Source: Yersinia artesiana (GTDB taxonomy: Bacteria > Pseudomonadota > Gammaproteobacteria > Enterobacterales > Enterobacteriaceae). Taken from it: DNA of 64,000 nt. Positions 1-64,000 of the stretch are shown here, one piece after another. The DNA lies in NCBI RefSeq assembly GCF_902726545.1, contig NZ_CACVAD010000001.1, positions 62,001 to 126,000 on the forward strand, given 5' to 3'. How positions within the stretch are numbered: position 1 is the stretch's first letter; every line of letters begins with the position of its first letter. Below the pieces are notes generated by a model. That model ran no database searches and was not told the origin of the DNA. It saw only the letters and a list, made by a program, of their open reading frames with translations. The translations under genes were made by a program, and so were the position numbers.

Positions 1-567
1 ATGTCAGGTTCCTTGCTTAAAGGGGCAGATAGCCTGGAGCTGAATAGCGGTCAGCATCAAATTCTATTCAAAGTTGCCAAACCTCTCCCGACTGATCCAA
101 AAGTATTGTATTCCTCCCCACCATTAGTGGTGGTATTTAACACCCGCAATATCCGGTCTGTGGCGATAAAATTGCCCGTAATCGAGACTGAGAGAGATGG
201 TAACAAGTTTTCTAAAAATCCGTCATATCAGCTAATCGGCGATAATGGGCGGCCATTATCGGTACGCCACGATGTATTGCATCAGGACAATCTTAATACC
301 GCGGCAACCCTGGAAACAGCCATGGCAACTTATAACGTCGGGCAATTTAGTGCTTCGGTTCCCTCTTTTGCTACCATTCCCCCCTCACCGGTTAGCGCTG
401 TACCGGGAACCACGATTGCCGTTGCAGGAACGAATTCCCCACCAAAAACCAGCAATTTGCAGGGTGAAAATGTGGCAGAACAGATGCTGCAATATTGGTT
501 CTTGCAATCCGATACAGACACTCAGCAGCGTTTCCTATTATGGGCTAAAAAACAACCCGCGAAGTAA
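1..567 (+). CDS. csgI: YccT/CsgI family (DUF2057) curli-control protein, 5' end outside window
   Basis: The 188 visible residues match the body of the periplasmic DUF2057 family (E. coli YccT/CsgI, about 220 residues). The opening [11 protein letters not shown] aligns with E. coli SSLLRGADSIEL near residue 40, and the end [20 protein letters not shown] matches its C-terminus. The signal peptide and first 35-40 residues therefore lie before base 1, and the ATG at base 1 is an internal methionine. In E. coli the protein is exported and restrains CsgA polymerisation into curli; the same role here is inferred. The segment at about residues 120-155 is rich in Ser, Pro, Ala and Gly and is poorly conserved. 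It is followed by mgsA on the same strand after 136 bp, the usual enteric order. Confidence 0.85.
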
Positions 568-703
568 CAGACTTAGCCTGAGATCGTTCTTAAACATCAG
601 CTTATGCTTGTTTCCTCGCATTTCTTTACGTTACTGCTATGCACTAAAACGCCATTTCAGTAATCTGTCTGCATATCGCAGGCATTTATGAAAGGAAAAG
701 TTG

Positions 704-1162
704 ATGGAACTCACCACCCGCACCATTGCGGCACGCAAGCATATTGCCCTTGTTTCCCACGACCATTGCAAAAAATCACTGCTCGAATGGGTCATGCAGA
801 ATAGAGATTTGTTGTCACAACACGAACTTTATGCAACGGGCACCACCGGAAACCTGGTACAAAAGGCAACAGGCATTGATGTTCGCTGTCTGCTCAGTGG
901 CCCAATGGGAGGGGATCAAGAAGTGGGTGCGTTGATATCTGAGAAGAAAATTGATATTTTGATTTTCTTCTGGGATCCACTTAATGCTGTTCCACATGAT
1001 CCTGATGTCAAAGCCCTGCTACGCCTGGCAACCGTCTGGAACATTCCGGTCGCGACCAACCGCTCTACCGCCGATTTCTTGATTGGCTCCGACTTATTTA
1101 GCAGTGAAGTGACTATTGCTATCCCCGATTATGAGCGCTACTTACAGCAACGCCTGAAATAA
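704..1162 (+). CDS. mgsA: Methylglyoxal synthase
   Basis: Converts dihydroxyacetone phosphate to methylglyoxal and phosphate in the cytosol, a bypass that relieves sugar-phosphate stress. The 152-residue product has the family's usual length. It shows the [12 protein letters not shown] opening with the active-site His, the phosphate-binding ATGTTGN loop, the [13 protein letters not shown] segment with a catalytic Asp, and [24 protein letters not shown] codon lies directly before the ATG at 704; I chose the ATG because AAAGGAAAAG sits at ribosome-binding distance and the product then begins MELTTRT as in E. coli. A hairpin terminator follows. It converges with helD. Confidence 0.97.
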
Positions 1163-1169
1163 TCATGCT

Positions 1170-1200
1170 CCCCGGAGTGATAACATCTCCGGGGTATTTT
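1170..1200 (+). terminator. Rho-independent terminator after mgsA
   Basis: An eight-base-pair GC stem (CCCCGGAG with CTCCGGGG) closes a nine-base loop and is followed by TATTTTGC. It starts 8 bases after the mgsA stop codon and lies between the convergent mgsA and helD genes. Confidence 0.8.
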
Positions 1201-1222
1201 GCACAAAATTGGCCCATATTGA

Positions 1223-3277
1223 CTAGGGTTTACGTTGGGTCGGCACCCCTAACTCACTAAGTTGATTAACAAAAATAGAAGGGTTCGCTGTATCTTGCAG
1301 TAACCAAATTTGATGTTTTGCTCGCGTCATGGCGACATAAAGTAAGCGCCGCTCTTCCGCATCAGGGAAATCTTCAGGGGCCGGTAGCAGCACATCCTCC
1401 AAAATGGACTCCCGCGCCACTGCCGGGAAACCATCATTCCCTTCATGTAAACCAGCAATAATCACATAGTCTGCCTGTTGACCTTTGCTGGCGTGGATCG
1501 TCATAAAATCAATCGTTAATTTTGGCCAGCGAGTGGCTGCTTTTTGCAAAATTTCTGGTCGCAAATGGTGATATCGAGCCAAAATCAGAATCCGCTCATC
1601 ATCCTTAACAAAACCACTTAACTTATCCAATAGCGATTCAAGTTGTTCACTTGGCAAGATAACGACCGATTTTTTATTACCTTTACTCAAACTATTCAGG
1701 GGTTTCTTTAACTGGTAGGGATTTTGCTGAATAAACCGGTTAGCAATCTCACCAATCCTGTCATTAAATCGATAGGTAGTATCCAATGCACATTCAGCCC
1801 CTTCACCGAAACTCTGGCTGAAAGCGGTGGTGAGGGAAAGTTCGGCTCCGCTAAAACGGTAGATCGCCTGCCAGTCATCCCCCACGGCAAACAGGCAGGT
1901 CTGCTTATTTTGTTTGCGTAAAGCGGTTAGCAGCATGGCACGCTGTGGTGAAATATCCTGAAATTCATCCACCAGAATGTGTTTCCACGGACTGACAAAC
2001 CGCCCTTTTTCCAGCAAATTGATGGCTTGATGAATCAGACCAGAGAAATCAACAGCGCCCTCTTCTTTTAGCGCTGTTTTCCATGCTTTCAATAACGGTG
2101 CCATTAGCCGTATACGTTTTTGGAAGAGGTCACGCACTTCCTCATCAGCCTGTTCAATCATTTCAGCCTGACTTCCCCCATGCATTCGCATCAAACCTAA
2201 CCAACGCTCAAGCCGCCCGGCTAACCGGGTTGCGAGCCGCGAATCACGCCAAAACTCGCCATCATCAATATCCCATTCAAGCTCGTCGGTTAACCACTCC
2301 CGCCACCCTTTGGCTTGTGCCTTTTTCTCACTGCACTGCTGTTGCCAATGTTTAATAAGTAGGGATCGCCTGGCCTGACTGTCTGACTCCAGTTTGCTGA
2401 TCACCGGAGTTTTACGGCTACCTTGCTGAATTATCTGCAAGGCAAGCGCATGGAAAGTTTTGGCTTGGATATCATCCGCGCCAAGACGTTGCTTAATGCG
2501 GCTATTCATTTCATCTGCGGCCTGGCGGCCAAAAGCGAGCAGTAAAATCTGCTCAGGCATAGCTTCGTTGCGGCGCAGTAGCCAACCCGCTCGCGCAACC
2601 AATACAGAGGTTTTGCCACTGCCAGCACCAGCCAACACCAATACCGAATCCTCACCGTTGACGACCGCCCGACTTTGCGACTCATTCAGCGGAGACGTCT
2701 CTACGTTCTGGAAGAAATCCTGATGTTCCTCCAGCATACGATGAGTCCATTGCTGATTGCGGCGGTCAACACTTCGGTTACCATGCTCCAGCCAGCGCAA
2801 ACAAAGCTCATAATCTGCGCGACAAGTGTCAAATTCGATTAAGCGCTGAACCGGCATCGGCAGTGATGTAAAAGCCTCACGGATAGATGCTTGTACCTGA
2901 CTTAACTCGCTGCGTTTAAACCATTTATCCTGTTGTTCAATTCGCTTAATCAGTTCAACTTGTTTATGCAAAACGTCAACACACACCCGGCTCATCTCCT
3001 CACTCCATTGTTGCCAGATGCCCAGTAAATGATGATAAAAACGCTGAGTTTCCTGCCATTCAGTGCCATGCAAACGCACAACTTGCTGATTCGGAAGTTC
3101 AAATTCCATCTCGCCCCAAACAATACCGCGCTTACATTGAATATTAACCAACTGGTTAAAAGGAATCAGGTATTGATGTTTATCACCGCATACTTCGATG
3201 CCCGCATTCAGCAAGCGCACCCGATTATAGGGGTGTTGTGCCAAATGCTTGCCAAAAGATGTCGCTTTAAGTTCCAT
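1223..3277 (-). CDS. helD: DNA helicase IV (UvrD/Rep superfamily 1)
   Basis: ATP-dependent 3'-5' DNA helicase, 684 residues, the same length as E. coli HelD. The first 180 residues are the HelD-specific N-terminal region. Then come the Walker A GAGSGKTSVLVARAG at about residue 217, a Walker B DEFQD box (ILVDEFQDISPQRA), the QAIYRFSGAE motif, and the C-terminal MTIHASKGQQADYV and RRLLYVAMTRAK motifs. Every superfamily 1 helicase motif that I can check is intact. It is transcribed alone, divergent from yccF-yccS. The cellular role of HelD overlaps other recombination helicases, so no single pathway can be named. Confidence 0.95.
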   Translation of the reverse strand: MELKATSFGKHLAQHPYNRVRLLNAGIEVCGDKHQYLIPFNQLVNIQCKRGIVWGEMEFELPNQQVVRLHGTEWQETQRFYHHLLGIWQQWSEEMSRVCVDVLHKQVELIKRIEQQDKWFKRSELSQVQASIREAFTSLPMPVQRLIEFDTCRADYELCLRWLEHGNRSVDRRNQQWTHRMLEEHQDFFQNVETSPLNESQSRAVVNGEDSVLVLAGAGSGKTSVLVARAGWLLRRNEAMPEQILLLAFGRQAADEMNSRIKQRLGADDIQAKTFHALALQIIQQGSRKTPVISKLESDSQARRSLLIKHWQQQCSEKKAQAKGWREWLTDELEWDIDDGEFWRDSRLATRLAGRLERWLGLMRMHGGSQAEMIEQADEEVRDLFQKRIRLMAPLLKAWKTALKEEGAVDFSGLIHQAINLLEKGRFVSPWKHILVDEFQDISPQRAMLLTALRKQNKQTCLFAVGDDWQAIYRFSGAELSLTTAFSQSFGEGAECALDTTYRFNDRIGEIANRFIQQNPYQLKKPLNSLSKGNKKSVVILPSEQLESLLDKLSGFVKDDERILILARYHHLRPEILQKAATRWPKLTIDFMTIHASKGQQADYVIIAGLHEGNDGFPAVARESILEDVLLPAPEDFPDAEERRLLYVAMTRAKHQIWLLQDTANPSIFVNQLSELGVPTQRKP

Positions 3278-3470
3278 ATCTGCGCGCCATAACTCGTATT
3301 AAGTGAATTGAAATAACATGATGGAGTGTAAATAAAATAATTGAGTTTAAACAACAGGTATCCGATAGTTAACAAAGGAAACTAACCGGTGCTATAGGTA
3401 TAGAATAGATAGCACTTGTTATCACTCATCCGCATTGCGGTTTTTTATTCAGCTAGGCAGATTAATCACT

Positions 3471-3923
3471 ATGCGTACTGTACTGAATATTCTTAATTTT
3501 GTTTTAGGTGGTTTCTTCACCACATTAGGCTGGCTATTAGCAACCGTGGTCAGCGTCATCCTGATTTTCACCTTACCATTAACTCGCTCTTGCTGGGAGA
3601 TCACCAAGTTATCATTTCTCCCTTATGGCAATGAGGCGATCCATGTCAATGAATTATACCCAGAAAAAAGTAATGCTCTGCTTTCCGCGGGCGGTTCTTT
3701 ACTGAATATTGTCTGGTTTATTTTATTTGGTTGGTGGCTATGTTTATCACATATTGCAACAGGAATTGTGCAATGCATCACCATAATTGGTATTCCGGTC
3801 GGGATTGCCAATTTTAAGATTGCCGCTATCGCGTTATGGCCGGTGGGTCGCCGTGTCGTTTCTGTCGAAATGGCACAACAAGCGAGAATGGCTAACGCTC
3901 AACGCCAGTATCAGCAACGCTGA
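3471..3923 (+). CDS. yccF: YccF family inner-membrane protein
   Basis: A 150-residue integral membrane protein with two YccF domains. It has hydrophobic stretches at about residues 8-32 and 73-120 and the conserved LPLTRSCWEITKLS and GIPVGIANFKIAAIALWPVGRR segments. The function of the family is unknown. The ATG at 3471 gives the family start MRTVLNILNFVLGG; a TTG at 3435 would add twelve unsupported residues. yccS follows 24 bp downstream on the same strand, so the two are probably cotranscribed. YccF may assist the YccS putative transporter, but that is inference from gene order alone. Confidence 0.92.
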   Translation: MRTVLNILNFVLGGFFTTLGWLLATVVSVILIFTLPLTRSCWEITKLSFLPYGNEAIHVNELYPEKSNALLSAGGSLLNIVWFILFGWWLCLSHIATGIVQCITIIGIPVGIANFKIAAIALWPVGRRVVSVEMAQQARMANAQRQYQQR

Positions 3924-3947
3924 ATATTCTGTTTTTAGAGGTTTTTT

Positions 3948-6083
3948 GTGCTCACTTTCATCACTGGGTTACGTCGTTATATCTACAATAGCAGCTTGCT
4001 TTATCATGTTCGTATATTTATCGCATTGGTAGGTGTAACGGCGGTTCCATGGTGGATTGACCAACCTAAATTGACAATCCCTTTGACACTGGGAGTTGTA
4101 GCTGCAGCACTAACAGACCTTGATGACCGCCTGGCTGGGCGGTTACGCAACTTATTCATTACGCTTATATGTTTTTTCGTCGCATCGGCTTCCATTGAAC
4201 TGTTATTTCCTTATCCTTGGCTTTTTGCCCTTGGTCTGACCTTTTCAACCTGCGGCTTTATTCTGCTCGGTGCCTTAGGCCAACGTTATGCTACCATCGC
4301 CTTTGGCGCATTATTAATTGCCATCTACACCATGTTAGGTACTTCTATGTACCATATTTGGTATCAGCAACCCCTGTTACTGATACTCGGTGCCGTCTGG
4401 TATAATGTTCTGACCCTTTGCGGGCATCTTATTTTCCCTATCCGCCCTTTGCAGGATAATCTGGCTCGGTGCTATCAACATCTGGCCCAATATCTTGAAG
4501 CAAAAGCCAATTTATTTGATCCAGACATAGAATCAGATGTCAATCAACCACTTATAGATGTCGCGATGGCTAACGGTACATTAGTCTCAACATTGAACCA
4601 AGCCAAAACCTCACTTGTTACGCGACTGAAAGGTGATCGTGGTCAACGCGAAACCCGGCGCACCCTACACTATTATTTTGTCGCGCAAGATATTCATGAG
4701 CGCGCCAGTTCATCACATGTTCAATATCAGGTATTGCGAGAAAAATTCCGCTACAGCGACGTGTTGTTCCGCTTTCAGCGCTTACTGAGTATGCAGGCCC
4801 GCGCCTGTAGGCAACTGTCGCAATCCATTCTGATGAGACAAAAATATCAGCACGACCCGCGTTTCGAACGTGCATTTACATTTTTAGATGCTGCATTGGC
4901 TCGAGAGCTGGCGCAGAATGAAAATGTACCGCAAGTCAAAGCACTGTCTCATTTACTCAAAAACCTAAGAGCTATTGATGCTCAACTGGCGGGCATTGAA
5001 TCAGAACAAGTATTAGCAGAAGGCCCGCAACCTGAAAGCCGCTTATCCGACGATCGCATCACCGGATGGAGCGATATCAAGTTACGCATCAGCCGTCATT
5101 TAACCCCTCAATCAGCACTCTTTCGTCATGCTGTACGCATGTCCGTTGTGCTCTGCGTGGGCTATGCGTTTATTCAACTTACCGGCATGCGCCATGGTTA
5201 CTGGATCTTGCTGACCAGCCTTTTTGTCTGCCAACCCAACTACAATGCAACAAAGCGTCGTCTGGCGTTACGCATCATTGGCACCTTGGCAGGTATACTT
5301 ATCGGGCTACCCATCCTTTATTTCGTGCCATCTATTGAGGGTCAGCTAATCCTGATCGTCATTACCGGCGTACTCTTTTTTGCTTTCCGCAATGTTCAGT
5401 ATGCTCATGCAACAATGTTCATTACTTTGTTGGTTTTGCTCTGTTTTAACTTACTCGGGGAAGGATTTGAAGTTGCTGCACCGCGGGTGTTTGACACGCT
5501 GCTTGGTTGTGCTATTGCCTGGGTCGCGGTGAGCTTTATCTGGCCTGACTGGAAATTCCGCCAACTTCCTGCCGTGGTTCACAAAACACTTAATGCGAAT
5601 TGCCGTTATCTGGATGCTATTTTAGTGCAATATTATCAAGGTAAAGATAACAGCCTGTCATACCGTATTGCCCGGCGTGATGCACATAATTGCGATGCTG
5701 AATTGGCATCCGTTATTTCAAATATGTCAGCGGAACCCAAGAACGACAAAGAAACGCAGGAGGCGGCATTTCGCTTTCTCTGCCTCAACCACACCATGTT
5801 GAGTTATATTTCTGCATTAGGTGCCCACCGTGAAAAACTGGCTAATACTGCCACGTTGAATTTACTCGACGATGCTATTTGTTATGTTGAAGGTGCTCTT
5901 GAGCAAGAACAGTTCGACAGTACAAAAATGACACAAGTATTAGCGAGCTTATTAACCCGGCTACAGAACTGTAATCCTGAGCCGGAGAGCAAAGATCAAT
6001 TGGTTTTACAACAGATTGGCTTATTGCTCGAATTATTACCTGAGCTTAGTGAGCTTAATAAACGCATTGGCCAGGCCGGCTAA
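3948..6083 (+). CDS. yccS: YccS/YhfK-type FUSC family inner-membrane protein
   Basis: A 711-residue protein collinear with E. coli YccS (717). It has two blocks of membrane segments, at about residues 20-170 and 390-530, separated and followed by cytosolic domains, the arrangement of FUSC/aromatic-acid exporter-like proteins. Conserved stretches include AALTDLDDRLAGRLRN, GQRYATIAFGALLIAIYT and GYWILLTSLFVCQPNYNAT. Its substrate is not known. It starts with GTG at 3948, matching the family's ML start. It forms a likely two-gene unit with yccF and converges on sxy with only 36 bp between the stop codons. Confidence 0.93.
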   Translation: MLTFITGLRRYIYNSSLLYHVRIFIALVGVTAVPWWIDQPKLTIPLTLGVVAAALTDLDDRLAGRLRNLFITLICFFVASASIELLFPYPWLFALGLTFSTCGFILLGALGQRYATIAFGALLIAIYTMLGTSMYHIWYQQPLLLILGAVWYNVLTLCGHLIFPIRPLQDNLARCYQHLAQYLEAKANLFDPDIESDVNQPLIDVAMANGTLVSTLNQAKTSLVTRLKGDRGQRETRRTLHYYFVAQDIHERASSSHVQYQVLREKFRYSDVLFRFQRLLSMQARACRQLSQSILMRQKYQHDPRFERAFTFLDAALARELAQNENVPQVKALSHLLKNLRAIDAQLAGIESEQVLAEGPQPESRLSDDRITGWSDIKLRISRHLTPQSALFRHAVRMSVVLCVGYAFIQLTGMRHGYWILLTSLFVCQPNYNATKRRLALRIIGTLAGILIGLPILYFVPSIEGQLILIVITGVLFFAFRNVQYAHATMFITLLVLLCFNLLGEGFEVAAPRVFDTLLGCAIAWVAVSFIWPDWKFRQLPAVVHKTLNANCRYLDAILVQYYQGKDNSLSYRIARRDAHNCDAELASVISNMSAEPKNDKETQEAAFRFLCLNHTMLSYISALGAHREKLANTATLNLLDDAICYVEGALEQEQFDSTKMTQVLASLLTRLQNCNPEPESKDQLVLQQIGLLLELLPELSELNKRIGQAG

Positions 6084-6119
6084 TGAAACCCAGGGCCAGT
6101 TTCTATTAATGGCCTTACT

Positions 6120-6755
6120 CTATATTGTTTCATATTGTGCGACATCAACCGACCGAATATACATTTCAAACCATTCAATCAGCTCGCTACGCATCATTAA
6201 CGGCAACACCGCACAGTGGTGACCACTGATCGCCCCTGCAAGAGCCAGTAATACATTGACGCCTAATGTGCGCCTTAACGTGCGTAACTTCAGGTAACAA
6301 CGCTTAGCCCCCTCAAGCTTCAGCTCTGCTGCACTCTGGATGCCGACTTTCCATAAGAGTCGTTCAAGACTGGCACTGAGATTGGGTAAATCCTTCAAAC
6401 GAACTGGGGGGCATTTTTTACTTAAAACTTCGGATTTAGCCCCTTGATATGCCTGTTTTGCAAAGTGGCGCAATGCAAGATCATCATCCCACAATACCGA
6501 ATCGACCCAATAATAACGCAGTGAAACAGGAAGACCACGTTTGGCATAAATGAGATTAACCATTCCTCTGGTGAGGAATAAGTTTTCTACCAAGTCATTA
6601 GCACGTAAATACAACTCCCCTTCCGAAACGACTGCAAACATAATGTTATTGGCTAACAGGCCATAACCGCCAAATTGTGAGCGGACTGTGATTTTGCCCA
6701 AAAAATCAAAACGGCACTGAGCCTGCATTATCTTGTTCTCTGATACTTTTTTCAT
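6120..6755 (-). CDS. sxy: Sxy/TfoX competence coactivator
   Basis: TfoX-type regulator, 211 residues, with an N-terminal TfoX domain (about residues 10-105, containing FGGYGLLANNIMFAVV) and a C-terminal TfoX domain (about 110-195). In enteric bacteria and Haemophilus, Sxy works with CRP at CRP-S promoters of DNA-uptake genes. The ATG at 6755 is preferred because ACTAAAGGAG lies just upstream; an earlier start would add ten residues not found in the family. A comEC homologue is present at 55.5 kb, so part of the uptake gene set exists in this genome, although natural competence cannot be judged from this window. It is divergent from sulA. Confidence 0.93.
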   Translation of the reverse strand: MKKVSENKIMQAQCRFDFLGKITVRSQFGGYGLLANNIMFAVVSEGELYLRANDLVENLFLTRGMVNLIYAKRGLPVSLRYYWVDSVLWDDDLALRHFAKQAYQGAKSEVLSKKCPPVRLKDLPNLSASLERLLWKVGIQSAAELKLEGAKRCYLKLRTLRRTLGVNVLLALAGAISGHHCAVLPLMMRSELIEWFEMYIRSVDVAQYETI

Positions 6756-6946
6756 CACTACTCCTTTAGTAAAAATCCGATCCAACGTCCCTTTTCAGTT
6801 GTAATAAGTGTAAGAGGAAAAACTAATTAAAAAATACGCAATATGGATAACTGAGCCAAATACAAAATCAACTTTTACGTATTTACATCGCAATAATGCG
6901 AAGCGCCTTGTAAAAATTTAGTTGATCTTCGAACAAACAGTGACTA

Positions 6947-6962
6947 CTGTATATGCATACAG
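6947..6962 (+). promoter_or_regulatory. LexA operator of sulA
   Basis: CTGTATATGCATACAG is a full match to the enterobacterial SOS box CTGT-N8-ACAG and is fully palindromic across its 16 bases. It lies 22 bp before the sulA start codon, the position expected for tight LexA repression. Confidence 0.95.
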
Positions 6963-6984
6963 CACACTACAGGCGAGGTTCATC

Positions 6985-7491
6985 ATGCGTACTCAATCAC
7001 TAAAACCTTATAATGCTAATTATCATTCTCTTATTACCCGTGACACACAAACAAGAGTTGATACACCAACAGATAGTGGCCTTATCAGTGAACTTGTGTA
7101 CAGTGAAAATCAGCCTGCGGTAGCACAGTTACTGCTTCCTTTATTACAACAGCTTGGTAAACAGTCCCGATGGCTCTTGTGGTTGACTCCACAACAGAAA
7201 TTGAGTCGTTTATGGTTACAGCAATCAGGTTTACCAATGAGTAAAGTCGTTCAGGCAAGGCAGGTCAATCCATTATCCACGGTTGATGCAATGGAAAAAG
7301 CGTTGTTGACAGGGAATTATAGTGTCGTTCTTGGATGGCTGCCCGAGTTGTCAGAAAATGACCGCATTAGATTGCGTATGGCAGCAAAGTTAGGCAATGC
7401 TTATGGGTTTGTTATGCGTCCGCTGAATGACACAAAACTCGACCAAGGACAGTGCGCAACGTTAAAAATTCATTCTTCTTTGTATCATTAA
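6985..7491 (+). CDS. sulA: SOS cell division inhibitor SulA
   Basis: SOS-induced inhibitor that binds FtsZ and blocks Z-ring assembly until DNA damage is repaired. It is normally degraded by Lon. The 168-residue product shows the family core [20 protein letters not shown] and [14 protein letters not shown], and ends in SSLYH, the histidine-ended tail recognised by Lon in E. coli SulA. The ATG at 6985 gives MRTQSLKPY, the start used by Yersinia SulA; an upstream TTG in frame lies before the LexA box and would place the operator inside the gene. Its position immediately upstream of ompA is conserved across enteric bacteria. Confidence 0.97.
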
Positions 7492-7848
7492 GTAAATTTA
7501 GGATTTATCCCATGAATTATTACAATATTTAGGGCTTACTCCTGCTAAATCGACATAAAACGAGTCAGAATGCGGCTTGCAGCGGAAAACAAGGTCTAGG
7601 AAATGCTGATTTTTACTGCTAAATCGTTAAAGATTATGCACTATTTCGCTTTTTTTTCAGCCGGTTTATCACATCACACTTGTAACTTTCTCGCCACGTT
7701 GTAGACTTTACATCGCCAAGGTTGCTCTAAAACGCCAAATTATACTGGCAGCGTGATTAACGGGAGCGTTAAAACCTTGACGAAGAATTTTAACCAAGGG
7801 CTTAGCTTTTAAAGCTCATTGCCTATTTGGATGATAACGAGGCGTAAA
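7492..7848 (+). promoter_or_regulatory. ompA promoter and long 5' untranslated leader
   Basis: No gene is seen in this 357-bp gap. A promoter like that of E. coli ompA is recognisable: TTGTAA at 7680-7685 and TAGACT at 7702-7707, 16 bp apart, followed by the conserved ACATCGCCA start region. The transcript leader is then about 135 nt. It holds several short inverted repeats, such as the GCTTTTAAAGC palindrome near 7805-7815, in keeping with the structured, RNase E-resistant ompA leader of E. coli. GATAACGAGGCG just before the start codon is the ribosome-binding region, which small RNAs target in relatives. Confidence 0.7.
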
Positions 7849-8901
7849 ATGAAAAAGACAGCTATCGCATTAGCAGTGGCACTGGCTGGTTTCGCTACAG
7901 TAGCGCAAGCCGCACCGAAAGATAACACCTGGTATACCGGTGGTAAACTGGGTTGGTCTCAGTTCCAAGACACAGGTTCCATCATTAACAATGACGGTCC
8001 TACTCATAAAGACCAAGTAGGTGCTGGTGCGTTCTTGGGTTACCAAGCAAACCAATACCTCGGCTTTGAAATGGGATACGACTGGCTTGGCCGTATGCCT
8101 TACAAAGGCGACACTAACAATGGCGCTTTCAAAGCTCAAGGCGTCCAATTGGCTGCTAAACTGAGCTATCCAGTAGCTCAGGATCTGGACGTGTACACTC
8201 GTCTGGGTGGTATGGTATGGCGTGCAGATACCGATGGTTCTATTGATGGCGCACGTTATAGTGCTCATGACACCGGTGTTTCTCCACTGGTAGCGCTGGG
8301 TGCTGAATACGCATGGACCAAAAACTGGGCAACCCGTATGGAATACCAATGGGTTAGCAACATCGGTGATAAAGCTACCGTTGGTGCTCGTCCAGACAAC
8401 GGCATGCTGAGCGTAGGTGTTTCTTACCGTTTCGGTCAGGAAGATGCAGTAGCTCCAATTGCTCCAGCTCCAGCTCCAGCGCCAGTTGTTGACACCAAGC
8501 GTTTCACACTGAAATCTGACGTGCTGTTTGCTTTCAACAAAGCAACGTTGAAACCAGAAGGCCAGCAAGCTCTGGACCAACTGTATGCACAACTGAGCTC
8601 TATCGATCCTAAAGATGGTTCTGTAGTGGTTCTGGGCTTCGCTGACCGTATCGGTCAACCAGCTCCTAACTTAGCTCTGTCTCAGCGTCGTGCTGACAGC
8701 GTGCGTGATTACCTGGTTTCTAAAGGTATCCCTGCTGACAAAATCACCGCTCGCGGTGAAGGCCAAGCTAACCCAGTTACAGGCAACACCTGTGACAACG
8801 TGAAACCACGTGCTGCTCTGATTGAGTGCCTGGCACCAGATCGTCGCGTAGAGATCGAAGTTAAAGGCTACAAAGAAGTTGTAACTCAGCCACAGGCTTA
8901 A
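7849..8901 (+). CDS. ompA: Outer membrane protein A
   Basis: Major outer-membrane protein, 350 residues. A Sec signal peptide is cleaved after VAQA (about residue 21). An eight-stranded transmembrane barrel follows to about residue 195, then an Ala-Pro hinge ([13 protein letters not shown]). The C-terminal OmpA domain anchors peptidoglycan, with the [16 protein letters not shown] helix and the paired cysteines typical of enteric OmpA. The ATG at 7849 follows ATAACGAGGCG as in E. coli; an in-frame upstream start is not used in the family. Surface loops of the barrel differ from the Y. pestis sequence as I remember it, which argues for another Yersinia species. Codon use is highly biased, as for abundant proteins. 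Confidence 0.99.
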
Positions 8902-8920
8902 GTTTACTGCTTCCGTAAGA

Positions 8921-8947
8921 AACCCCGCAATGCGGGGTTTTTTTTAT
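8921..8947 (+). terminator. ompA terminator
   Basis: AACCCCGCAATGCGGGGTT forms a compact GC stem and is followed by a run of seven or more T. It lies 20 bases after the ompA stop codon. Confidence 0.93.
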
Positions 8948-8996
8948 AGTGAAATTAAGAAAATCGGATTAAATCACATTTTCTTAATTTCACTAT
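8946..8996. repeat. Perfect 19-bp AT-rich inverted repeat between ompA and matP
   Basis: The left arm at 8946-8964 (ATAGTGAAATTAAGAAAAT) is the exact reverse complement of 8978-8996, with a 13-base spacer. It begins directly after the T-tract of the ompA terminator and ends 35 bp before the matP stop codon. It has no T-tract of its own on either strand, so it is not a standard terminator. It may block 3' exonuclease or readthrough between the convergent genes, or be a binding site; the sequence does not decide. Confidence 0.85.
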
Positions 8997-9031
8997 TTTG
9001 CAGTGTTGATATTGATTCATGCCCGTGCGGC

Positions 9032-9487
9032 TCAAACATCTTTACCAAGAATATCTTGCAAGTCCTGTTTCAACGACGACATCTGATTCTGATACTTCTC
9101 TTTACGTTCAGCATCTTCAATTAACTGAACAATTGTCTCTGATAGCGTATTGCCTCGACGCCTTGCCAGCGCAGCCAAACGTTGCCATACCAGAAACTCA
9201 AGATCGATTGATTTCTTACGGGTATGTTGATGCTCCGCATTAAAATGGCGCTTACGTCTGGCGCGGATAGTCTGCTTCATCCGGGTAGCCAGTTGCATAT
9301 TCATATGCGTATCAATCCATTCCAGCACCTTCACCGGTTCACTTTCCAACTTCATCAGTTGCTCGACAGCATCCTGAGCTGCACTGTTTTCTAGATGACG
9401 AGTAATGGCTTCACCTTCACGGTGTTTTTTAACCAAATACGCCCATTTCCAACCGCTTTCCAGATTTTCCAGTTGCTGATATTTCAT
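9032..9487 (-). CDS. matP: Macrodomain Ter protein MatP
   Basis: DNA-binding organiser of the replication-terminus macrodomain. It binds matS sites and, through ZapB, links the terminus to the division machinery. The 151-residue product has the helical N-terminal domain, then the ribbon-helix-helix motif ([20 protein letters not shown] and [14 protein letters not shown], about residues 90-125), and a C-terminal coiled coil (about 128-148) that makes tetramers in E. coli. The ATG at 9487 gives the family start [15 protein letters not shown]; thirteen extra upstream residues are rejected. It converges on ompA and diverges from the Lon-like protease gene, the usual enteric order. Confidence 0.96.
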
Positions 9488-9656
9488 CGTGAGCTCTTTA
9501 GTGACCGTGTAACTTAAGTTAAGCATAACAGTTTTACGCAGAATTTCACCCTACTAAAAGTGCATGCTTAGTTTGTTTTTTGTACGAAACACTGTCGATA
9601 TCTTACTCCTTACCATCAACGACGACTCTACGTATATGAAGTCTGGTTTATTCTTG

Positions 9657-9662
9657 TATAAT
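9657..9662 (+). promoter_or_regulatory. -10 element before ycbZ
   Basis: A perfect TATAAT directly preceded by TG. Initiation would fall at about 9669, only 8 bases before the TTG at 9677 but 29 bases before the TTG at 9698. This favours the second TTG as the ycbZ start. Confidence 0.5.
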
Positions 9663-9697
9663 CGCCCTTTCCCTTTTTGACGATTGCATCTATCACT

Positions 9698-11449
9698 TTG
9701 ACCAATAACAGACTTGAATGGCAGTCACTGCTGCCGAACACAACGCCATATGAAGCGTTATTTGCTACTGCCTCCCAGTTGGAGCCTGTTTCTTTCGCGG
9801 CGATTCAACCCCGGCTTGAGAATGGAATGACACTATTTTGTCATCCACAATCACTGCCGCGTTTTATGTTGATTAAAGCACAGGAGAGCACTGAGTATCT
9901 GGCATTGATCGCACAAGCTGTTAAAGAGCTCCAGCCTGAGGCCTCAGCCTTGTTTGGCGGAGACTACCTGGTGCATGGGCATCAGGTCAGCTGGCAACCC
10001 GCACAACGCGGTGATGAGCCGTTTGCGGCGATTTCACGCTGCCTCTATCAGGAATGGGTAGAACCAGAACAGCTATTTGGCTGCGTTAGATGGCATAAAG
10101 ATCAAATAAGTCTCCAGCCTGGCTTGGTTCATCAAGCTAATGGCGGTGTATTGATCCTGTCGGTACGATCATTACAGGCTCAACCACTGATGTGGCTACG
10201 TCTGAAGCAGATGATAGTTCAGCAGCGCTTCGACTGGCTGTCACCTGACGAAACTCGTCCTCTACCGGTACATATCCCTTCAATGCCACTGGATCTGCGT
10301 TTGATTCTGGTTGGCGATCGTCTTGGTCTGGGTGATTTCCATGATATGGAACCTGAGCTTGGCGAATTGGCTATCTACGGTGAATTCGAAGTTGAACTGC
10401 CGTTGGTCGATATTGATGGCATGACGTTGTGGTGCGGCTATATCAATGCGCTATTGCAGCAAAAGCAGTTACCTTCGTTATCCGCCGATGCCTGGCCGGT
10501 CCTATTCCGTCAGGCTGTACGCTACAGCGGTGACCAAGGAAGCCTGCCATTATGCCCGCAATGGCTCACTCGCCAGTTAGCTGAAGCTGCACTCTATGCC
10601 GAAGAGGACACGATTACCGCCAATGCGCTTGAAGCCGCACTAAATGCCCGCGACTGGCGTAATAGCTACCTTGCTGAACGGATGCAAGATGAAATTGAGC
10701 TAGGGCAAATTCTGGTTGAGACTGAAGGCCAGGTTGTTGGCCAAATTAATGGCCTGTCGGTATTGGAATATCCGGGCCACCCTTATGCTTTCGGCGAACC
10801 CGCTCGCATCAGTTGCGTTGTCCATTTAGGTGACGGCGAATTTGTTGATGTCGAACGTAAAGCTGAATTAGGCGGTAACATTCATGCTAAAGGCATGATG
10901 ATTATGCAAGCCTTCCTGATTTCAGAACTGGAACTTGATCAGCCGCTACCGTTCTCGGCCTCCATTGTTTTTGAGCAATCCTATGGAGAGGTTGATGGCG
11001 ACAGTGCCTCACTGGCAGAGCTTTGCGCACTGATCAGCGCCCTGTCACAGCAGCCGATTAACCAGCAAATCGCTGTGACCGGTTCAGTTGACCAATTTGG
11101 CAACGTACAGCCTATTGGTGGCGTGAATGAAAAAATCGAAGGCTTCTTCGAAGCTTGCCAACGTCGTGGGCTTACAGGCAGCCAGGGGGTTATTTTACCG
11201 GCCACAAATGTCCGTCATTTATGCTTGAATCAAGCGGTGATTGAGGCGGTACAGCAAGGTCAGTTCCATTTGTGGGCTGTAGATACCGTCGCTGAGGCAC
11301 TGCCGTTATTAACGGGCGTGGTGTATGCCGATGAGCAGCAACCTAGCTTATTAGGTATAATTCAAGAGCGAATCTCACAAGTAAATCCGCAGGACAGACG
11401 CCGCTGGCCTTGGCCATTACGCTGGCTCAACTGGTTCAACCAGGGCTGA
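9698..11449 (+). CDS. ycbZ: Lon-like ATP-independent protease domain protein YcbZ
   Basis: A protein of 583 residues (590 from an earlier TTG at 9677) of the Lon-like family. The C-terminal half is a Lon proteolytic domain with the catalytic Ser in [10 protein letters not shown] (residue 436 from the 9698 start) and the catalytic Lys in [11 protein letters not shown] (residue 479). The N-terminal half resembles an ATPase fold but lacks an obvious Walker A. Substrates are unknown. The TTG at 9698 makes the start [14 protein letters not shown] line up residue for residue with E. coli MTITKLAWRDLVPD; neither TTG has a good ribosome-binding site. It sits upstream of fabA, and its last codons overlap a FadR-like operator. 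Confidence 0.85.
11429..11445 (+). promoter_or_regulatory. Candidate FadR activator site of fabA
   Basis: AACTGGTTCAACCAGGG resembles the FadR 17-mer consensus (AnCTGGTCnGACCnGnT) and overlaps the last codons of ycbZ. Its centre is about 33 bp upstream of the FabR palindrome, the same FadR-then-FabR order found at E. coli fabA. The site also encodes protein, so chance similarity is possible. Confidence 0.4.
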
Positions 11450-11461
11450 TCGGACTTGCTC

Positions 11462-11479
11462 AGCGTACAGCTGTACGCT
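11462..11479 (+). promoter_or_regulatory. FabR operator of fabA
   Basis: AGCGTACAGCTGTACGCT is a perfect 18-bp palindrome matching the FabR site known upstream of fabA and fabB in enteric bacteria. FabR represses unsaturated fatty acid synthesis according to the acyl-thioester pool. It lies 38 bp before the fabA start codon. Confidence 0.85.
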
Positions 11480-11517
11480 ATTCTGCGCACTTCATTAAAA
11501 TAAGGCTTACTGAGAAC

Positions 11518-12036
11518 ATGGTAGATAAACGCGAATCCTATACAAAAGAAGACCTTGAAGCATCAGGCCGTGGCGAACTGTTTGGCGCTGGCGGGCCACC
11601 ATTGCCAGCAGGCAATATGTTAATGATGGACCGTGTTGTTAAAATGACAGAAGACGGCGGTACCTATGGCAAAGGTTATGTGGAAGCGGAACTGGATATT
11701 AATCCGGATCTATGGTTCTTCGGTTGCCACTTTATCGGCGACCCGGTAATGCCTGGCTGCCTGGGCCTTGATGCCATGTGGCAGTTGGTTGGTTTCTATC
11801 TTGGCTGGTTGGGTGGCGAAGGCAAAGGCCGTGCACTCGGCGTCGGTGAAGTGAAATTCACCGGACAAGTTCTGCCAGATGCCAAAAAAGTAACATATCG
11901 TATTAATTTTAAACGCATTATTATGCGTAAATTGATTATGGGTGTGGCTGACGGTGAAGTGCTGGTAGATGGCAAAGTGATTTATACCGCCACCGACTTA
12001 AAAGTAGGCCTGTTTAAAGATACTAACGCCTTCTAA
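11518..12036 (+). CDS. fabA: 3-hydroxydecanoyl-ACP dehydratase/isomerase FabA
   Basis: Bifunctional enzyme that dehydrates 3-hydroxydecanoyl-ACP and isomerises trans-2- to cis-3-decenoyl-ACP, the branch point to unsaturated fatty acids. The 172-residue hot-dog protein has the E. coli length. Its active-site His ([20 protein letters not shown], residue 71) and Asp (residue 85) are present. The ATG at 11518 gives [13 protein letters not shown]; 36 upstream in-frame residues overlap ycbZ and the FabR operator and are not coding. A hairpin follows, so the downstream HxlR/ketoacyl synthase pair is probably a separate unit. Confidence 0.98.
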
Positions 12037-12055
12037 TATTTAGACCCGTTTTCCC

Positions 12056-12082
12056 GTGCAGGGGCAGTTGACTCCCCTGCAC
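12056..12082 (+). terminator. Hairpin after fabA
   Basis: A perfect nine-base-pair stem (GTGCAGGGG with CCCCTGCAC) around a nine-base loop, 19 bases after the fabA stop. The downstream side is only weakly T-rich, so termination may be partial. Confidence 0.6.
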
Positions 12083-12132
12083 ATTAACTATGATTCCAAT
12101 GAACTACGATGCCAATGGCATTTTTTTTAATA

Positions 12133-12161
12133 TTAGTTACTACAATAAATGTAGTGACTAA
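12133..12161 (+). promoter_or_regulatory. Candidate operator palindrome before the HxlR gene
   Basis: The arms TTAGTTACTACA (12133-12144) and TGTAGTGACTAA (12150-12161) are complementary at 11 of 12 positions, with a five-base AT spacer. A further GTTACATTT half-site follows at 12162. It lies 58 bp upstream of the hxlR-type start codon, fitting autoregulation by a dimeric winged-helix regulator. No biochemical support can be drawn from sequence alone. Confidence 0.5.
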
Positions 12162-12218
12162 GTTACATTTAATTTTGGCACAGCTCGCTCTGCCCACAAA
12201 AATCATCCGAGGAGTGGT

Positions 12219-12761
12219 ATGCAAAGAACTCGCCTGCAAGATATGCCCTGCCCGGTGGCCCGTTCTCTTGAACGAGTCGGTGAATGGTGGAGCATACTGA
12301 TTATCCGTGATGCCTTTCAAGGGCTCACTCGGTTTGATGAATTTCAACAAAGTTTGCAGCTTTCTCCCACTATCCTCACCCGCCGCCTCAAATATTTAGT
12401 AGAAAGCGGTATCCTGGAGAAACAGCTCTATCAAGCTCGCCCCGCCCGCTATGAATACTTATTGACGGAGCGCGGCAATGATTTCTTCCCGGTGATTGCA
12501 GCCCTGTTTCACTGGGGTAATCAACATTTTGCGCCAGACGGCCCCGCGGTCATCCTCGCCAATCGCCGTACCGGTACTCCGGTCGATCCAATTTTGCTGA
12601 ACAATACTACTCAGCAACCTATTCGGGCAGAGGATGTCACCATCGCGGCAGGCTCGGTCAGGAGCGATATAATTAATAAACGGTTGGCATTGATGCATGA
12701 GAAAGATGTAGCCAATGTCAGGTATTCCCCCCATTCAATTGAGTCTCAAAAGGTAAAATAA
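12219..12761 (+). CDS. HxlR family winged-helix transcriptional regulator
   Basis: A 180-residue regulator with an N-terminal HxlR winged-helix domain (about residues 10-100) containing the family signatures CPVARSLERVGEWWSILIIRD and SPTILTRRLKYLVESGILE. A single Cys at residue 11 occupies the place of the redox- or electrophile-sensing Cys in several HxlR proteins; sensing here is inference. The C-terminal 70 residues are less conserved. CGAGGAG lies at good distance from the ATG. Its stop codon overlaps the start of the downstream ketoacyl synthase gene by one base, so the two are translationally coupled. E. coli has neither gene here, only fabA next to rmf. The regulator's target is probably its own operon. 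Confidence 0.88.
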   Translation: MQRTRLQDMPCPVARSLERVGEWWSILIIRDAFQGLTRFDEFQQSLQLSPTILTRRLKYLVESGILEKQLYQARPARYEYLLTERGNDFFPVIAALFHWGNQHFAPDGPAVILANRRTGTPVDPILLNNTTQQPIRAEDVTIAAGSVRSDIINKRLALMHEKDVANVRYSPHSIESQKVK

Positions 12762-14035
12762 TGAATATGCGCCGTGTAGTAATTACAGGAATGGGTGTGG
12801 TTTCCCCATTAGGCTGCGGTATCGATATGGTGTGGCAACGCCTGCTAGCCGGGCAATCGGGTATCCGTGTTCTGCCAGATGAAATTGTCAGTGATTTACC
12901 GGCCAAAATTGGTGGACAAGTGCCAACACTCGCAGCAGATCCAGAAGCAGGCTTCGATCCAGATAAAGCTGTTGCGCCAAAAGATCAAAAGAAAATGGAT
13001 CGCTTTATTGAATTTGCGATGGCCGCCGCAGATGAAGCCATTGCCCATGCTGGCTGGCAAGCCGATAATACCGAGAAACAAGAGCGCACCGCGACCATTA
13101 TTGGTTCTGGTATTGGTGGTTTCCCATCGATTGCAAATGCGGTACGTACCACGGATAGCCGTGGGCCAAAACGGCTGTCACCTTTTACCGTCCCCTCATT
13201 TTTGGTGAATCTGGCCGCAGGCCATGTTTCCATTAAGCATCATTTCAAAGGGCCGATTGGCGCGCCAGTGACGGCTTGTGCTGCCGGTGTTCAGGCCATC
13301 GGCGATGCAGTTCGTCTTATCCGCAATGATGAGGCTGATATTGCACTATGTGGCGGCGCTGAAGCTGCAATCGATAAAGTCAGCCTGGCTGGTTTTGCGG
13401 CCGCGCGCGCATTATCAACCGGTTCTAATGATGCCCCTGAAAAAGCGTCTCGCCCCTTTGACAGTGCCCGTGATGGCTTTGTGATGGGTGAAGGTGCTGG
13501 CTTACTGGTTATTGAAGAACTGGAACATGCTTTGGCGCGTGGCGCAAAACCCTTAGCCGAGATTGTCGGCTACGGTACCAGTGCCGATGCTTATCATATG
13601 ACCTCCGGCGCCGAAGACGGTGATGGAGCATACCGTGCTATGAAGATTGCGTTACGCCAGGCAGGTATTACACCCGCTCAGGTTCAGCATCTCAATGCTC
13701 ATGCAACCTCAACACCGGTAGGCGATCTCGGCGAAATCAACGCGATTAAACACTTGTTTGGCGAAGGTGATACCTTAGCGGTCACATCAACCAAGTCAGC
13801 GACTGGCCACCTACTGGGTGCTGCTGGCGGGTTGGAAACAATTTTCACCGTGCTCGCATTGCGTGATCAAATCGTGCCCGCAACATTGAATCTGGAGAAT
13901 CTGGACCCAGCCGCCTCCGGGCTGAATGTGATAGCAGGTAAAGCGCAGCCTCATGCAATGACCTATGCACTTTCAAATGGTTTTGGGTTTGGTGGGGTGA
14001 ATGCGAGTATCTTGCTAAAACGTTGGGTTGATTAA
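12761..14035 (+). CDS. FabF-like beta-ketoacyl-ACP synthase II paralogue
   Basis: A 424-residue thiolase-fold condensing enzyme of the KAS II type. The catalytic residues are all visible: Cys173 (VTACAAGVQAIG), His314 (LNAHATSTPVGD), Lys345 and His350 (STKSATGHLLGAAGG). The GFGFGGVNAS tail is also present. It should therefore be able to extend acyl-ACP with malonyl-ACP. The housekeeping fabF is expected in the fab cluster elsewhere, so this is probably a second copy under the adjacent HxlR regulator. No acyl carrier protein or other biosynthetic gene is next to it, which argues against a polyketide cluster. The start may be the ATG at 12761 or at 12767; AAGGTAAAATA precedes them. A strong hairpin closes the operon. 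Confidence 0.9.
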   Translation: MNMRRVVITGMGVVSPLGCGIDMVWQRLLAGQSGIRVLPDEIVSDLPAKIGGQVPTLAADPEAGFDPDKAVAPKDQKKMDRFIEFAMAAADEAIAHAGWQADNTEKQERTATIIGSGIGGFPSIANAVRTTDSRGPKRLSPFTVPSFLVNLAAGHVSIKHHFKGPIGAPVTACAAGVQAIGDAVRLIRNDEADIALCGGAEAAIDKVSLAGFAAARALSTGSNDAPEKASRPFDSARDGFVMGEGAGLLVIEELEHALARGAKPLAEIVGYGTSADAYHMTSGAEDGDGAYRAMKIALRQAGITPAQVQHLNAHATSTPVGDLGEINAIKHLFGEGDTLAVTSTKSATGHLLGAAGGLETIFTVLALRDQIVPATLNLENLDPAASGLNVIAGKAQPHAMTYALSNGFGFGGVNASILLKRWVD

Positions 14036-14043
14036 AGTGACCA

Positions 14044-14070
14044 ATAACCTCCGCATAAAGCGGAGGTTAT
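14044..14070. terminator. Bidirectional hairpin between the FabF-like gene and rmf
   Basis: An 11-bp perfect stem (ATAACCTCCGC with GCGGAGGTTAT) around five bases lies between two convergent genes. It begins 8 bases after the FabF-like stop and 24 bases after the rmf stop. Neither side has a long T-tract, but its place suggests it ends both transcripts. Confidence 0.7.
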
Positions 14071-14093
14071 CCCTTAGTCTGACAGAGAGCCGC

Positions 14094-14261
14094 TTAAGCG
14101 GTCACAGCCCTGTCCTCCATGGCTTGTCGCCAACCTCCTAACCAATGCGATCTGGCGTCTAAAGCTTGATAGGGGCAAATTTCCCTTGAACGCCCTGAAA
14201 TACCTGCTTGATAACCACGTGACAACGCTCTTTCCAAGCGATCTCTTTTCTGTCTCTTCAT
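14094..14261 (-). CDS. rmf: Ribosome modulation factor
   Basis: A 55-codon gene recognised by direct translation of the minus strand. The product begins MKRQKRDRLERALSRGYQAG and ends GGWRQAMEDRAVTA, with the same 55-residue length as E. coli Rmf and near-identity through GRSREICPYQAL and WLGGWR. Rmf binds 30S subunits in stationary phase and drives 70S ribosomes into inactive 100S dimers. A longer overlapping reading frame in another phase (97 codons) is spurious. GGAAACGAGGC before the ATG gives a ribosome-binding site. rmf next to fabA is the enteric order, here separated by the inserted HxlR/ketoacyl synthase pair. Confidence 0.96.
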   Translation of the reverse strand: MKRQKRDRLERALSRGYQAGISGRSREICPYQALDARSHWLGGWRQAMEDRAVTA

Positions 14262-14460
14262 GCCTCGTTTCCCTCATCTTTCGGTCTGGTGGAAAGAAAA
14301 CAGTGACTACTTTATGTTCAGTCACAGTTAAGTGATAGACCTTAGGAAACAGAAAAGCAATGCGCAAAATTCACGCCAATGTCATATTTGTGAGCTATGC
14401 CCGCTGAATTTGCTAAGTGATTGATTTGGGGTGAACGGTGTTAACTGATTGATATATGAT

Positions 14461-14509
14461 AAAAAATCCTCTTTCACGATAAATTTATCATTATCGATGA
14501 AAGAGGATT
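14461..14509 (-). terminator. Terminator of the pqiABC operon
   Basis: On the minus strand a 12-bp perfect stem (AATCCTCTTTCA with its complement) enclosing a second AT-rich stem is followed by a run of six T. It lies about 30 bases after the pqiC stop codon. Confidence 0.9.
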
Positions 14510-14539
14510 AGACAGATTTGGAACAAAATATGACTTAAA

Positions 14540-15091
14540 TCACCGCAACTGTGCCGCTATCGACTTAGCTTCTTGCTGCCAACCCTCTGCCAAAGTGCGA
14601 ACCAGTGCATCATAGCCATCTTCGCTCTGCTTAAGCTCTAAATCGAACGGCTGTTTAATCAGCTGCCCCTGATGTTTGAGTATCCAAACACCACGGATGA
14701 TGGCGCGCCCATCATAGCGGCCATGGAACCCGGTGACAGTGACATTCAGGACATCCTGATCGCTATCAAGTGGTTGTGAGGACACCAGCCAGCCCGGTAG
14801 CGCATTGCTCAGATTAGTCACCAAGGTTTGCTGCAACTGCTGATCCAATGGGCTTGCCCAAAGGTTGTTACTGGCAATCACGTATTGCACATCGTTGGTT
14901 TGATATACCACACCGGCCGCTGCCAGATAATCCGCCACACCAACATGCTCAACCCACAGTTGCCGTGATGCAACACTACTCGTCGCGCCAGCAGGCGCAC
15001 TGAGTGCTGGTAACTGATAGTACGTTTTGCTGGGTGTGCTGCTGCAAGCGCTGAGTAATAACGCTGCGATAACTGCCATCCATTTCATCAT
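14540..15091 (-). CDS. pqiC: PqiC outer-membrane lipoprotein
   Basis: A 183-residue lipoprotein (formerly YmbA) whose lipobox LLLSAC places the lipidated Cys at residue 16, followed by SSTPSK. Position +2 is Ser, so sorting to the outer membrane is expected. PqiC is the outer-membrane partner of the PqiAB intermembrane lipid transport system; it binds the tip of the PqiB tunnel in E. coli. The start overlaps the pqiB stop (ATGA), with a second in-frame ATG directly after it. The pqiA-pqiB-pqiC operon is complete here and ends in a strong terminator. Confidence 0.94.
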   Translation of the reverse strand: MMKWMAVIAALLLSACSSTPSKTYYQLPALSAPAGATSSVASRQLWVEHVGVADYLAAAGVVYQTNDVQYVIASNNLWASPLDQQLQQTLVTNLSNALPGWLVSSQPLDSDQDVLNVTVTGFHGRYDGRAIIRGVWILKHQGQLIKQPFDLELKQSEDGYDALVRTLAEGWQQEAKSIAAQLR

Positions 15092-16740
15092 TTTTTGGCC
15101 TTCTTAGGCTGAGGATCCTGACTTCCTGCCGCTTCAAATACCAGCGCGTTGCTCTTTTCATTCAGCGTTCGCAACACCGGTTGTAATTCACGCAACACCT
15201 GATCTAACCGCTGCATATCACCCACCATTTTATTGTAGGCTGGTGAACCTGGCTGGAAACCTTTCATACTGCGGTTCAATTCATTCAAGGTTTTTTGCAG
15301 ATCTTTCGGTAAATCCTGCATTGCCGGACTGGCAGTGAGGGCCGTCAGTGATTCCAGTGTTTTCTGGGTTGCACGCATGGTTTTCTGACTTTCAGCCAGT
15401 GTTTTGGTGACTTCATTGACCATTGGGTCCAGAGGAAGATTATTAATCTTATCCAGTGTTTGCATCACTTTTTGTTGAATTTGCGCTAAACCACCACTGA
15501 CGGTTGGCAACAATGGATAGCCAGCCACTTCCACTGGCCCTTTCCACGGTTTGGCATCCGGGTAGAAATCCAGATCGATAAACAGTGCGCCGGTCAACAA
15601 GTTGCCTGATTTCAAGGATGCCCGTAGACCGCGTTCTTTGGCTGTTTTCAGTATTTTTTCAAAATTAGCATCCGGGCCTAAGTCCTCGCGGAAACGGCCA
15701 GGCTCAATACGGATTAATACCGGAATACGGAAGTCATTATCAACGCGCTGTCTCATTCCTTTCGCGAAGAAAGGTACATCCCCGACAGTACCGATACGGA
15801 TACCCCGGAATTCAACTGGCGCTCCCGCCTGCAAACCACGCACAGAGTCAGAGAAGAACAACAAGAAGTCTTCATGTTCGGTGTACAGTGAATTTTGAAT
15901 GCTGCTGCGGTTATCAAACAGCTTGAACTCAGCTTTAGACTCGGTAACTTGCTTGCCCGGATCTAAACCGTCTGGCACATCAAAGCTGACACCACCACTG
16001 AATAAAGTCGCCAAAGAGGCCATTTCGACGCGCATCCCTTGTGAGGAGAGATCTACCGCCACCCCGCTGTCTTTCCAAAAACGCACATTGCTGGTGACCA
16101 GACTGTCATAAGGTGCGCCAATGAATAGCTGATAACGCATCAGACGTGACTTCGCATCAAAAGCACTGGTTTCCACGGAACCCACACGATAGCCGCGGAA
16201 CAGCACAGGATCGCCAGCATTCAACTGCCCGGCTTGCTCACTGTCAAGTATGATGCGCAGCCCTTTGGCATCCGGCGAGGCAAGTGGTGGGGAATCCAAT
16301 AATGCGAACTCATTTAATGGCTTACCTTTACCACCCGGTTGCAATTCAATGTAAGCCCCTGAAAGCAGTGTGCCAAGGCCCGAAACACCTTCGCGACCAA
16401 TCTGCGGCTTGACCACCCAGAAAACCGTATCGCTGTGTAGCAACGTATTCATGCCGGAGTTCAACCGTGCCTTCACGATAACATGGTTGAGATCTTCACT
16501 TAACGTGACCTGCTCAACGATGCCGACATCAACACTGCGGCTCTTTATTTTGGTTTTACCCGCTTCAATGCCTTCAGCGTTCAAGGTGGTCATAACCACC
16601 TGCGGCCCCTGATGGCTAAAGTGATAAAACAGTATCCATGCGCCAATCAGCGCAGTGACAATTGGGATGATCCACACCGGGGACCACCGCTTGATTTTTT
16701 CAATTTCTGCCACACCTTGGCTGGGATTATTGTCCGTCAC
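15088..16740 (-). CDS. pqiB: PqiB intermembrane lipid transport MCE protein
   Basis: An MCE protein spanning the periplasm, 550 residues. It has one N-terminal membrane anchor (WSPVWIIPIVTALIGAWILF), three successive MCE domains at about residues 45-135, 160-250 and 290-390, and a long C-terminal helix-rich tail that forms the needle in E. coli PqiB. The GTG at 16740 is preferred: AAGGAG lies seven bases upstream, and the product then begins MTDNNPSQ, matching E. coli MEPNNGEA in length. A GTG at 16767 would add nine residues. The start overlaps the end of pqiA by 14 bases. The operon is part of paraquat-inducible, SoxRS-controlled envelope defence in E. coli. Confidence 0.94.
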   Translation of the reverse strand: MTDNNPSQGVAEIEKIKRWSPVWIIPIVTALIGAWILFYHFSHQGPQVVMTTLNAEGIEAGKTKIKSRSVDVGIVEQVTLSEDLNHVIVKARLNSGMNTLLHSDTVFWVVKPQIGREGVSGLGTLLSGAYIELQPGGKGKPLNEFALLDSPPLASPDAKGLRIILDSEQAGQLNAGDPVLFRGYRVGSVETSAFDAKSRLMRYQLFIGAPYDSLVTSNVRFWKDSGVAVDLSSQGMRVEMASLATLFSGGVSFDVPDGLDPGKQVTESKAEFKLFDNRSSIQNSLYTEHEDFLLFFSDSVRGLQAGAPVEFRGIRIGTVGDVPFFAKGMRQRVDNDFRIPVLIRIEPGRFREDLGPDANFEKILKTAKERGLRASLKSGNLLTGALFIDLDFYPDAKPWKGPVEVAGYPLLPTVSGGLAQIQQKVMQTLDKINNLPLDPMVNEVTKTLAESQKTMRATQKTLESLTALTASPAMQDLPKDLQKTLNELNRSMKGFQPGSPAYNKMVGDMQRLDQVLRELQPVLRTLNEKSNALVFEAAGSQDPQPKKAKK

Positions 16741-18037
16741 CTTGCGGCTCCTTTTGGGTTGTTTCACTTATCCGATCCCAGGTTAAACGAGGATCGAAGG
16801 TTAATGCAGCAAACATGGTCAAAATAACCACCATGGCAAATAGCAGGGCACCAATCGCCGGATAGATACTCATCAGTTGCCCAATACGCACCAATGACGA
16901 CAGCACCGCGATAACAAAAACATCAATCATTGACCAGCGGCCAACGAACTCGACTATTTCATAAATAAAATGCATCCGTTCAGTGTCGGTATTACCCTTG
17001 CCTTTTGCATCCCAACATAACCAACCGATCGCTAACATTTTTAATGATGGCACCATAATACTGGCAATAAAAATCACCATTGCCACCGGATAAGAGCCTT
17101 CACTCCACAAGAAAATCACCCCAGCCATGATGGTTGAATTCATCTGATTCCCTAAACTTTCAGTAATCATAATGGGCATCAGGTTGGCTGGAATATATAA
17201 CATGATTGACGTGACTAATAATGCCATTGTCCACTGGAGGCTATTGCGCCGGCGGATATAGCCATGAGTATGGCAGCGAGGGCATTCCACCAGGTCTTGT
17301 GGCAAAATAGCCGTACAGCACGCACAAGAGCGCAGTCCCTGACGCAAACCGGTTCGGCCCGCAATCAATGGATGAGGTAACACTGGCGCGGGAGCAATAT
17401 CCTGCCACATCCAATGGCGATCAACACATTGGAAAGCACGCACCTGCAATAAACAGAATAGACAATAAGGGATAAAACTGCTGCCAATGCCGATTTCGCC
17501 GTAGGCCATTAGCTTCACAAAGCTGACCAGCACACCGGCGAGGAAAATCTCGACCATGCACCAGGTTTTGAATTGGAAAAGTGCTTTTGCTATCAGTGCC
17601 TTCCAGCGGTGCGGCATACGCACTCGCAGACAAAGCAGAATAATGGCCACCATACAGAAAGCCGGAATCAGTTGAACCAAAACCATAAATAACGTTGCCA
17701 TGCTGGCATAGTCATCTGCCACCATCACTTGGGGTATTTGGATCAGGGTAATTTCGCTGGTGATCCCCGCCACACGCATATTGACGAAGGGGAACATATT
17801 CGCCAGCAACAGCATAAAGAGTGCGCTGATAGCATAACCAACCGGGCGTTTACGTGGTTCATCCCACCGTGCGGTCAGTGTGGTTTTACAGCGCGGACAT
17901 ACCGCTTTGGTGCCATAAGGCAAGGAGGGTAAGGCCACTGACATATCGCACTGCCGGCACAGGATAACGTTCCCTGACTGCCCTGTGTGCTCGCCGTGCT
18001 CAGGCTGAATTACAGAACACAATATCGAATCCCTCAC
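16727..18037 (-). CDS. pqiA: PqiA inner-membrane component of lipid transport
   Basis: A 436-residue integral membrane protein with two PqiA domains. Each begins with a four-Cys zinc ribbon (LCRQCDMSVALP...CPRC and CACCTAILPQDLVECPRC) followed by about four membrane segments. PqiA with PqiB moves lipids between inner and outer membrane; the direction is unsettled. The GTG at 18037 is chosen because AAGGGGGG lies five bases before it. An upstream GTG at 18070 would add eleven residues and lacks a ribosome-binding site. E. coli PqiA (417) is shorter because its N-terminal region before the first zinc ribbon is shorter. Confidence 0.92.
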   Translation of the reverse strand: MRDSILCSVIQPEHGEHTGQSGNVILCRQCDMSVALPSLPYGTKAVCPRCKTTLTARWDEPRKRPVGYAISALFMLLLANMFPFVNMRVAGITSEITLIQIPQVMVADDYASMATLFMVLVQLIPAFCMVAIILLCLRVRMPHRWKALIAKALFQFKTWCMVEIFLAGVLVSFVKLMAYGEIGIGSSFIPYCLFCLLQVRAFQCVDRHWMWQDIAPAPVLPHPLIAGRTGLRQGLRSCACCTAILPQDLVECPRCHTHGYIRRRNSLQWTMALLVTSIMLYIPANLMPIMITESLGNQMNSTIMAGVIFLWSEGSYPVAMVIFIASIMVPSLKMLAIGWLCWDAKGKGNTDTERMHFIYEIVEFVGRWSMIDVFVIAVLSSLVRIGQLMSIYPAIGALLFAMVVILTMFAALTFDPRLTWDRISETTQKEPQGDGQ

Positions 18038-18160
18038 GGCTGCCCCCCTTTTATCAAGGGGATTGAACACCGTTCTATCAAGTAACTTACTATAACAATA
18101 GACATAATATCATCATAAAGTAGGATATCACGTCACCTGACAGAACGGCGCAAATACGTT

Positions 18161-20074
18161 TTAGCCGTTTTTCTGAGCTTCCAGCTCTTCCCAACGACTA
18201 AACGCCACTTCTAATGCCTGTTCAGCATCGGCTAATGCCTTCAAAACCTGTTGTGTTTCTTCGTGTGGACGAGAGAAGAAATCAGCATGACTAACCTCAG
18301 CCTGTAACTTACTGATTTCATGTTCCAGTTTTTCTAATTGCTGCGGTAACTGATCCAATTCACGTTGCAGATTATAACTCAGCTTGCCAGGACGTTTGGC
18401 CGCTGGAGCTGCACTTTTTACCGGTGCTGCTGCTTTGGCTTCTTCAACTTTTGGTGCTACCTGACGAATAGGTTTCGCCTCAGCGCGCTGCTGATGAGCA
18501 TCATAATAACCGCCGACGAAGCTGCTGATTTGACCATTGCCTTCAAAGATCCAGCACTCTGTTACCGAGTTATCAACGAATTGACGGTCATGGCTAACCA
18601 ACAAGACTGTGCCCTGATAGCTATCAACCATTTCTTCCAATAATTCCAGTGTTTCCACATCCAGGTCGTTGGTCGGTTCATCGAGGATCAGCAAGTTACT
18701 TGGCTTAAGGAATAATTTAGCCAATAACAGACGGTTACGCTCACCACCAGACAACGCTTTTACCGGGGTCATAGCGCGTTTCGGGTGGAACAAGAAGTCT
18801 TGCAGATAACCCAGAACATGGCGTGAACGGCCATTGACCATCACTTCCTGCTTACCTTCAGCCAGGTTATCCATCACCGTGCGCTCTGGATCAAGTTCTG
18901 CACGATGCTGGTCAAAATAGGCCACTTCCAGTTTGGTGCCACAATGGACTTTACCGCTGTCGGCTTTAAGCTGACCGAGCATCAGTTTCAGCAAGGTGGT
19001 TTTACCGCAACCATTTGGCCCCACCAGCGCAATTTTGTCACCGCGCTGTACTTGAGCGGTGAAGTCTTTCACCAGCACTTTGCCACCAACCTGATAATTA
19101 ACATTTTCCAGGTCGAAGACAATTTTGCCCGAACGCACGGTTTCTTCCACTTGCATCTTGGCCGTACCCATCACTTCACGGCGCTGTGAACGCTCCATAC
19201 GCAGTGCTTTCAGGGCGCGAACACGGCCCTCATTACGGGTGCGTCGTGCTTTGATGCCTTGGCGGATCCACACTTCCTCTTGCGCCAATTTGCGGTCAAA
19301 TTCAGCATTTTGCAGCTCTTCGACCCGCAGCGCTTCCTCTTTGCTGGCAAGATACAGTTCGTAATTACCTGGCCATGACACCAATTTACCGCGATCCAGA
19401 TCGACAATGCGTGTTGCCATCGCGCGAATAAAGGAACGGTCATGGGAAATAAAGACAATGCTGCCCTGGAATTCTTTCAGGAAGCCTTCCAGCCAGTTAA
19501 TGGTTTCAATGTCCAAATGGTTAGTCGGTTCATCCAGCAACAGCACTTTTGGCGAGCTAACCAGCGCGCGACCTAATGCCGCTTTACGCAACCAGCCGCC
19601 CGACAGCGAGGAAAGCTCAGCATCTGCGTTCAGACCCAACTGTTTCAGCACTTCCTGAATGCGGCTATCTAATTGCCATAATCCCTGGTGATCCAGAATC
19701 TCCTGCAATGCCGCCAGACGATTAAGGTTCTTCTCGCTGGGATCAAGTTCAACCTCATGCAGCGTGGCATGGTAAGCCTTCAAATGCTCGGCTTGTTCCT
19801 GAACACCTTCTGCAACAAAGTCAAACACCGTGCCAGCTACATTACGCGGTGGATCTTGTTGTAAACGGGCAACAATTAAATCCTGCTCATAAATGATGCG
19901 ACCATCATCCAGGGGAATTTCTTTGCTCAAAATTTTCAGCAAGGTGGATTTGCCCGCGCCATTGCGGCCCACCAGACAAACACGCTCGTTTGCCTCAATA
20001 TGCAATTCAGTATTATCTAATAAAGGTGCATCGCTGAACGACAACCAGGCACCGGACATGCTAATTAACGACAT
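18161..20074 (-). CDS. uup: ABC-F ATPase Uup
   Basis: Cytosolic ABC-F protein, 637 residues. Two nucleotide-binding domains are seen: Walker A VGRNGAGKST with signature SLSGGWLRKA and Walker B LLLDEPTNHLD, then Walker A VGPNGCGKTT with signature LSGGERNRLL and Walker B LILDEPTNDLD. The ABC-F linker lies between them. A Lys/Ala-rich stretch (about 525-555) leads to a C-terminal coiled coil that binds DNA in E. coli Uup. Roles in ribosome function and in limiting transposon precise excision are known in E. coli. The ATG at 20074 gives MSLISMSGAWLSF, the family start. Its gene begins 5 bases after the rlmL stop. Confidence 0.96.
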   Translation of the reverse strand: MSLISMSGAWLSFSDAPLLDNTELHIEANERVCLVGRNGAGKSTLLKILSKEIPLDDGRIIYEQDLIVARLQQDPPRNVAGTVFDFVAEGVQEQAEHLKAYHATLHEVELDPSEKNLNRLAALQEILDHQGLWQLDSRIQEVLKQLGLNADAELSSLSGGWLRKAALGRALVSSPKVLLLDEPTNHLDIETINWLEGFLKEFQGSIVFISHDRSFIRAMATRIVDLDRGKLVSWPGNYELYLASKEEALRVEELQNAEFDRKLAQEEVWIRQGIKARRTRNEGRVRALKALRMERSQRREVMGTAKMQVEETVRSGKIVFDLENVNYQVGGKVLVKDFTAQVQRGDKIALVGPNGCGKTTLLKLMLGQLKADSGKVHCGTKLEVAYFDQHRAELDPERTVMDNLAEGKQEVMVNGRSRHVLGYLQDFLFHPKRAMTPVKALSGGERNRLLLAKLFLKPSNLLILDEPTNDLDVETLELLEEMVDSYQGTVLLVSHDRQFVDNSVTECWIFEGNGQISSFVGGYYDAHQQRAEAKPIRQVAPKVEEAKAAAPVKSAAPAAKRPGKLSYNLQRELDQLPQQLEKLEHEISKLQAEVSHADFFSRPHEETQQVLKALADAEQALEVAFSRWEELEAQKNG

Positions 20075-20079
20075 AGTTT

Positions 20080-22200
20080 CTACTTTTCCTCGTGGCTGTG
20101 AGTCACCAGCCAACAGTTGTGGATTTGACGATTGCGGGCAAAGTCTTCAGATTGCGTTTGCGCGGTGATTTCTTTCGCTTCCAATCCCAACGCCTTTATC
20201 CCGTCCAAATCCATCTGGAAACCGCGCTTATTGTTTGAGAACATGATTGTTCCCTTACGGCGCAGTAACCGTTTAAGTTCTTTCATCAGCACTAAATGAT
20301 CGCGCTGAACATCAAAGGTGGTCTCCATACGCTTGGAGTTGGAGAACGTCGGTGGATCAATGAAGATCACATCGAATTGCTCATCGGTGTTACTCAGCCA
20401 GGAGAGGCAATCGGCCTGAATCAAGCGGTGCTGCTGGCCAGTTAAACCATTTGCCCGCAGATTTTTCTCCGCCCATTCCAAATAGGTGCGCGACATATCG
20501 ACTGTAGTGGTACTGCGTGCGCCCCCCAGCCCTGCATGAACACTGGCAGTACCGGTATAAGCGAACAGGTTAAGGAAGTCTTTACCCTGGCTCATTTTAC
20601 CGAGCATCTGACGAGCGATGCGGTGATCCAGGAACAGGCCGGTATCGAGATAATCGGTCAGGTTAACCCATAGCTTGGCATTATATTCACTCACCAGCAG
20701 GAACTCGCCTTTCTGGGCCAATTTCTCGTATTGGTTTTTGCCTTTCTGCCGTTCGCGTGTTTTCAATACCAACTGATTGGATGGCAAATTTAACACCGCT
20801 AAAGTGGCATTAATCACATCAAACAGACGCTGACGCGCTTTTTGTGCATCAATCGTTTTCGGCGGCGCGTATTCCTGCACCACCACCTTGCTACCATAAC
20901 GGTCAACGGCCACGTTGTAATCTGGCAAATCAGCATCATACAGGCGGTAACATTCAATGCCCTGTTGTTTAGCCCATTTATCCAGTTTTTTCACATTCTT
21001 ACGCAGGCGGTTAGCATAATCCTCAGCAACCTGAACACCCGCCGCACCTTGTGGATTTGCCGCTAATTGGTAGTTTTTCTGCACGCAATCCAATGGGCCA
21101 TTTTTGGCTTTGAATTCGCGCTCTGCACGCAATTGCAGGCAGCTCAGCAGTTCCGGCGAGGCACTGAACAAGGATAAACGCCAGCCACCAAATGAGGTTT
21201 TCATGATGCGACCGAGCATATTATGCAACGCAATCAACGCTGGCTCACTGTCCAACCGCTCACCATAAGGTGGGTTACTGATAACCGTGCCGACTGGCCC
21301 TTCCGGTAATGGATTCACCAATTTACTGACATCATTGGCATTGAAGCTAATCAGTTCAGCAACGCCAGCGCGGCGGGCATTGGCCCGAGCCATCTCAATC
21401 ACACGCCGATCAATATCAGAGCCAAAGAAGCGAGAGGTCGTCTCCTGCAAACCACGGCGCGCGCGAACTTGCGCTTCAGTGGTTAATTCACGCCACAGCT
21501 CTTCGTTAAAAGCACTCCAGGCGGTAAAGCCCCAATGCTCGCGATGCAGACCCGGTGCGCGATCAGATGCCATCATGGCCGCTTCAATCAGCAATGTACC
21601 TGAACCACACATCGGATCGACCAGCGGTGTGCCCAACTGCCAGCCTGAACGTTGAATAATCGCTGCGGCCAGATTTTCTTTCAGCGGTGCCTGACCGGTA
21701 AGGTCACGATAGCCGCGCTGATGTAAACCTTCGCCACTGAGATCCAGCGCGACACTGGCCATCTCACGTTGCAGGAATACATTCACCCGGATATCCGGCT
21801 GCTGTTTAGCCACGGTTGGGCGCTGATCCAGCTTACGAGTAAAGCTATCGACGATGGCATCTTTAACTTTTAATGCCCCATACTGGCTATTGCGGATTTC
21901 GTCATTCACGCCGCTAAAATGCACGGCAAAGGTTTTATCCACACCAAAAATTGACGGCCAATCAATCGCCTGCACCCCAAGGTACAAATCTAAATCACTG
22001 TAAACTTTAAAATCATTGAGCGGTAACAAAATGCGCGAAGCCAAACGGCTCCACAGCAGGCTTTGGTACATGAGTCGATCGTCGCCCTGAAAATGTACCC
22101 CGCCCTGCACTATTTTACAGTCGTGAGCGCCCAACGCTTCGAGTTCGCTTTTTAACAGTTCTTCCAGTCCACGCGCCGTGCTGGCAAACAGAGAGTTCAT
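20080..22200 (-). CDS. rlmL: 23S rRNA methyltransferase RlmKL (G2069 N7 and G2445 N2)
   Basis: Fused bifunctional rRNA methyltransferase, 706 residues. It has an N-terminal THUMP domain (about 1-155), a middle domain for m2G2445 with the NPPYGERL motif, and a C-terminal domain for m7G2069 with the [13 protein letters not shown] motif. Both catalytic halves are intact. It modifies 23S rRNA co-operatively during 50S assembly. It is probably cotranscribed with uup and diverges from ycbX with about 100 bp between the start codons. Confidence 0.97.
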
Positions 22201-22299
22201 ATCGCACTATCACCAAAAAGAAAATTGTTGCGCATTATAGCTAATCCCAGCAGCTTGTCATAAAGTTGCTCCCTCTTATTTAATACTCGCACGGAGGCA

Positions 22300-23412
22300 A
22301 TGGTGATTACCCTCTCCCGACTTTATGTTCATCCGGTAAAATCCATGCGCGGCTTGCAGCTTTCTCATGCCCAAGTCAGCAGCAGTGGATTGGCCTTTGA
22401 CCGCGTATTTATGATTACCGAACCGGATGGCACTTTTATTACTGCGCGCCAATATCCGAAGATGGTGATGTTTACCCCCGCCTTAATGTCAGACGGTTTA
22501 TATCTCACTGCTCCTGACGGCGAGAGTGCCAGTATCCGCTTTAATGATTTTTTAGCCAATGCCGAACCGACAGAAGTTTGGGGGAATCATTTTACCGCGC
22601 TCATTGCCCCTGCAGCTATTAACAACTGGCTCAGTGGTTATTTTCAAAGAGAAGTACAATTACGCTGGCTGGGGCCAGAATTAACCCGGCGGGTAAAACC
22701 AATGCCGGAAATTCCGCTGTCATTCGCGGATGGTTTCCCTTATCTGCTAATTAATGAAGCTTCATTTAAAGAGTTACAACAACGCTGCCCCGGCAGTATT
22801 AAGCTGGAACAATTTCGCCCTAATTTGGTCGTGAGCGGTGCCAGTGCATTCGCTGAAGACAGTTGGCAGGTTATCCGAGTGGGCGATATTACTTTTGATT
22901 TGGTGAAGCCCTGTAGCCGCTGCGTATTAACCACTGTCAGTGTTGAGCGCGGTCGCAAGCATCCAACCGGCGAACCATTACAAACACTACAGACATTCCG
23001 AACTGCCGAGAATGGCGATATCGATTTTGGTCAGAATATGGTGGCCAGGAACAGCGGTATTATTCGGGTTGGGGATGAAGTAGAAGTTCTGTCAACCAAG
23101 CCACCGCGCCCTTATGGCGCTGGAGCGGTAGTTGAAAGCCTTGCGGCACCGCAGGATCAATCCAAAGACGTAGCCATTGAATATAATGGCATTCGCTTTA
23201 ATGGGAATAATCAGCAGGTATTATTGGAACAGTTGGAGCAACAAAATATCCGCATTCCTTACTCGTGCCGGGCAGGAATATGTGGCTGTTGCAGAATTAC
23301 GTTAGTTGATGGCGAGGTCGCACCGCTAAAACAAAGTGCGATTGGAAATGACGGAACGATTCTTTGTTGCAGTTGCATACCTAAAGGAGATATTACGCTT
23401 AGCGGCAAATAA
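22300..23412 (+). CDS. ycbX: YcbX MOSC domain protein with 2Fe-2S ferredoxin domain
   Basis: A 370-residue molybdenum-cofactor enzyme. It has an N-terminal MOSC beta-barrel (about 1-95), the MOSC domain with the cofactor-binding Cys in [12 protein letters not shown] (about residue 205), and a C-terminal plant-type 2Fe-2S ferredoxin domain with cysteines in [10 protein letters not shown] and LCCSC. In E. coli YcbX works in an N-hydroxylated base detoxification pathway. A CGGAGG ribosome-binding site precedes the ATG at 22300. It converges on zapC with 15 bp between the genes. Confidence 0.95.
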
Positions 23413-23427
23413 GCTGCAACTGATTAA

Positions 23428-23985
23428 CTAAACCGCCCGGTCAAGATTAAAGGCCGGTGCGGCATAAGGTTTCTCAATAACCAATGGTGTTAAGCGGTCA
23501 TTCATTATCTTTATCGCATCGCCCAATACTAACTGGCGCCCTGCTAATACTACCTGGGGTTGTGCTAATAAACACAAACTGGCAGTGTCACCTGACTCAA
23601 CCACTAACAAACTAATCTCTTCACCGTTCTCCAATACTTTTACTGCTGCCAGTTCTGCATTCTGTGGCAGCCACGTTTTAGGTTGTTGTGCAAAATACCA
23701 GCTTTTGGGCATTAATGGTTTAAGAAAACGGAAAGCAACCAACGCATTTAATATCAATTCCGAACGTTGCTCATGCCCCATTTTAATTTGGCGGCATTGA
23801 TCTTCAAACTCAAAATAAAGCGCAGCATCGTCAACACAAAATGCAGACTCATCAAATGCATCAGGGGTTAACATTTTAGACGGGAAACGCGAGCGAAATA
23901 TCATACCATTGGCTAAATCCAACATAAGTCGGTCATGTTCGGTATCAAAATACCAACGCCATTTATCGTCTGGTTTAATCCGCAT
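23428..23985 (-). CDS. zapC: Cell division protein ZapC
   Basis: FtsZ-associated protein that bundles FtsZ filaments at mid-cell and stabilises the Z-ring. The 185-residue product shows the family start [20 protein letters not shown] and the [11 protein letters not shown] segment; E. coli ZapC is 180 residues. No membrane segment or signal is present, fitting a cytosolic protein. It is read by itself, downstream of pyrD on the same strand. Confidence 0.94.
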
Positions 23986-24113
23986 ATTTTACCCTTCCCG
24001 CCACGCTCATCAACATTATTGACTCAACAATTTGAGTTATCACCCATCTAATTGCACTTAATCATATAAGGCTTTTGATGTATATTTAATCCATTGGGGT
24101 AAAATATAGACGA

Positions 24114-24140
24114 GCCGGAGGAATAAATAAACCCCCCGGC
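24114..24140 (-). terminator. Weak hairpin after pyrD
   Basis: An eight-position GC stem with one mismatch (GCCGGAGG against CCCCCGGC) encloses an AT loop, about 20 bases after the pyrD stop. It has no clear T-tract, so termination is uncertain. Confidence 0.4.
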
Positions 24141-24159
24141 CAATAATGAAGATAAATAA

Positions 24160-25170
24160 TTAGATATGAGTAACGATATTCTTAATCAAGCCTGGCCCAC
24201 GGAAGATAAATCCGGAATAAATTTGAATCAATGAAGCACCCGCAGCCATTTTTTCTCTCGCGGCAATCACAGAGTCAATTCCCCCTACCCCAATAATAGG
24301 TAAGCGGCCTTGCAGCTCTTGCGATAAACGGCGAATCACTTCAGTGCTACGCAATTGCAATGGACGGCCACTTAACCCACCAGCTTGTTCGCAATAATTT
24401 AATCCCTGAATGAGGGAACGATCTAAAGTGGTATTAGTGGCAATAACGCCATCTATATTATGGCGCACCAAACTGTCCGCTATTTGGATCAATTCTTCTT
24501 CAGTAAGATCCGGAGCGATCTTTACCGCCACAGGAACATACTTATGATGACGCTGATGTAATTCAGTTTGTTTATTTTTAATTGCTGCTAATAAATCATC
24601 CAGTGCTTCACCATACTGCAAAGATCGTAATCCTGGGGTGTTAGGTGATGAAATATTAATCGCGATATATCCGGCATAAGGATAAACTTTATCCATACAA
24701 ATCAAGTAATCTTCTTTGCCTTGCTCTACCGGTGTATCTTTATTCTTACCAATATTAATACCTAAAATACCGCCGAAATGTGATTTCTTAACGTTTTCAA
24801 TTAAGTTATCAACACCATGATTATTAAATCCCATACGATTGATCAAGCCTTCAGCTTCGACCACTCTAAACAACCTTGGTTTATCATTTCCTGACTGTGG
24901 CTTTGGTGTTACCGTCCCGACTTCAATAAAGCCAAAACCCATCGCGCCAAGAGCATCAATACACTCACCATCTTTATCTAAACCCGCAGCCAAACCTAAT
25001 GGATTCTTGAATGACAAGCCCATACAGCTTACAGGTTTAGTTGGCACTGATTGGCTAACCAAAAATTGCAGTGGGGTGCCGGTAAGACGTTTTAACTGAC
25101 GAAAAGTGAATTCATGGGCGCGTTCTGGATCAAGCTGAAATAGTGCTTTTTTGGCAAGTGGATAATACAT
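24160..25170 (-). CDS. pyrD: Dihydroorotate dehydrogenase (quinone), class 2
   Basis: FMN flavoenzyme of the inner-membrane face that oxidises dihydroorotate to orotate with ubiquinone, the fourth step of pyrimidine synthesis. The 336-residue length is that of E. coli. The N-terminal helices ([21 protein letters not shown]) form the membrane/quinone site. [11 protein letters not shown] carries the catalytic Ser of class 2 enzymes, and GVGGI and [12 protein letters not shown] form the FMN phosphate site. The ATG at 25170 has AGGAGATC before it; 18 upstream residues in frame are rejected. A PurR-like box lies about 64 bp upstream. Confidence 0.98.
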
Positions 25171-25233
25171 GTGATCTCCTGAGCGAGCGGTGACTAGCCG
25201 TTGATGCGGGAATGGTAAATTCATCTCTCAGGA

Positions 25234-25249
25234 AAGTAAACGTTTGCGA
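25234..25249 (-). promoter_or_regulatory. PurR-type operator of pyrD
   Basis: On the minus strand TCGCAAACGTTTACTT matches the PurR consensus ACGCAAACGTTTNCNT at the invariant GCAAACGTTT core. E. coli pyrD is likewise repressed by PurR. It sits 64 bp before the pyrD start codon. Confidence 0.75.
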
Positions 25250-25286
25250 CGTAAAGCCATGCAAAGACTGAAGGTATTTATAGGGA

Positions 25287-25318
25287 TAAAAAAACAGAGA
25301 GCAATGCTGCCCTCTGTT
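25287..25318 (-). terminator. pepN terminator
   Basis: On the minus strand the arms AACAGAG and CTCTGTT close a GC-containing loop and are followed by TTTTTTT. It starts 20 bases after the pepN stop codon, separating pepN from pyrD. Confidence 0.9.
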
Positions 25319-25338
25319 TATCATGCAAACAACCTATT

Positions 25339-27954
25339 TTAGGCCGCTAATGCTTTGGTTATCTTCTCGTACAAATCACCGGATAAATTATCCAATGCTT
25401 TCAATTGTTCCAAAGCCTGACGCATCAGGGCCTGACGACCTGAGTCATAGCGTTTCAAACGAATCAATGGCTCAATCAAACGAGCGGCAACCTGTGGGTT
25501 ACGAGTATTCAAATCACTGAGTATTTCTACCAGGAATTGATAACCGCTGCCGTCAGTGGCGTGGAATGCGGCCGGATTACCGGAAGCAAAACTACCAATC
25601 AACGAACGGGTACGGTTGGGATTACTCAGACTAAATGCAGGATGCTTAAGTAAAGCGCGTACCTGTGTCAAAACATCCGCCGCAGGGCTGGTGGCTTGCA
25701 AAGCGAACCACTTATCCATCACCAAACCATCATGATTCCAGCGCACGTCAAAGGCCGCTAATAATTCATCGCGGCAAGGCAACTGGGCAGCAACTGCGGC
25801 GGCTAATGCTGCCAGCGAGTCCGTCATGTTGTCAGCCTGATGATATTGAGAAGAAACAAGTTTATTCGCAAACTCTGCATCACCAAACGCCAAATAGCTC
25901 AGGCAAGTATTGCGCAATGATCGTTTGGCAATATCGCGGTGCTCAATACGATATTCAGGAGTGATATTCGCCACATAGACGGCCAATAATTCGTCCGATA
26001 ATTCATTTGCCAGACAACGGGTAATAGCCTCATGCACCGCACTGATAGCTTGCGGATCAATCGTGGTAAACAGTTCCGCAATTTCATTTTCTGATGGCAA
26101 TGTCAGGATCTGCGCGGCTAACGCGGGATCAAGATTGTCATCAAGCAATATGGCACGGAAAGCATCAGCGACGTGGTTAGGTAAACTCAGCGGCTGTTTT
26201 TGTTGGTATTTGGCAACATTAAGTTTGATATAGGTTGCCAGCAAACTTTGCGCCGCATCCCAACGGGAAAATTCATTGCGCGCATGCTGCATGAGGAACG
26301 TGAGTTGCTGATCGCTGTAAGTGTAATCCAGTTTAACCGGCGCAGAGAATTCACGCAGCAGCGACGGGATCGGGGTGTGCTCGACATTATCAAAGGTAAA
26401 GGTCTGTTCGGCCTCTGTTACATTCAAAACATGATGAACCGGTAAACCATTGCGCTGCAATGCAATCACATTACCTTTGCTGTCATAGAGTTCAATATCC
26501 AATGGGATATGCAATGGCAGTTTTTCTGGTTGATCCGCGGTTGGCAACGTTTTCTGGCTAACGTGCAGATGATATTGCTGTTTTTCAGCATCATAATCAT
26601 CACGCACTGTTAATATTGGCGTTCCGGACTGGCTATACCAGCGGCGGAATAAAGACAGATCGACATTAGATGCATCTTCCATTGCCTGTACGAAATCATC
26701 ACAGGTCGCCGCACTGCCATCATGGCGCTCAAAATAGAGCTGCATACCGGCCTGGAATTGCTGCTCACCCAGTAAAGTATGCATCATACGAATAACTTCT
26801 GACCCTTTCTCATACACAGTTAAGGTATAGAAGTTGTTCATCTCGATGACTTTATCTGGGCGAATGGCATGGGCCATCGGGCTGGCATCTTCGGCAAACT
26901 GCGCTGCACGCATAACTCGCACGTTTTCAATACGATTAACTGAGCGCGAGCCTAAATCAGAACTGAATTCCTGATCGCGGAATACGGTTAAACCTTCTTT
27001 CAAACTTAATTGGAACCAATCACGGCAGGTGACCCGGTTACCGGTCCAGTTATGGAAATATTCATGACCAATAACCGCTTCAATGTTCAGATAATCTTTG
27101 TCTGTCGCCGTTTCTGCTTTTGCCAGAACATATTTTGAGTTGAAAACATTCAACCCTTTATTTTCCATGGCCCCCATATTGAAGAAATCAACTGCCACAA
27201 TCATATAAATGTCGAGGTCATACTCCAGACCAAAACGGGTTTCATCCCACTTCATGGAGTTCTTCAATGAGGTCATCGCCCAGTCGGCACGATCCAGATT
27301 ACCGCGATCAACAAACAGCTCCAGCGCAACTTCACGCCCCGAACGGGTAATGAACTTATCACGCAACACATCAAAATCACCGGCGACCAAAGCAAACAGG
27401 TAACAAGGTTTTGGGAACGGATCTTCCCATTTGACCCAATGGCGGCCATCATCCAGAACACCCCGCCCCACCGGGTTACCGTTGGAGAGTAAATAAGGAT
27501 AAAGTGTTTTATCAGCAACAATACGAGTGGTAAAACGCGCCAGCACATCAGGACGGTCTAAATAATAGGTAATATGACGGAAACCTTCGGCTTCACATTG
27601 GGTACAGAGCGCCTCACCGGAAAGATATAATCCCTCAAGTGCGCTGTTCGTTGCAGGGTGAATATCATTGACGATTGTCAGTGTAAAATGCGCGGGTAAT
27701 TGTTCAATAACCAGCGAATTATCCTGCAATTGGTAATGCGGCCATGCTTGCCCGTCAACGCTGATACTCACGAGCGTTAAATCCTCACCATCTAAAACCA
27801 GCGGTGTCACGTCTGCCGTTTGACGTTTTACCTGGCTGATCGCCGTTACCGTAGTTTTTTGCGCATCAAGTGCGAAATCCAAATTGATATCGGTGATAGT
27901 GTAATCCGGCGATTTATAATCGTGACGGTATTTAGCTTGCGGCTGTTGTGTCAT
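25339..27954 (-). CDS. pepN: Aminopeptidase N (M1 metallopeptidase)
   Basis: Broad-specificity cytosolic aminopeptidase, 871 residues (E. coli 870). It carries the exopeptidase motif GAMENKG and the zinc site HEYFHNWTGNRVTCRDWFQL...EGLTVFRDQEF, with HExxH plus a distal Glu. The beta-sandwich N-terminus and the long helical C-terminal domain are complete. The ATG at 27954 gives MTQQPQAKYRHDYKSPDY, the family start; 27 upstream in-frame residues are not conserved. It is divergent from pncB with a 310-bp spacer. Confidence 0.98.
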   Translation of the reverse strand: MTQQPQAKYRHDYKSPDYTITDINLDFALDAQKTTVTAISQVKRQTADVTPLVLDGEDLTLVSISVDGQAWPHYQLQDNSLVIEQLPAHFTLTIVNDIHPATNSALEGLYLSGEALCTQCEAEGFRHITYYLDRPDVLARFTTRIVADKTLYPYLLSNGNPVGRGVLDDGRHWVKWEDPFPKPCYLFALVAGDFDVLRDKFITRSGREVALELFVDRGNLDRADWAMTSLKNSMKWDETRFGLEYDLDIYMIVAVDFFNMGAMENKGLNVFNSKYVLAKAETATDKDYLNIEAVIGHEYFHNWTGNRVTCRDWFQLSLKEGLTVFRDQEFSSDLGSRSVNRIENVRVMRAAQFAEDASPMAHAIRPDKVIEMNNFYTLTVYEKGSEVIRMMHTLLGEQQFQAGMQLYFERHDGSAATCDDFVQAMEDASNVDLSLFRRWYSQSGTPILTVRDDYDAEKQQYHLHVSQKTLPTADQPEKLPLHIPLDIELYDSKGNVIALQRNGLPVHHVLNVTEAEQTFTFDNVEHTPIPSLLREFSAPVKLDYTYSDQQLTFLMQHARNEFSRWDAAQSLLATYIKLNVAKYQQKQPLSLPNHVADAFRAILLDDNLDPALAAQILTLPSENEIAELFTTIDPQAISAVHEAITRCLANELSDELLAVYVANITPEYRIEHRDIAKRSLRNTCLSYLAFGDAEFANKLVSSQYHQADNMTDSLAALAAAVAAQLPCRDELLAAFDVRWNHDGLVMDKWFALQATSPAADVLTQVRALLKHPAFSLSNPNRTRSLIGSFASGNPAAFHATDGSGYQFLVEILSDLNTRNPQVAARLIEPLIRLKRYDSGRQALMRQALEQLKALDNLSGDLYEKITKALAA

Positions 27955-28264
27955 AAAAACCCTTTGGACGTCATCTGTGGATATGATTATCAAGTCTGTA
28001 TTTAGGGTCGTTTTAGCGCCAAACTTTGGGTTCAAAACCTTATCTTCAAAGTACGGCTGCCAGCGACTTCGCCTTAGACTCAGATAGTCTTGTCAATGTA
28101 TCACAATTGTGAAAAAAACCCAGGTGAGCGCCGATGGCACGTTTAATCCTAGACCTCGGATGAGCATTTGTGGTGTGATGAGGCTTCAATAACAGGACAA
28201 TACCGGTATACTTCTGCGACTTTATACTGTGGAAAATGCTCCTACGAGGATGCTATATAGCGCC
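27955..28264. promoter_or_regulatory. Divergent pepN-pncB intergenic region
   Basis: No gene is supported in these 310 bp. It must hold the promoters of pepN (leftward) and pncB (rightward). A 12-bp palindrome TCACAATTGTGA lies at 28101-28112, but its half-sites point outward, unlike a CRP site. I could not find a clear NadR box for pncB. Confidence 0.4.
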
Positions 28265-29470
28265 ATGACCCAAGACGCCTCACCGATTTTGACTTCATTG
28301 CTTGATACAGATGCTTATAAACTTCATATGCAACAAGCAGTGTTCCATCGTTATCGCCATATTACCGTTGCCGCTGAGTTCCGCTGCCGTGGTGATGAGC
28401 TGCTGGGCGAATATGCCGACGAAATCCGCCACCAGATAACATTGATGGGCCAATTGGCACTGACCGATGATGAGTATCAGTATCTCTCCGGTTTGCCTTT
28501 CTTTAAAGATGACTATTTGAATTGGTTACGGGCTTTTCGTTTCAATCCCGAGCAAGTCACTGTGTCTGACAATGACGGTAAATTAGATATTCGCATTAGC
28601 GGATTATGGTGCGAAACAATCCTGTGGGAAGTGCCACTATTAGCGGTAATCAGTGAAATCGTCCATCGCCGCCGTTCCGTGCAGGTCACCACCGCGCAGG
28701 CAGTGGTGCAACTGCGCAATAAACTTCAGCAATTTAACGCACTCAGTGCGGATATTGATATTACGCATTTCAAGTTAATGGATTTTGGTACACGCCGTCG
28801 TTTCTCCCGCGAGATACAGCACGCTATTGTGAGTGATTTAAAAGACGAATTTCCTTATCTGGTGGGCACCAGTAACTACGATTTAGCACGGAAATTGTCA
28901 TTAGCTCCAGTCGGCACTCAAGCTCATGAATGGTTCCAGGCGCATCAACAAATTAGCCCGGTGCTGGCCAACAGCCAACGCGTCGCGTTACAAGTCTGGT
29001 TAGATGAGTATCCAAACCAGCTTGGTGTGGCCTTAACCGACTGTATTACTATGGATGCATTCCTGCGCGATTTTGATAAAACATTCGCTGACCGCTATCA
29101 GGGATTGCGCCATGACTCAGGTGATCCGGTTGAATGGGGTGAAAAAGCGATTGCTCATTATGAAAAGCTGGGTATTGATCCAATGAGCAAAACATTGGTG
29201 TTCTCAGATAATCTTGACCTGGAAAAAGCACTACTGCTATACCGCCACTTCTATCAACGGGTTAAGTTAGTATTTGGTATTGGTACGCGTTTAACTTGTG
29301 ATATCCCGGGCGTCAAGCCGCTAAATATCGTGATTAAACTGGTTGAGTGTAATGACAAGCCGGTAGCTAAACTTTCAGATAGCCCAGGTAAAACCATTTG
29401 CCATGACCCCGCGTTTGTTGATGAATTACGTGAAGCATTCGCTCTGCCGTTGGTTAAGAAGGCCAGCTAA
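28265..29470 (+). CDS. pncB: Nicotinate phosphoribosyltransferase
   Basis: Makes nicotinate mononucleotide from nicotinate, PRPP and ATP, the entry of the NAD salvage pathway. The 401-residue protein matches E. coli PncB throughout: [20 protein letters not shown], the [12 protein letters not shown] segment, the autophosphorylated His context [16 protein letters not shown], and the phosphoribosyl site [12 protein letters not shown]. The ATG at 28265 gives [12 protein letters not shown]; upstream in-frame starts lack conservation. A GC hairpin follows, then the asnS promoter region. Confidence 0.98.
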
Positions 29471-29479
29471 CACGTCATT

Positions 29480-29504
29480 GCCGGGCGGCACATGCTTGCC
29501 CGGC
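29480..29504 (+). terminator. Hairpin after pncB
   Basis: A perfect seven-base-pair stem (GCCGGGC with GCCCGGC) begins 9 bases after the pncB stop. A T-run occurs only about 20 bases later, so efficiency is uncertain. Confidence 0.5.
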
Positions 29505-29726
29505 TCCGCTCTAATTGGAACTTTTTTCCTCGCTTTACTCTTCTATATTCCACTATTCAATCATTTCTCTGTTTGTGTCGTATATTTTTATAACAATGTT
29601 GCACTGAACTGATGATTTCTACTTGTGTCCTGCACCGCCACAAGTAACATAGCAACATCCCCATTTCTTTGGGTTGTTAACTATTTCGATATCAAAATTA
29701 TCCAAAACTATTAAAGAGAGAAATCT

Positions 29727-31127
29727 ATGAGCGTAGTGCCTGTAGTCGACGTACTGCAAGGCCGTGCTGCGGTTGACAGTGAAGTCACCGTGCGCGGTTG
29801 GGTGCGTACCCGGAGAGATTCTAAAGCGGGTATCTCCTTCGTTGCCGTTTATGACGGTTCCTGCTTTGACCCGTTACAGGCCGTCGTAAATAATACTTTG
29901 CCTAATTATCAGGACGAAGTATTGCATTTAACTACCGGCTGTTCAGTAGAAGTAACTGGCACCGTAGTGGCATCACCGGGTGAAGGGCAGAGTTTTGAAA
30001 TTCAGGCAACTGCTATCAAAGTGGTCGGTTGGGTTGATGATCCCGATACTTATCCAATGGCGGCAAAACGGCACAGTATCGAATACTTGCGCGAAGTCGC
30101 TCACCTGCGTCCGCGCACTAACCTGATCGGTGCAGTGGCGCGTGTGCGCCATACTTTGGCACAAGCTATTCACCGTTTCTTCGATGAGAACGGTTACTTT
30201 TGGGTTTCCACCCCGCTAATCACTGCATCTGATACTGAAGGTGCGGGTGAAATGTTCCGTGTATCGACGCTGGATCTGGAAAACCTGCCGCGCACTGATA
30301 CCGGCGCTGTCGATTTCAGTGAAGATTTCTTCGGTAAAGAAGCGTTCCTGACGGTATCCGGTCAGCTTAACGGCGAAACCTACGCCAGTGCATTATCCAA
30401 AGTTTACACTTTTGGCCCGACTTTCCGTGCAGAAAACTCTAACACCAGCCGCCATTTGGCCGAGTTCTGGATGGTAGAGCCAGAAGTCGCCTTCGCATCA
30501 TTAGATGATGTCGCCGGTTTAGCTGAGAAAATGTTGAAATACGTCTTCCAGGCGGTGTTGAACGAACGTGCAGATGACATGAAATTCTTTGCCGAACGTG
30601 TCGATAAAGATGCGGTTGATCGTTTGCAACGTTTTGTCACCTCAGACTTTGCTCAGGTTGACTACACTGATGCTATTGAGATCTTGCTGGCATCTGGCCA
30701 GAAGTTTGAGAATGATGTCTCCTGGGGCATAGATTTGTCTTCTGAGCATGAGCGCTATTTAGCTGAGCAACACTTTAAAGCGCCAGTGGTAGTTAAAAAC
30801 TATCCAAAAGATATCAAAGCATTCTATATGCGTATGAATGAAGACGGTAAAACCGTGGCGGCAATGGACGTCCTCGCGCCAGGCATTGGTGAAATTATCG
30901 GTGGTTCACAACGTGAAGAGCGTTTAGATGTGTTGGATGCACGTTTAGCAGAAATGGGCCTCAATAAAGAAGATTATTGGTGGTATCGTGATCTGCGTCG
31001 CTATGGCACGGTGCCACATTCAGGTTTTGGCCTTGGATTTGAGCGTTTGATCTCATATGTAACAGGGGTTCAAAACGTTCGGGATGTCATTCCGTTCCCA
31101 CGCACACCGAGAAATGCCAGTTTCTAA
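29727..31127 (+). CDS. asnS: Asparaginyl-tRNA synthetase
   Basis: Class IIb aminoacyl-tRNA synthetase, 466 residues, the same length as E. coli AsnS. It has the N-terminal OB-fold anticodon-binding domain (about 15-100, with [18 protein letters not shown]). The catalytic domain follows with motif 2 ([21 protein letters not shown] begins here) and motif 3 ([15 protein letters not shown]). AAAGAGAG lies before the ATG at 29727. The 256-bp upstream region has no gene; it holds a small imperfect hairpin at 29654-29678 without a T-run. A terminator follows. Confidence 0.98.
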
Positions 31128-31163
31128 ATTCATCATTTAGAAAAAAATTGTGATTTTGTACAA

Positions 31164-31198
31164 ATAAAAGCCAGCTAAGCTGGCTTTTATCATTTTTT
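31164..31198 (+). terminator. asnS terminator
   Basis: A 12-bp perfect stem (ATAAAAGCCAGC with GCTGGCTTTTAT) around a TAA loop, followed by CATTTTTT. It starts 36 bases after the asnS stop. Confidence 0.92.
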
Positions 31199-31231
31199 AA
31201 AGTTCGATCTGAGTCACAAAGTTCCCTTAAA

Positions 31232-31270
31232 TTTACATTTAGTAACACATACTTTCCCAATGAAACATAT
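31232..31270 (+). promoter_or_regulatory. Candidate OmpR-binding boxes of ompF
   Basis: Two tandem stretches resemble OmpR 20-mers: TTTACATTTAGTAACACATA at 31232 and TACTTTCCCAATGAAACATA at 31250. They carry the spaced GTAAC and GAAAC cores seen in E. coli ompF boxes. They lie about 175 bp before the ompF start codon, leaving room for a -10 near 31305 (ATTATAAC) and a leader of about 110 nt. Confidence 0.55.
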
Positions 31271-31425
31271 TCAGGTAATTGGTAGCATTTTCGGTCTGGA
31301 TTATAACCCTCGTGAATGGAACACTGCGTTCAGACACAGACGACACCAAACTCTCAACAATAGTTCCAAAAAAATTATTGGCGGCAGTGGCAGGTGTCCG
31401 AATAACACCAATGAGGGTAATAATA

Positions 31426-32547
31426 ATGATGAAGCGCAATATTCTTGCAGTAGTAATCCCAGCATTGTTAGTAGCTGGTGCAGCTAATGCAGCAGAAATC
31501 TACAACAAAGACGGCAACAAACTTGACCTGTACGGTAAAGTTGACGCACGTCACCAGTTCTCTGACAACGCTAAACAAGACGGCGACGAATCTTATGTTC
31601 GTTTCGGCTTCAAAGGTGAAACCCAAATTACTGACCAACTGACCGGTTACGGCCAGTGGGAATATAACATTCAGGCTAACAACGCTGAATCTCAAGGCGC
31701 TGAAGGCAACAAAACCCGTCTGGGCTTTGCTGGTCTGAAATTTGCTGAATTCGGTTCATTCGACTACGGCCGTAACTACGGCGTAATCTATGATGTCAAC
31801 GCATGGACTGACATGCTGCCAGTGTTCGGTGGTGATTCAATCTCCAACTCTGACAACTACATGACTGGCCGTTCTACTGGTCTGGCAACTTACCGTAACA
31901 CCAACTTCTTCGGTCTGGTTGATGGCCTGAACTTTGCCCTGCAATATCAAGGCAAAAATGAAACTAGCCGTAGTGGCATCAACGAATTGGCTACACAGAA
32001 TGGCGACGGCTTCGGTCTGTCTTCAACTTATGACATCGGTTATGGCGTAAGTTTCGGTGCTGGCTACTCCACAGCTAACCGTACTACTGCTCAGAAAAAT
32101 GCTCACCTGAACACTACACCGGCAAACGGTTTGTATGTAGCTGAAGGCGATAAAGCTCAGGCATGGAACGTTGGTGCTAAATACGACGCAAACAACGTAT
32201 ACCTGGCTGCAATGTATGCTGAAACTCAGAACCTGACTCCATTCGGTAATGACGGTATTGCGAACAAGACTCGTGATATTGAAATCACTGCACAGTACCA
32301 GTTCGACTTCGGTCTGCGCCCATCACTGGGTTATGTTCAGTCCAAAGGTAAGGATCTGAACAACAACACAGATACTAACCACGACCTGTTGAAATATGTT
32401 TCTGTTGGTACTTACTACTACTTCAACAAAAACATGTCTACCTATGTTGATTACAAAATCAACTTGCTGGACGAAGACGACTTCACTCGTACTAACGGTC
32501 TGAACACCGACGACGTTGTGGGTGTTGGTATGGTTTACCAGTTCTAA
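31426..32547 (+). CDS. ompF: Outer membrane porin OmpF
   Basis: Trimeric general porin, 373-residue precursor. The signal peptide [22 protein letters not shown] is followed by mature [23 protein letters not shown]. The barrel ends in VGVGMVYQF with the terminal Phe needed for BAM insertion. The loop 3 region with its acidic constriction ([14 protein letters not shown]) is intact. The gene is assigned to ompF rather than ompC by its place between asnS and aspC and by its leader AGGGTAATAATAATGATGAAGC in two blocks, as in E. coli. Two adjacent ATG codons exist; the first (31426) is used in E. coli. An MicF-type antisense RNA would be expected elsewhere. Confidence 0.95.
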
Positions 32548-32587
32548 GTTAAACTTAACCCGGCAGTTTATCTGCTGACCTAAGTTA

Positions 32588-32617
32588 AAAAAGACAGGGC
32601 TTCGGCTCTGTCTTTTT
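32588..32617 (+). terminator. ompF terminator
   Basis: Stem AAAAAGACAGGGC with GCTCTGTCTTTTT around a TTCG tetraloop, with one G-T pair, 41 bases after the ompF stop. It is followed by TTTTTG on the coding strand. Confidence 0.93.
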
Positions 32618-32802
32618 GTTTTTATCCCTGGCTAAAATAGGGATATTGCGCTGCCGAACAGGCTATTTTGCCGATTTTTCACCCCGAATCCCCTCGCCTC
32701 ACAACATTCATTTCTTTTTATCGCAAACGGTTGGCAAAGGCCGCAACTGGCGCTACCCTGATGGTTCTGTTTGCTTAACGCTAAGCCATGGAAGCCTCTG
32801 AC

Positions 32803-33993
32803 ATGTTTGAAAAAATCACTGCTGCACCTGCGGACCCTATTCTGGGCCTGACCGATATTTTCCGCGCGGATGACCGCCCTAATAAAATTAACCTGGGGAT
32901 CGGTGTCTATAAAGACGAAACCGGGAAAACGCCGGTGCTGACCAGCGTCAAAAAAGCTGAGCAGTATTTGCTGGAAAATGAAGTCACCAAAAACTATCTG
33001 GGAATTGAGGGGCTGCCCGATTTCGCCCGTTGTACTCAGGAACTGCTGTTCGGTGCCAATAGTGCGATTATTACTGATAAACGTGCGCGCACCGCTCAAA
33101 CCCCTGGTGGTACAGGTGGCCTGCGTATCGCGGCTGATTTTATCGCCCATCAGACCAGCGCCAAACGTGTCTGGGTCAGTAATCCAAGCTGGCCAAATCA
33201 TAAAAATGTCTTCGCCGCTGCTGGGTTAGAAGTCGTTGAATATGCCTATTATGATGCCGCTAACCATGCGCTGGACTTTGATGGGCTATTAAATAGCCTG
33301 TCAGAAGCTCAGGCAGGTGATGTGGTGCTGTTCCACGGCTGCTGCCATAACCCTACCGGGATTGACCCAACAGAAGCCCAGTGGAACCAATTAGCTGAAC
33401 TGTCAGTGGCTAAAGGCTGGTTGCCACTGTTTGATTTTGCTTATCAAGGTTTTGCCAAAGGTCTGGAAGAAGATGCTCAGGGCTTGCGTATTTTCGCCGC
33501 GCAGCATCAAGAGCTGATCGTTTGCAGCTCTTATTCCAAAAACTTCGGTCTATACAATGAACGTGTGGGTGCTTGCACTGTTGTTGCCGCAAGCAGCGAA
33601 GTGGCTGATATCGCTTTTAGCCAGGTTAAAGCGGTTATCCGTGCTAACTATTCCAACCCACCGGCTCATGGTGCCGCAGTGGTTGCGACCATACTGAGTG
33701 ACAAAGCGCTGCGGGCAATTTGGGAGCAAGAACTGACTGATATGCGTCAGCGCATTCATCGTATGCGTCAGTTGTTTGTTAACACCTTGCAAGAAAAAGG
33801 GGCTAAACAAGATTTCAGCTTCATCATAAACCAGAATGGCATGTTCTCATTCAGTGGCCTGACCAAAGAACAAGTGCTGCGTCTGCGCAATGAATTCGCG
33901 GTTTATGCAGTAAATTCTGGCCGTGTTAACGTTGCCGGTATGACGCCAGACAATATGGCACCATTATGTGAAGCTATCGTTGCTGTGCTCTAA
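32803..33993 (+). CDS. aspC: Aspartate aminotransferase
   Basis: PLP enzyme, 396 residues, that interconverts aspartate and oxaloacetate with glutamate/2-oxoglutarate. It shows the pyridine-ring segment [13 protein letters not shown], the PLP Lys in [16 protein letters not shown], and the substrate-binding Arg in the C-terminal region. The ATG at 32803 gives [14 protein letters not shown], matching E. coli; the upstream ATG at 32788 would add MEASD. GGAAG lies at ribosome-binding distance. A strong terminator follows, closing the asnS-ompF-aspC run. Confidence 0.98.
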
Positions 33994-34018
33994 TTAAGTC
34001 ACTGTGATTTATATGTAA

Positions 34019-34046
34019 AAAGGGTGCCCCAGGCACCCTTTGTTTT
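34019..34046 (+). terminator. aspC terminator
   Basis: A ten-base-pair stem (AAAGGGTGCC with GGCACCCTTT) around CCA, followed by GTTTT. It lies between convergent aspC and the EAL gene and may serve both. Confidence 0.9.
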
Positions 34047-34064
34047 ATCTGTCAGGCCAAAATT

Positions 34065-35606
34065 TTAATGAAATAAATATTTGGCAAATTCGTTCATCGG
34101 CATAGGTCGCCCGTACATATAACCTTGCAGATAATCCACGCTATGGGATTGCAAATAACGCATTTGGGTTTCGTTTTCAACGCCCTCGGCAATAGTTTGC
34201 AGCCCCAGTCGAGTCGCCAGATCAATAACATTTCCTACTATATGGCTTGATAACGCATCTGAACCAATCATGCCGACAAAACTTTGGTCAATCTTGAGAA
34301 AATCAACTTTAAACTTCTGCAAATAAGTCAAACTCGAATGGCCTGTACCAAAGTCGTCGATGGCGATAAAGACACCTAAAGCATGAAGTTCAGCAAATAA
34401 TTTATCTGTAGTTGCATCGGCAACAATCAATTTCCGTTCGGTTAATTCCAGCGTGATATTAATTTTATTACCACCAAAAGCTTGAATAAAATGACGGCAG
34501 TCATCTACCAAACTGAGATCACGGCAGTGATTGGCGCTGATATTAAAACCAAAATGAAAACCCTCAGGTAATTGATTTACGTAAGGTGCAAACTTCGCGC
34601 TGACTTGCAGCATAAGAGAACGGGTCATCGGCACGATAAGTTCACTGTCCTCCGCCATAGGAATAAATTGATTCGGTTGAATTAAACCCTGGCCTGGATG
34701 CTGCCAGCGCATTAATACTTCACAACCAATCCAGCATTGGTCTTTGCCGCTGACGATCGGCTGCATATAAGGAATAAATTCGTTATTGTCTAATGCTTGT
34801 TTTAATACCTGAGTCGGGGATGCAGCCCTTCCCGATAACCAGAAAATAAGTACCGCTGACCCAAAGCTCATTAAGATAAAGAAAATCAAGCTACCCCGAG
34901 CATATTGCCATGCATAAGCCAAATATTGTTGATTAGACAGTGCTGTACTTAATGAGTAAGCAAACTTATCTGAGGCCAGATATAAAGGTTCACCGCTATT
35001 CGGGGGACTACCTGAATGCACCGCTCCAGTTGCATCCATCCATTTATTACCAACTCTCAGTTGCAGTTCAATATCACTGCTCAATAGATTAAGAATACTA
35101 CGCAGATAATAACCATCAACTGCGACCAGAATACTGTAGTTACCTCGAACTTGTCGGTAGGCTATTAACGCGCGATCAGGTGTCACATCATTGCCTTGCA
35201 TTAACTCTAATTGCCCATCAACAAATACATCTAAATCAAAAGGAGTAGAAAGTGGCCCATATATTGAAGAACAATAAATGTTACTGCCTTTGGCTAAAGA
35301 GACAGAGCGAACATCCGGAATCAACACCACCTGATCGCGTAAATTCTGTACCACTTGCAAGCAAGGTTTTCCAAGCCCCGTTTCTACCTGGATAGCCGCA
35401 TGCTGCAAATTATTAAATATCTGGTCGAAGCGCGCTCTGGCCTGAAATAACTTGGCTTCAGCATTCTGGTGCATATTGCTTTTTGTTTGCGCGTAAATCA
35501 CCACTGCGCCTAATAACAGAAACAGCAATAACACCATAGAAGAAAAACCTAGCCGGGACAGGAATTTATTCAGTCTGAAACGACGAAATGGCATAGTGGA
35601 TTCCAT
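34065..35606 (-). CDS. CSS-motif EAL-domain c-di-GMP phosphodiesterase
   Basis: A 513-residue membrane protein. It has TM1 at about residues 22-39, a periplasmic CSS sensor domain with YCSS (Cys112) and a second Cys82, TM2 at about 236-257, and a cytosolic EAL domain to the end. The EAL core reads CEVLMRW (the Glu of EAL kept, Ala replaced by Val), with ELTERK, AIDDFGTGHSSL, LKIDQSFV and IAEGVE. All catalytic metal-binding residues appear present, so c-di-GMP hydrolysis is likely. In CSS-EAL proteins periplasmic thiol/disulfide state controls activity. The start may instead be the ATG at 35594, which has a better GGA upstream. E. coli has no gene between aspC and ycbL. Confidence 0.9.
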   Translation of the reverse strand: MESTMPFRRFRLNKFLSRLGFSSMVLLLFLLLGAVVIYAQTKSNMHQNAEAKLFQARARFDQIFNNLQHAAIQVETGLGKPCLQVVQNLRDQVVLIPDVRSVSLAKGSNIYCSSIYGPLSTPFDLDVFVDGQLELMQGNDVTPDRALIAYRQVRGNYSILVAVDGYYLRSILNLLSSDIELQLRVGNKWMDATGAVHSGSPPNSGEPLYLASDKFAYSLSTALSNQQYLAYAWQYARGSLIFFILMSFGSAVLIFWLSGRAASPTQVLKQALDNNEFIPYMQPIVSGKDQCWIGCEVLMRWQHPGQGLIQPNQFIPMAEDSELIVPMTRSLMLQVSAKFAPYVNQLPEGFHFGFNISANHCRDLSLVDDCRHFIQAFGGNKINITLELTERKLIVADATTDKLFAELHALGVFIAIDDFGTGHSSLTYLQKFKVDFLKIDQSFVGMIGSDALSSHIVGNVIDLATRLGLQTIAEGVENETQMRYLQSHSVDYLQGYMYGRPMPMNEFAKYLFH

Positions 35607-35812
35607 TGAAAGGCGCTCGTTAATATGACGAACTCAAACGGCAGAAAGATGCCTACCGGGTCAATATCAGTTATATCTTTCAGCCATGCTATGCCTTATG
35701 GATATCACAGAGGTAATGCTTACGTGGTAAACACCATCATTATCTTCATAGTTTACATAAATAGCTGATTATGACTTCACAAAATGCTTTAACAGCCCAT
35801 TAAATATAATAT

Positions 35813-35840
35813 AAAAAAGGCACCGAATGGCGCCCTTCTT
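35813..35840 (-). terminator. gloC terminator
   Basis: On the minus strand AAGGGCGCC and GGTGCCTT form a stem with a bulge and a G-U pair around ATTC, followed by TTTTTT. It lies about 53 bases after the gloC stop. Confidence 0.85.
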
Positions 35841-35892
35841 GTAATTCCATATTGTCACTCTGCTAAGAGTTTATGATACCAATCAGTTACTG

Positions 35893-36540
35893 TTACCAAA
35901 CAGCAGGTTCTTCGCGTATAAACGGATTAGTCTGCCGTTCATGTCCGAGCGTCGACATTGGGCCATGACCGGGAATAAATGTCATGTCATCCCCCAAAGG
36001 TAACAGTTTAGTTCGGATGGAATTAATCAGCTGCTGATGGTCACCACGCGGGAAATCGCTGCGCCCAACCCCACCATTAAAAATAACATCGCCAACTAAC
36101 GCCAAACGATCTTTTTGATCAATAAAGACGATATGCCCCGGCGTATGTCCTGGGCAATGTAAGACGGAGAGCTCGATTGCACCCACTGTAATTTTATCGC
36201 CCTCTTCCAGCCAACGCGTTGGCGTAAAGGCCTCACATTCGCTCAACCCGAACATTCTGCTTTGAGCGGGTAGCCCTTCTAGCCAGAAGGTGTCTTCTTT
36301 TTCTGGCCCATAAATCGGCACCTGAAAATGCGCAGCTAATTCAGCGGCAGCACCCACATGATCCAAATGACCGTGGGTCAATAAAATCTGGCTAATCTTA
36401 ATATCGTGACGAGCAACTTCTGCGATGATCTTGGCGGCTTCACCACCTGGGTCAACAAGGGCGGCCTGCCCTGTTTCCTCACACCAGATAAGTGTGCAAT
36501 TTTGGCTAAAGGCCGTCACCGGAATAATTTGATATTTCAT
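35893..36540 (-). CDS. gloC: Hydroxyacylglutathione hydrolase GloC (type II glyoxalase)
   Basis: Metallo-beta-lactamase fold enzyme (YcbL), 215 residues. It shows the metal site [15 protein letters not shown], the [12 protein letters not shown] His, the [13 protein letters not shown] Asp and the [10 protein letters not shown] His. It hydrolyses S-lactoylglutathione and so completes removal of methylglyoxal, whose synthase mgsA is also in this window. It lacks the C-terminal extension of classical GloB. It is followed by a terminator, then the EAL gene; mepK lies 56 bp upstream on the same strand. Confidence 0.92.
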
Positions 36541-36596
36541 AAAGCTCCAACCCCAGCACCCTGGATAGATTCAAAGCACTGGCATAAAAATACGCG

Positions 36597-37145
36597 TTAC
36601 CAGGATCGTGTTGGCCCAGTATCAATATGCACAAAGTTACTGCGAGGATAATATCCTACACCACCAGCGCGCATTTTTAATGCTGCTTTACGGATATTAC
36701 TCAATTGAATGCCTTCAATATGGAAATCCATTGCTCGCCCTTGCGTGTGGAAGCTGTGTTTGGCCACACCACGGCTGCGTTCGCGCAGCTCATTATTAGT
36801 GTCAAGCGAGCGGTAACCTGAAATTAGCTGCACCGGTTTAGTTGTACCGAGAAGGCCTTGCAGGCGGTATAGCTGATCAAAGAGGCGAGGATCGATAGTT
36901 TTGACTTTATTGGCCCGATAATCGCGGAATAAATGATTCAAACGGGAAAGTTCATCTTTATTATAAGTTCGACCGTCAAAGAACTCGGCTTTTATGGACT
37001 CCCCCGTATTCAGATTATTCAGGGTCAATATACGTGGGCGAGGAGTTGAAAGGGTAGCGAATGCTTGCCCTGGGAGCAGCGACATCCCGAGTGCTACCCC
37101 CCCTAACGCTAGCCATTTACGGCGATGATTATCAATTTTATCCAT
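36597..37145 (-). CDS. mepK: Tat-exported peptidoglycan endopeptidase MepK (YcbK, M15 family)
   Basis: A 182-residue exported protein. The N-terminus MDKIDNHRRKWLALGGVALG carries a twin-arginine (RRKWL) signal, cleaved near AFA at about residue 30. The DUF882/M15 domain has the zinc site HSFHTQGRAMDF and a later His in NFVHIDTG. E. coli MepK cleaves mDAP-mDAP (3-3) cross-links, the ones made by L,D-transpeptidases. The next gene upstream is ldtD, which makes those bonds, so maker and cutter sit side by side on the same strand. Confidence 0.92.
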   Translation of the reverse strand: MDKIDNHRRKWLALGGVALGMSLLPGQAFATLSTPRPRILTLNNLNTGESIKAEFFDGRTYNKDELSRLNHLFRDYRANKVKTIDPRLFDQLYRLQGLLGTTKPVQLISGYRSLDTNNELRERSRGVAKHSFHTQGRAMDFHIEGIQLSNIRKAALKMRAGGVGYYPRSNFVHIDTGPTRSW

Positions 37146-37200
37146 GATCTCTGTTAATACCCGGCAAAAATGTCAAAATTAAGCACTGCCCCCTTATTAT

Positions 37201-37250
37201 TTGAAGCCGCAACTGTGTTGGCTGCAACCCCAATGACTTTGGGTATCTAT
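37201..37250 (+). repeat. ERIC-like intergenic repeat fragment, copy 1
   Basis: TTGAAGCCGCAACTGTGTTG followed by GCTGCA at 37201-37226 closely matches the inner part of yersinial ERIC elements as I remember them. CTGCAACC...TTTGGGTAT at 37222-37246 resembles their outer end. The full 127-bp element is not present, so this looks like a relic. A second copy lies at 39330-39399 beyond ldtD in the same orientation. Confidence 0.45.
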
Positions 37251-37406
37251 GTGCCATCCCGAACCTTAACTGCCTATGGAGAGCCAGTCAACCCGCATGC
37301 AGTTCGCATTCACTGTGCGTTTAGCCCAAGTTTATGAGGCGCTCCATTAGGAACGCCCATAAGACAACCCGATATTGAGACCATTAGTTATTGAGTTTTA
37401 CTGCAT

Positions 37407-39272
37407 TTATTGCAGCAAAAGTTCGGCTTGATGGGAGATTTGTGAACCTGATCTCACCGTCATATCATAATTGTAAATATCTGTTCTAAACTGCGGTTTG
37501 CCGTCATCAGCCACCCATGCCGTCAGGTAATAGAGTTGTACCGGCACGCGTTGGCGGATGTTGACATAAGTCGTATCGCCTTGTTTCAACGTCGAGGATA
37601 CCCGAGCATCATTCCAGCCAGCATCCTGCAACAGCATATTGGCTAAATCAGAGGCTTTATTCACCCGCACACAACCAGAGCTCAGTGCGCGAATATCTTT
37701 CTGGAACAAGCCATGGTTCGGCGTGTCATGCAGATAGATAGCATCCGAGCTTGGCATATTGAATTTGAACCGCCCCAAGGAGTTGCTGGCACCTGGGGCC
37801 TGACGCAAGCGGTACGGGAAATTGTTCGGTGAAATCATGCTCCAGTCGATCATTGAAGGGTCGATGACTTCGGCATCATTACTCCAACCGGACAATACGG
37901 TATAACCATGGCGCTGGAAATAGCTGGAATCGTAACGTGCTTTCGGCACGATATCCTGACGCACCAGTGAGGTTGGCACGTTCCACGGCGGGTTCACCAC
38001 CACATTGTTCAGCGCACTACTCATTAATGGTGTTTTACGACTTGGCCGGCCGACAATCACTCGAGATGAAAGCACCTGTGCGCCATTTTTATAATAATTC
38101 AGTGAATAGTTTGGAATATTAACCATAATGCCGTTATCCACCCGCCCCGGCAAAATGCGCAAACGCTGAATATTCAATGCCAACAATGTCGCCCGTGTTT
38201 GTGGGGAAACATTCAACCACTCACGCGTCCGGGTACCGATAACGCCATCATCACTCAGCCCGTGCCAGCGCTGGAAACGTTTGACTGCCTCCATCAGCTC
38301 CGGTGTGTAGACATTATCGGTCACTGTAGCCGTCACAGGCGCAGAAGATGGGGCAACCACCCCACCGGTCACTGGCGTATCGGCAACGGGTGCCGCTGAT
38401 GGGCTAACCACCAAACTGTGGGCTTGGGCACGGTTTTTCTCTTCATCAACAGAGAGGTCATCATTCACCGCTGCTGCCGGATTATCAACCGGAATGACTT
38501 CCGGCGTTTGTACCGGTGCTGACGCAACCGGATACAACATGCCGGTTCTGTCGAGAATCTCCCGCAAAGCAGGAATATCATCACTTAACTGACCAGGGCG
38601 TAAGCTCGGGCCATTAGCCATTTGTGGCCACGGGCGGCGGTCGGCCAGCATCTCTTTCAGCGCCTGATGCATTTTTTCATACTGAGGATGCTGAGGTGCC
38701 AGGGATGTCAGATATGGCGCTGTGGTGCCCTCATGTACCGCTTGCTGCCAACGATTGAGGATCGTAGCAGGCGGCATTGCCATCTTGTACGGCACATTGC
38801 TGTATAACCAGACACTGCCGTTCGCACCGACACCTGAGATAAAGTGCAAATAGCCCAGCATCGCATCAGATAAAATAGCATCGCGAGCCAAACCGGTAAG
38901 CGCCGGATCACTGAGCCATTTCACCCATTGCATAAATTGTGGTTGGATACCGGAGAGTGCCACTTCCGCTAATTGTTGCTGGAAATGCTGAACCGCGGCT
39001 CGGTCTTGCCACATAGGTTGCATATGGTTTGCGGCATAAAGCACAGACAATTCAGAAGGATAGAACGGCGTAACGTTTTTCGGTAATACCGCCAATAATT
39101 GGGAACGGCTTTGTGCCACCGACATGCTTTGTGATGCGGGCGAGCGCGCCGAAGATGAATCTACAGGCATAATAGGTGCTGTAGCTGATGCGCTAAATGT
39201 CGGCATCAGGCTACAAATTAAAGCGCAATATAACGCGAATGCACGTTGCGGATTTTTCTTCTCTACCGACAT
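37407..39272 (-). CDS. ldtD: L,D-transpeptidase LdtD (YcbB)
   Basis: Periplasmic enzyme, 621 residues, that forms 3-3 peptidoglycan cross-links and can resist beta-lactams when induced by envelope stress. It has an N-terminal signal/anchor ([21 protein letters not shown]), a scaffold domain, a peptidoglycan-binding domain (about 300-345, [20 protein letters not shown]) and a YkuD catalytic domain whose motif [20 protein letters not shown] ends in the catalytic Cys. A Pro/Ala/Val-rich linker at about residues 245-300 is longer than I recall for E. coli (615). It lies upstream of mepK. Confidence 0.95.
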
Positions 39273-39329
39273 TCTATGCCCCCGGTATGCTTATCTAAGT
39301 ACGTCATAGTTTGTCGTTACCCTTCTTCC

Positions 39330-39399
39330 TTGAAGTCGCAGTATGTTAGCGGCTCAGCACGATTTATTGTTTAACTGCAATACCACTTTCTTTGGGTAT
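39330..39399 (+). repeat. ERIC-like intergenic repeat fragment, copy 2
   Basis: TTGAAGTCGCAGTATGTTAG at 39330 and CTGCAATACCACTTTCTTTG followed by GGTAT at 39375 resemble, in the same order and orientation, the two blocks at 37201-37250. The spacing between blocks is larger here. Together they flank ldtD as imperfect direct repeats. Confidence 0.4.
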
Positions 39400-39515
39400 T
39401 AATATTATTATACAAACAGAAATACCACTAAGTAGCCAATAATATAAATTTAACCATTTATGTACGCTAACAGATTTCCTTCGGTTATAAAATATAACCC
39501 TCAGATGTGACAACA

Positions 39516-39540
39516 ATAAAAATGGCCGCAATGCGGCCAT
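39516..39540 (-). terminator. Terminator of the cmoM-mukFEB operon
   Basis: On the minus strand ATGGCCGC and GCGGCCAT form an eight-base-pair stem with a tight loop, followed by TTTTTATT. It starts about 54 bases after the mukB stop. Confidence 0.88.
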
Positions 39541-39593
39541 CTAAGAAAATTAATTATTATTACGTTGTCACTGAACAATAATTAACCATTTCG

Positions 39594-42500
39594 TCATTGT
39601 TCAGCTAATATCGATGGCAATGTTGGTATTTCATTTGCAAAACCGCGCAAACCAACCACGTGTACATGCTCATGATTTTGGAAGACTTTTCGCACCAGCT
39701 TATAGGTAGTCCCTTTTTCTGGGCTGATATTCTCTGGCGCAGCAATAATTAATTGCATTTCCAGCCGCTCACACAACTCAAATAATGTTGCGATAGATTT
39801 TGCATCCAAGCGCGCAGCTTCATCAAGGAACAGCAAGCGGCACGGCGAAATATCTTTACCGCGTAAACGGCGCGATTCTTCTTCCCAGCTCTGTACCACC
39901 ATCACCAGAATAGACATACCGGTACCGATAGCCTCACCGGTAGACAGTGCGCCACTCTCGGCACGTAACCAGCCATCTGCACCACGGTTAACTTCGACTT
40001 CCAGCTCTAAATAGTTACGATAATCAAGCAACTCCTCACCAATGGTTTGCGGCAAACGCTGCCCCATATCCATTTGTGGGTTCAGGCGCTGATACAGTTT
40101 CGCCAGTGCTTCGGAGAAGGTCAGGCGGTTACTGTTGAACAAGTCCTGATGTTGCTCTTGTTGTTCAGACAGCACATCCAGCAAGGTCGCATGAGCTTCG
40201 CGCACATTCACATTCAGCCGCACACTCTTAACCTGGCCGAATGATACCGCTTGCAAGCCCTGATTCAGCATGCGAATCCGGTTCTGCTCGCGCTGAATGG
40301 TTTTACGAATGATATTCGACACACTTTTCGAACTGATCGCCAGTTTCTGTTCGCGGGCGGTCAATTCTTCGGTCAAACGGCCCAGTTCAATTTCCATTTG
40401 CTCAATGGCTTCGACTGGATCATCAGTGCGGATAATATCCTGACGGATACGCTCACGCAGATGCTGATACACCGCAATATAGAACTGGATTTTGCGCTCA
40501 GGCCGTTTGGGATCTTCAGACATGCGCAGCACATCGCGCAAATGTTCGTTATCCGCGACCGCCAGACGCAATGCCCCCAGCGCCTTATCCGACATAGAAC
40601 GCAGCTCGTCGCCATCCATATAGGCCAGCTCTCGGCGATGCAAACGGCGCTCAACACCATTATCTTTCACCATACGCATTACTGCACACCAGCCCGCTTT
40701 CGCATTAACCACCTGCTCGCGGATCTGATGATAATCTCGCTCCAGTTTACGCAATTTTTTCTGCAAACTGTCCATCTCGGCTTCACAGAAGGTCAGTTGT
40801 TTTTCTAACTGATTACGGCGCGAACGGTTGGTGCTTAGTGCGGCATGCAGTTCATCGCGGCGGGCGCGGGCGCGGGCTTCAGCATCGGCATCAGCCTGAA
40901 CGCCAATGTCCACCAGCTCCTGACTCAACTCTTTGAGCATGTCACGTTTGGCATCATATGAACTTTTCAATGACGCCAGCACTTGATTGTATTGGGTAAA
41001 CTGCGCCTGATATTGACGTAACTGCTCACGGGCGCGAGTACGCTCTGCTTCTGCCTGTTCCAGGCGCTGACGCAGTTTATCATTCAAATCAGAGTTTTCA
41101 GTCAACATGCCCGCGGAGTCGGTATAACCAAAGTGCGCGCGGCGCTGCACCACTTCAACTAAAGCAAATGCTTGCTGCTTGGCCTGGCGTTGACTGTTCT
41201 GCGCCTGCGCATAGTTCTCTTTTAACTGCTCGTGTTGCTGCGGGTCGCTTTGCAACACCGCCAACAGCGGTTCAAGTTTAGTCAGGGCCGCACCGTGTTT
41301 CTGGATATGACGCGCCGCCTCTTGTGCTTCTGCCAGCTCTTCGGTAATTTCTTCAACACGGTCAGTCAAGGTATCATCAAGCAGTAATGAAACCAGTGGG
41401 ATCAAACGGTTAAGGGCAGAAATACCCTCTTTGGCTTGTTCAAATTGCTGACGTTGTTGCTGGTTTCTTTCTTCATGCGCGTTCAGAGCGCGTTCGATTT
41501 CACCACGGCGGGTATTCAGCAGTCGAATTTCAGCTTCCGGATCAGAATCGAATGCCACCCCCAGATGCGAACCAATAAACCGGCTGAATGCCTGATGTAA
41601 ACGTTGTGTTTTCTGCACATCAAACGACAGTGTTGCATAGCGCTCTGCCAGGCTATCACGTTCTTGATACAGCGCTTCCAGTCGATTTTCACGGGCTGCA
41701 CGGCCAAACAGTGGCACTTCGGGATAGCGGGAGTAACGCCATTGGCGATCAGCAATTTTCACCACCACCGCTTTTTCAAGTTCTTCGACGGCAAAAACAC
41801 TGTCATCAAATGACTGCGGGTCCCCTTCGATGAGATACAAATCTTCCGGGCAATCTTCCAGCCCTGCCAATTGGTCGCGTACCAGCGACAAATCCGGCAC
41901 CACGATACCGTGGCGAGACGGGCCATACAGCGCGGAGAAGTATGGCGCATCATCAAGAGTCACATCGTCGTAAATCTCGGATAACAGCACGCCGCCAAAA
42001 CGCTCGGCCAGCGCAATCATCCGTGAATCTTCAGCACCACTTGGTTGGCTCAGGCGCTCAATTTGTGCATCAATTGCGCGCTTGGTTGCCGCCACTTCGT
42101 CACGTTCGACGGTGGTTTCACGCTCGCGCTCCAGCAACTGCTGCATATATTCCGTCACTTGACGGCTGTCTTCCAGCGCTTCACCGCTCTGCTCACTCAG
42201 TTGGCTCAGGGCATCTTGCGCCGCCAGCCAAACCGGAGCGCGCGCCGTCAATTCCTGGATTTTGAGCTTAATTTGATCGAGTTCCTGACGCATTTCCATG
42301 CGCCGCTCGCCAGCATCACTAACACTGAGGGAAAGCTCTTCAACCTGTGATTCTAATTCACGTTGCAGTTCTTCCAGTTCTTCCGGCTGATAGGCTTGCC
42401 CCTGACGTTTGCAGAACTCTTGCAATAAACGCTCGGCGTCCTGCTGGGCGCGTAGTCGCTGCTCCAGCTCAGACAAACGCATGCGCAGTGGCTGAACTCG

Positions 42501-44039
42501 CTCGGCCAAATGTTGTTGTGACGGCCAATCACGCAATAATTCGCGGGCAGTTTGCCAGGCCTCACTGCGGCTAACCTGACCGGCGATGCTCACCACCAAC
42601 TGATAGGCTTGCTCAAACTGGCTGTGTGCGGCATCAGCAACACTCAGTTTTTGCTCAAGCTGCAATAACGCCTCGGTGGCTTCCTGCTCTTTGGCCTGGA
42701 AAGTTTCCAGCCAATCTTCGGCGTTATCCGCCGTTAACTCAGGTAACTGGCACAACTCACGAGCACGTTCCAGCGCTTGTAATGCTTGCTGATACTGAAT
42801 GGCGCGGGTCTGCTGAACATCCAGCGCTTGCTGATAATCAGCTAACTGGCTTTTCAGCTCATCCACTTCCAACTCAGCGGCTTCGGCACGAGCTTCGTTA
42901 TCAGCCTGCTGCTCGCTGGCCTCAGCAACAACTTCATTTTGCTCTTCCAGCCGATAAGTTAGCTCTTCCAAATCACTTTGGTAGCGCTCGATTTTTTCTT
43001 GCTGGCGCATCGCGGTTTGCACCAGACTCAGGTGGTCACTGGCGGCCTGATAATCCGTTTCAAGATCAGACTCCGCCCCACTTTGCTCGGCTAATTCGCG
43101 GGACATCTCAACATGGCGATACTGTTCAGTCACCAGTTGTTTCCGGCTGGCCAGCAACTCGCGGCGCAACACCAAAGCGCCGTCAAGATGAATACGCCGC
43201 TCATTGGCATGGCGCATATAGTCAGCGGCAACGTAGGACGTCGCTTCGGAAATCAAATGTTTAAACAGGTCACGGTCAGACTGGGTAACACGTATAGCCT
43301 CAAGGGTCATGCGGTTTTCGCGCAATGCCGCTTCCATATCCTGGAAAGCTTTACGTACGCCGCTGTTTTCTGGCAATAAATAGTCGCGCAGCGAGCGAGT
43401 AATCGCGCTGGAAATACCGCCGTACAATGAGGCTTCAATCAAACGATAAAATTTGCTGCGGTCAGCAGAAGAGCGCAGACGTTTTGGAATCACACCCAAA
43501 TCAAACATCAATGAGTGGTAATCGGTGATGGAGTTAAATTGCTTGAACTGCACCCCTTCCATCTCTTCGACACGCTCTTTCAGCTCTTGCAATGACAACA
43601 CGCGCGCCTGGCGCTCACCGACAACCTCAGTGAGGATCTGTGTTGGTTGGATCGCCGTCGGAAGCCCTTGAATGGTAAAAGGTTTGATATCAACTTTACG
43701 GTCGCGCCCTGCGACTTGTTGCAGGCGCACCCCGACAACCACCCGCTGGTGGCGCGAGTTGACCACATCTAACGTGGAGTAACATACGCCAGCACGCAAT
43801 TTACCGTGCAGACCTTTATCACGAGAACCGCTGGTCGCACCGGCTTCGGTGGTGTTACGAAAGTGCAGCAAGGTCAAATCTGGGATCAATGCTGTGACGA
43901 AAGCCGCCATGGTGGTGGATTTACCCGCACCATTACCACCGGATAAGGTGGTGACCAATTCATCAAGATCGAAGGTTCGGGCAAAGAAGCCATTCCAGTT
44001 AACCAAGGTCAGTGAGCGAAATTTACCGCGTTCAATCAT
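39594..44039 (-). CDS. mukB: Chromosome partition protein MukB (SMC-like)
   Basis: SMC-like ATPase of the MukBEF condensin, 1481 residues (E. coli 1486). It has an N-terminal head with Walker [15 protein letters not shown] at about residue 35, two very long coiled coils around a central hinge (about 640-780), and a C-terminal head with signature [17 protein letters not shown] and Walker [13 protein letters not shown]. MukB dimers entrap DNA, organise the chromosome outside Ter and bind topoisomerase IV. MatP, also encoded in this window, excludes MukBEF from Ter. Its start overlaps the mukE stop (ATGA), giving translational coupling at the end of the cmoM-mukF-mukE-mukB operon. Confidence 0.98.
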
Positions 44040-44764
44040 TCCTGTTCATCCTCTGCACTGTCCGTTGCATTTCTCATGGTGATGTCGTTTTCATCGCTTT
44101 CATCATGGAGTGACAGACTATTTTCGACCGCCATGGCTTCACCATCGCGGATCATGCGCAACTGAGCTTCGCGTGGGTCATCGCCACTGCGCACATCGGC
44201 ACCGAAACGGAACACCGCCTCAGTGATACGAAACTTGCTGCTGTCATTGCCCATAAAGTAGATCATGCCCAAACGGCGTAACCGGTTGAGTGAGGTGCGT
44301 ACTTTTTCCTGCAACTTCTGCTTATCTAAATCCGAACCGGTTGAGCGCTGGTTAACGAACTTCAGCAATTTGCTCTCATCGGCCAGACTCAGCAGCTCTT
44401 CGTACAACTCGTGTTGGGCGAAAATACCTTCATGAGCCAGACGTTCCGGGCTGAGATACAGATAACAAAGAATTTTACCCACCATCATGTCCAGTTCAGA
44501 TAACACTGAGCGCGGGATAAGAGTGGTAGAACGTGGCCGCAGATAGAAGAAACCTTCCGGTGCGCGAATTAACTCCACGTTATAGCGGGTATAGAACTCT
44601 TCCAGTTGCTCCTGAAAATCCATCAGGAAAGCATGATTATCCAGCTCATCAATCCCGATATGACGGCCAGCGCGCAACTGGCTATCCAGTGCCGGAAACA
44701 GTGAATTGGCTAATGCCTGAGCCAGCTTAACCGGCATGACTACTTCAATATTTGTTGATGACAT
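44036..44764 (-). CDS. mukE: Chromosome partition protein MukE
   Basis: KITE-family subunit of the MukBEF condensin, 242 residues. It shows [39 protein letters not shown] and [20 protein letters not shown], nearly identical to E. coli, with a divergent acidic C-terminal tail (DESDENDI...SAEDEQE). It binds MukF and DNA and controls MukB ATPase. The ATG at 44764 is the family start; 44 residues upstream in frame overlap mukF and are spurious. It overlaps the end of mukF by 20 bases. Confidence 0.97.
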
Positions 44765-46067
44765 GTGCCTGCACCTTGGCTCCGTAATCATTGATTGCCA
44801 GCCATTCGGCTGGTAACCCTGAGAAATCGGCTTCGGCCACACCAAGGCGAACTGCCTGGTCGACCAGGATACGAGCCACGTCAAAATGACGAGCACGCGG
44901 ATATTGCGCGAGGTAATCGCGCATGACGTCCCCCAAATTGAGCGGCAGTTTTTGCTGTTGATACACTAACAACGCCTCTTCAATCATGGCGGCCAACTGC
45001 TCACGGATGGCATTAAACTCTTCAAATTCCAGATCCGGTGGCAGTTCCCCTGTTACCTCTTCACTACGCAGCGACAACTCTTCATCGCGCATATCCAGCA
45101 AGCGATCTGCATTGGCATAGGTTAAGGCCCAAGGGTTATCAAAATAATTTTGCACTGATTGGCGCAGGCGCTGGGCGAATACCCGGTTTTTATCCATATC
45201 AATCGCTGTACGGATAAATTTATGCACATGGCGGTCATAGCCAATCCACAGATCAATCGCCTGCTGACCCCAACTGATAATACGGTCAAGTTTACTTTGT
45301 AAATCAAAGACCAATTTATCAACCAGCTCCAAACCCGCATTGCCGATGGTAGCTTCTTGAATACGCAATAAATTCGCCTGAAGCTTATCACCTGCCGCTT
45401 CCAGCGTATCTTGTAGTTCGCGCAGTGTGCCGGAGGTTTCTGACAGCAGCATTTCACAACTGGCAATGGCGGCACGCCAATCCTGATTCAGCAGTGCCGC
45501 GATATCTTCTTTGACGCTATGCTGCTGCTCGTCCATCAAGCGCTGTGTCATATCGATACTGTCAAAGATTTCAGCAACTGAATATTTAAGTGGGGCAAAG
45601 ACATTACGGTGCCAGTGGAATTCGTCACCGCCCTCTTCGGCCGCTTCGGCAGCCCGTTGCAGCTCTTGCGCCACAATCGATAACTGCATAGATAACCGCA
45701 GAGTGGAAAACTCACGTTGGCGGATATAGTAATCGGTGATACCAATGCCCAATGGAGTCAGGCGATAAATAGCATTGCCATCGGCCATTTCGCTGGTAAA
45801 GCGGTTAAGCAAACGCTGGCGCACCATATCATTGATGGCATTATTAGCGCGCACTGCCACGGTTTCGGTGGTTTGTTCAAAACCTTTGCTGACGTGACGA
45901 AATGCATCAACCAACTCGCCTTCGCTCATTTCACCGTCCAGCCGCTCACCGTTTAAGGTAGCAATAGCCATAAGAAAGGCCAAACGCTCTGTTGGCAGAG
46001 TAATCGAAAAATCATTTTTCCGCGCCCAGGCGACCAGTTCGGGTACTGTCTGGGAAAATTCACTCAT
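44745..46067 (-). CDS. mukF: Chromosome partition protein MukF (kleisin)
   Basis: Kleisin subunit of MukBEF, 440 residues like E. coli. The N-terminal winged-helix dimerisation domain (about 1-115) is followed by a helical middle region that contacts the MukB neck. The C-terminal winged helix (about 330-440) binds the MukB head. Family stretches include [20 protein letters not shown] and [20 protein letters not shown]. It starts in an ATGA overlap with the cmoM stop. Confidence 0.97.
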
Positions 46068-46849
46068 AATGGGTCCTTCAGATTCGGCTTAAACGCCATA
46101 ACATGCACGTAGCGCCCCAAACTGATAAAGGGCTCCTGCCGGCAATAGCGCTGTTCCAACGCCAATAATTCAGCAAACTCATCAACTTGTTGCTGTTTAT
46201 TTTTCATGTAATCGTGAAACACCCGCACTCCCGTCTTACCGCTAATGGATAAACCCATTTGCTCAAGCCAACCATATACCGTCGGGGGATCTAAAGGGTA
46301 TTGCGGCGACAATGAGCGCTGCCGACGTCTTTTAACGCCCGGTATCGCCAATTGAAAGTTACCTAATACCGCATTACGCATCACCAGTCCATTGGCATTG
46401 AAAAACATCAACGACAATGCACCACCTGGGTTTAGCGCATTAAAAAGTATTTGCAGAACTTGTTGTGGCTCTGCAATCCATTCTAAAACCGCATGGAACA
46501 ATATCAGATCAACGGGCTGTTCTAAATGTTGGGTGATGTCCTGAGCCGCACTTTGTACAAATTGCATGTTGTGGCTCACACCTTTTTCTTCAGCCGCAAC
46601 TTTTGCACGCTGGATCATCTCAGCAGACAGGTCACATAATAGAACCTGATGGCCCAATGCCGCCAATTGGCAAGCCATATGCCCTTCACCACCACCTGCA
46701 TCTAAGATCCGTAACGGGCGTTGCGGCAACTGCGCTAGCAGCCCGGTGATATCTTGCCACACCACCGCCTGACGGATCATTCCCTTCGTCGTACCGTAGA
46801 TATTGCGTGAGAACTTCTCGGCAATATCATCGAAATTGCGATCCTGCAT
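46064..46849 (-). CDS. cmoM: tRNA 5-carboxymethoxyuridine methyltransferase CmoM
   Basis: SAM-dependent methyltransferase (formerly SmtA), 261 residues, that methylates cmo5U34 of certain tRNAs to mcmo5U. SAM motif I is [17 protein letters not shown] and the acidic loop is [32 protein letters not shown] and RVFHDYMK are also typical. The ATG at 46849 gives [20 protein letters not shown], the family start, so 21 upstream residues are rejected. It is the first gene of the cmoM-mukFEB operon and diverges from elyC. Confidence 0.95.
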
Positions 46850-47034
46850 GGACACTTGCTCCGCTATCACTATTGATTTGCCGCCCTGGCTTGATAGAAA
46901 CTCGCAAATCAATGGCTACAGCAAAAAGAATGGCTACCAACCTGCTATTTTGGCACAGCCTGACTTAGAATAAATCTTCTTGGCCCGTAATCATCGCCAA
47001 ATGCCGTTTTTTCAGCCAAAAGGTCCCAGTTTTT

Positions 47035-47802
47035 ATGCTTTTTACCCTAAAAAAGTTTGTTGGCGGCTTATTAATGCCACTGCCCTTTCTGCTTATCGTT
47101 ATGGGGTTGGCGCTAATTCTATTGTGGTTTACCCGCTGGCAAAAAAGTGGCAAAACGCTTTTCGCACTCAGTTGGCTGGTATTATTGCTGATTAGCCTGC
47201 AGCCAGTCGCCGATCGCCTATTATTGCCGCTGGAAAAACAATACGCCACCTATCAGGGGAACGACCCGGTAGATTACATTGTTGTCCTCGGTGGCGGCTA
47301 CACGTTTAATCCGAATTGGCCGCCAAGTGCTAATTTATTCGCAAATAGTTTGCCGAGAGTAACGGAGGGGATCCGGCTATATCGCGCCCATCCCGACGCT
47401 AAAATGGTATTTACCGGTAGCGCTGGGCCGAACAGCCAAAGTAGTGCGAAAACAGCGGCACAGGTAGCGGAAAGTTTAGGGGTTCCGGCGGCAAATATTA
47501 TTGTATTGGAACAACCGAAAGATACTGTTGAAGAAGCGGCAGCAGTGGCAACCCTGGTGGGTGATAAACCTTTTTTGTTGGTGACGTCAGCCAGTCATTT
47601 GCCCAGAGCGATAAAATTCTTTACCGCCAAGGGGCTGCATCCGATTCCTGCCCCGGCCAATCAATTAGCCATTACTACCCCATTACATAGCTGGGAGCGC
47701 ACTATTCCAGCCGCCATCTATTTAGGTCACTCCGAGCGCGCCTGGTATGAGACATTGGGGCTATTGTGGCAAAAGTTAACGGGCAACAAAAATGATGAAT
47801 AA
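47035..47802 (+). CDS. elyC: Envelope biogenesis factor ElyC (DUF218)
   Basis: Inner-membrane protein of 255 residues with two N-terminal membrane segments (about 6-31 and 38-60) and a periplasmic DUF218 domain (YIVVLGGGYTFNP, then FTGSAGPNSQSSAKTAAQVA and TSASHLPRA). In E. coli ElyC is needed for peptidoglycan synthesis at low temperature and affects the undecaprenyl-phosphate carrier pool. It stands alone on the plus strand, converging on ycbJ with two bases between the stop codons. Confidence 0.92.
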   Translation: MLFTLKKFVGGLLMPLPFLLIVMGLALILLWFTRWQKSGKTLFALSWLVLLLISLQPVADRLLLPLEKQYATYQGNDPVDYIVVLGGGYTFNPNWPPSANLFANSLPRVTEGIRLYRAHPDAKMVFTGSAGPNSQSSAKTAAQVAESLGVPAANIIVLEQPKDTVEEAAAVATLVGDKPFLLVTSASHLPRAIKFFTAKGLHPIPAPANQLAITTPLHSWERTIPAAIYLGHSERAWYETLGLLWQKLTGNKNDE

Positions 47803-47804
47803 AG

Positions 47805-48698
47805 CTATTCTAACCAGGGTAAAAGTTGCTGTGCCGCATTATCAAATAAAGCGCGATCCAGATTACCGGTATGAATAAAACGGGAAACCAGTTCCCAAAG
47901 AGTATAGAGCCAGCGCCGCGCCACAAAAGATTCAGAAACCGGCGCTTTGCTAAGGTAGCGATAAAATAGCTGACTTGGCATGCCATCTTCACTGAGGCGG
48001 AATAGATCATACTCGCGCGGTGCCCAGAGTATTGGGCCGGGATTGAGCATCGCCAACAATTGATCACTGCGGGGGTCTTTGAGCATACTGCGCAAAGTCA
48101 AATTGCCGTGAACCAGTACCGAACTGTCGTCAAAACCGGCGAAAAGTGCATTTAACGATGCCCGCGCACGATAAAGCACTGCGCGATCATCCAACGTCAT
48201 TACCGGTGAATTCATATTCGACAGCGTGGCCCACAGCACTTCAACCCGTTGCTGATACCAACTAAACCAATCATTCTCTTGTGTGCTGTCAACATTGCCG
48301 ACACAGCCATGACTATCGATCCGGTGCCAGGCTAATACACCTTCAACTATCTGATCCATCAACGCATTCCAACGCTCCCCTGTCCGAGTGGGCGCTTCTA
48401 CCGAAACGCCACGTAGGCGCTCCATCAGCAAAATTTCTTTATAAGGGGATTGATGAGTCATGACTAAACCGTACACCGTCGGCAAGCGGATATCGCCTTC
48501 GCGCGCGAGCATTGACAATTTATAGGCCTCTTGCTGCGCAATCCCCTGACAGACATAACTCTTTGCCAACAATGGGATAGCCTGCCCCTGCTGATTATAC
48601 ATTGCATACAGGTGGGCATAGGGCTGTTCGCTGATGCGTTCAAGGCGGGTAATAGACTCCCCGAGCACGACACTCAACTCAGCTTTCAGCTGTTCCAT
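47805..48698 (-). CDS. ycbJ: YcbJ, phosphotransferase-fold protein of unknown function
   Basis: A 297-residue protein of the aminoglycoside phosphotransferase/choline kinase-like fold, the same length as E. coli YcbJ. It contains VLVHGNLTLRSMLKDPRSDQ, where the Brenner motif HxDxxxxN is altered (HGN for HGD), and LLMERLRGVSVEAP. The loss of the catalytic Asp suggests it is not an active kinase. E. coli YcbJ shows the same change, so the change is ancestral. The ATG at 48698 gives MEQLKAELSVVLGE, the family start. Its role is unknown. Confidence 0.88.
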   Translation of the reverse strand: MEQLKAELSVVLGESITRLERISEQPYAHLYAMYNQQGQAIPLLAKSYVCQGIAQQEAYKLSMLAREGDIRLPTVYGLVMTHQSPYKEILLMERLRGVSVEAPTRTGERWNALMDQIVEGVLAWHRIDSHGCVGNVDSTQENDWFSWYQQRVEVLWATLSNMNSPVMTLDDRAVLYRARASLNALFAGFDDSSVLVHGNLTLRSMLKDPRSDQLLAMLNPGPILWAPREYDLFRLSEDGMPSQLFYRYLSKAPVSESFVARRWLYTLWELVSRFIHTGNLDRALFDNAAQQLLPWLE

Positions 48699-48845
48699 AA
48701 GGCTTTGTCCGATTATCTGACGAAATAGATAATTCATAATGAGATGATGGGCTGAATATTTCCAGAATGCAGATCAAATAACATCCACAATAAAAATCAA
48801 ACCAGCAGGAACGGAATAGAATGGGATAAAAAAGCAGGAATAATG

Positions 48846-48870
48846 ACGCCAGACCCTATCAGTCTGGCGT
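48846..48870 (-). terminator. Terminator after kdsB
   Basis: On the minus strand a perfect nine-base-pair stem (ACGCCAGAC with GTCTGGCGT) around seven bases, 17 bases after the kdsB stop, followed by CATTATTCC. The T-tract is poor. Confidence 0.65.
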
Positions 48871-48887
48871 AGGGATCTGAGCAATAA

Positions 48888-49640
48888 TTACTTATTGAGC
48901 ATAATGGCTCTAACTCTGTCTAAATCTTCTTGAGTATCAACGCCAACTGCCGGCACCGCTTTTGCTACAGCTACGTGAATTTTCTCACCGTACCACAACA
49001 CGCGCAACTGCTCTAACAGCTCAATTTGCTCAAGTTGACTCGGTGCCCAATTAACGTAACGGCGCACAAAGCCGGCGCGATAAGCATAAATACCAATATG
49101 ACGTAAGAAGCAATTACCAATGGTTTCTTTAGACTGCGCAAAGCGCTCTCTTTCCCACGGGATAGTTGCGCGCGAGAAATACAGCGCATAGCCTTGTGCA
49201 TCCATCACCACTTTCACGGCATTAGGGTTAAAGGCTTCCTCACTGCTTTCAATCGGCACAGCCAATGTTGCCATGCCCGCACTGGAGGCAGCCAAATTAT
49301 CTGCAACCTGGCGGATAATCATTGGTGGCACCAGTGGCTCATCCCCTTGCACATTGACGATAATGTCATCATCAGCAAAACCATAGCGTTCAATGACTTC
49401 AGCCAAGCGCTCGGTACCAGATTGATGATCGGCACGGGTCAGACACACTTCGCCGCCCGCCGCCTCAACCGCTTTCACCACTTCCGGATGGTCTGTTGCC
49501 ACAATCACCCGAGAAGCACCTGACTCCAACGCTCGCTCCATCACATGTACCACCATCGGTTTGCCAGCGATATCCGCCAGTGGCTTACCTGGTAGACGGG
49601 TTGAAGCATAACGGGCGGGAATTATAGCAATGAAACTCAT
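48888..49640 (-). CDS. kdsB: 3-deoxy-manno-octulosonate cytidylyltransferase
   Basis: Activates Kdo to CMP-Kdo for the lipopolysaccharide inner core. The 250-residue enzyme has the nucleotide-binding [19 protein letters not shown]-terminus, the [16 protein letters not shown] and [12 protein letters not shown] segments, and [12 protein letters not shown] at the end. The start overlaps the ycaR stop (ATGA). In E. coli the run msbA-lpxK-ycaQ-ycaR-kdsB is continuous; here ycaR-kdsB is separated from msbA-lpxK by 3 kb of other genes. Confidence 0.97.
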
Positions 49641-49819
49641 GCGTGTTTCTCATCAATTGACAGTGGACGGGCTTCATTTTCTAACAATACCGGGATGCCA
49701 TCACGCACCGGGTAAGCCAGATTGTCAGCTTTGCATACCAATTCAAGGTTTTCTTTATTGAAGTACAACTTACCGTTGCAGACAGGACAGGCAACGATTT
49801 CGAGTAAACGGTGGTCCAT
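49637..49819 (-). CDS. ycaR: YcaR (UPF0434/Trm112-like) small zinc-ribbon-type protein
   Basis: A 60-residue protein starting [20 protein letters not shown] with one CxxC pair, as in E. coli YcaR and Trm112-like proteins. Its function is not established; family members may act as small partners of other enzymes. The ATG at 49819 has GGAGGATGT before it. It is translationally coupled to kdsB. Confidence 0.93.
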
Positions 49820-50001
49820 ACATCCTCCAAAATGGAGTTCAGCCAGCAGGAAAGTGGTCGAGGATACCATATCCGCCGATGCAGGTTAACTGCGTCGATA
49901 CCATCACGTATATCAGGTATTGATAACAAAGAGTTATGTTAATCAATCTCAAGATAAGTAAATACAACCCACGGCCGGGATAATAAATGTTGGTTTTGTT
50001 A

Positions 50002-50030
50002 TTGATATGTTGAATTTCGAGGAGTATTAT
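50002..50030 (+). promoter_or_regulatory. Strong sigma70-type promoter of a candidate small transcript
   Basis: TTGATA at 50002-50007 and TATTAT at 50025-50030 are separated by an optimal 17 bp; five of six bases match consensus in each hexamer. Initiation is predicted near 50037, directly at the CRP site. No long gene starts downstream on this strand. Confidence 0.65.
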
Positions 50031-50032
50031 TT

Positions 50033-50048
50033 TGTGACTGACATCACA
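50033..50048 (+). promoter_or_regulatory. Consensus CRP-binding site overlapping the predicted start site
   Basis: TGTGACTGACATCACA fits TGTGA-N6-TCACA without a mismatch. Its centre (50040.5) lies about 4 bases after the predicted +1, a position that should repress the rightward promoter. It could in principle also act on a leftward promoter toward ycaR. Confidence 0.75.
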
Positions 50049-50071
50049 CAATTATGTACATCGAGTAAGAA

Positions 50072-50122
50072 ATGAAAGTATTCCATAAAATCATTGCGCT
50101 GTTTGCTAACTTCAGCAACTAA
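50072..50122 (+). CDS. Candidate 16-residue amphipathic peptide
   Basis: The frame reads MKVFHKIIALFANFSN and stops with TAA. Residues V3, F4, I7, I8, F11 and F14 fall on one helical face, with K2, H5, K6, N13 and N16 on the other, so an amphipathic membrane-surface helix is plausible. GAGTAA lies six bases before the ATG. It begins about 35 nt into the predicted transcript. I do not recognise a named homologue; translation is inferred only. Confidence 0.4.
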   Translation: MKVFHKIIALFANFSN

Positions 50123-50189
50123 ACCGCAAAAAACAAATAGAAGCACCTGCAAAAAGGCCCGGCGGCAGAAAAAACTGTCGAACAGAGGC

Positions 50190-50227
50190 AAAAAAACTAA
50201 CGGCTACCCTTGGGTAGCCGTTTGCTT
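50190..50227. terminator. Bidirectional terminator between the small transcript and the cold-shock gene
   Basis: A perfect 11-bp stem (AACGGCTACCC with GGGTAGCCGTT) and a two-base loop. The minus strand has a long T-run (TTTTTTT) after it, ending the cold-shock mRNA. The plus strand has TTTGCTT, enough for the rightward transcript. Confidence 0.88.
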
Positions 50228-50435
50228 AGAAAGCGATCACATCTGCTGCTGACGGCCCGTGAATACTACGATAAGTAGAGAATTCAACGTCCTGCCCTTC
50301 ACTCAGTGATTTATTTTTGGTGTTGGCGATAGCCGTCTTGCTGACATATACATCCAAACTACCGTCGTGTGGTGAAATGAAACCGTAGCCTTCAGACTGA
50401 TTGAACCATTTCACGCGACCCATTTTTAACGTCAT
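50226..50435 (-). CDS. Cold-shock-like protein with altered RNP2
   Basis: A 69-residue cold-shock-domain protein. MGRVKWFNQSEGYGFISPHDG keeps the strand-1 motif and RNP1 (GYGFIS). RNP2, normally VFVHFSAI, reads VYVSKTAI, losing the His and Phe that stack on nucleic acid bases. HGPSAADVIAF closes the fold. Nucleic-acid binding is therefore probably weaker or different from CspA/CspE. The ATG at 50435 is preferred (AAAGGAAATTT upstream) over an upstream start that adds eight residues. A terminator with a long T-run follows. A second, frameshifted csp gene lies 215 bp upstream on the same strand. Confidence 0.88.
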   Translation of the reverse strand: MTLKMGRVKWFNQSEGYGFISPHDGSLDVYVSKTAIANTKNKSLSEGQDVEFSTYRSIHGPSAADVIAF

Positions 50436-50544
50436 AATAAATTTCCTTTTACTGGGCATCCTAACAACTCATTTTTATTTATTGTTTAGATGCAGTTGCC
50501 CATCCTAAAGTTTTCTGATTAAACCTCTATGAGCTTGATTATAT

Positions 50545-50571
50545 GAAAAAACCCGCATAAGCGCGGGTTTT
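50545..50571 (-). terminator. Terminator of the frameshifted csp gene
   Basis: On the minus strand AAACCCGC and GCGGGTTT pair around six bases and are followed by TTTT. It separates the two cold-shock genes. Confidence 0.88.
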
Positions 50572-50650
50572 AGAATTTTGCTATCCGGAGAGATGATTAA
50601 CACATCAGCATCATCAATTTCCAGAATCATTCAAACATTATATTTCTGTA

Positions 50651-50859
50651 TTACAGAGCAACAACGTTTGCAGCAGCCGGCCCGCGCGGCTGTCTTGGAT
50701 GGTATATTCAACACGCTGGCCTTCAGCCAAAGTCTTGAAACCATCAGTTGCGATTGCGGAGAAGTGAACAAATACATCTTTACCGCCATCATGCTGTTCA
50801 ATAAAACCAAAACCTTTAGCTTCGTTGAACCACTTAACCTGACCAGTCTTCTTAGACAT
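50651..50859 (-). pseudogene. CspE-type cold-shock gene with a one-base deletion near its 3' end
   Basis: The frame from the ATG at 50859 reads [20 protein letters not shown] with intact RNP1 (GFGFI) and RNP2 (VFVHFSAI) up to VEYTIQDS. It then departs from the family into [16 protein letters not shown] and stops late, at 50638. Adding one C at the CC near 50688 restores [13 protein letters not shown] and a TAA at 50651-50653, giving exactly 69 codons, the CspE length. The last beta strand is lost as written. This is either a recent real frameshift or a sequencing/assembly error at a short C run. AAAGGTAAGAATT gives a good ribosome-binding site. Confidence 0.8.
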
Positions 50860-51299
50860 AATTCTTACCTTTACTATCAAATACAAATACTAATAAATCT
50901 GCCATAAGGCACTCGACGCCATTGGAATAGCGGGTCTGCAACAGGAACATTACTTATGGGAGTTACTTATCGGAGATACTAGAAGGTTCGTCTTTGAAGC
51001 GGCATCAAAAGATAACGTCTTGGGAGGAACTGCTTTACTTTACTCTCGTACACTCTTACACATAAATAGGTCTGTAATACAGGCCGGTGGCTATTTACTC
51101 ACAAAACATATCTCCATGCAACTATTTTATCTGGGAATATGTTGCCAGCAACAGCATCAATGAGATGCCACGCATATAAAACCAATATTATCCGCGAGAT
51201 CCACACAATTTTTCGAGATGAACCTAAAATAAAAACTGAACATCTACGTCACTATTTGGCAATTTTGCGCCTCAGCGGGCCAAAAGGAGCAACCTGATT
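50860..51299. promoter_or_regulatory. Divergent region between the csp gene and hglS
   Basis: These 440 bp have no supported gene. They must hold the leftward csp promoter, probably with the long leader usual for cold-shock mRNAs, and the rightward hglS promoter. I could not identify a cold-box. TTTGGC at 51255 and GCCAAA at 51279 could pair just before the hglS ribosome-binding site AAAGGAG. Confidence 0.45.
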
Positions 51300-52706
51300 A
51301 TGATCCACCAAACATTTGTCCAACCCGACGAGATTCGCGCCAGATTCTCCAGTGCAATGTCGGATATGTATCAGGTTGAAGTTCCGTTATACGGGGCTTT
51401 ATTGCAATTAGTCGCCGAAACGAATCGCCACACTATGGAGCAACAGCCAGAGCTGAGTCGCCATTTACGTCAAACCGGTGAAATTGAACGATTAAATCTG
51501 GAACGGCATGGCGCAATCCGGGTGGGAACTGCCGCCGAACTGGCCACCTTGCGCCGTTTGTTTACCGTTATGGGGATGTTTCCTGTTGGCTATTACGACC
51601 TGGCTCCCGCTGGGGTTCCCGTTCACTCTACAGCATTTCGTGCTGTGCATGAGGTGTCATTACAAGCCAGCCCATTCAGAATTTTTACTTCTTTATTGCG
51701 TTTGGAATTGATTGAACAACCGCAATTACGGCAACGGGCTGCGGATATTCTTGCTAAAAGAAACATTTTCACGCCACGCGCTATTGAATTGATTGTTAAG
51801 CATGAAACCGCCGGGGGGCTGACCAGCCAGGAGGCAGATGATTTTATTATTCAGTCACTGGAAACATTCCGCTGGCATAGCCAGGCGACTGTCAGTGCAG
51901 AGGTTTATCAGCAACTGCATGACCAGCATCGATTAATTGCCGATGTTGTGGCTTTTAAGGGGCCGCATATTAACCACTTGACCCCAAGGACACTGGATAT
52001 AGACGCAGTACAAATTGCCATGCCACAGCACAATATTCCCCCTAAAGCAGTAATCGAAGGGCCACCTCCACGCCGTTGCCCAATACTGCTGCGACAAACC
52101 AGTTTCAAGGCCATGGAGGAAAAAGTTGCTTTCGTATCGCCTGATGGCAAAATTGTTCAAGGACATCATACTGCCCGTTTTGGTGAAATAGAGCAGCGCG
52201 GTACGGCACTGACGGCGAAAGGCCGTCATCTCTATGACCGTTTGCTGCAAGCAGCCCAAGATCAACTGCAAGTTCCGGCAAATGAGAACAATGCGGCACA
52301 ATATATGGCTATTCTTAGCGAGCAGTTTAGCCAATTTCCGGATGATTACCCGACAATGCGGGCGGAGAAACTCGCTTTCTTCCGCTATTTCCCGACAGAA
52401 AAAAGCCTTAAAGCCTCAGTAGACCTAATACAAGGTTTAACCTTAGATGAGTTAATTGATGCCGGATTCATCCAATTCGAGCCGTTGGTTTATGAAGATT
52501 TTCTGCCAGTCAGTGCCGCCGGTATTTTCCAGTCAAATTTAGGCGATAAAGGGCAAAGTCATTTTACCGGGCACTCTAGCAAGCAGAATTTCCAACAGGC
52601 TTTGGGAGCTGAAGTTATCGATGAACTGCAATTATATGAAGAAACTCAGCAACGTTCGCTAATGGCATGCGCCGCAGCCCTGCAGCTCACATCCCTGAGT
52701 CTCTAA
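51300..52706 (+). CDS. hglS: 2-oxoadipate dioxygenase/decarboxylase family (HglS/YdcJ, DUF1338)
   Basis: A 468-residue protein close to E. coli YdcJ (447) and to Pseudomonas HglS, which converts 2-oxoadipate to D-2-hydroxyglutarate in lysine breakdown. His70 and Arg74 (ERHGAIR), His227 (HINHLTPRTLDID) and Glu297 (RFGEIEQRG) fit the metal- and substrate-binding residues described for HglS, as I recall them. EDFLPVSAAGIFQSNLG is strongly conserved. AAAGGAG lies well placed before the ATG. No other lysine-degradation gene is adjacent, so the pathway here is inferred. It converges on lpxK with six bases between, at the place where E. coli has ycaQ. Confidence 0.85.
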   Translation: MIHQTFVQPDEIRARFSSAMSDMYQVEVPLYGALLQLVAETNRHTMEQQPELSRHLRQTGEIERLNLERHGAIRVGTAAELATLRRLFTVMGMFPVGYYDLAPAGVPVHSTAFRAVHEVSLQASPFRIFTSLLRLELIEQPQLRQRAADILAKRNIFTPRAIELIVKHETAGGLTSQEADDFIIQSLETFRWHSQATVSAEVYQQLHDQHRLIADVVAFKGPHINHLTPRTLDIDAVQIAMPQHNIPPKAVIEGPPPRRCPILLRQTSFKAMEEKVAFVSPDGKIVQGHHTARFGEIEQRGTALTAKGRHLYDRLLQAAQDQLQVPANENNAAQYMAILSEQFSQFPDDYPTMRAEKLAFFRYFPTEKSLKASVDLIQGLTLDELIDAGFIQFEPLVYEDFLPVSAAGIFQSNLGDKGQSHFTGHSSKQNFQQALGAEVIDELQLYEETQQRSLMACAAALQLTSLSL

Positions 52707-52712
52707 CTGAGA

Positions 52713-53699
52713 TTATGCAGAACGACGGGGTAGTGCCTGGATCTTCAGCAGTAATTGTTCAGCTTGATCAGAAGGTAACTGCGCATCTACCGGCAAATAC
52801 CACCAGTTAGGCTGAGCAAAAGCCCGACACTTAACGGCATCTTTTTCGGTCATCAGCAAAATTTGTGGCCCGGAAGTCAGCGAACTCAGTTGGGCTAATG
52901 AATAATCCTGATGGTCAGCAAAAGCATATTCCTTTTTGGGTGTAATGCCGAGCAGGTTCAATGTGGCAAAAAAACGTGGGGGATGACCGATACCGGCCAT
53001 GGCAACAACATGCTGTAGTTGCTGTGCCGGACAACGTTCTCCCGTCACCAAATTGACAGCTTCCCGTGCAACCAGTTGCATCGGTATCTCGCCAGTTGCA
53101 GCGATACCGCCATTGGTTATCACTGCATCAACTGAGCGCAAGCGCCCCGCTCGCTCACGCATCGGGCCAGCAGGTAGCCACCAGCCATTGCCAAAGCGGC
53201 GCACACCATCAATCACCACCAGCTCAAAATCTCGCTGTAATGCATAATGCTGTAAACCATCATCAGTGATAATGAAATCCAGATCATGAGATTTCAGTAA
53301 TGCTTTGACTGCATCAGAGCGCTTTGGCGAGACAGCAACTGGGGCGCCGGTGCGCTGATAAATCAGAACTGGCTCATCGCCCGCTTGAGCCGTTGTGGTG
53401 CTGTTGGAGAGCAATAATGGATACACATCTGACTTGCCACCGTAACCCCGGGACACAACCCCAACGCGATAACCCCGCTGTTTAAGCTGTTCCACCAACC
53501 AAATAACGACCGGCGTTTTACCATTACCACCCGCAGTCAGATTCCCCACAATGATGACCGGCACAGGGGCGCGCCATGCTGAGCGCAGCCCCAGAGTATA
53601 ACTGATGCGGATAAGCCAGGTGATGGCACCATATAGCCAGGACAGCGGCAACAGAAGCAAATACAGCCAAGACTTTCCCGACCAGATACGCTCAATCAT
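52713..53699 (-). CDS. lpxK: Tetraacyldisaccharide 4'-kinase LpxK
   Basis: Inner-membrane-associated kinase, 328 residues, that phosphorylates the 4' position of the lipid A precursor to give lipid IVA. It has an N-terminal membrane helix ([20 protein letters not shown]), a Walker [17 protein letters not shown], and the [21 protein letters not shown] segment with catalytic Asp and His. The start overlaps the msbA stop (ATGA), coupling lipid A kinase to its exporter. Confidence 0.97.
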
Positions 53700-55444
53700 T
53701 GGCCAAACTGCATACGGTTAAGCTGAGCATAAACACCCTTTTTCGCCAGTAATTCAGCATGCATGCCCCGTTCCACAATGCGCCCATCCTCAATGACCAG
53801 GATCTCATCAGCTTTCTCAATAGTTGATAAGCGGTGGGCGATGACCAATGAAGTTCGGTTTTTCTGCAACTCATCCAGTGCGGCCTGAATGGCCCGCTCA
53901 GATTCAGTATCCAGCGCAGAAGTGGCTTCATCCAAAATCAATATTGGGCAATCCCGTAAGAGTGCTCGCGCAATCGCAATACGCTGGCGCTGACCACCGG
54001 AGAGCATGACGCCATTTTCACCAATAACAGTGTCCAGGCCATTTTCCATTTTATTGATAAAGTCCATCGCATAGGCCATGCGAGCAGCTTCTTCAATTTC
54101 AGCGCGGCTGTACTGCTCATCACGGGCATAAGCAATATTATTAGCAACCGTATCATTGAACAGATGAACATTTTGCGACACCAATGCTACCTGGTTGCGT
54201 AATGCCCCTAATCGGTAATCACGTAAATCATGACCATCCAACAATATACTGCCCTCGCTGACATCATAGAAGCGGGTCATTAAATTGGCGATAGTTGACT
54301 TACCCGAGCCTGAGCGCCCCACCAATGCAACCGTTTTACCGGCTTCAATATGCATATTGATGTCATTCAGTGCTGGAGTATCTTTGCCCGGATAGTAGAA
54401 CGTCACATGGCGGAATTCTATTTCGCCTTTAGCACGATCAACTTCCAGTTTGCCCTCGTCCTTTTCCTGCTCCATATCCAGAATGGTGAACAATGTCTGG
54501 CAAGCAGCCATCCCACGTTGGAATTGAGCATTCACATTGGTCAGTGACTTCAACGGGCGCATCAGCGCAATCATGGCTGAGAACACTACGGTAATAGTAC
54601 CGGCGGTCAAGGTTTCCATCACACTTGGGAAACTTGCGGCATACAGTACAAATGCCAGAGCAAAAGAGGCAATCAACTGAATGATCGGGTCTGAAATGGA
54701 AGACGCCGAAACCAGTTTCATCCCTTGCTGGCGCATACGGTTACTCACCGCTTCAAAGCGCTCGGTTTCAACTTTTTGGCCGCCGAAGATCAAGACTTCT
54801 TTATGCCCTTTCAGCATTTGTTCTGCACTGGTGGTAACTTCCCCCATGGTGCTTTGCATATTTTTGCTGATATTACGAAAACGCTTAGAAACCAGGCGAA
54901 TAGAAACTGACACGATTGGCGCAATGACGATTAAAATCAGCGACAACTGCCAACTGTAATAAAACATCATAATAAACAAACCGATAATCGAGGCCCCTTC
55001 CCGCACCACTGTAACCAGTGCGCCAGAAGAAGATGCGGCTACCTGCTCGGAGTCATAAGTAATACGCGATAACAGCGTACCGGTTGATTGCTGGTCAAAA
55101 AACGAGACCGGCATCCCCATCATATGGCTGAATAAGCGGCGACGGATATGCATCACCACTTTGCCAGAGACCCATGAGATGCAGTAGCTGGAAACAAAAC
55201 CGGTTACGCCGCGAACCACCATCAAGCCAATAACGGCGAGAGGCATCCATTTTAATATTGAGCTGTTAGCCTTACCAAAACCATCGTCGAGCAAGGGTTT
55301 CAGTAACGACAACATAAAGGTGTCACTGGCAGCATTAAGAATTAATGCTATTGCCGCAACAACAAGTCCGGTCTTATAAGGAGAGATCAATGGCCAGAGG
55401 CGACGAAACGTCTGCCAGGTGGATAGATCTTTATCATTCATCAT
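53696..55444 (-). CDS. msbA: Lipid A export ATP-binding/permease protein MsbA
   Basis: ABC exporter half-transporter, 582 residues like E. coli. It flips lipid A-core across the inner membrane. Six membrane helices (about 20-320) are followed by the ATPase with Walker [13 protein letters not shown], signature [16 protein letters not shown], Walker [13 protein letters not shown] and the H-loop IAHRLST. It starts at the first of two adjacent ATG codons. comEC lies 35 bp upstream, the E. coli arrangement ycaI-msbA-lpxK. Confidence 0.98.
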
Positions 55445-55479
55445 GCAAATACCAGCACCAGAAGAAATAGCGGCCCATT

Positions 55480-57765
55480 CTACTCATTATGGCCTCCAAC
55501 GCCAAATTGCTGGTGATACCAGCGAGGTATTAATTGTTCCCTATAACCATTAATTTGCCAACTATCGCTGTAAAAATGAACACTTAGTTGCCCAGACACC
55601 GATGTGTCACGCCAGATAATGTTATTTTTTTGATAGCGTTGTATCACTTTTCTCGCCGGGAGGCGCCATTGGTTATAGCGTGCAACAGAAGCAAAAGCCA
55701 CTTCCGGCTTCACCGCTCGCAGAAAAGGTGCCGTTGAAGATGTATTGCTCCCATGATGAGGAACTTGTAGCAATGTCGAGGCTAATTTAGCTCGCGAATC
55801 TTTAATCAATGCTCTTTCACCCCGCCTCTCAAGATCACCAGTCAATAATAAACTGTGTTTTCCATCATCAATACGGATAACACACGAATCATCATTCTGA
55901 GCATTAATCATCTGCTCACGAGGCCATAAAACTTCGAAATTCAAGCCTTGCCATTGCCATACCAAGCCTTGCTTACAAGGCAAAGCATTTGGCGCGTATT
56001 TTAAGGGAAAAGGAGCACGAACCGTAGCCATAGGAAAAGCGGCCTGAATTTCAGCTAACCCACCGGTATGATCCTGATGATCATGACTGAGAATAATTTG
56101 CTCAATCGTGATGCCCCGCCAGCGTAGATAAGGCAAAATCACCCTGGACGCCATGCTACCAGTATCCCAGCGATTACCAGTATCAAAGATAATGGCCTTC
56201 CCCCCTCGTTCAATTACCACCGCCAGACCATGGCCGATATCCAGCATATCAACACGCCACTGACATTCATCACGACGCTGAATGAATAAGGCCAAATTCA
56301 CACAAAGCACCATGACTCCGATGGAGTAGTTACGCCACCATGCAAAACGCCAGATAAGCATGGTCAGCCAGCCACCAAATCCAATAATAATTGATGTCGA
56401 GCCAGTATATAGCCAGCCCATTCTCATCGGGTGCAGAAGCAAAAGTACCGCAGCTAACGATATATCAGCCAACGACCAGAATATCCCGGCAACCGAGGGA
56501 AATAGAGCAAAAACCAGTGCCAATAAGACACAAGGGACAGTGATTAGGGAGACAAGAGGCACTGCCCACAGGTTTGCAGGTATCGAAAGTAAGCTAATGC
56601 CATGAAACAAAACGATTTGCAGTGGCATCAACAGCAGCATCATGCCTAATTGTAAATGAAGTCCACGAATAGCCAGCCCCTGCCAACCCGTTTTAAAACG
56701 CGGGGCAAGTGGAACCCAGTAAAACCAGCATATCAAACTGAATACAGCTAAACAGGAGAGCCAGAAGCTGTCCGAAAGTATCGCGAGAGGCTCACTAAGC
56801 AAAATGAGTGCTAATGCCCATAACCATATTTGCCATGCACTACAGGAGACACTAAAAAGTCTCAGCAGCAGCCATAGTGTTAATGCCATCACCGCTCTTA
56901 CCGCTGGTGGATTCGCCCCCGCTAACCAAGTGTAGATGAGTGCAACAAGCCAACTGGTAACCAGCGGAAACAAAGGCCCGACACGACTGGCAGGAAGCAA
57001 AGACTGAACCGCTCGTGCCAATACTCCACCAAATAACGCCGCCATCGCAATGTGTAAACCTGAAATTGCCATCAGGTGAGCCGTGCCGGTATCGCGCAAC
57101 AGCGTCCAATACTGAGGATCCAGTTGGCTTCTTTCACCAAAAGCCAATGCCAGCAAGATCTGCCGCTGTCTGTAAGGCTCAAGTTGCTGTTCAACAACAC
57201 GGATAGTTTGCTGGCGAGCGTTACAGGACTCATTGAGTAACTCAGCCCGAATGATTCGCCCCTGTAATGGGCGGCGGTTTGCTATCGCCCAGCGCTGGCT
57301 ATCAAAGCCACCTTCATTGAGTAAACTATGTACCCCTCGCATTCGTAACCAAAGCTTCCATTGCTGCCCGGCGCAGTAATTTAGGCCCTTTTGCCATGTT
57401 ACAGTAACCTTTATCGCTGAGAACACCCTCTTCCCATTGACCTGTTGAATATCTAATAGAACCTTATTACCTTCTGCCCATGTCAAATGTGAGGTATTTA
57501 TTGTGGCGACGACTTGCTGCTCTCTCTGAGTCAGTTGATCAATCTGCATCAACAGGTTATCACCCTGCCAGCATCCCCATACAAAGCTCAACAAAGCCAA
57601 CGTCAGCCACTGACAATAAGCATTGCCGCTAACCCATAGCAGTGCCCCCAATATCAGTAATATGCTAATAATCCTAACGCCAGGCAACTGAGGTAGCACA
57701 GTAAGGGGCAGAAGCCCGGCAATAATAGCGAGTGCTGCATGATCAATTGATAAAGTGATAAACAA
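55480..57765 (-). CDS. comEC: ComEC/Rec2 family DNA-uptake channel homologue (YcaI)
   Basis: A 761-residue membrane protein with the Competence domain (about ten membrane segments, with [15 protein letters not shown] and the P-rich [15 protein letters not shown]) and a C-terminal metallo-beta-lactamase-type domain ([48 protein letters not shown]). Metal ligands of the nuclease-like domain are intact. In naturally competent bacteria it carries single-stranded DNA across the inner membrane. In enterics its use is uncertain; sxy is also in the window. The start is TTG at 57765; no better in-frame start is seen. Confidence 0.92.
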
Positions 57766-58098
57766 CCGTCCATTTTATAACGCTCGAATAGCCTCATTGC
57801 CATCCGTTCACCTTATGGGTAACAAGCTGATTTTCGCTATGTAAGGGCTATAGTGCCAGTATCAATGACAGGAGTTCCGTGCAGGCTCGCTAACAGTTTT
57901 AGCGTGTTGCAGAATCGGCAGAAGAAATGCGGGATGTATCTAAAATAAGTGGGAATGTGCGGGAGAGTATTGTGAAGATCGTTATTTTACGACGAGTAAA
58001 TCAAATGGAATACAGAGCGAAACACCAATAAAAACGGCGCCCTTAGGAGGCACCGTTTCGATCAGCTTTACATAATAACGCGATTAGTTGAAAACAAC
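57766..58098. other. comEC-ihfB intergenic region
   Basis: These 333 bp contain the ihfB terminator at the right and must carry the comEC promoter. I find no gene, repeat or recognisable operator in the remainder. A few short frames lack ribosome-binding sites. Confidence 0.55.
58028..58058 (-). terminator. ihfB terminator
   Basis: On the minus strand AAACGGTGCC and GGCGCCGTTT pair with one G-U wobble around seven bases, followed by TTATTGG. It starts 40 bases after the ihfB stop. Confidence 0.85.
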
Positions 58099-58383
58099 TT
58101 AACCGTAGATATTCGCGCGATCACGTAACTCTTTACCTGGCTTAAAGTGCGGAACGTACTTACCTTCCAACTCAACTTTAGCGCCGGTCTTTGGATTACG
58201 GCCAACACGCGGAGCACGGTAGTGAAGAGAAAAACTGCCAAATCCGCGGATCTCAATGCGCTCACCTTCAGCTAGTGTTCCAGCCATATGTTCAAGCATT
58301 TCTTTCACTGCATCCTCAACGACCTTAGTCGGTACGTGAGATTGCTGGCCAGCAAGTCTTTCAATAAGTTCAGACTTGGTCAT
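58099..58383 (-). CDS. ihfB: Integration host factor beta subunit
   Basis: Nucleoid protein, 94 residues, the family length. With IhfA it makes sharp site-specific DNA bends. [20 protein letters not shown] forms the helical dimer base, and the beta-ribbon arm reads [20 protein letters not shown], with the intercalating Pro in GRNPKTG. It lies 63 bp downstream of rpsA, as in E. coli, where it has its own promoter within the region. Confidence 0.98.
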
Positions 58384-58446
58384 ATTACCTCCAAGCTTTG
58401 CAGCTAAACTACCGTATAGGGGCGGGCAAAACCGCCCCCGTTATTA

Positions 58447-60120
58447 TTACTCGCCTTTCGCAGCTTTGAACGCTTCTGCCATTGCGCTAGAGAAGTTGCC
58501 TTCTTCTGGCTTGTTGTTAACTGTAGCAATAGCATCTTTCTCATCAGCTTCGTCTTTAGCACGAACAGACAGGCTGATTACGCGGTTTTTGCGGTCAACA
58601 CCAGTGTATTTGGCTTCAACTTCATCACCGACGTTCAGAACCAGCGTCGCATCTTCAACGCGGTCGCGAGTTGCTTCGGAAGCACGCAGATAACCTTCTA
58701 CGCCGCCTGCCAATTCAACTGTAGCACCTTTAGCGTCAACTGCAGTTACTTTACCAGTAACAATAGCACCTTTCTTGTTAACAGACAGGTAGTTATTGAA
58801 CGGGTCTTCTGCAAGTTGTTTCACGCCCAGGGAGATACGCTCACGTTCTGCGTCAACTTGCAGAACCACAGCTGCGATTTCGTCGCCTTTCTTGTATTCA
58901 CGAACTGCTTCTTCGCCTGCAACGTTCCAGGAGATGTCAGACAGGTGAACCAGGCCGTCGATGCCGCCGTCCAGGCCGATGAAGATACCGAAGTCAGTGA
59001 TAGACTTGATTTTACCTTCAACGCGGTCGTTTTTGTTGTGGGTTTCTGCAAACAGCTGCCATGGGTTAGATTTGCACTGTTTCAGGCCCAGAGAAATACG
59101 ACGACGTTCTTCATCGATGTCCAGAACCATAACTTCCACTACGTCGCCAACGTTAACAACTTTAGACGGGTGAATGTTTTTGTTGGTCCAATCCATTTCT
59201 GAAACGTGTACCAGACCTTCAACGCCTTCTTCGATTTCTACGAAGCAGCCGTAATCAGTCAGGTTAGTTACACGACCAGTCAGCTTGGTGCTTTCTGGGT
59301 AACGTTTAGCGATAGCAACCCATGGATCTTCGCCCAGCTGTTTCAAGCCAAGGGATACACGAGTACGTTCGCGGTCGAATTTCAGAACTTTAACAGTGAT
59401 TTCGTCGCCCACATTGACGATTTCGCTTGGGTGTTTAACACGTTTCCAAGCCATGTCAGTAATGTGCAGCAAGCCATCAACGCCACCCAGATCAACGAAT
59501 GCACCATAGTCAGTCAGGTTCTTAACGATACCCTTAACTTCCATGCCTTCTTGCAGGTTTTCCAGCAATTGATCACGCTCAGCGCTGTTCTCAGATTCGA
59601 TAACTGCACGACGAGAAACAACGACGTTGTTGCGTTTCTGATCCAGCTTGATGACTTTGAACTCAAGCTCTTTGCCTTCCAGATGCAGAGTATCGCGAAC
59701 TGGGCGCACATCAACCAGTGAACCAGGCAGGAACGCACGGATGCCGTTCAGTTCGACTGTAAAGCCGCCCTTCACTTTGCCGTTGATCACACCAGTAACG
59801 GTTGCAGCTTCTTCGTAAGCCTTTTCCAGCATCAGCCATGCTTCGTGACGCTTAGCTTTCTCACGGGACAGCAGAGTTTCACCGAAGCCGTCTTCAACAG
59901 CGTCCAGTGCAACGTCAACTTCGTCGCCGACTTGAATTTCCAGTTCGCCTTGCGCGTTCTTGAACTGTTCTGCTGGAATTGCTGACTCAGATTTCAGACC
60001 GGCGTCAACCAGTACGATATCTTTATCGATAGAAACAACAACACCACGGACGATAGAGCCCGGACGTGTTTCAATTGTTTTCAGGGATTCTTCAAAGAGT
60101 TGAGCAAAAGATTCTGTCAT
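58447..60120 (-). CDS. rpsA: 30S ribosomal protein S1
   Basis: Largest 30S protein, 557 residues, with six S1 repeats. The first two, at about residues 20-90 and 105-175, anchor it on the ribosome. The last four carry the RNA-binding repeats, e.g. [20 protein letters not shown] and [20 protein letters not shown]. It unfolds mRNA for translation initiation and is autoregulated through its leader. The 168 bp upstream to cmk would hold that leader and promoter. Codon use is strongly biased, as expected of an abundant protein. Confidence 0.99.
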
Positions 60121-60288
60121 GTTTATAATCTTCAGGATTCTTAAGTTTAACGTCCATCTAGCATCCCGCCGGATGGGGTTGTTTCACATGCCTCGCCACA
60201 CATCCTTGCAGCAAGGTTAAAGTGCTCATCAAAAATAATTTTATTTAAAAAATAAATCGTTGAGAGCTCAGAACTGACCGCATTGTCG

Positions 60289-60981
60289 TTATTTTTTTAA
60301 CGGCAACGCCAGAATTCGTTGGGCATAAGCCAGCGCCTGTTCGATCACCTGCTCGATGGACATACTGGTTGAATCCAGTACCAACGCATCTGTAGCAGGG
60401 ACTAAAGGTGCAATAGCCCGATTACGATCGCGATCATCTCGCTCCTGTATCTCGGACAAAAGACGTTCAAAGTTAACATTAAACCCCTTTTCCTGCAACT
60501 GTAGCATACGTCTGTGTGCACGTTCTTGCGAACTTGCATCAAGAAATATTTTCACCGGCGCGTCTGGAAACACCACGGTTCCCATGTCGCGGCCATCAGC
60601 AATCAGGCCGGGCGGTTCACGGAAAGCTCGCTGACGGCGCAATAGTGCTTCACGCACCCGAGGAAACGCTGCCGCCTGAGATGCCGTATTCCCCACAGTT
60701 TCGGTGCGGATCTCATTACTGACGTCCTCACCTTCTAAAATCACTTTTAACTGCCCATTCTGTGAGACAAAACGAACATCGAGATGTGCGGCAAGTGGAA
60801 CTAATGCCTCTTCGGTGCTGATATCAACCTGATGATGCAGCGCTGCTAAAGCTAAAACACGGTAAATCGCACCAGAATCCAGCAAACGCCAGTCCAACGA
60901 TTCAGCCAATGCTTTGCAAAGCGTACCTTTACCTGCACCACTTGGTCCATCAACGGTTATCACCGGGGCTAACGCCGTCAT
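60289..60981 (-). CDS. cmk: Cytidylate kinase
   Basis: Phosphorylates CMP and dCMP with ATP in pyrimidine recycling. The 230-residue enzyme has the P-loop [18 protein letters not shown], the CMP-binding insert, the [13 protein letters not shown] motif and a LID segment [13 protein letters not shown]. It lies upstream of rpsA on the same strand, and in E. coli part of rpsA transcription starts inside cmk. Confidence 0.98.
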
Positions 60982-61181
60982 TTATCTCTCCTTTCGGTAG
61001 GCAAAACCTCTTGTCTACCCGGCAGGGCAAACACAGGAGCAGTATTATACGCTGCATCGGAGTGAACTGTTACCCTGCGGTGTTTAGTTGCTGAAAATAA
61101 AACCATAGGCGGTAGCAGAAGTGTAGAAGAGATAGGGCAGCTCGTGAGGAAATATTTATTTTCTGGCAGATGTAATTCATC

Positions 61182-61210
61182 AAAAATGGGTGCCGAGCGA
61201 CACCCATTTT
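61182..61210 (-). terminator. aroA terminator
   Basis: On the minus strand AAAATGGGTG and CACCCATTTT pair around a GC-rich loop and are followed by TTTTTGATG. It starts 11 bases after the aroA stop. Confidence 0.92.
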
Positions 61211-61220
61211 AAGCTGATGA

Positions 61221-62507
61221 TTAGGCCATCTGGCTCAATCGGGCCAGTTGTTCAAAGTAGTCAGGGAATGTTTTCGCGGTACATTTCGGGTCAAGGATAG
61301 TGACCGGCGTGTCAGATAAAGCCACCAGCGAGAAACACATCGCCATGCGGTGGTCATTATAAGTCCCTATTTCGGCTGCGATTAGCTGCGCAGGTGGTAC
61401 CACCCGAATGTAGTCTTGCCCCTCTTCCACTTCCGCGCCCACTTTTCTCAACTCTGTCGCCATCGCGGATAAGCGGTCGGTTTCCTTCACTCGCCAGTTA
61501 TAGATATTACGAATAACTGTCGGGCCGTCGGCAAACAGTGCGGTGGTAGCAATGGTCATCGCGGCATCAGGAATATGGTTCATATCCATATCGATACCCT
61601 GTAATTCACCACGGCTGCACTCGATATAATCATCACCCCAACTGATTTTAGCGCCCATTTTCTCCAAAACATCCGCAAACTTGGTATCGCCCTGCACACT
61701 TTTTTTACCAATACCAGTTACACGTACTGTTCCGCCTTTGATAGCCGCAGCGGCGAGGAAATAAGAGGCAGAAGACGCATCACCTTCAACCAGATAGGTA
61801 CCTGGTGAGTGGTAAGCCTGCCCGCCTTTAATATGAAAAATCTGATAATTTTCATGAACGACATCCACACCGAAGGCTTTCATCAGATGCAACGTAATGT
61901 CGATATAAGGCTTAGACACCAACTCCCCTTGGATATGAATTTCAGTATCTTGTTCAGCTAAGGGAGCTGCCATCAAAAGTGCCGTGAGGAATTGGCTGGA
62001 AACACTGCCGTCTACGGTTAGTTTACCGCCACGAAAGCCCCCGCGTATGCGCAACGGCGGGTAGTTTTCTTGCTCCAGATAATCAATCTGTGCTCCGCCC
62101 TGGCGCAATGCATCAACCAAATGACCAATTGGCCGCTCTTTCATACGCGGTTCGCCGGTTAATACAATGTCATTTTTCCCCAGGCATAGTGCCGCAGCCA
62201 GTGGGCGCATGGCCGTGCCCGCATTACCCAAAAACAGTTCTAATGGCTGCTCTGCAACCAACTTACCGCCCAATCCATCAACCTCACAGCGGGTACGATC
62301 AGCAGAAAGACGGTATTTCACCCCCAATGCCTGTAGTGCATTGAGCATATGGCGAATATCATCACTGTCTAACAAGTTATTCAGCTGGGTTGTCCCCTCG
62401 GCCAGCGCTGCCAGAAGAAGTGCACGGTTAGAAACACTTTTAGAGCCGGGTAAATTAACGGTGCCATTAATCAGGGCAATGGGGTGTAAAGTCAGGGATT
62501 CCAGCAT
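61221..62507 (-). CDS. aroA: 3-phosphoshikimate 1-carboxyvinyltransferase (EPSP synthase)
   Basis: Sixth step of the shikimate pathway: joins shikimate-3-phosphate and phosphoenolpyruvate. The 428-residue class I enzyme has [20 protein letters not shown] near the start, the [16 protein letters not shown] loop with the Gly-Thr-Ala-Met-Arg-Pro of glyphosate-sensitive enzymes, and the catalytic Asp/Glu region [20 protein letters not shown]. It follows serC on the same strand with a 129-bp gap holding a hairpin; serC-aroA is a mixed-function operon in enterics. Confidence 0.98.
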
Positions 62508-62536
62508 GGGAAAAGCACTCTCCAGTCTTTTATGAG

Positions 62537-62565
62537 CAACAGCCCCGCACAGGACGGGGCTGTTG
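62537..62565 (-). terminator. GC hairpin between serC and aroA
   Basis: A perfect 11-bp stem (CAACAGCCCCG with CGGGGCTGTTG) and a seven-base loop, about 72 bases after the serC stop and 30 bases before aroA. No T-tract follows it in the direction of transcription, so partial termination or mRNA stabilisation inside the operon is more likely than full termination. Confidence 0.6.
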
Positions 62566-62636
62566 TTATTCCAAATAAATACATTTAAATCATAATGATA
62601 AACAAAGCTGAGCAGACGAGCGTCTGTTCAGAGCAA

Positions 62637-63722
62637 TCAACCGTGGCGGTGCTCAAAGTCAGCCATAAAATCAGTTAATGCTTTTACGCCTTCAATTGGC
62701 ATCGCGTTATAGATAGAGGCACGCATACCTCCAGCAACACGGTGGCCTTTTAAAGCTTGTAAACCTTGGGCCTCTGCTTCACTCAAGAACAATTTGTCCA
62801 GCGAAGGATCAATCATTTGGAACGGCACATTCATCCAGGAACGATTCACGGTCGCGATCTGATTGCGATAGAAATCAGAGCTGTCGATAGCGTGATACAG
62901 TAATGCAGCTTTCGCCTGATTACGTTTTTCCATTTCGCCTAAACCACCCTGTTCTTTCAGCCATTTAAATACCAGGCCGGACAGATACCAGGCGAAAGTT
63001 GGCGGCGTGTTGAACATAGAGCCGTTCTCTGCCAAAACCTTATAATCAAGGATAGCTGGCAACTCAGTGCGCGCTTTACCAAGCAAATCTTCGCGCACGA
63101 TCACCACTGTCAGACCAGCTGGACCGATATTCTTTTGGGCACCGGCATAAATGACACCATAGCGGCTGACATCAATCGGGCGAGAGAGAATGGATGAGGA
63201 GTAATCGGCAACCACAACTTTGTTACCAAAGTCAGGTTCTTCATTGATAGCCAGCCCGTCAATGGTTTCATTCGGGCAATAATGCACATAGGCGGCATTA
63301 TCGCTCAATTTCCATTGTTTCATCGGAGCAATGCCTGTCACGCCGTTATCATGCGTCTTCACATCAATCACATTCGGCGTGCAATATTTCTGAGCTTCTT
63401 TGACCGCACTGTGCGCCCAATAGCCACCGTCGATGTAATCAGCGCTGCGGCTGTCACCCAGTAAATTCAGTGGCACTGCGGCAAACTGCGCACGTGCTCC
63501 GCCATGACAAAATAACACTTTATAATTGGCGGGGATCTGCATCAGATCGCGCAGATCTTTTTCTGCTTCTTCAGCTACCTGCATAAATTCTTTACTGCGA
63601 TGGCTGATCTCCATGACCGACGTACCCAGACCATGCCAGTTACGTAATTCCTGCTCCGCACGACGTAAAACTTCGACCGGCAGCATTGCAGGCCCTGCGC
63701 TAAAATTATAAACCTGTGTCAT
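62637..63722 (-). CDS. serC: Phosphoserine aminotransferase
   Basis: PLP enzyme of serine and pyridoxal phosphate synthesis, 361 residues. It opens [20 protein letters not shown]. The PLP Lys lies in [16 protein letters not shown], with the substrate site [16 protein letters not shown] and [13 protein letters not shown] at the end. It is first in the serC-aroA operon. The 169-bp upstream spacer separates it from ansB. Confidence 0.98.
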
Positions 63723-63845
63723 TTCCCCTCACCACACTCAACTGAGATTGCCATCGTTATAAATCCTCACTCGGTTTTATCATTCGACTCCGCTTGCTGC
63801 AACGGTTATTCACTTGAGGGGGAAAAACTGTGGGTGCTTGAATGA

Positions 63846-63867
63846 GACGGAGACCGAAGCCTCCGTC
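63846..63867 (-). terminator. Hairpin after ansB
   Basis: GACGGAG and CTCCGTC pair around an eight-base loop, 25 bases after the ansB stop codon. No strong T-tract follows on the minus strand. Confidence 0.5.
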
Positions 63868-63884
63868 AAAGATTGGATCTATCA

Positions 63885-64000
<116 letters not shown>

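What the first reader, a model, noticed from the sequence alone, without database searches (positions are those of the whole stretch)
50002..50227. Candidate CRP-repressed small transcript encoding a 16-residue amphipathic peptide
Four independent signals line up on the plus strand within 225 bp: TTGATA-17 bp-TATTAT; a perfect TGTGA-N6-TCACA site over the predicted start; a short frame MKVFHKIIALFANFSN with a GAGTAA ribosome-binding site; and an 11-bp hairpin with a T-rich tail. The design recalls E. coli AzuCR, a CRP-repressed dual-function RNA whose product is a short amphipathic protein, but in a different place and without claimed homology. I know of no description of this locus in Yersinia.
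Basis: partly seen in the sequence, partly recalled or inferred. Interest (0 to 1): 0.75.

Follow-up and report, generated by a model that had tools for sequence, protein, structure and literature searches.

The report
CRP-controlled gene for tiny peptide
A 16-amino-acid peptide gene hidden between two ordinary genes in Yersinia, with a binding site for the sugar-sensing regulator CRP on its start point, turns out to belong to a family found in dozens of enterobacterial genera, and its sister copy is a known Yersinia RNA that had been filed as non-coding.

Summary
TTGATA-17-TATTAT, a perfect CRP palindrome over the predicted start (1 in the window, 0.08 expected) and the frame MKVFHKIIALFANFSN (50072-50122) are conserved in 24 of 25 Yersinia genomes, with a coding signature (variable columns 3/0/9; pN/pS 0.07). 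The 24 best hits outside the genus, from 13 genera, all lie beside ycaR-kdsB. Of 19 named loci found by peptide alone, 19 carry the CRP site 22-40 nt before the ATG, against 2 of 1919 control windows. CRP site plus peptide as a model finds members in 117 of 392 family genomes, 44 of 154 genera. Yersinia's second copy, between ychJ and rssA, is Rfam's Ysr206, reported to bind CRP; it too encodes a conserved peptide (pN/pS 0.045), though filed as an sRNA. Best reading: a cAMP-CRP-repressed small mRNA for an amphipathic peptide, working like AzuCR or VcdRP but not shown to be AzuC. Transcription here and the peptide's target are untested. The terminator is the weakest part: its good T-tail serves the opposite strand.

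The parts
50002..50007 (+). -35 hexamer TTGATA, inside a longer conserved block TGTTATTGATATGTTGAA
   Evidence: TTGATA (22) or TTGAAA (2) in the 24 Yersinia loci that hold the element
50025..50030 (+). -10 hexamer TATTAT; TAnnAT at a spacing of 17 in all 24 Yersinia loci
50033..50048 (+). CRP palindrome TGTGACTGACATCACA over the predicted start (about 50036-50037); position expected to block RNA polymerase
   Evidence: at most 1 mismatch in 67 of 67 loci and in 19 of 19 peptide-selected loci
50063..50069 (+). weak Shine-Dalgarno-like GAGTAAG
   Evidence: read from sequence; the same seven letters in 19 of 24 Yersinia loci
50072..50122 (+). small gene: MKVFHKIIALFANFSN and stop
50142..50154 (+). 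conserved 3' untranslated block AGCACCTGCAAAA, possible base-pairing seed
   Evidence: AGCACCTG in all 24 Yersinia loci with the element; CACCTG also near the frame in 6 of 44 other representatives; function inferred
50199..50222 (.). hairpin ACGGCTACCCTTGGGTAGCCGT: strong terminator for the convergent csp gene, weak T-tail for this transcript

Best explanation
This is a free-standing small gene, about 150-190 nt of RNA from near 50037. When cAMP is high, CRP binds the palindrome over the start point and shuts it off; when a preferred sugar keeps cAMP low it is transcribed and translated into a conserved 16-residue amphipathic peptide. The peptide most likely lies on the inner membrane or on a protein surface and tunes an enzyme, transporter or regulator of carbon metabolism, in the manner reported for VcdP, AzuC and SpfP. 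Shown here by computation: conservation, coding, promoter and CRP architecture, kinship with Ysr206. Inferred: repression at this locus, the sugar signal, membrane contact, the target. The conserved CACCTGC block may add an RNA base-pairing role.
For: Conserved in 24 of 25 Yersinia genomes. Frame intact in 24 of 24; 12 variable columns, 9 at third, 3 at first, 0 at second positions; pN/pS 0.07 against 1.6 in frame +1. Beside KdsB-YcaR in 24 of 24 of the best non-Yersinia hits and 18 of 19 named loci. CRP site in 19 of 19 peptide-selected loci, 2 of 1919 control windows. 117 of 392 family genomes, 44 of 154 genera (the model was trained on some of them). The paralogue in this genome is Ysr206, 212.7 bits against a cut-off of 124; its model starts at the CRP palindrome; published CRP binding and link to the crp mutant. 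Amphipathic: muH 0.51, 1% of shuffles as high.
Against: No transcript, TSS or peptide has been seen at this locus with the tools here; the published coordinate tables could not be opened. No plus-strand terminator of good quality. Ribosome-binding site weak. One Yersinia genome (G022, L025) lacks the element and one relative (L090) keeps the frame without the CRP site. K-12 has no room for it at the locus and four Escherichia-like genomes gave no member (best 20.4 bits). The metabolic role is analogy only.
Confidence: 0.75

Rival explanations
1. The RNA, not the peptide, is the main actor: a CRP-repressed base-pairing sRNA using the conserved AGCACCTGC block, with the peptide a minor second product.
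For: The block is conserved beyond the stop codon while its flanks drift. CACCTG occurs in 15 of 53 representatives against 0.8 expected, though 9 of the 15 are related Yersinia. Ysr206 is filed as an sRNA.
Against: The motif is missing from 38 of the 44 representatives other than Yersinia class A, while the peptide is kept with few amino-acid changes (pN/pS 0.16 over 26 distinct class A sequences; the pattern that gathered them favours this). The fold is unremarkable.
Confidence: 0.2
2. The CRP site serves as an activator for another promoter, or the conserved segment is a control region for a neighbouring gene.
For: CRP more often activates than represses (recalled). ycaR-kdsB runs away from the site on the minus strand.
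Against: The site lies 1-6 nt after a -10 in 67 of 67 loci, a repressing position. The scan of 49640-50640 listed no other promoter-like site at an activating distance. The downstream neighbour is convergent and is not the same gene in Yersinia as in L055-L057, where it is lpxK. The coding signature calls for a product.
Confidence: 0.05
3. A type I toxin: a short hydrophobic peptide that harms the membrane, held down by an antisense RNA.
For: Short, fairly hydrophobic peptide encoded alone.
Against: No minus-strand promoter-like site in 49640-50640 (a simple scan); no long repeats there; mean hydrophobicity modest (0.33), charged residues in the first half; the same locus across genera.
Confidence: 0.05
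4. A chance short frame in a conserved non-coding control region.
For: Very short frame, weak ribosome-binding site.
Against: pN/pS 0.07 (Yersinia, alignment-based) and 0.16 (across genera) in frame, against 1.4-2.0 in the other sense frames. Two antisense frames gave 1.7 and 6.4; the third gave 0.39, but its third codon positions fall on the same wobble bases.
Confidence: 0.03

Closest known systems
Ysr206 (Rfam RF02852), Yersinia
   Same: Paralogue in the same genome: CRP palindrome over the start, then a peptide with the same core (MKLINKVIAMFEKMSVSFGTING).
   Different: Other locus (ychJ-rssA), two CRP sites, 23 residues ending FGTING in most species, longer RNA (312-position model); filed as an sRNA.
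AzuCR / AzuC (E. coli)
   Same: CRP-repressed (a passage of PMC8672173), short protein starting MKL with a high helical moment, CRP-like palindromes near the promoter (read).
   Different: 28 residues, other locus (yecJ-yecR), CRP sites not in the same place; no match with the models here, and the NCBIfam AzuC model does not hit the longer paralogues.
VcdRP (Vibrio cholerae)
   Same: CRP-repressed RNA with a small protein acting on central metabolism (passages of PMC8672173 seen).
   Different: 29-residue protein, CRP site upstream of the -35 box, seed of four cytosines; sequence kinship not tested.
Spot 42 / SpfP (E. coli)
   Same: CRP-repressed RNA (passage) encoding a 15-residue protein (passage of PMC11188072).
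   Different: Peptide sequence unlike this one and other locus (recalled, not tested).

Membership tests
CRP-repressed small-protein mRNA (the general kind) | CRP site placed to block the promoter | tested here: met
   palindrome 1-6 nt after the -10 in 67 of 67 loci; lost in L090, which is outside those 67
CRP-repressed small-protein mRNA (the general kind) | conserved coding frame for a short protein | tested here: met
CRP-repressed small-protein mRNA (the general kind) | RNA level rises without CRP | not testable with these tools
   published only for the paralogue Ysr206 (PMC4376681, sections 12-13); coordinate tables not readable here
Ysr206 (RF02852) | match to the Rfam model at or above its cut-off | tested here: not met
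   window 49900-50300 has no Ysr206 hit up to E 5; the paralogue L078 meets it
AzuC (NCBIfam NF033642) | match to the AzuC protein model | tested here: inconclusive
   the 16-mer itself is too short to scan; a 20-residue relative and three 23-residue paralogues give no hit at E 1 while AzuC scores 75.9 bits
AzuC (NCBIfam NF033642) | sequence kinship beyond shuffled peptides | tested here: inconclusive
   four family peptides against AzuC: 0.8-3.1% of shuffles score as high (2.2% for the window's peptide), untreated for choice of pair; models R1 and R2 give no convincing hit at azuCR
AzuCR | locus between yecJ and yecR | tested here: not met
   the window element lies between ycaR and csp
VcdRP | CRP site upstream of -35 and a four-cytosine seed | tested here: not met
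   CRP site is downstream of -10 and the conserved block is AGCACCTGC (VcdRP features)
type I toxin-antitoxin | antisense RNA promoter opposite the peptide gene | tested here: not met
   no minus-strand promoter-like site in 49640-50640 (a simple scan only)

The most novel reading that the evidence does not exclude
One ancient family of CRP-gated micropeptides (core MKL.[HN]KIIAMF) that sits at alternative chromosomal sites in different enterobacteria: kdsB-ycaR, atpC-glmU, lpxP-permease, ychJ-rssA. At the lpxP site it is followed by a second 28-codon frame resembling AzuC. On this reading Ysr206 is a peptide mRNA, and E. coli AzuCR is what remains of a two-peptide operon after the first peptide was lost.
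Probability: 0.25. Interest if true: 0.75.

Novelty: new member of a known kind. Interest (0 to 1): 0.6.

Why it matters
CRP-repressed RNAs that carry very short proteins are known from single cases (AzuCR, Spot 42, VcdRP). This would add a whole family across dozens of genera (44 of 154 sampled), strongly conserved and without a model in NCBIfam or Pfam that hits its members of 20 residues or more or, for the window copy, in Rfam. It recasts Ysr206 as coding and gives an easy experimental handle (one promoter, 16 residues) on how low-cAMP growth is tuned by peptides.

Tried and rejected
Homology to AzuCR: R1 gave no hit at E 10 on four K-12 stretches, azuCR among them; R2 gave at most 20.4 bits in four Escherichia-like genomes (three so named because they hold AzuC at 96-100%; the fourth is of the same genus), at the CRP palindromes beside azuC. 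The comparison of AzuC with three second frames of the lpxP operon (22-27 BLOSUM points; 4 or fewer of 20,000 shuffles as high) is suggestive, but the NCBIfam AzuC model does not hit the one scanned.

A plain DNA search in 197 order genomes found 14 genomes besides the window's own with short weak matches that I did not follow, and the L092 copy found nothing in the E. coli collection. Outside the family nothing exceeded 26.2 bits with R2 in the 197-genome order sample; I treat these as noise.

Identity with a published sRNA: sR066 of Y. pestis (up without crp, CRP site over its TSS) fits in behaviour, but its position is only in a table I could not open, and it was later classed as a 5' UTR. 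Left open.

That I found no paper describing this locus rests on these searches of one open-licence library only: AzuCR; Yersinia + small RNA + Crp + transcription start site + RNA-seq; Yersinia + kdsB + sRNA; dual-function + CRP + Spot 42 + small protein + AzuC; sR066; Ysr206; atpC + glmU + intergenic + small protein + sRNA; Ysr206 / Rfam / Yersinia sRNA, and on the finds in PMC4376681, PMC3770706, PMC6478967, PMC6232918, PMC4585118, PMC4773443.

Full report
OBSERVATION. The CRP palindrome is the only perfect one in 64 kb (0.08 expected). The promoter match by itself is not above chance, nor is the fold.

CONSERVATION IN THE GENUS. A DNA search of 25 Yersinia genomes found the element in 24; in G022 (L025) only the csp end matched and the interval between ycaR and csp lacks it. 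In the 24, the -35/-10 pair keeps a spacing of 17 even where small insertions shift the alignment (TATTAT, TAATAT, TATCAT, TAGTAT, TAAAAT, TAGAAT), and the CRP palindrome is perfect in 23 and has one mismatch in one. The frame is intact in 24 of 24; variable columns fall 3/0/9 on codon positions, and the stop is TAA (22), TAG (1) or TGA (1). pN/pS is 0.073 in frame (8 distinct sequences, codons 2-16) and 1.6 in frame +1; frame +2 shows no synonymous change. Beyond the stop the sequence drifts except for a block with AGCACCTG.

HOMOLOGUES ELSEWHERE. A sequence-only model of the 24 loci (R1) run on 392 genomes of the family found 159 with E up to 0.5; outside Yersinia 44 matches reach 1e-8. The 24 best of these, the ones returned as loci, come from 13 genera and all lie beside YcaR and KdsB. 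A search of named genomes with the peptide alone gave 19 loci: 12 Yersinia species, Rouxiella badensis and R. silvae, Serratia sp. M24T3, Ewingella americana, Hafnia alvei, Enterobacillus tribolii and one MAG (122 stretches matched the pattern, 19 were confirmed by the tool); 18 of 19 lie beside YcaR-KdsB, the exception being Hafnia. As the peptide alone chose these loci, the CRP site is an independent test: present in 19 of 19 (17 perfect, 2 with one mismatch), 22-40 nt before the ATG, against 2 of 1919 equal-sized windows from the same loci; 12 of the 19 are related Yersinia, so the events are fewer. In K-12 the ycaQ-ycaR gap is 51 bp, with no room for the element.

PARALOGUES. Some weaker R1 hits proved to be related genes at other sites. 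I fetched 19 such stretches: most of these carry a frame of the same kind. Sites (names by NCBIfam and Pfam for L093, L078, L087, L094, partly L092, by eye for the rest): between atpC and glmU; between an LpxP-type acyltransferase and a xanthine/uracil-type permease; and, in Yersinia, between ychJ and rssA. They share MKL[IL][HNK]K[IV][IV]AMF with variations, often continue to ...FGTFNH, and 15 of the 17 examined have a CRP palindrome upstream of the promoter besides the one over the start; L093 and L096 showed one only. A model of all classes (R2) finds members in 117 of 392 family genomes and 44 of 154 genera at E 1e-7 (it was trained on some of these), and nothing above 26.2 bits outside the family in a sample of 197 order genomes. 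Of seven Yersinia genomes scanned, the window's own among them, four carry both copies (G000, G003, G004, G009), G022 only the ychJ copy, and G016 and G021 only the kdsB copy (G016 with a further 27.6-bit hit).

YSR206. Rfam names the ychJ-rssA copy of the window's own genome Ysr206 (RF02852, 212.7 bits, cut-off 124); its model begins at the CRP palindrome, which suggests that the RNA starts there. The L092 copy matches it weakly (46 bits, E 6e-9, below cut-off), L081 more weakly still (23 bits, E 0.06). In the Nuss et al. paper (outline, sections 9, 12, 13, 34 and found passages seen), CRP bound the Ysr206 promoter directly and cooperatively, and the sentence on detection only in the crp mutant covers Ysr206 or, on a stricter reading, only the two antisense RNAs named with it. 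The copy is present in 21 of 25 Yersinia genomes. Its frame is conserved: 20 of the 21 loci fit the search pattern (L228 did not), 20 distinct sequences, variable columns 4/1/16, pN/pS 0.045. The pattern itself favours synonymous change, so that figure is somewhat flattered; the class A figure is free of this.

MECHANISM. CRP over the start point is a classic place to block initiation (established knowledge), and Ysr206 offers experimental precedent in the same regulon. The peptide is amphipathic as a helix (muH 0.51; 1.0% of shuffles as high; 0.9-12% for the other nine peptides tested, AzuC included). No downstream gene is on the same strand before csp, so it is no leader peptide. VcdP activates citrate synthase and AzuC is reported to act on GlpD (passages of PMC8672173), and SpfP to bind CRP (one passage of PMC11188072). 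A similar role in low-cAMP cells is the best guess, and no more than that. A second, RNA role through CACCTGC is possible in Yersinia.

KNOWN OR NEW. Neither the peptide family nor the window RNA was found in the libraries searched: Pfam and NCBIfam with relatives of 20 residues or more (the 16-mer is too short for them), Rfam. The window RNA may yet be in the unopened tables of the Yersinia RNA-seq papers. It works like AzuCR and VcdRP; membership in AzuC is not shown. It is a new family of a known kind.

Noticed in passing
L081, L082, L086, L087, L089 (lpxP-permease operon): After the micropeptide a second 28-codon frame follows (e.g. MRVVRKINQILKALGKTYRGVNPHAIFR), the same length as AzuC and with a similar end; for the three compared, 4 or fewer of 20,000 shuffles reach the score.
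   Followed up: partly
window 49997-50014: TGTTATTGATATGTTGAA around the -35 is more conserved than a promoter needs and largely kept in L055-L057; it resembles the spaced GTTA repeats of ArcA sites (recalled, untested).
   Followed up: no
window 50638-50886 (-): The cold-shock protein frame ends in residues unlike those of the 12 relatives (of 24 looked at) in which the frame was found; a frame change near its end or an assembly slip.
   Followed up: partly
window 50071-50095: The start codon lies in a small predicted hairpin; its outer pair is changed on both sides in L022-L024. One event at most.
   Followed up: no
L090 (G316): Keeps the 16-codon frame beside YcaR-KdsB but no CRP site was found before it.
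   Followed up: partly
window 27925-28087 (-): Rfam PepN 5' UTR thermometer.
   Followed up: no
window 50623-51024 (-): Rfam cspA thermoregulator in front of the second csp gene.
   Followed up: no
window 51300-52706 (+): An HglS-type 2-oxoadipate dioxygenase gene and csp genes lie between the element and lpxK here; the dioxygenase relative is present in the 12 named Yersinia loci and was not found in the 7 others.
   Followed up: partly
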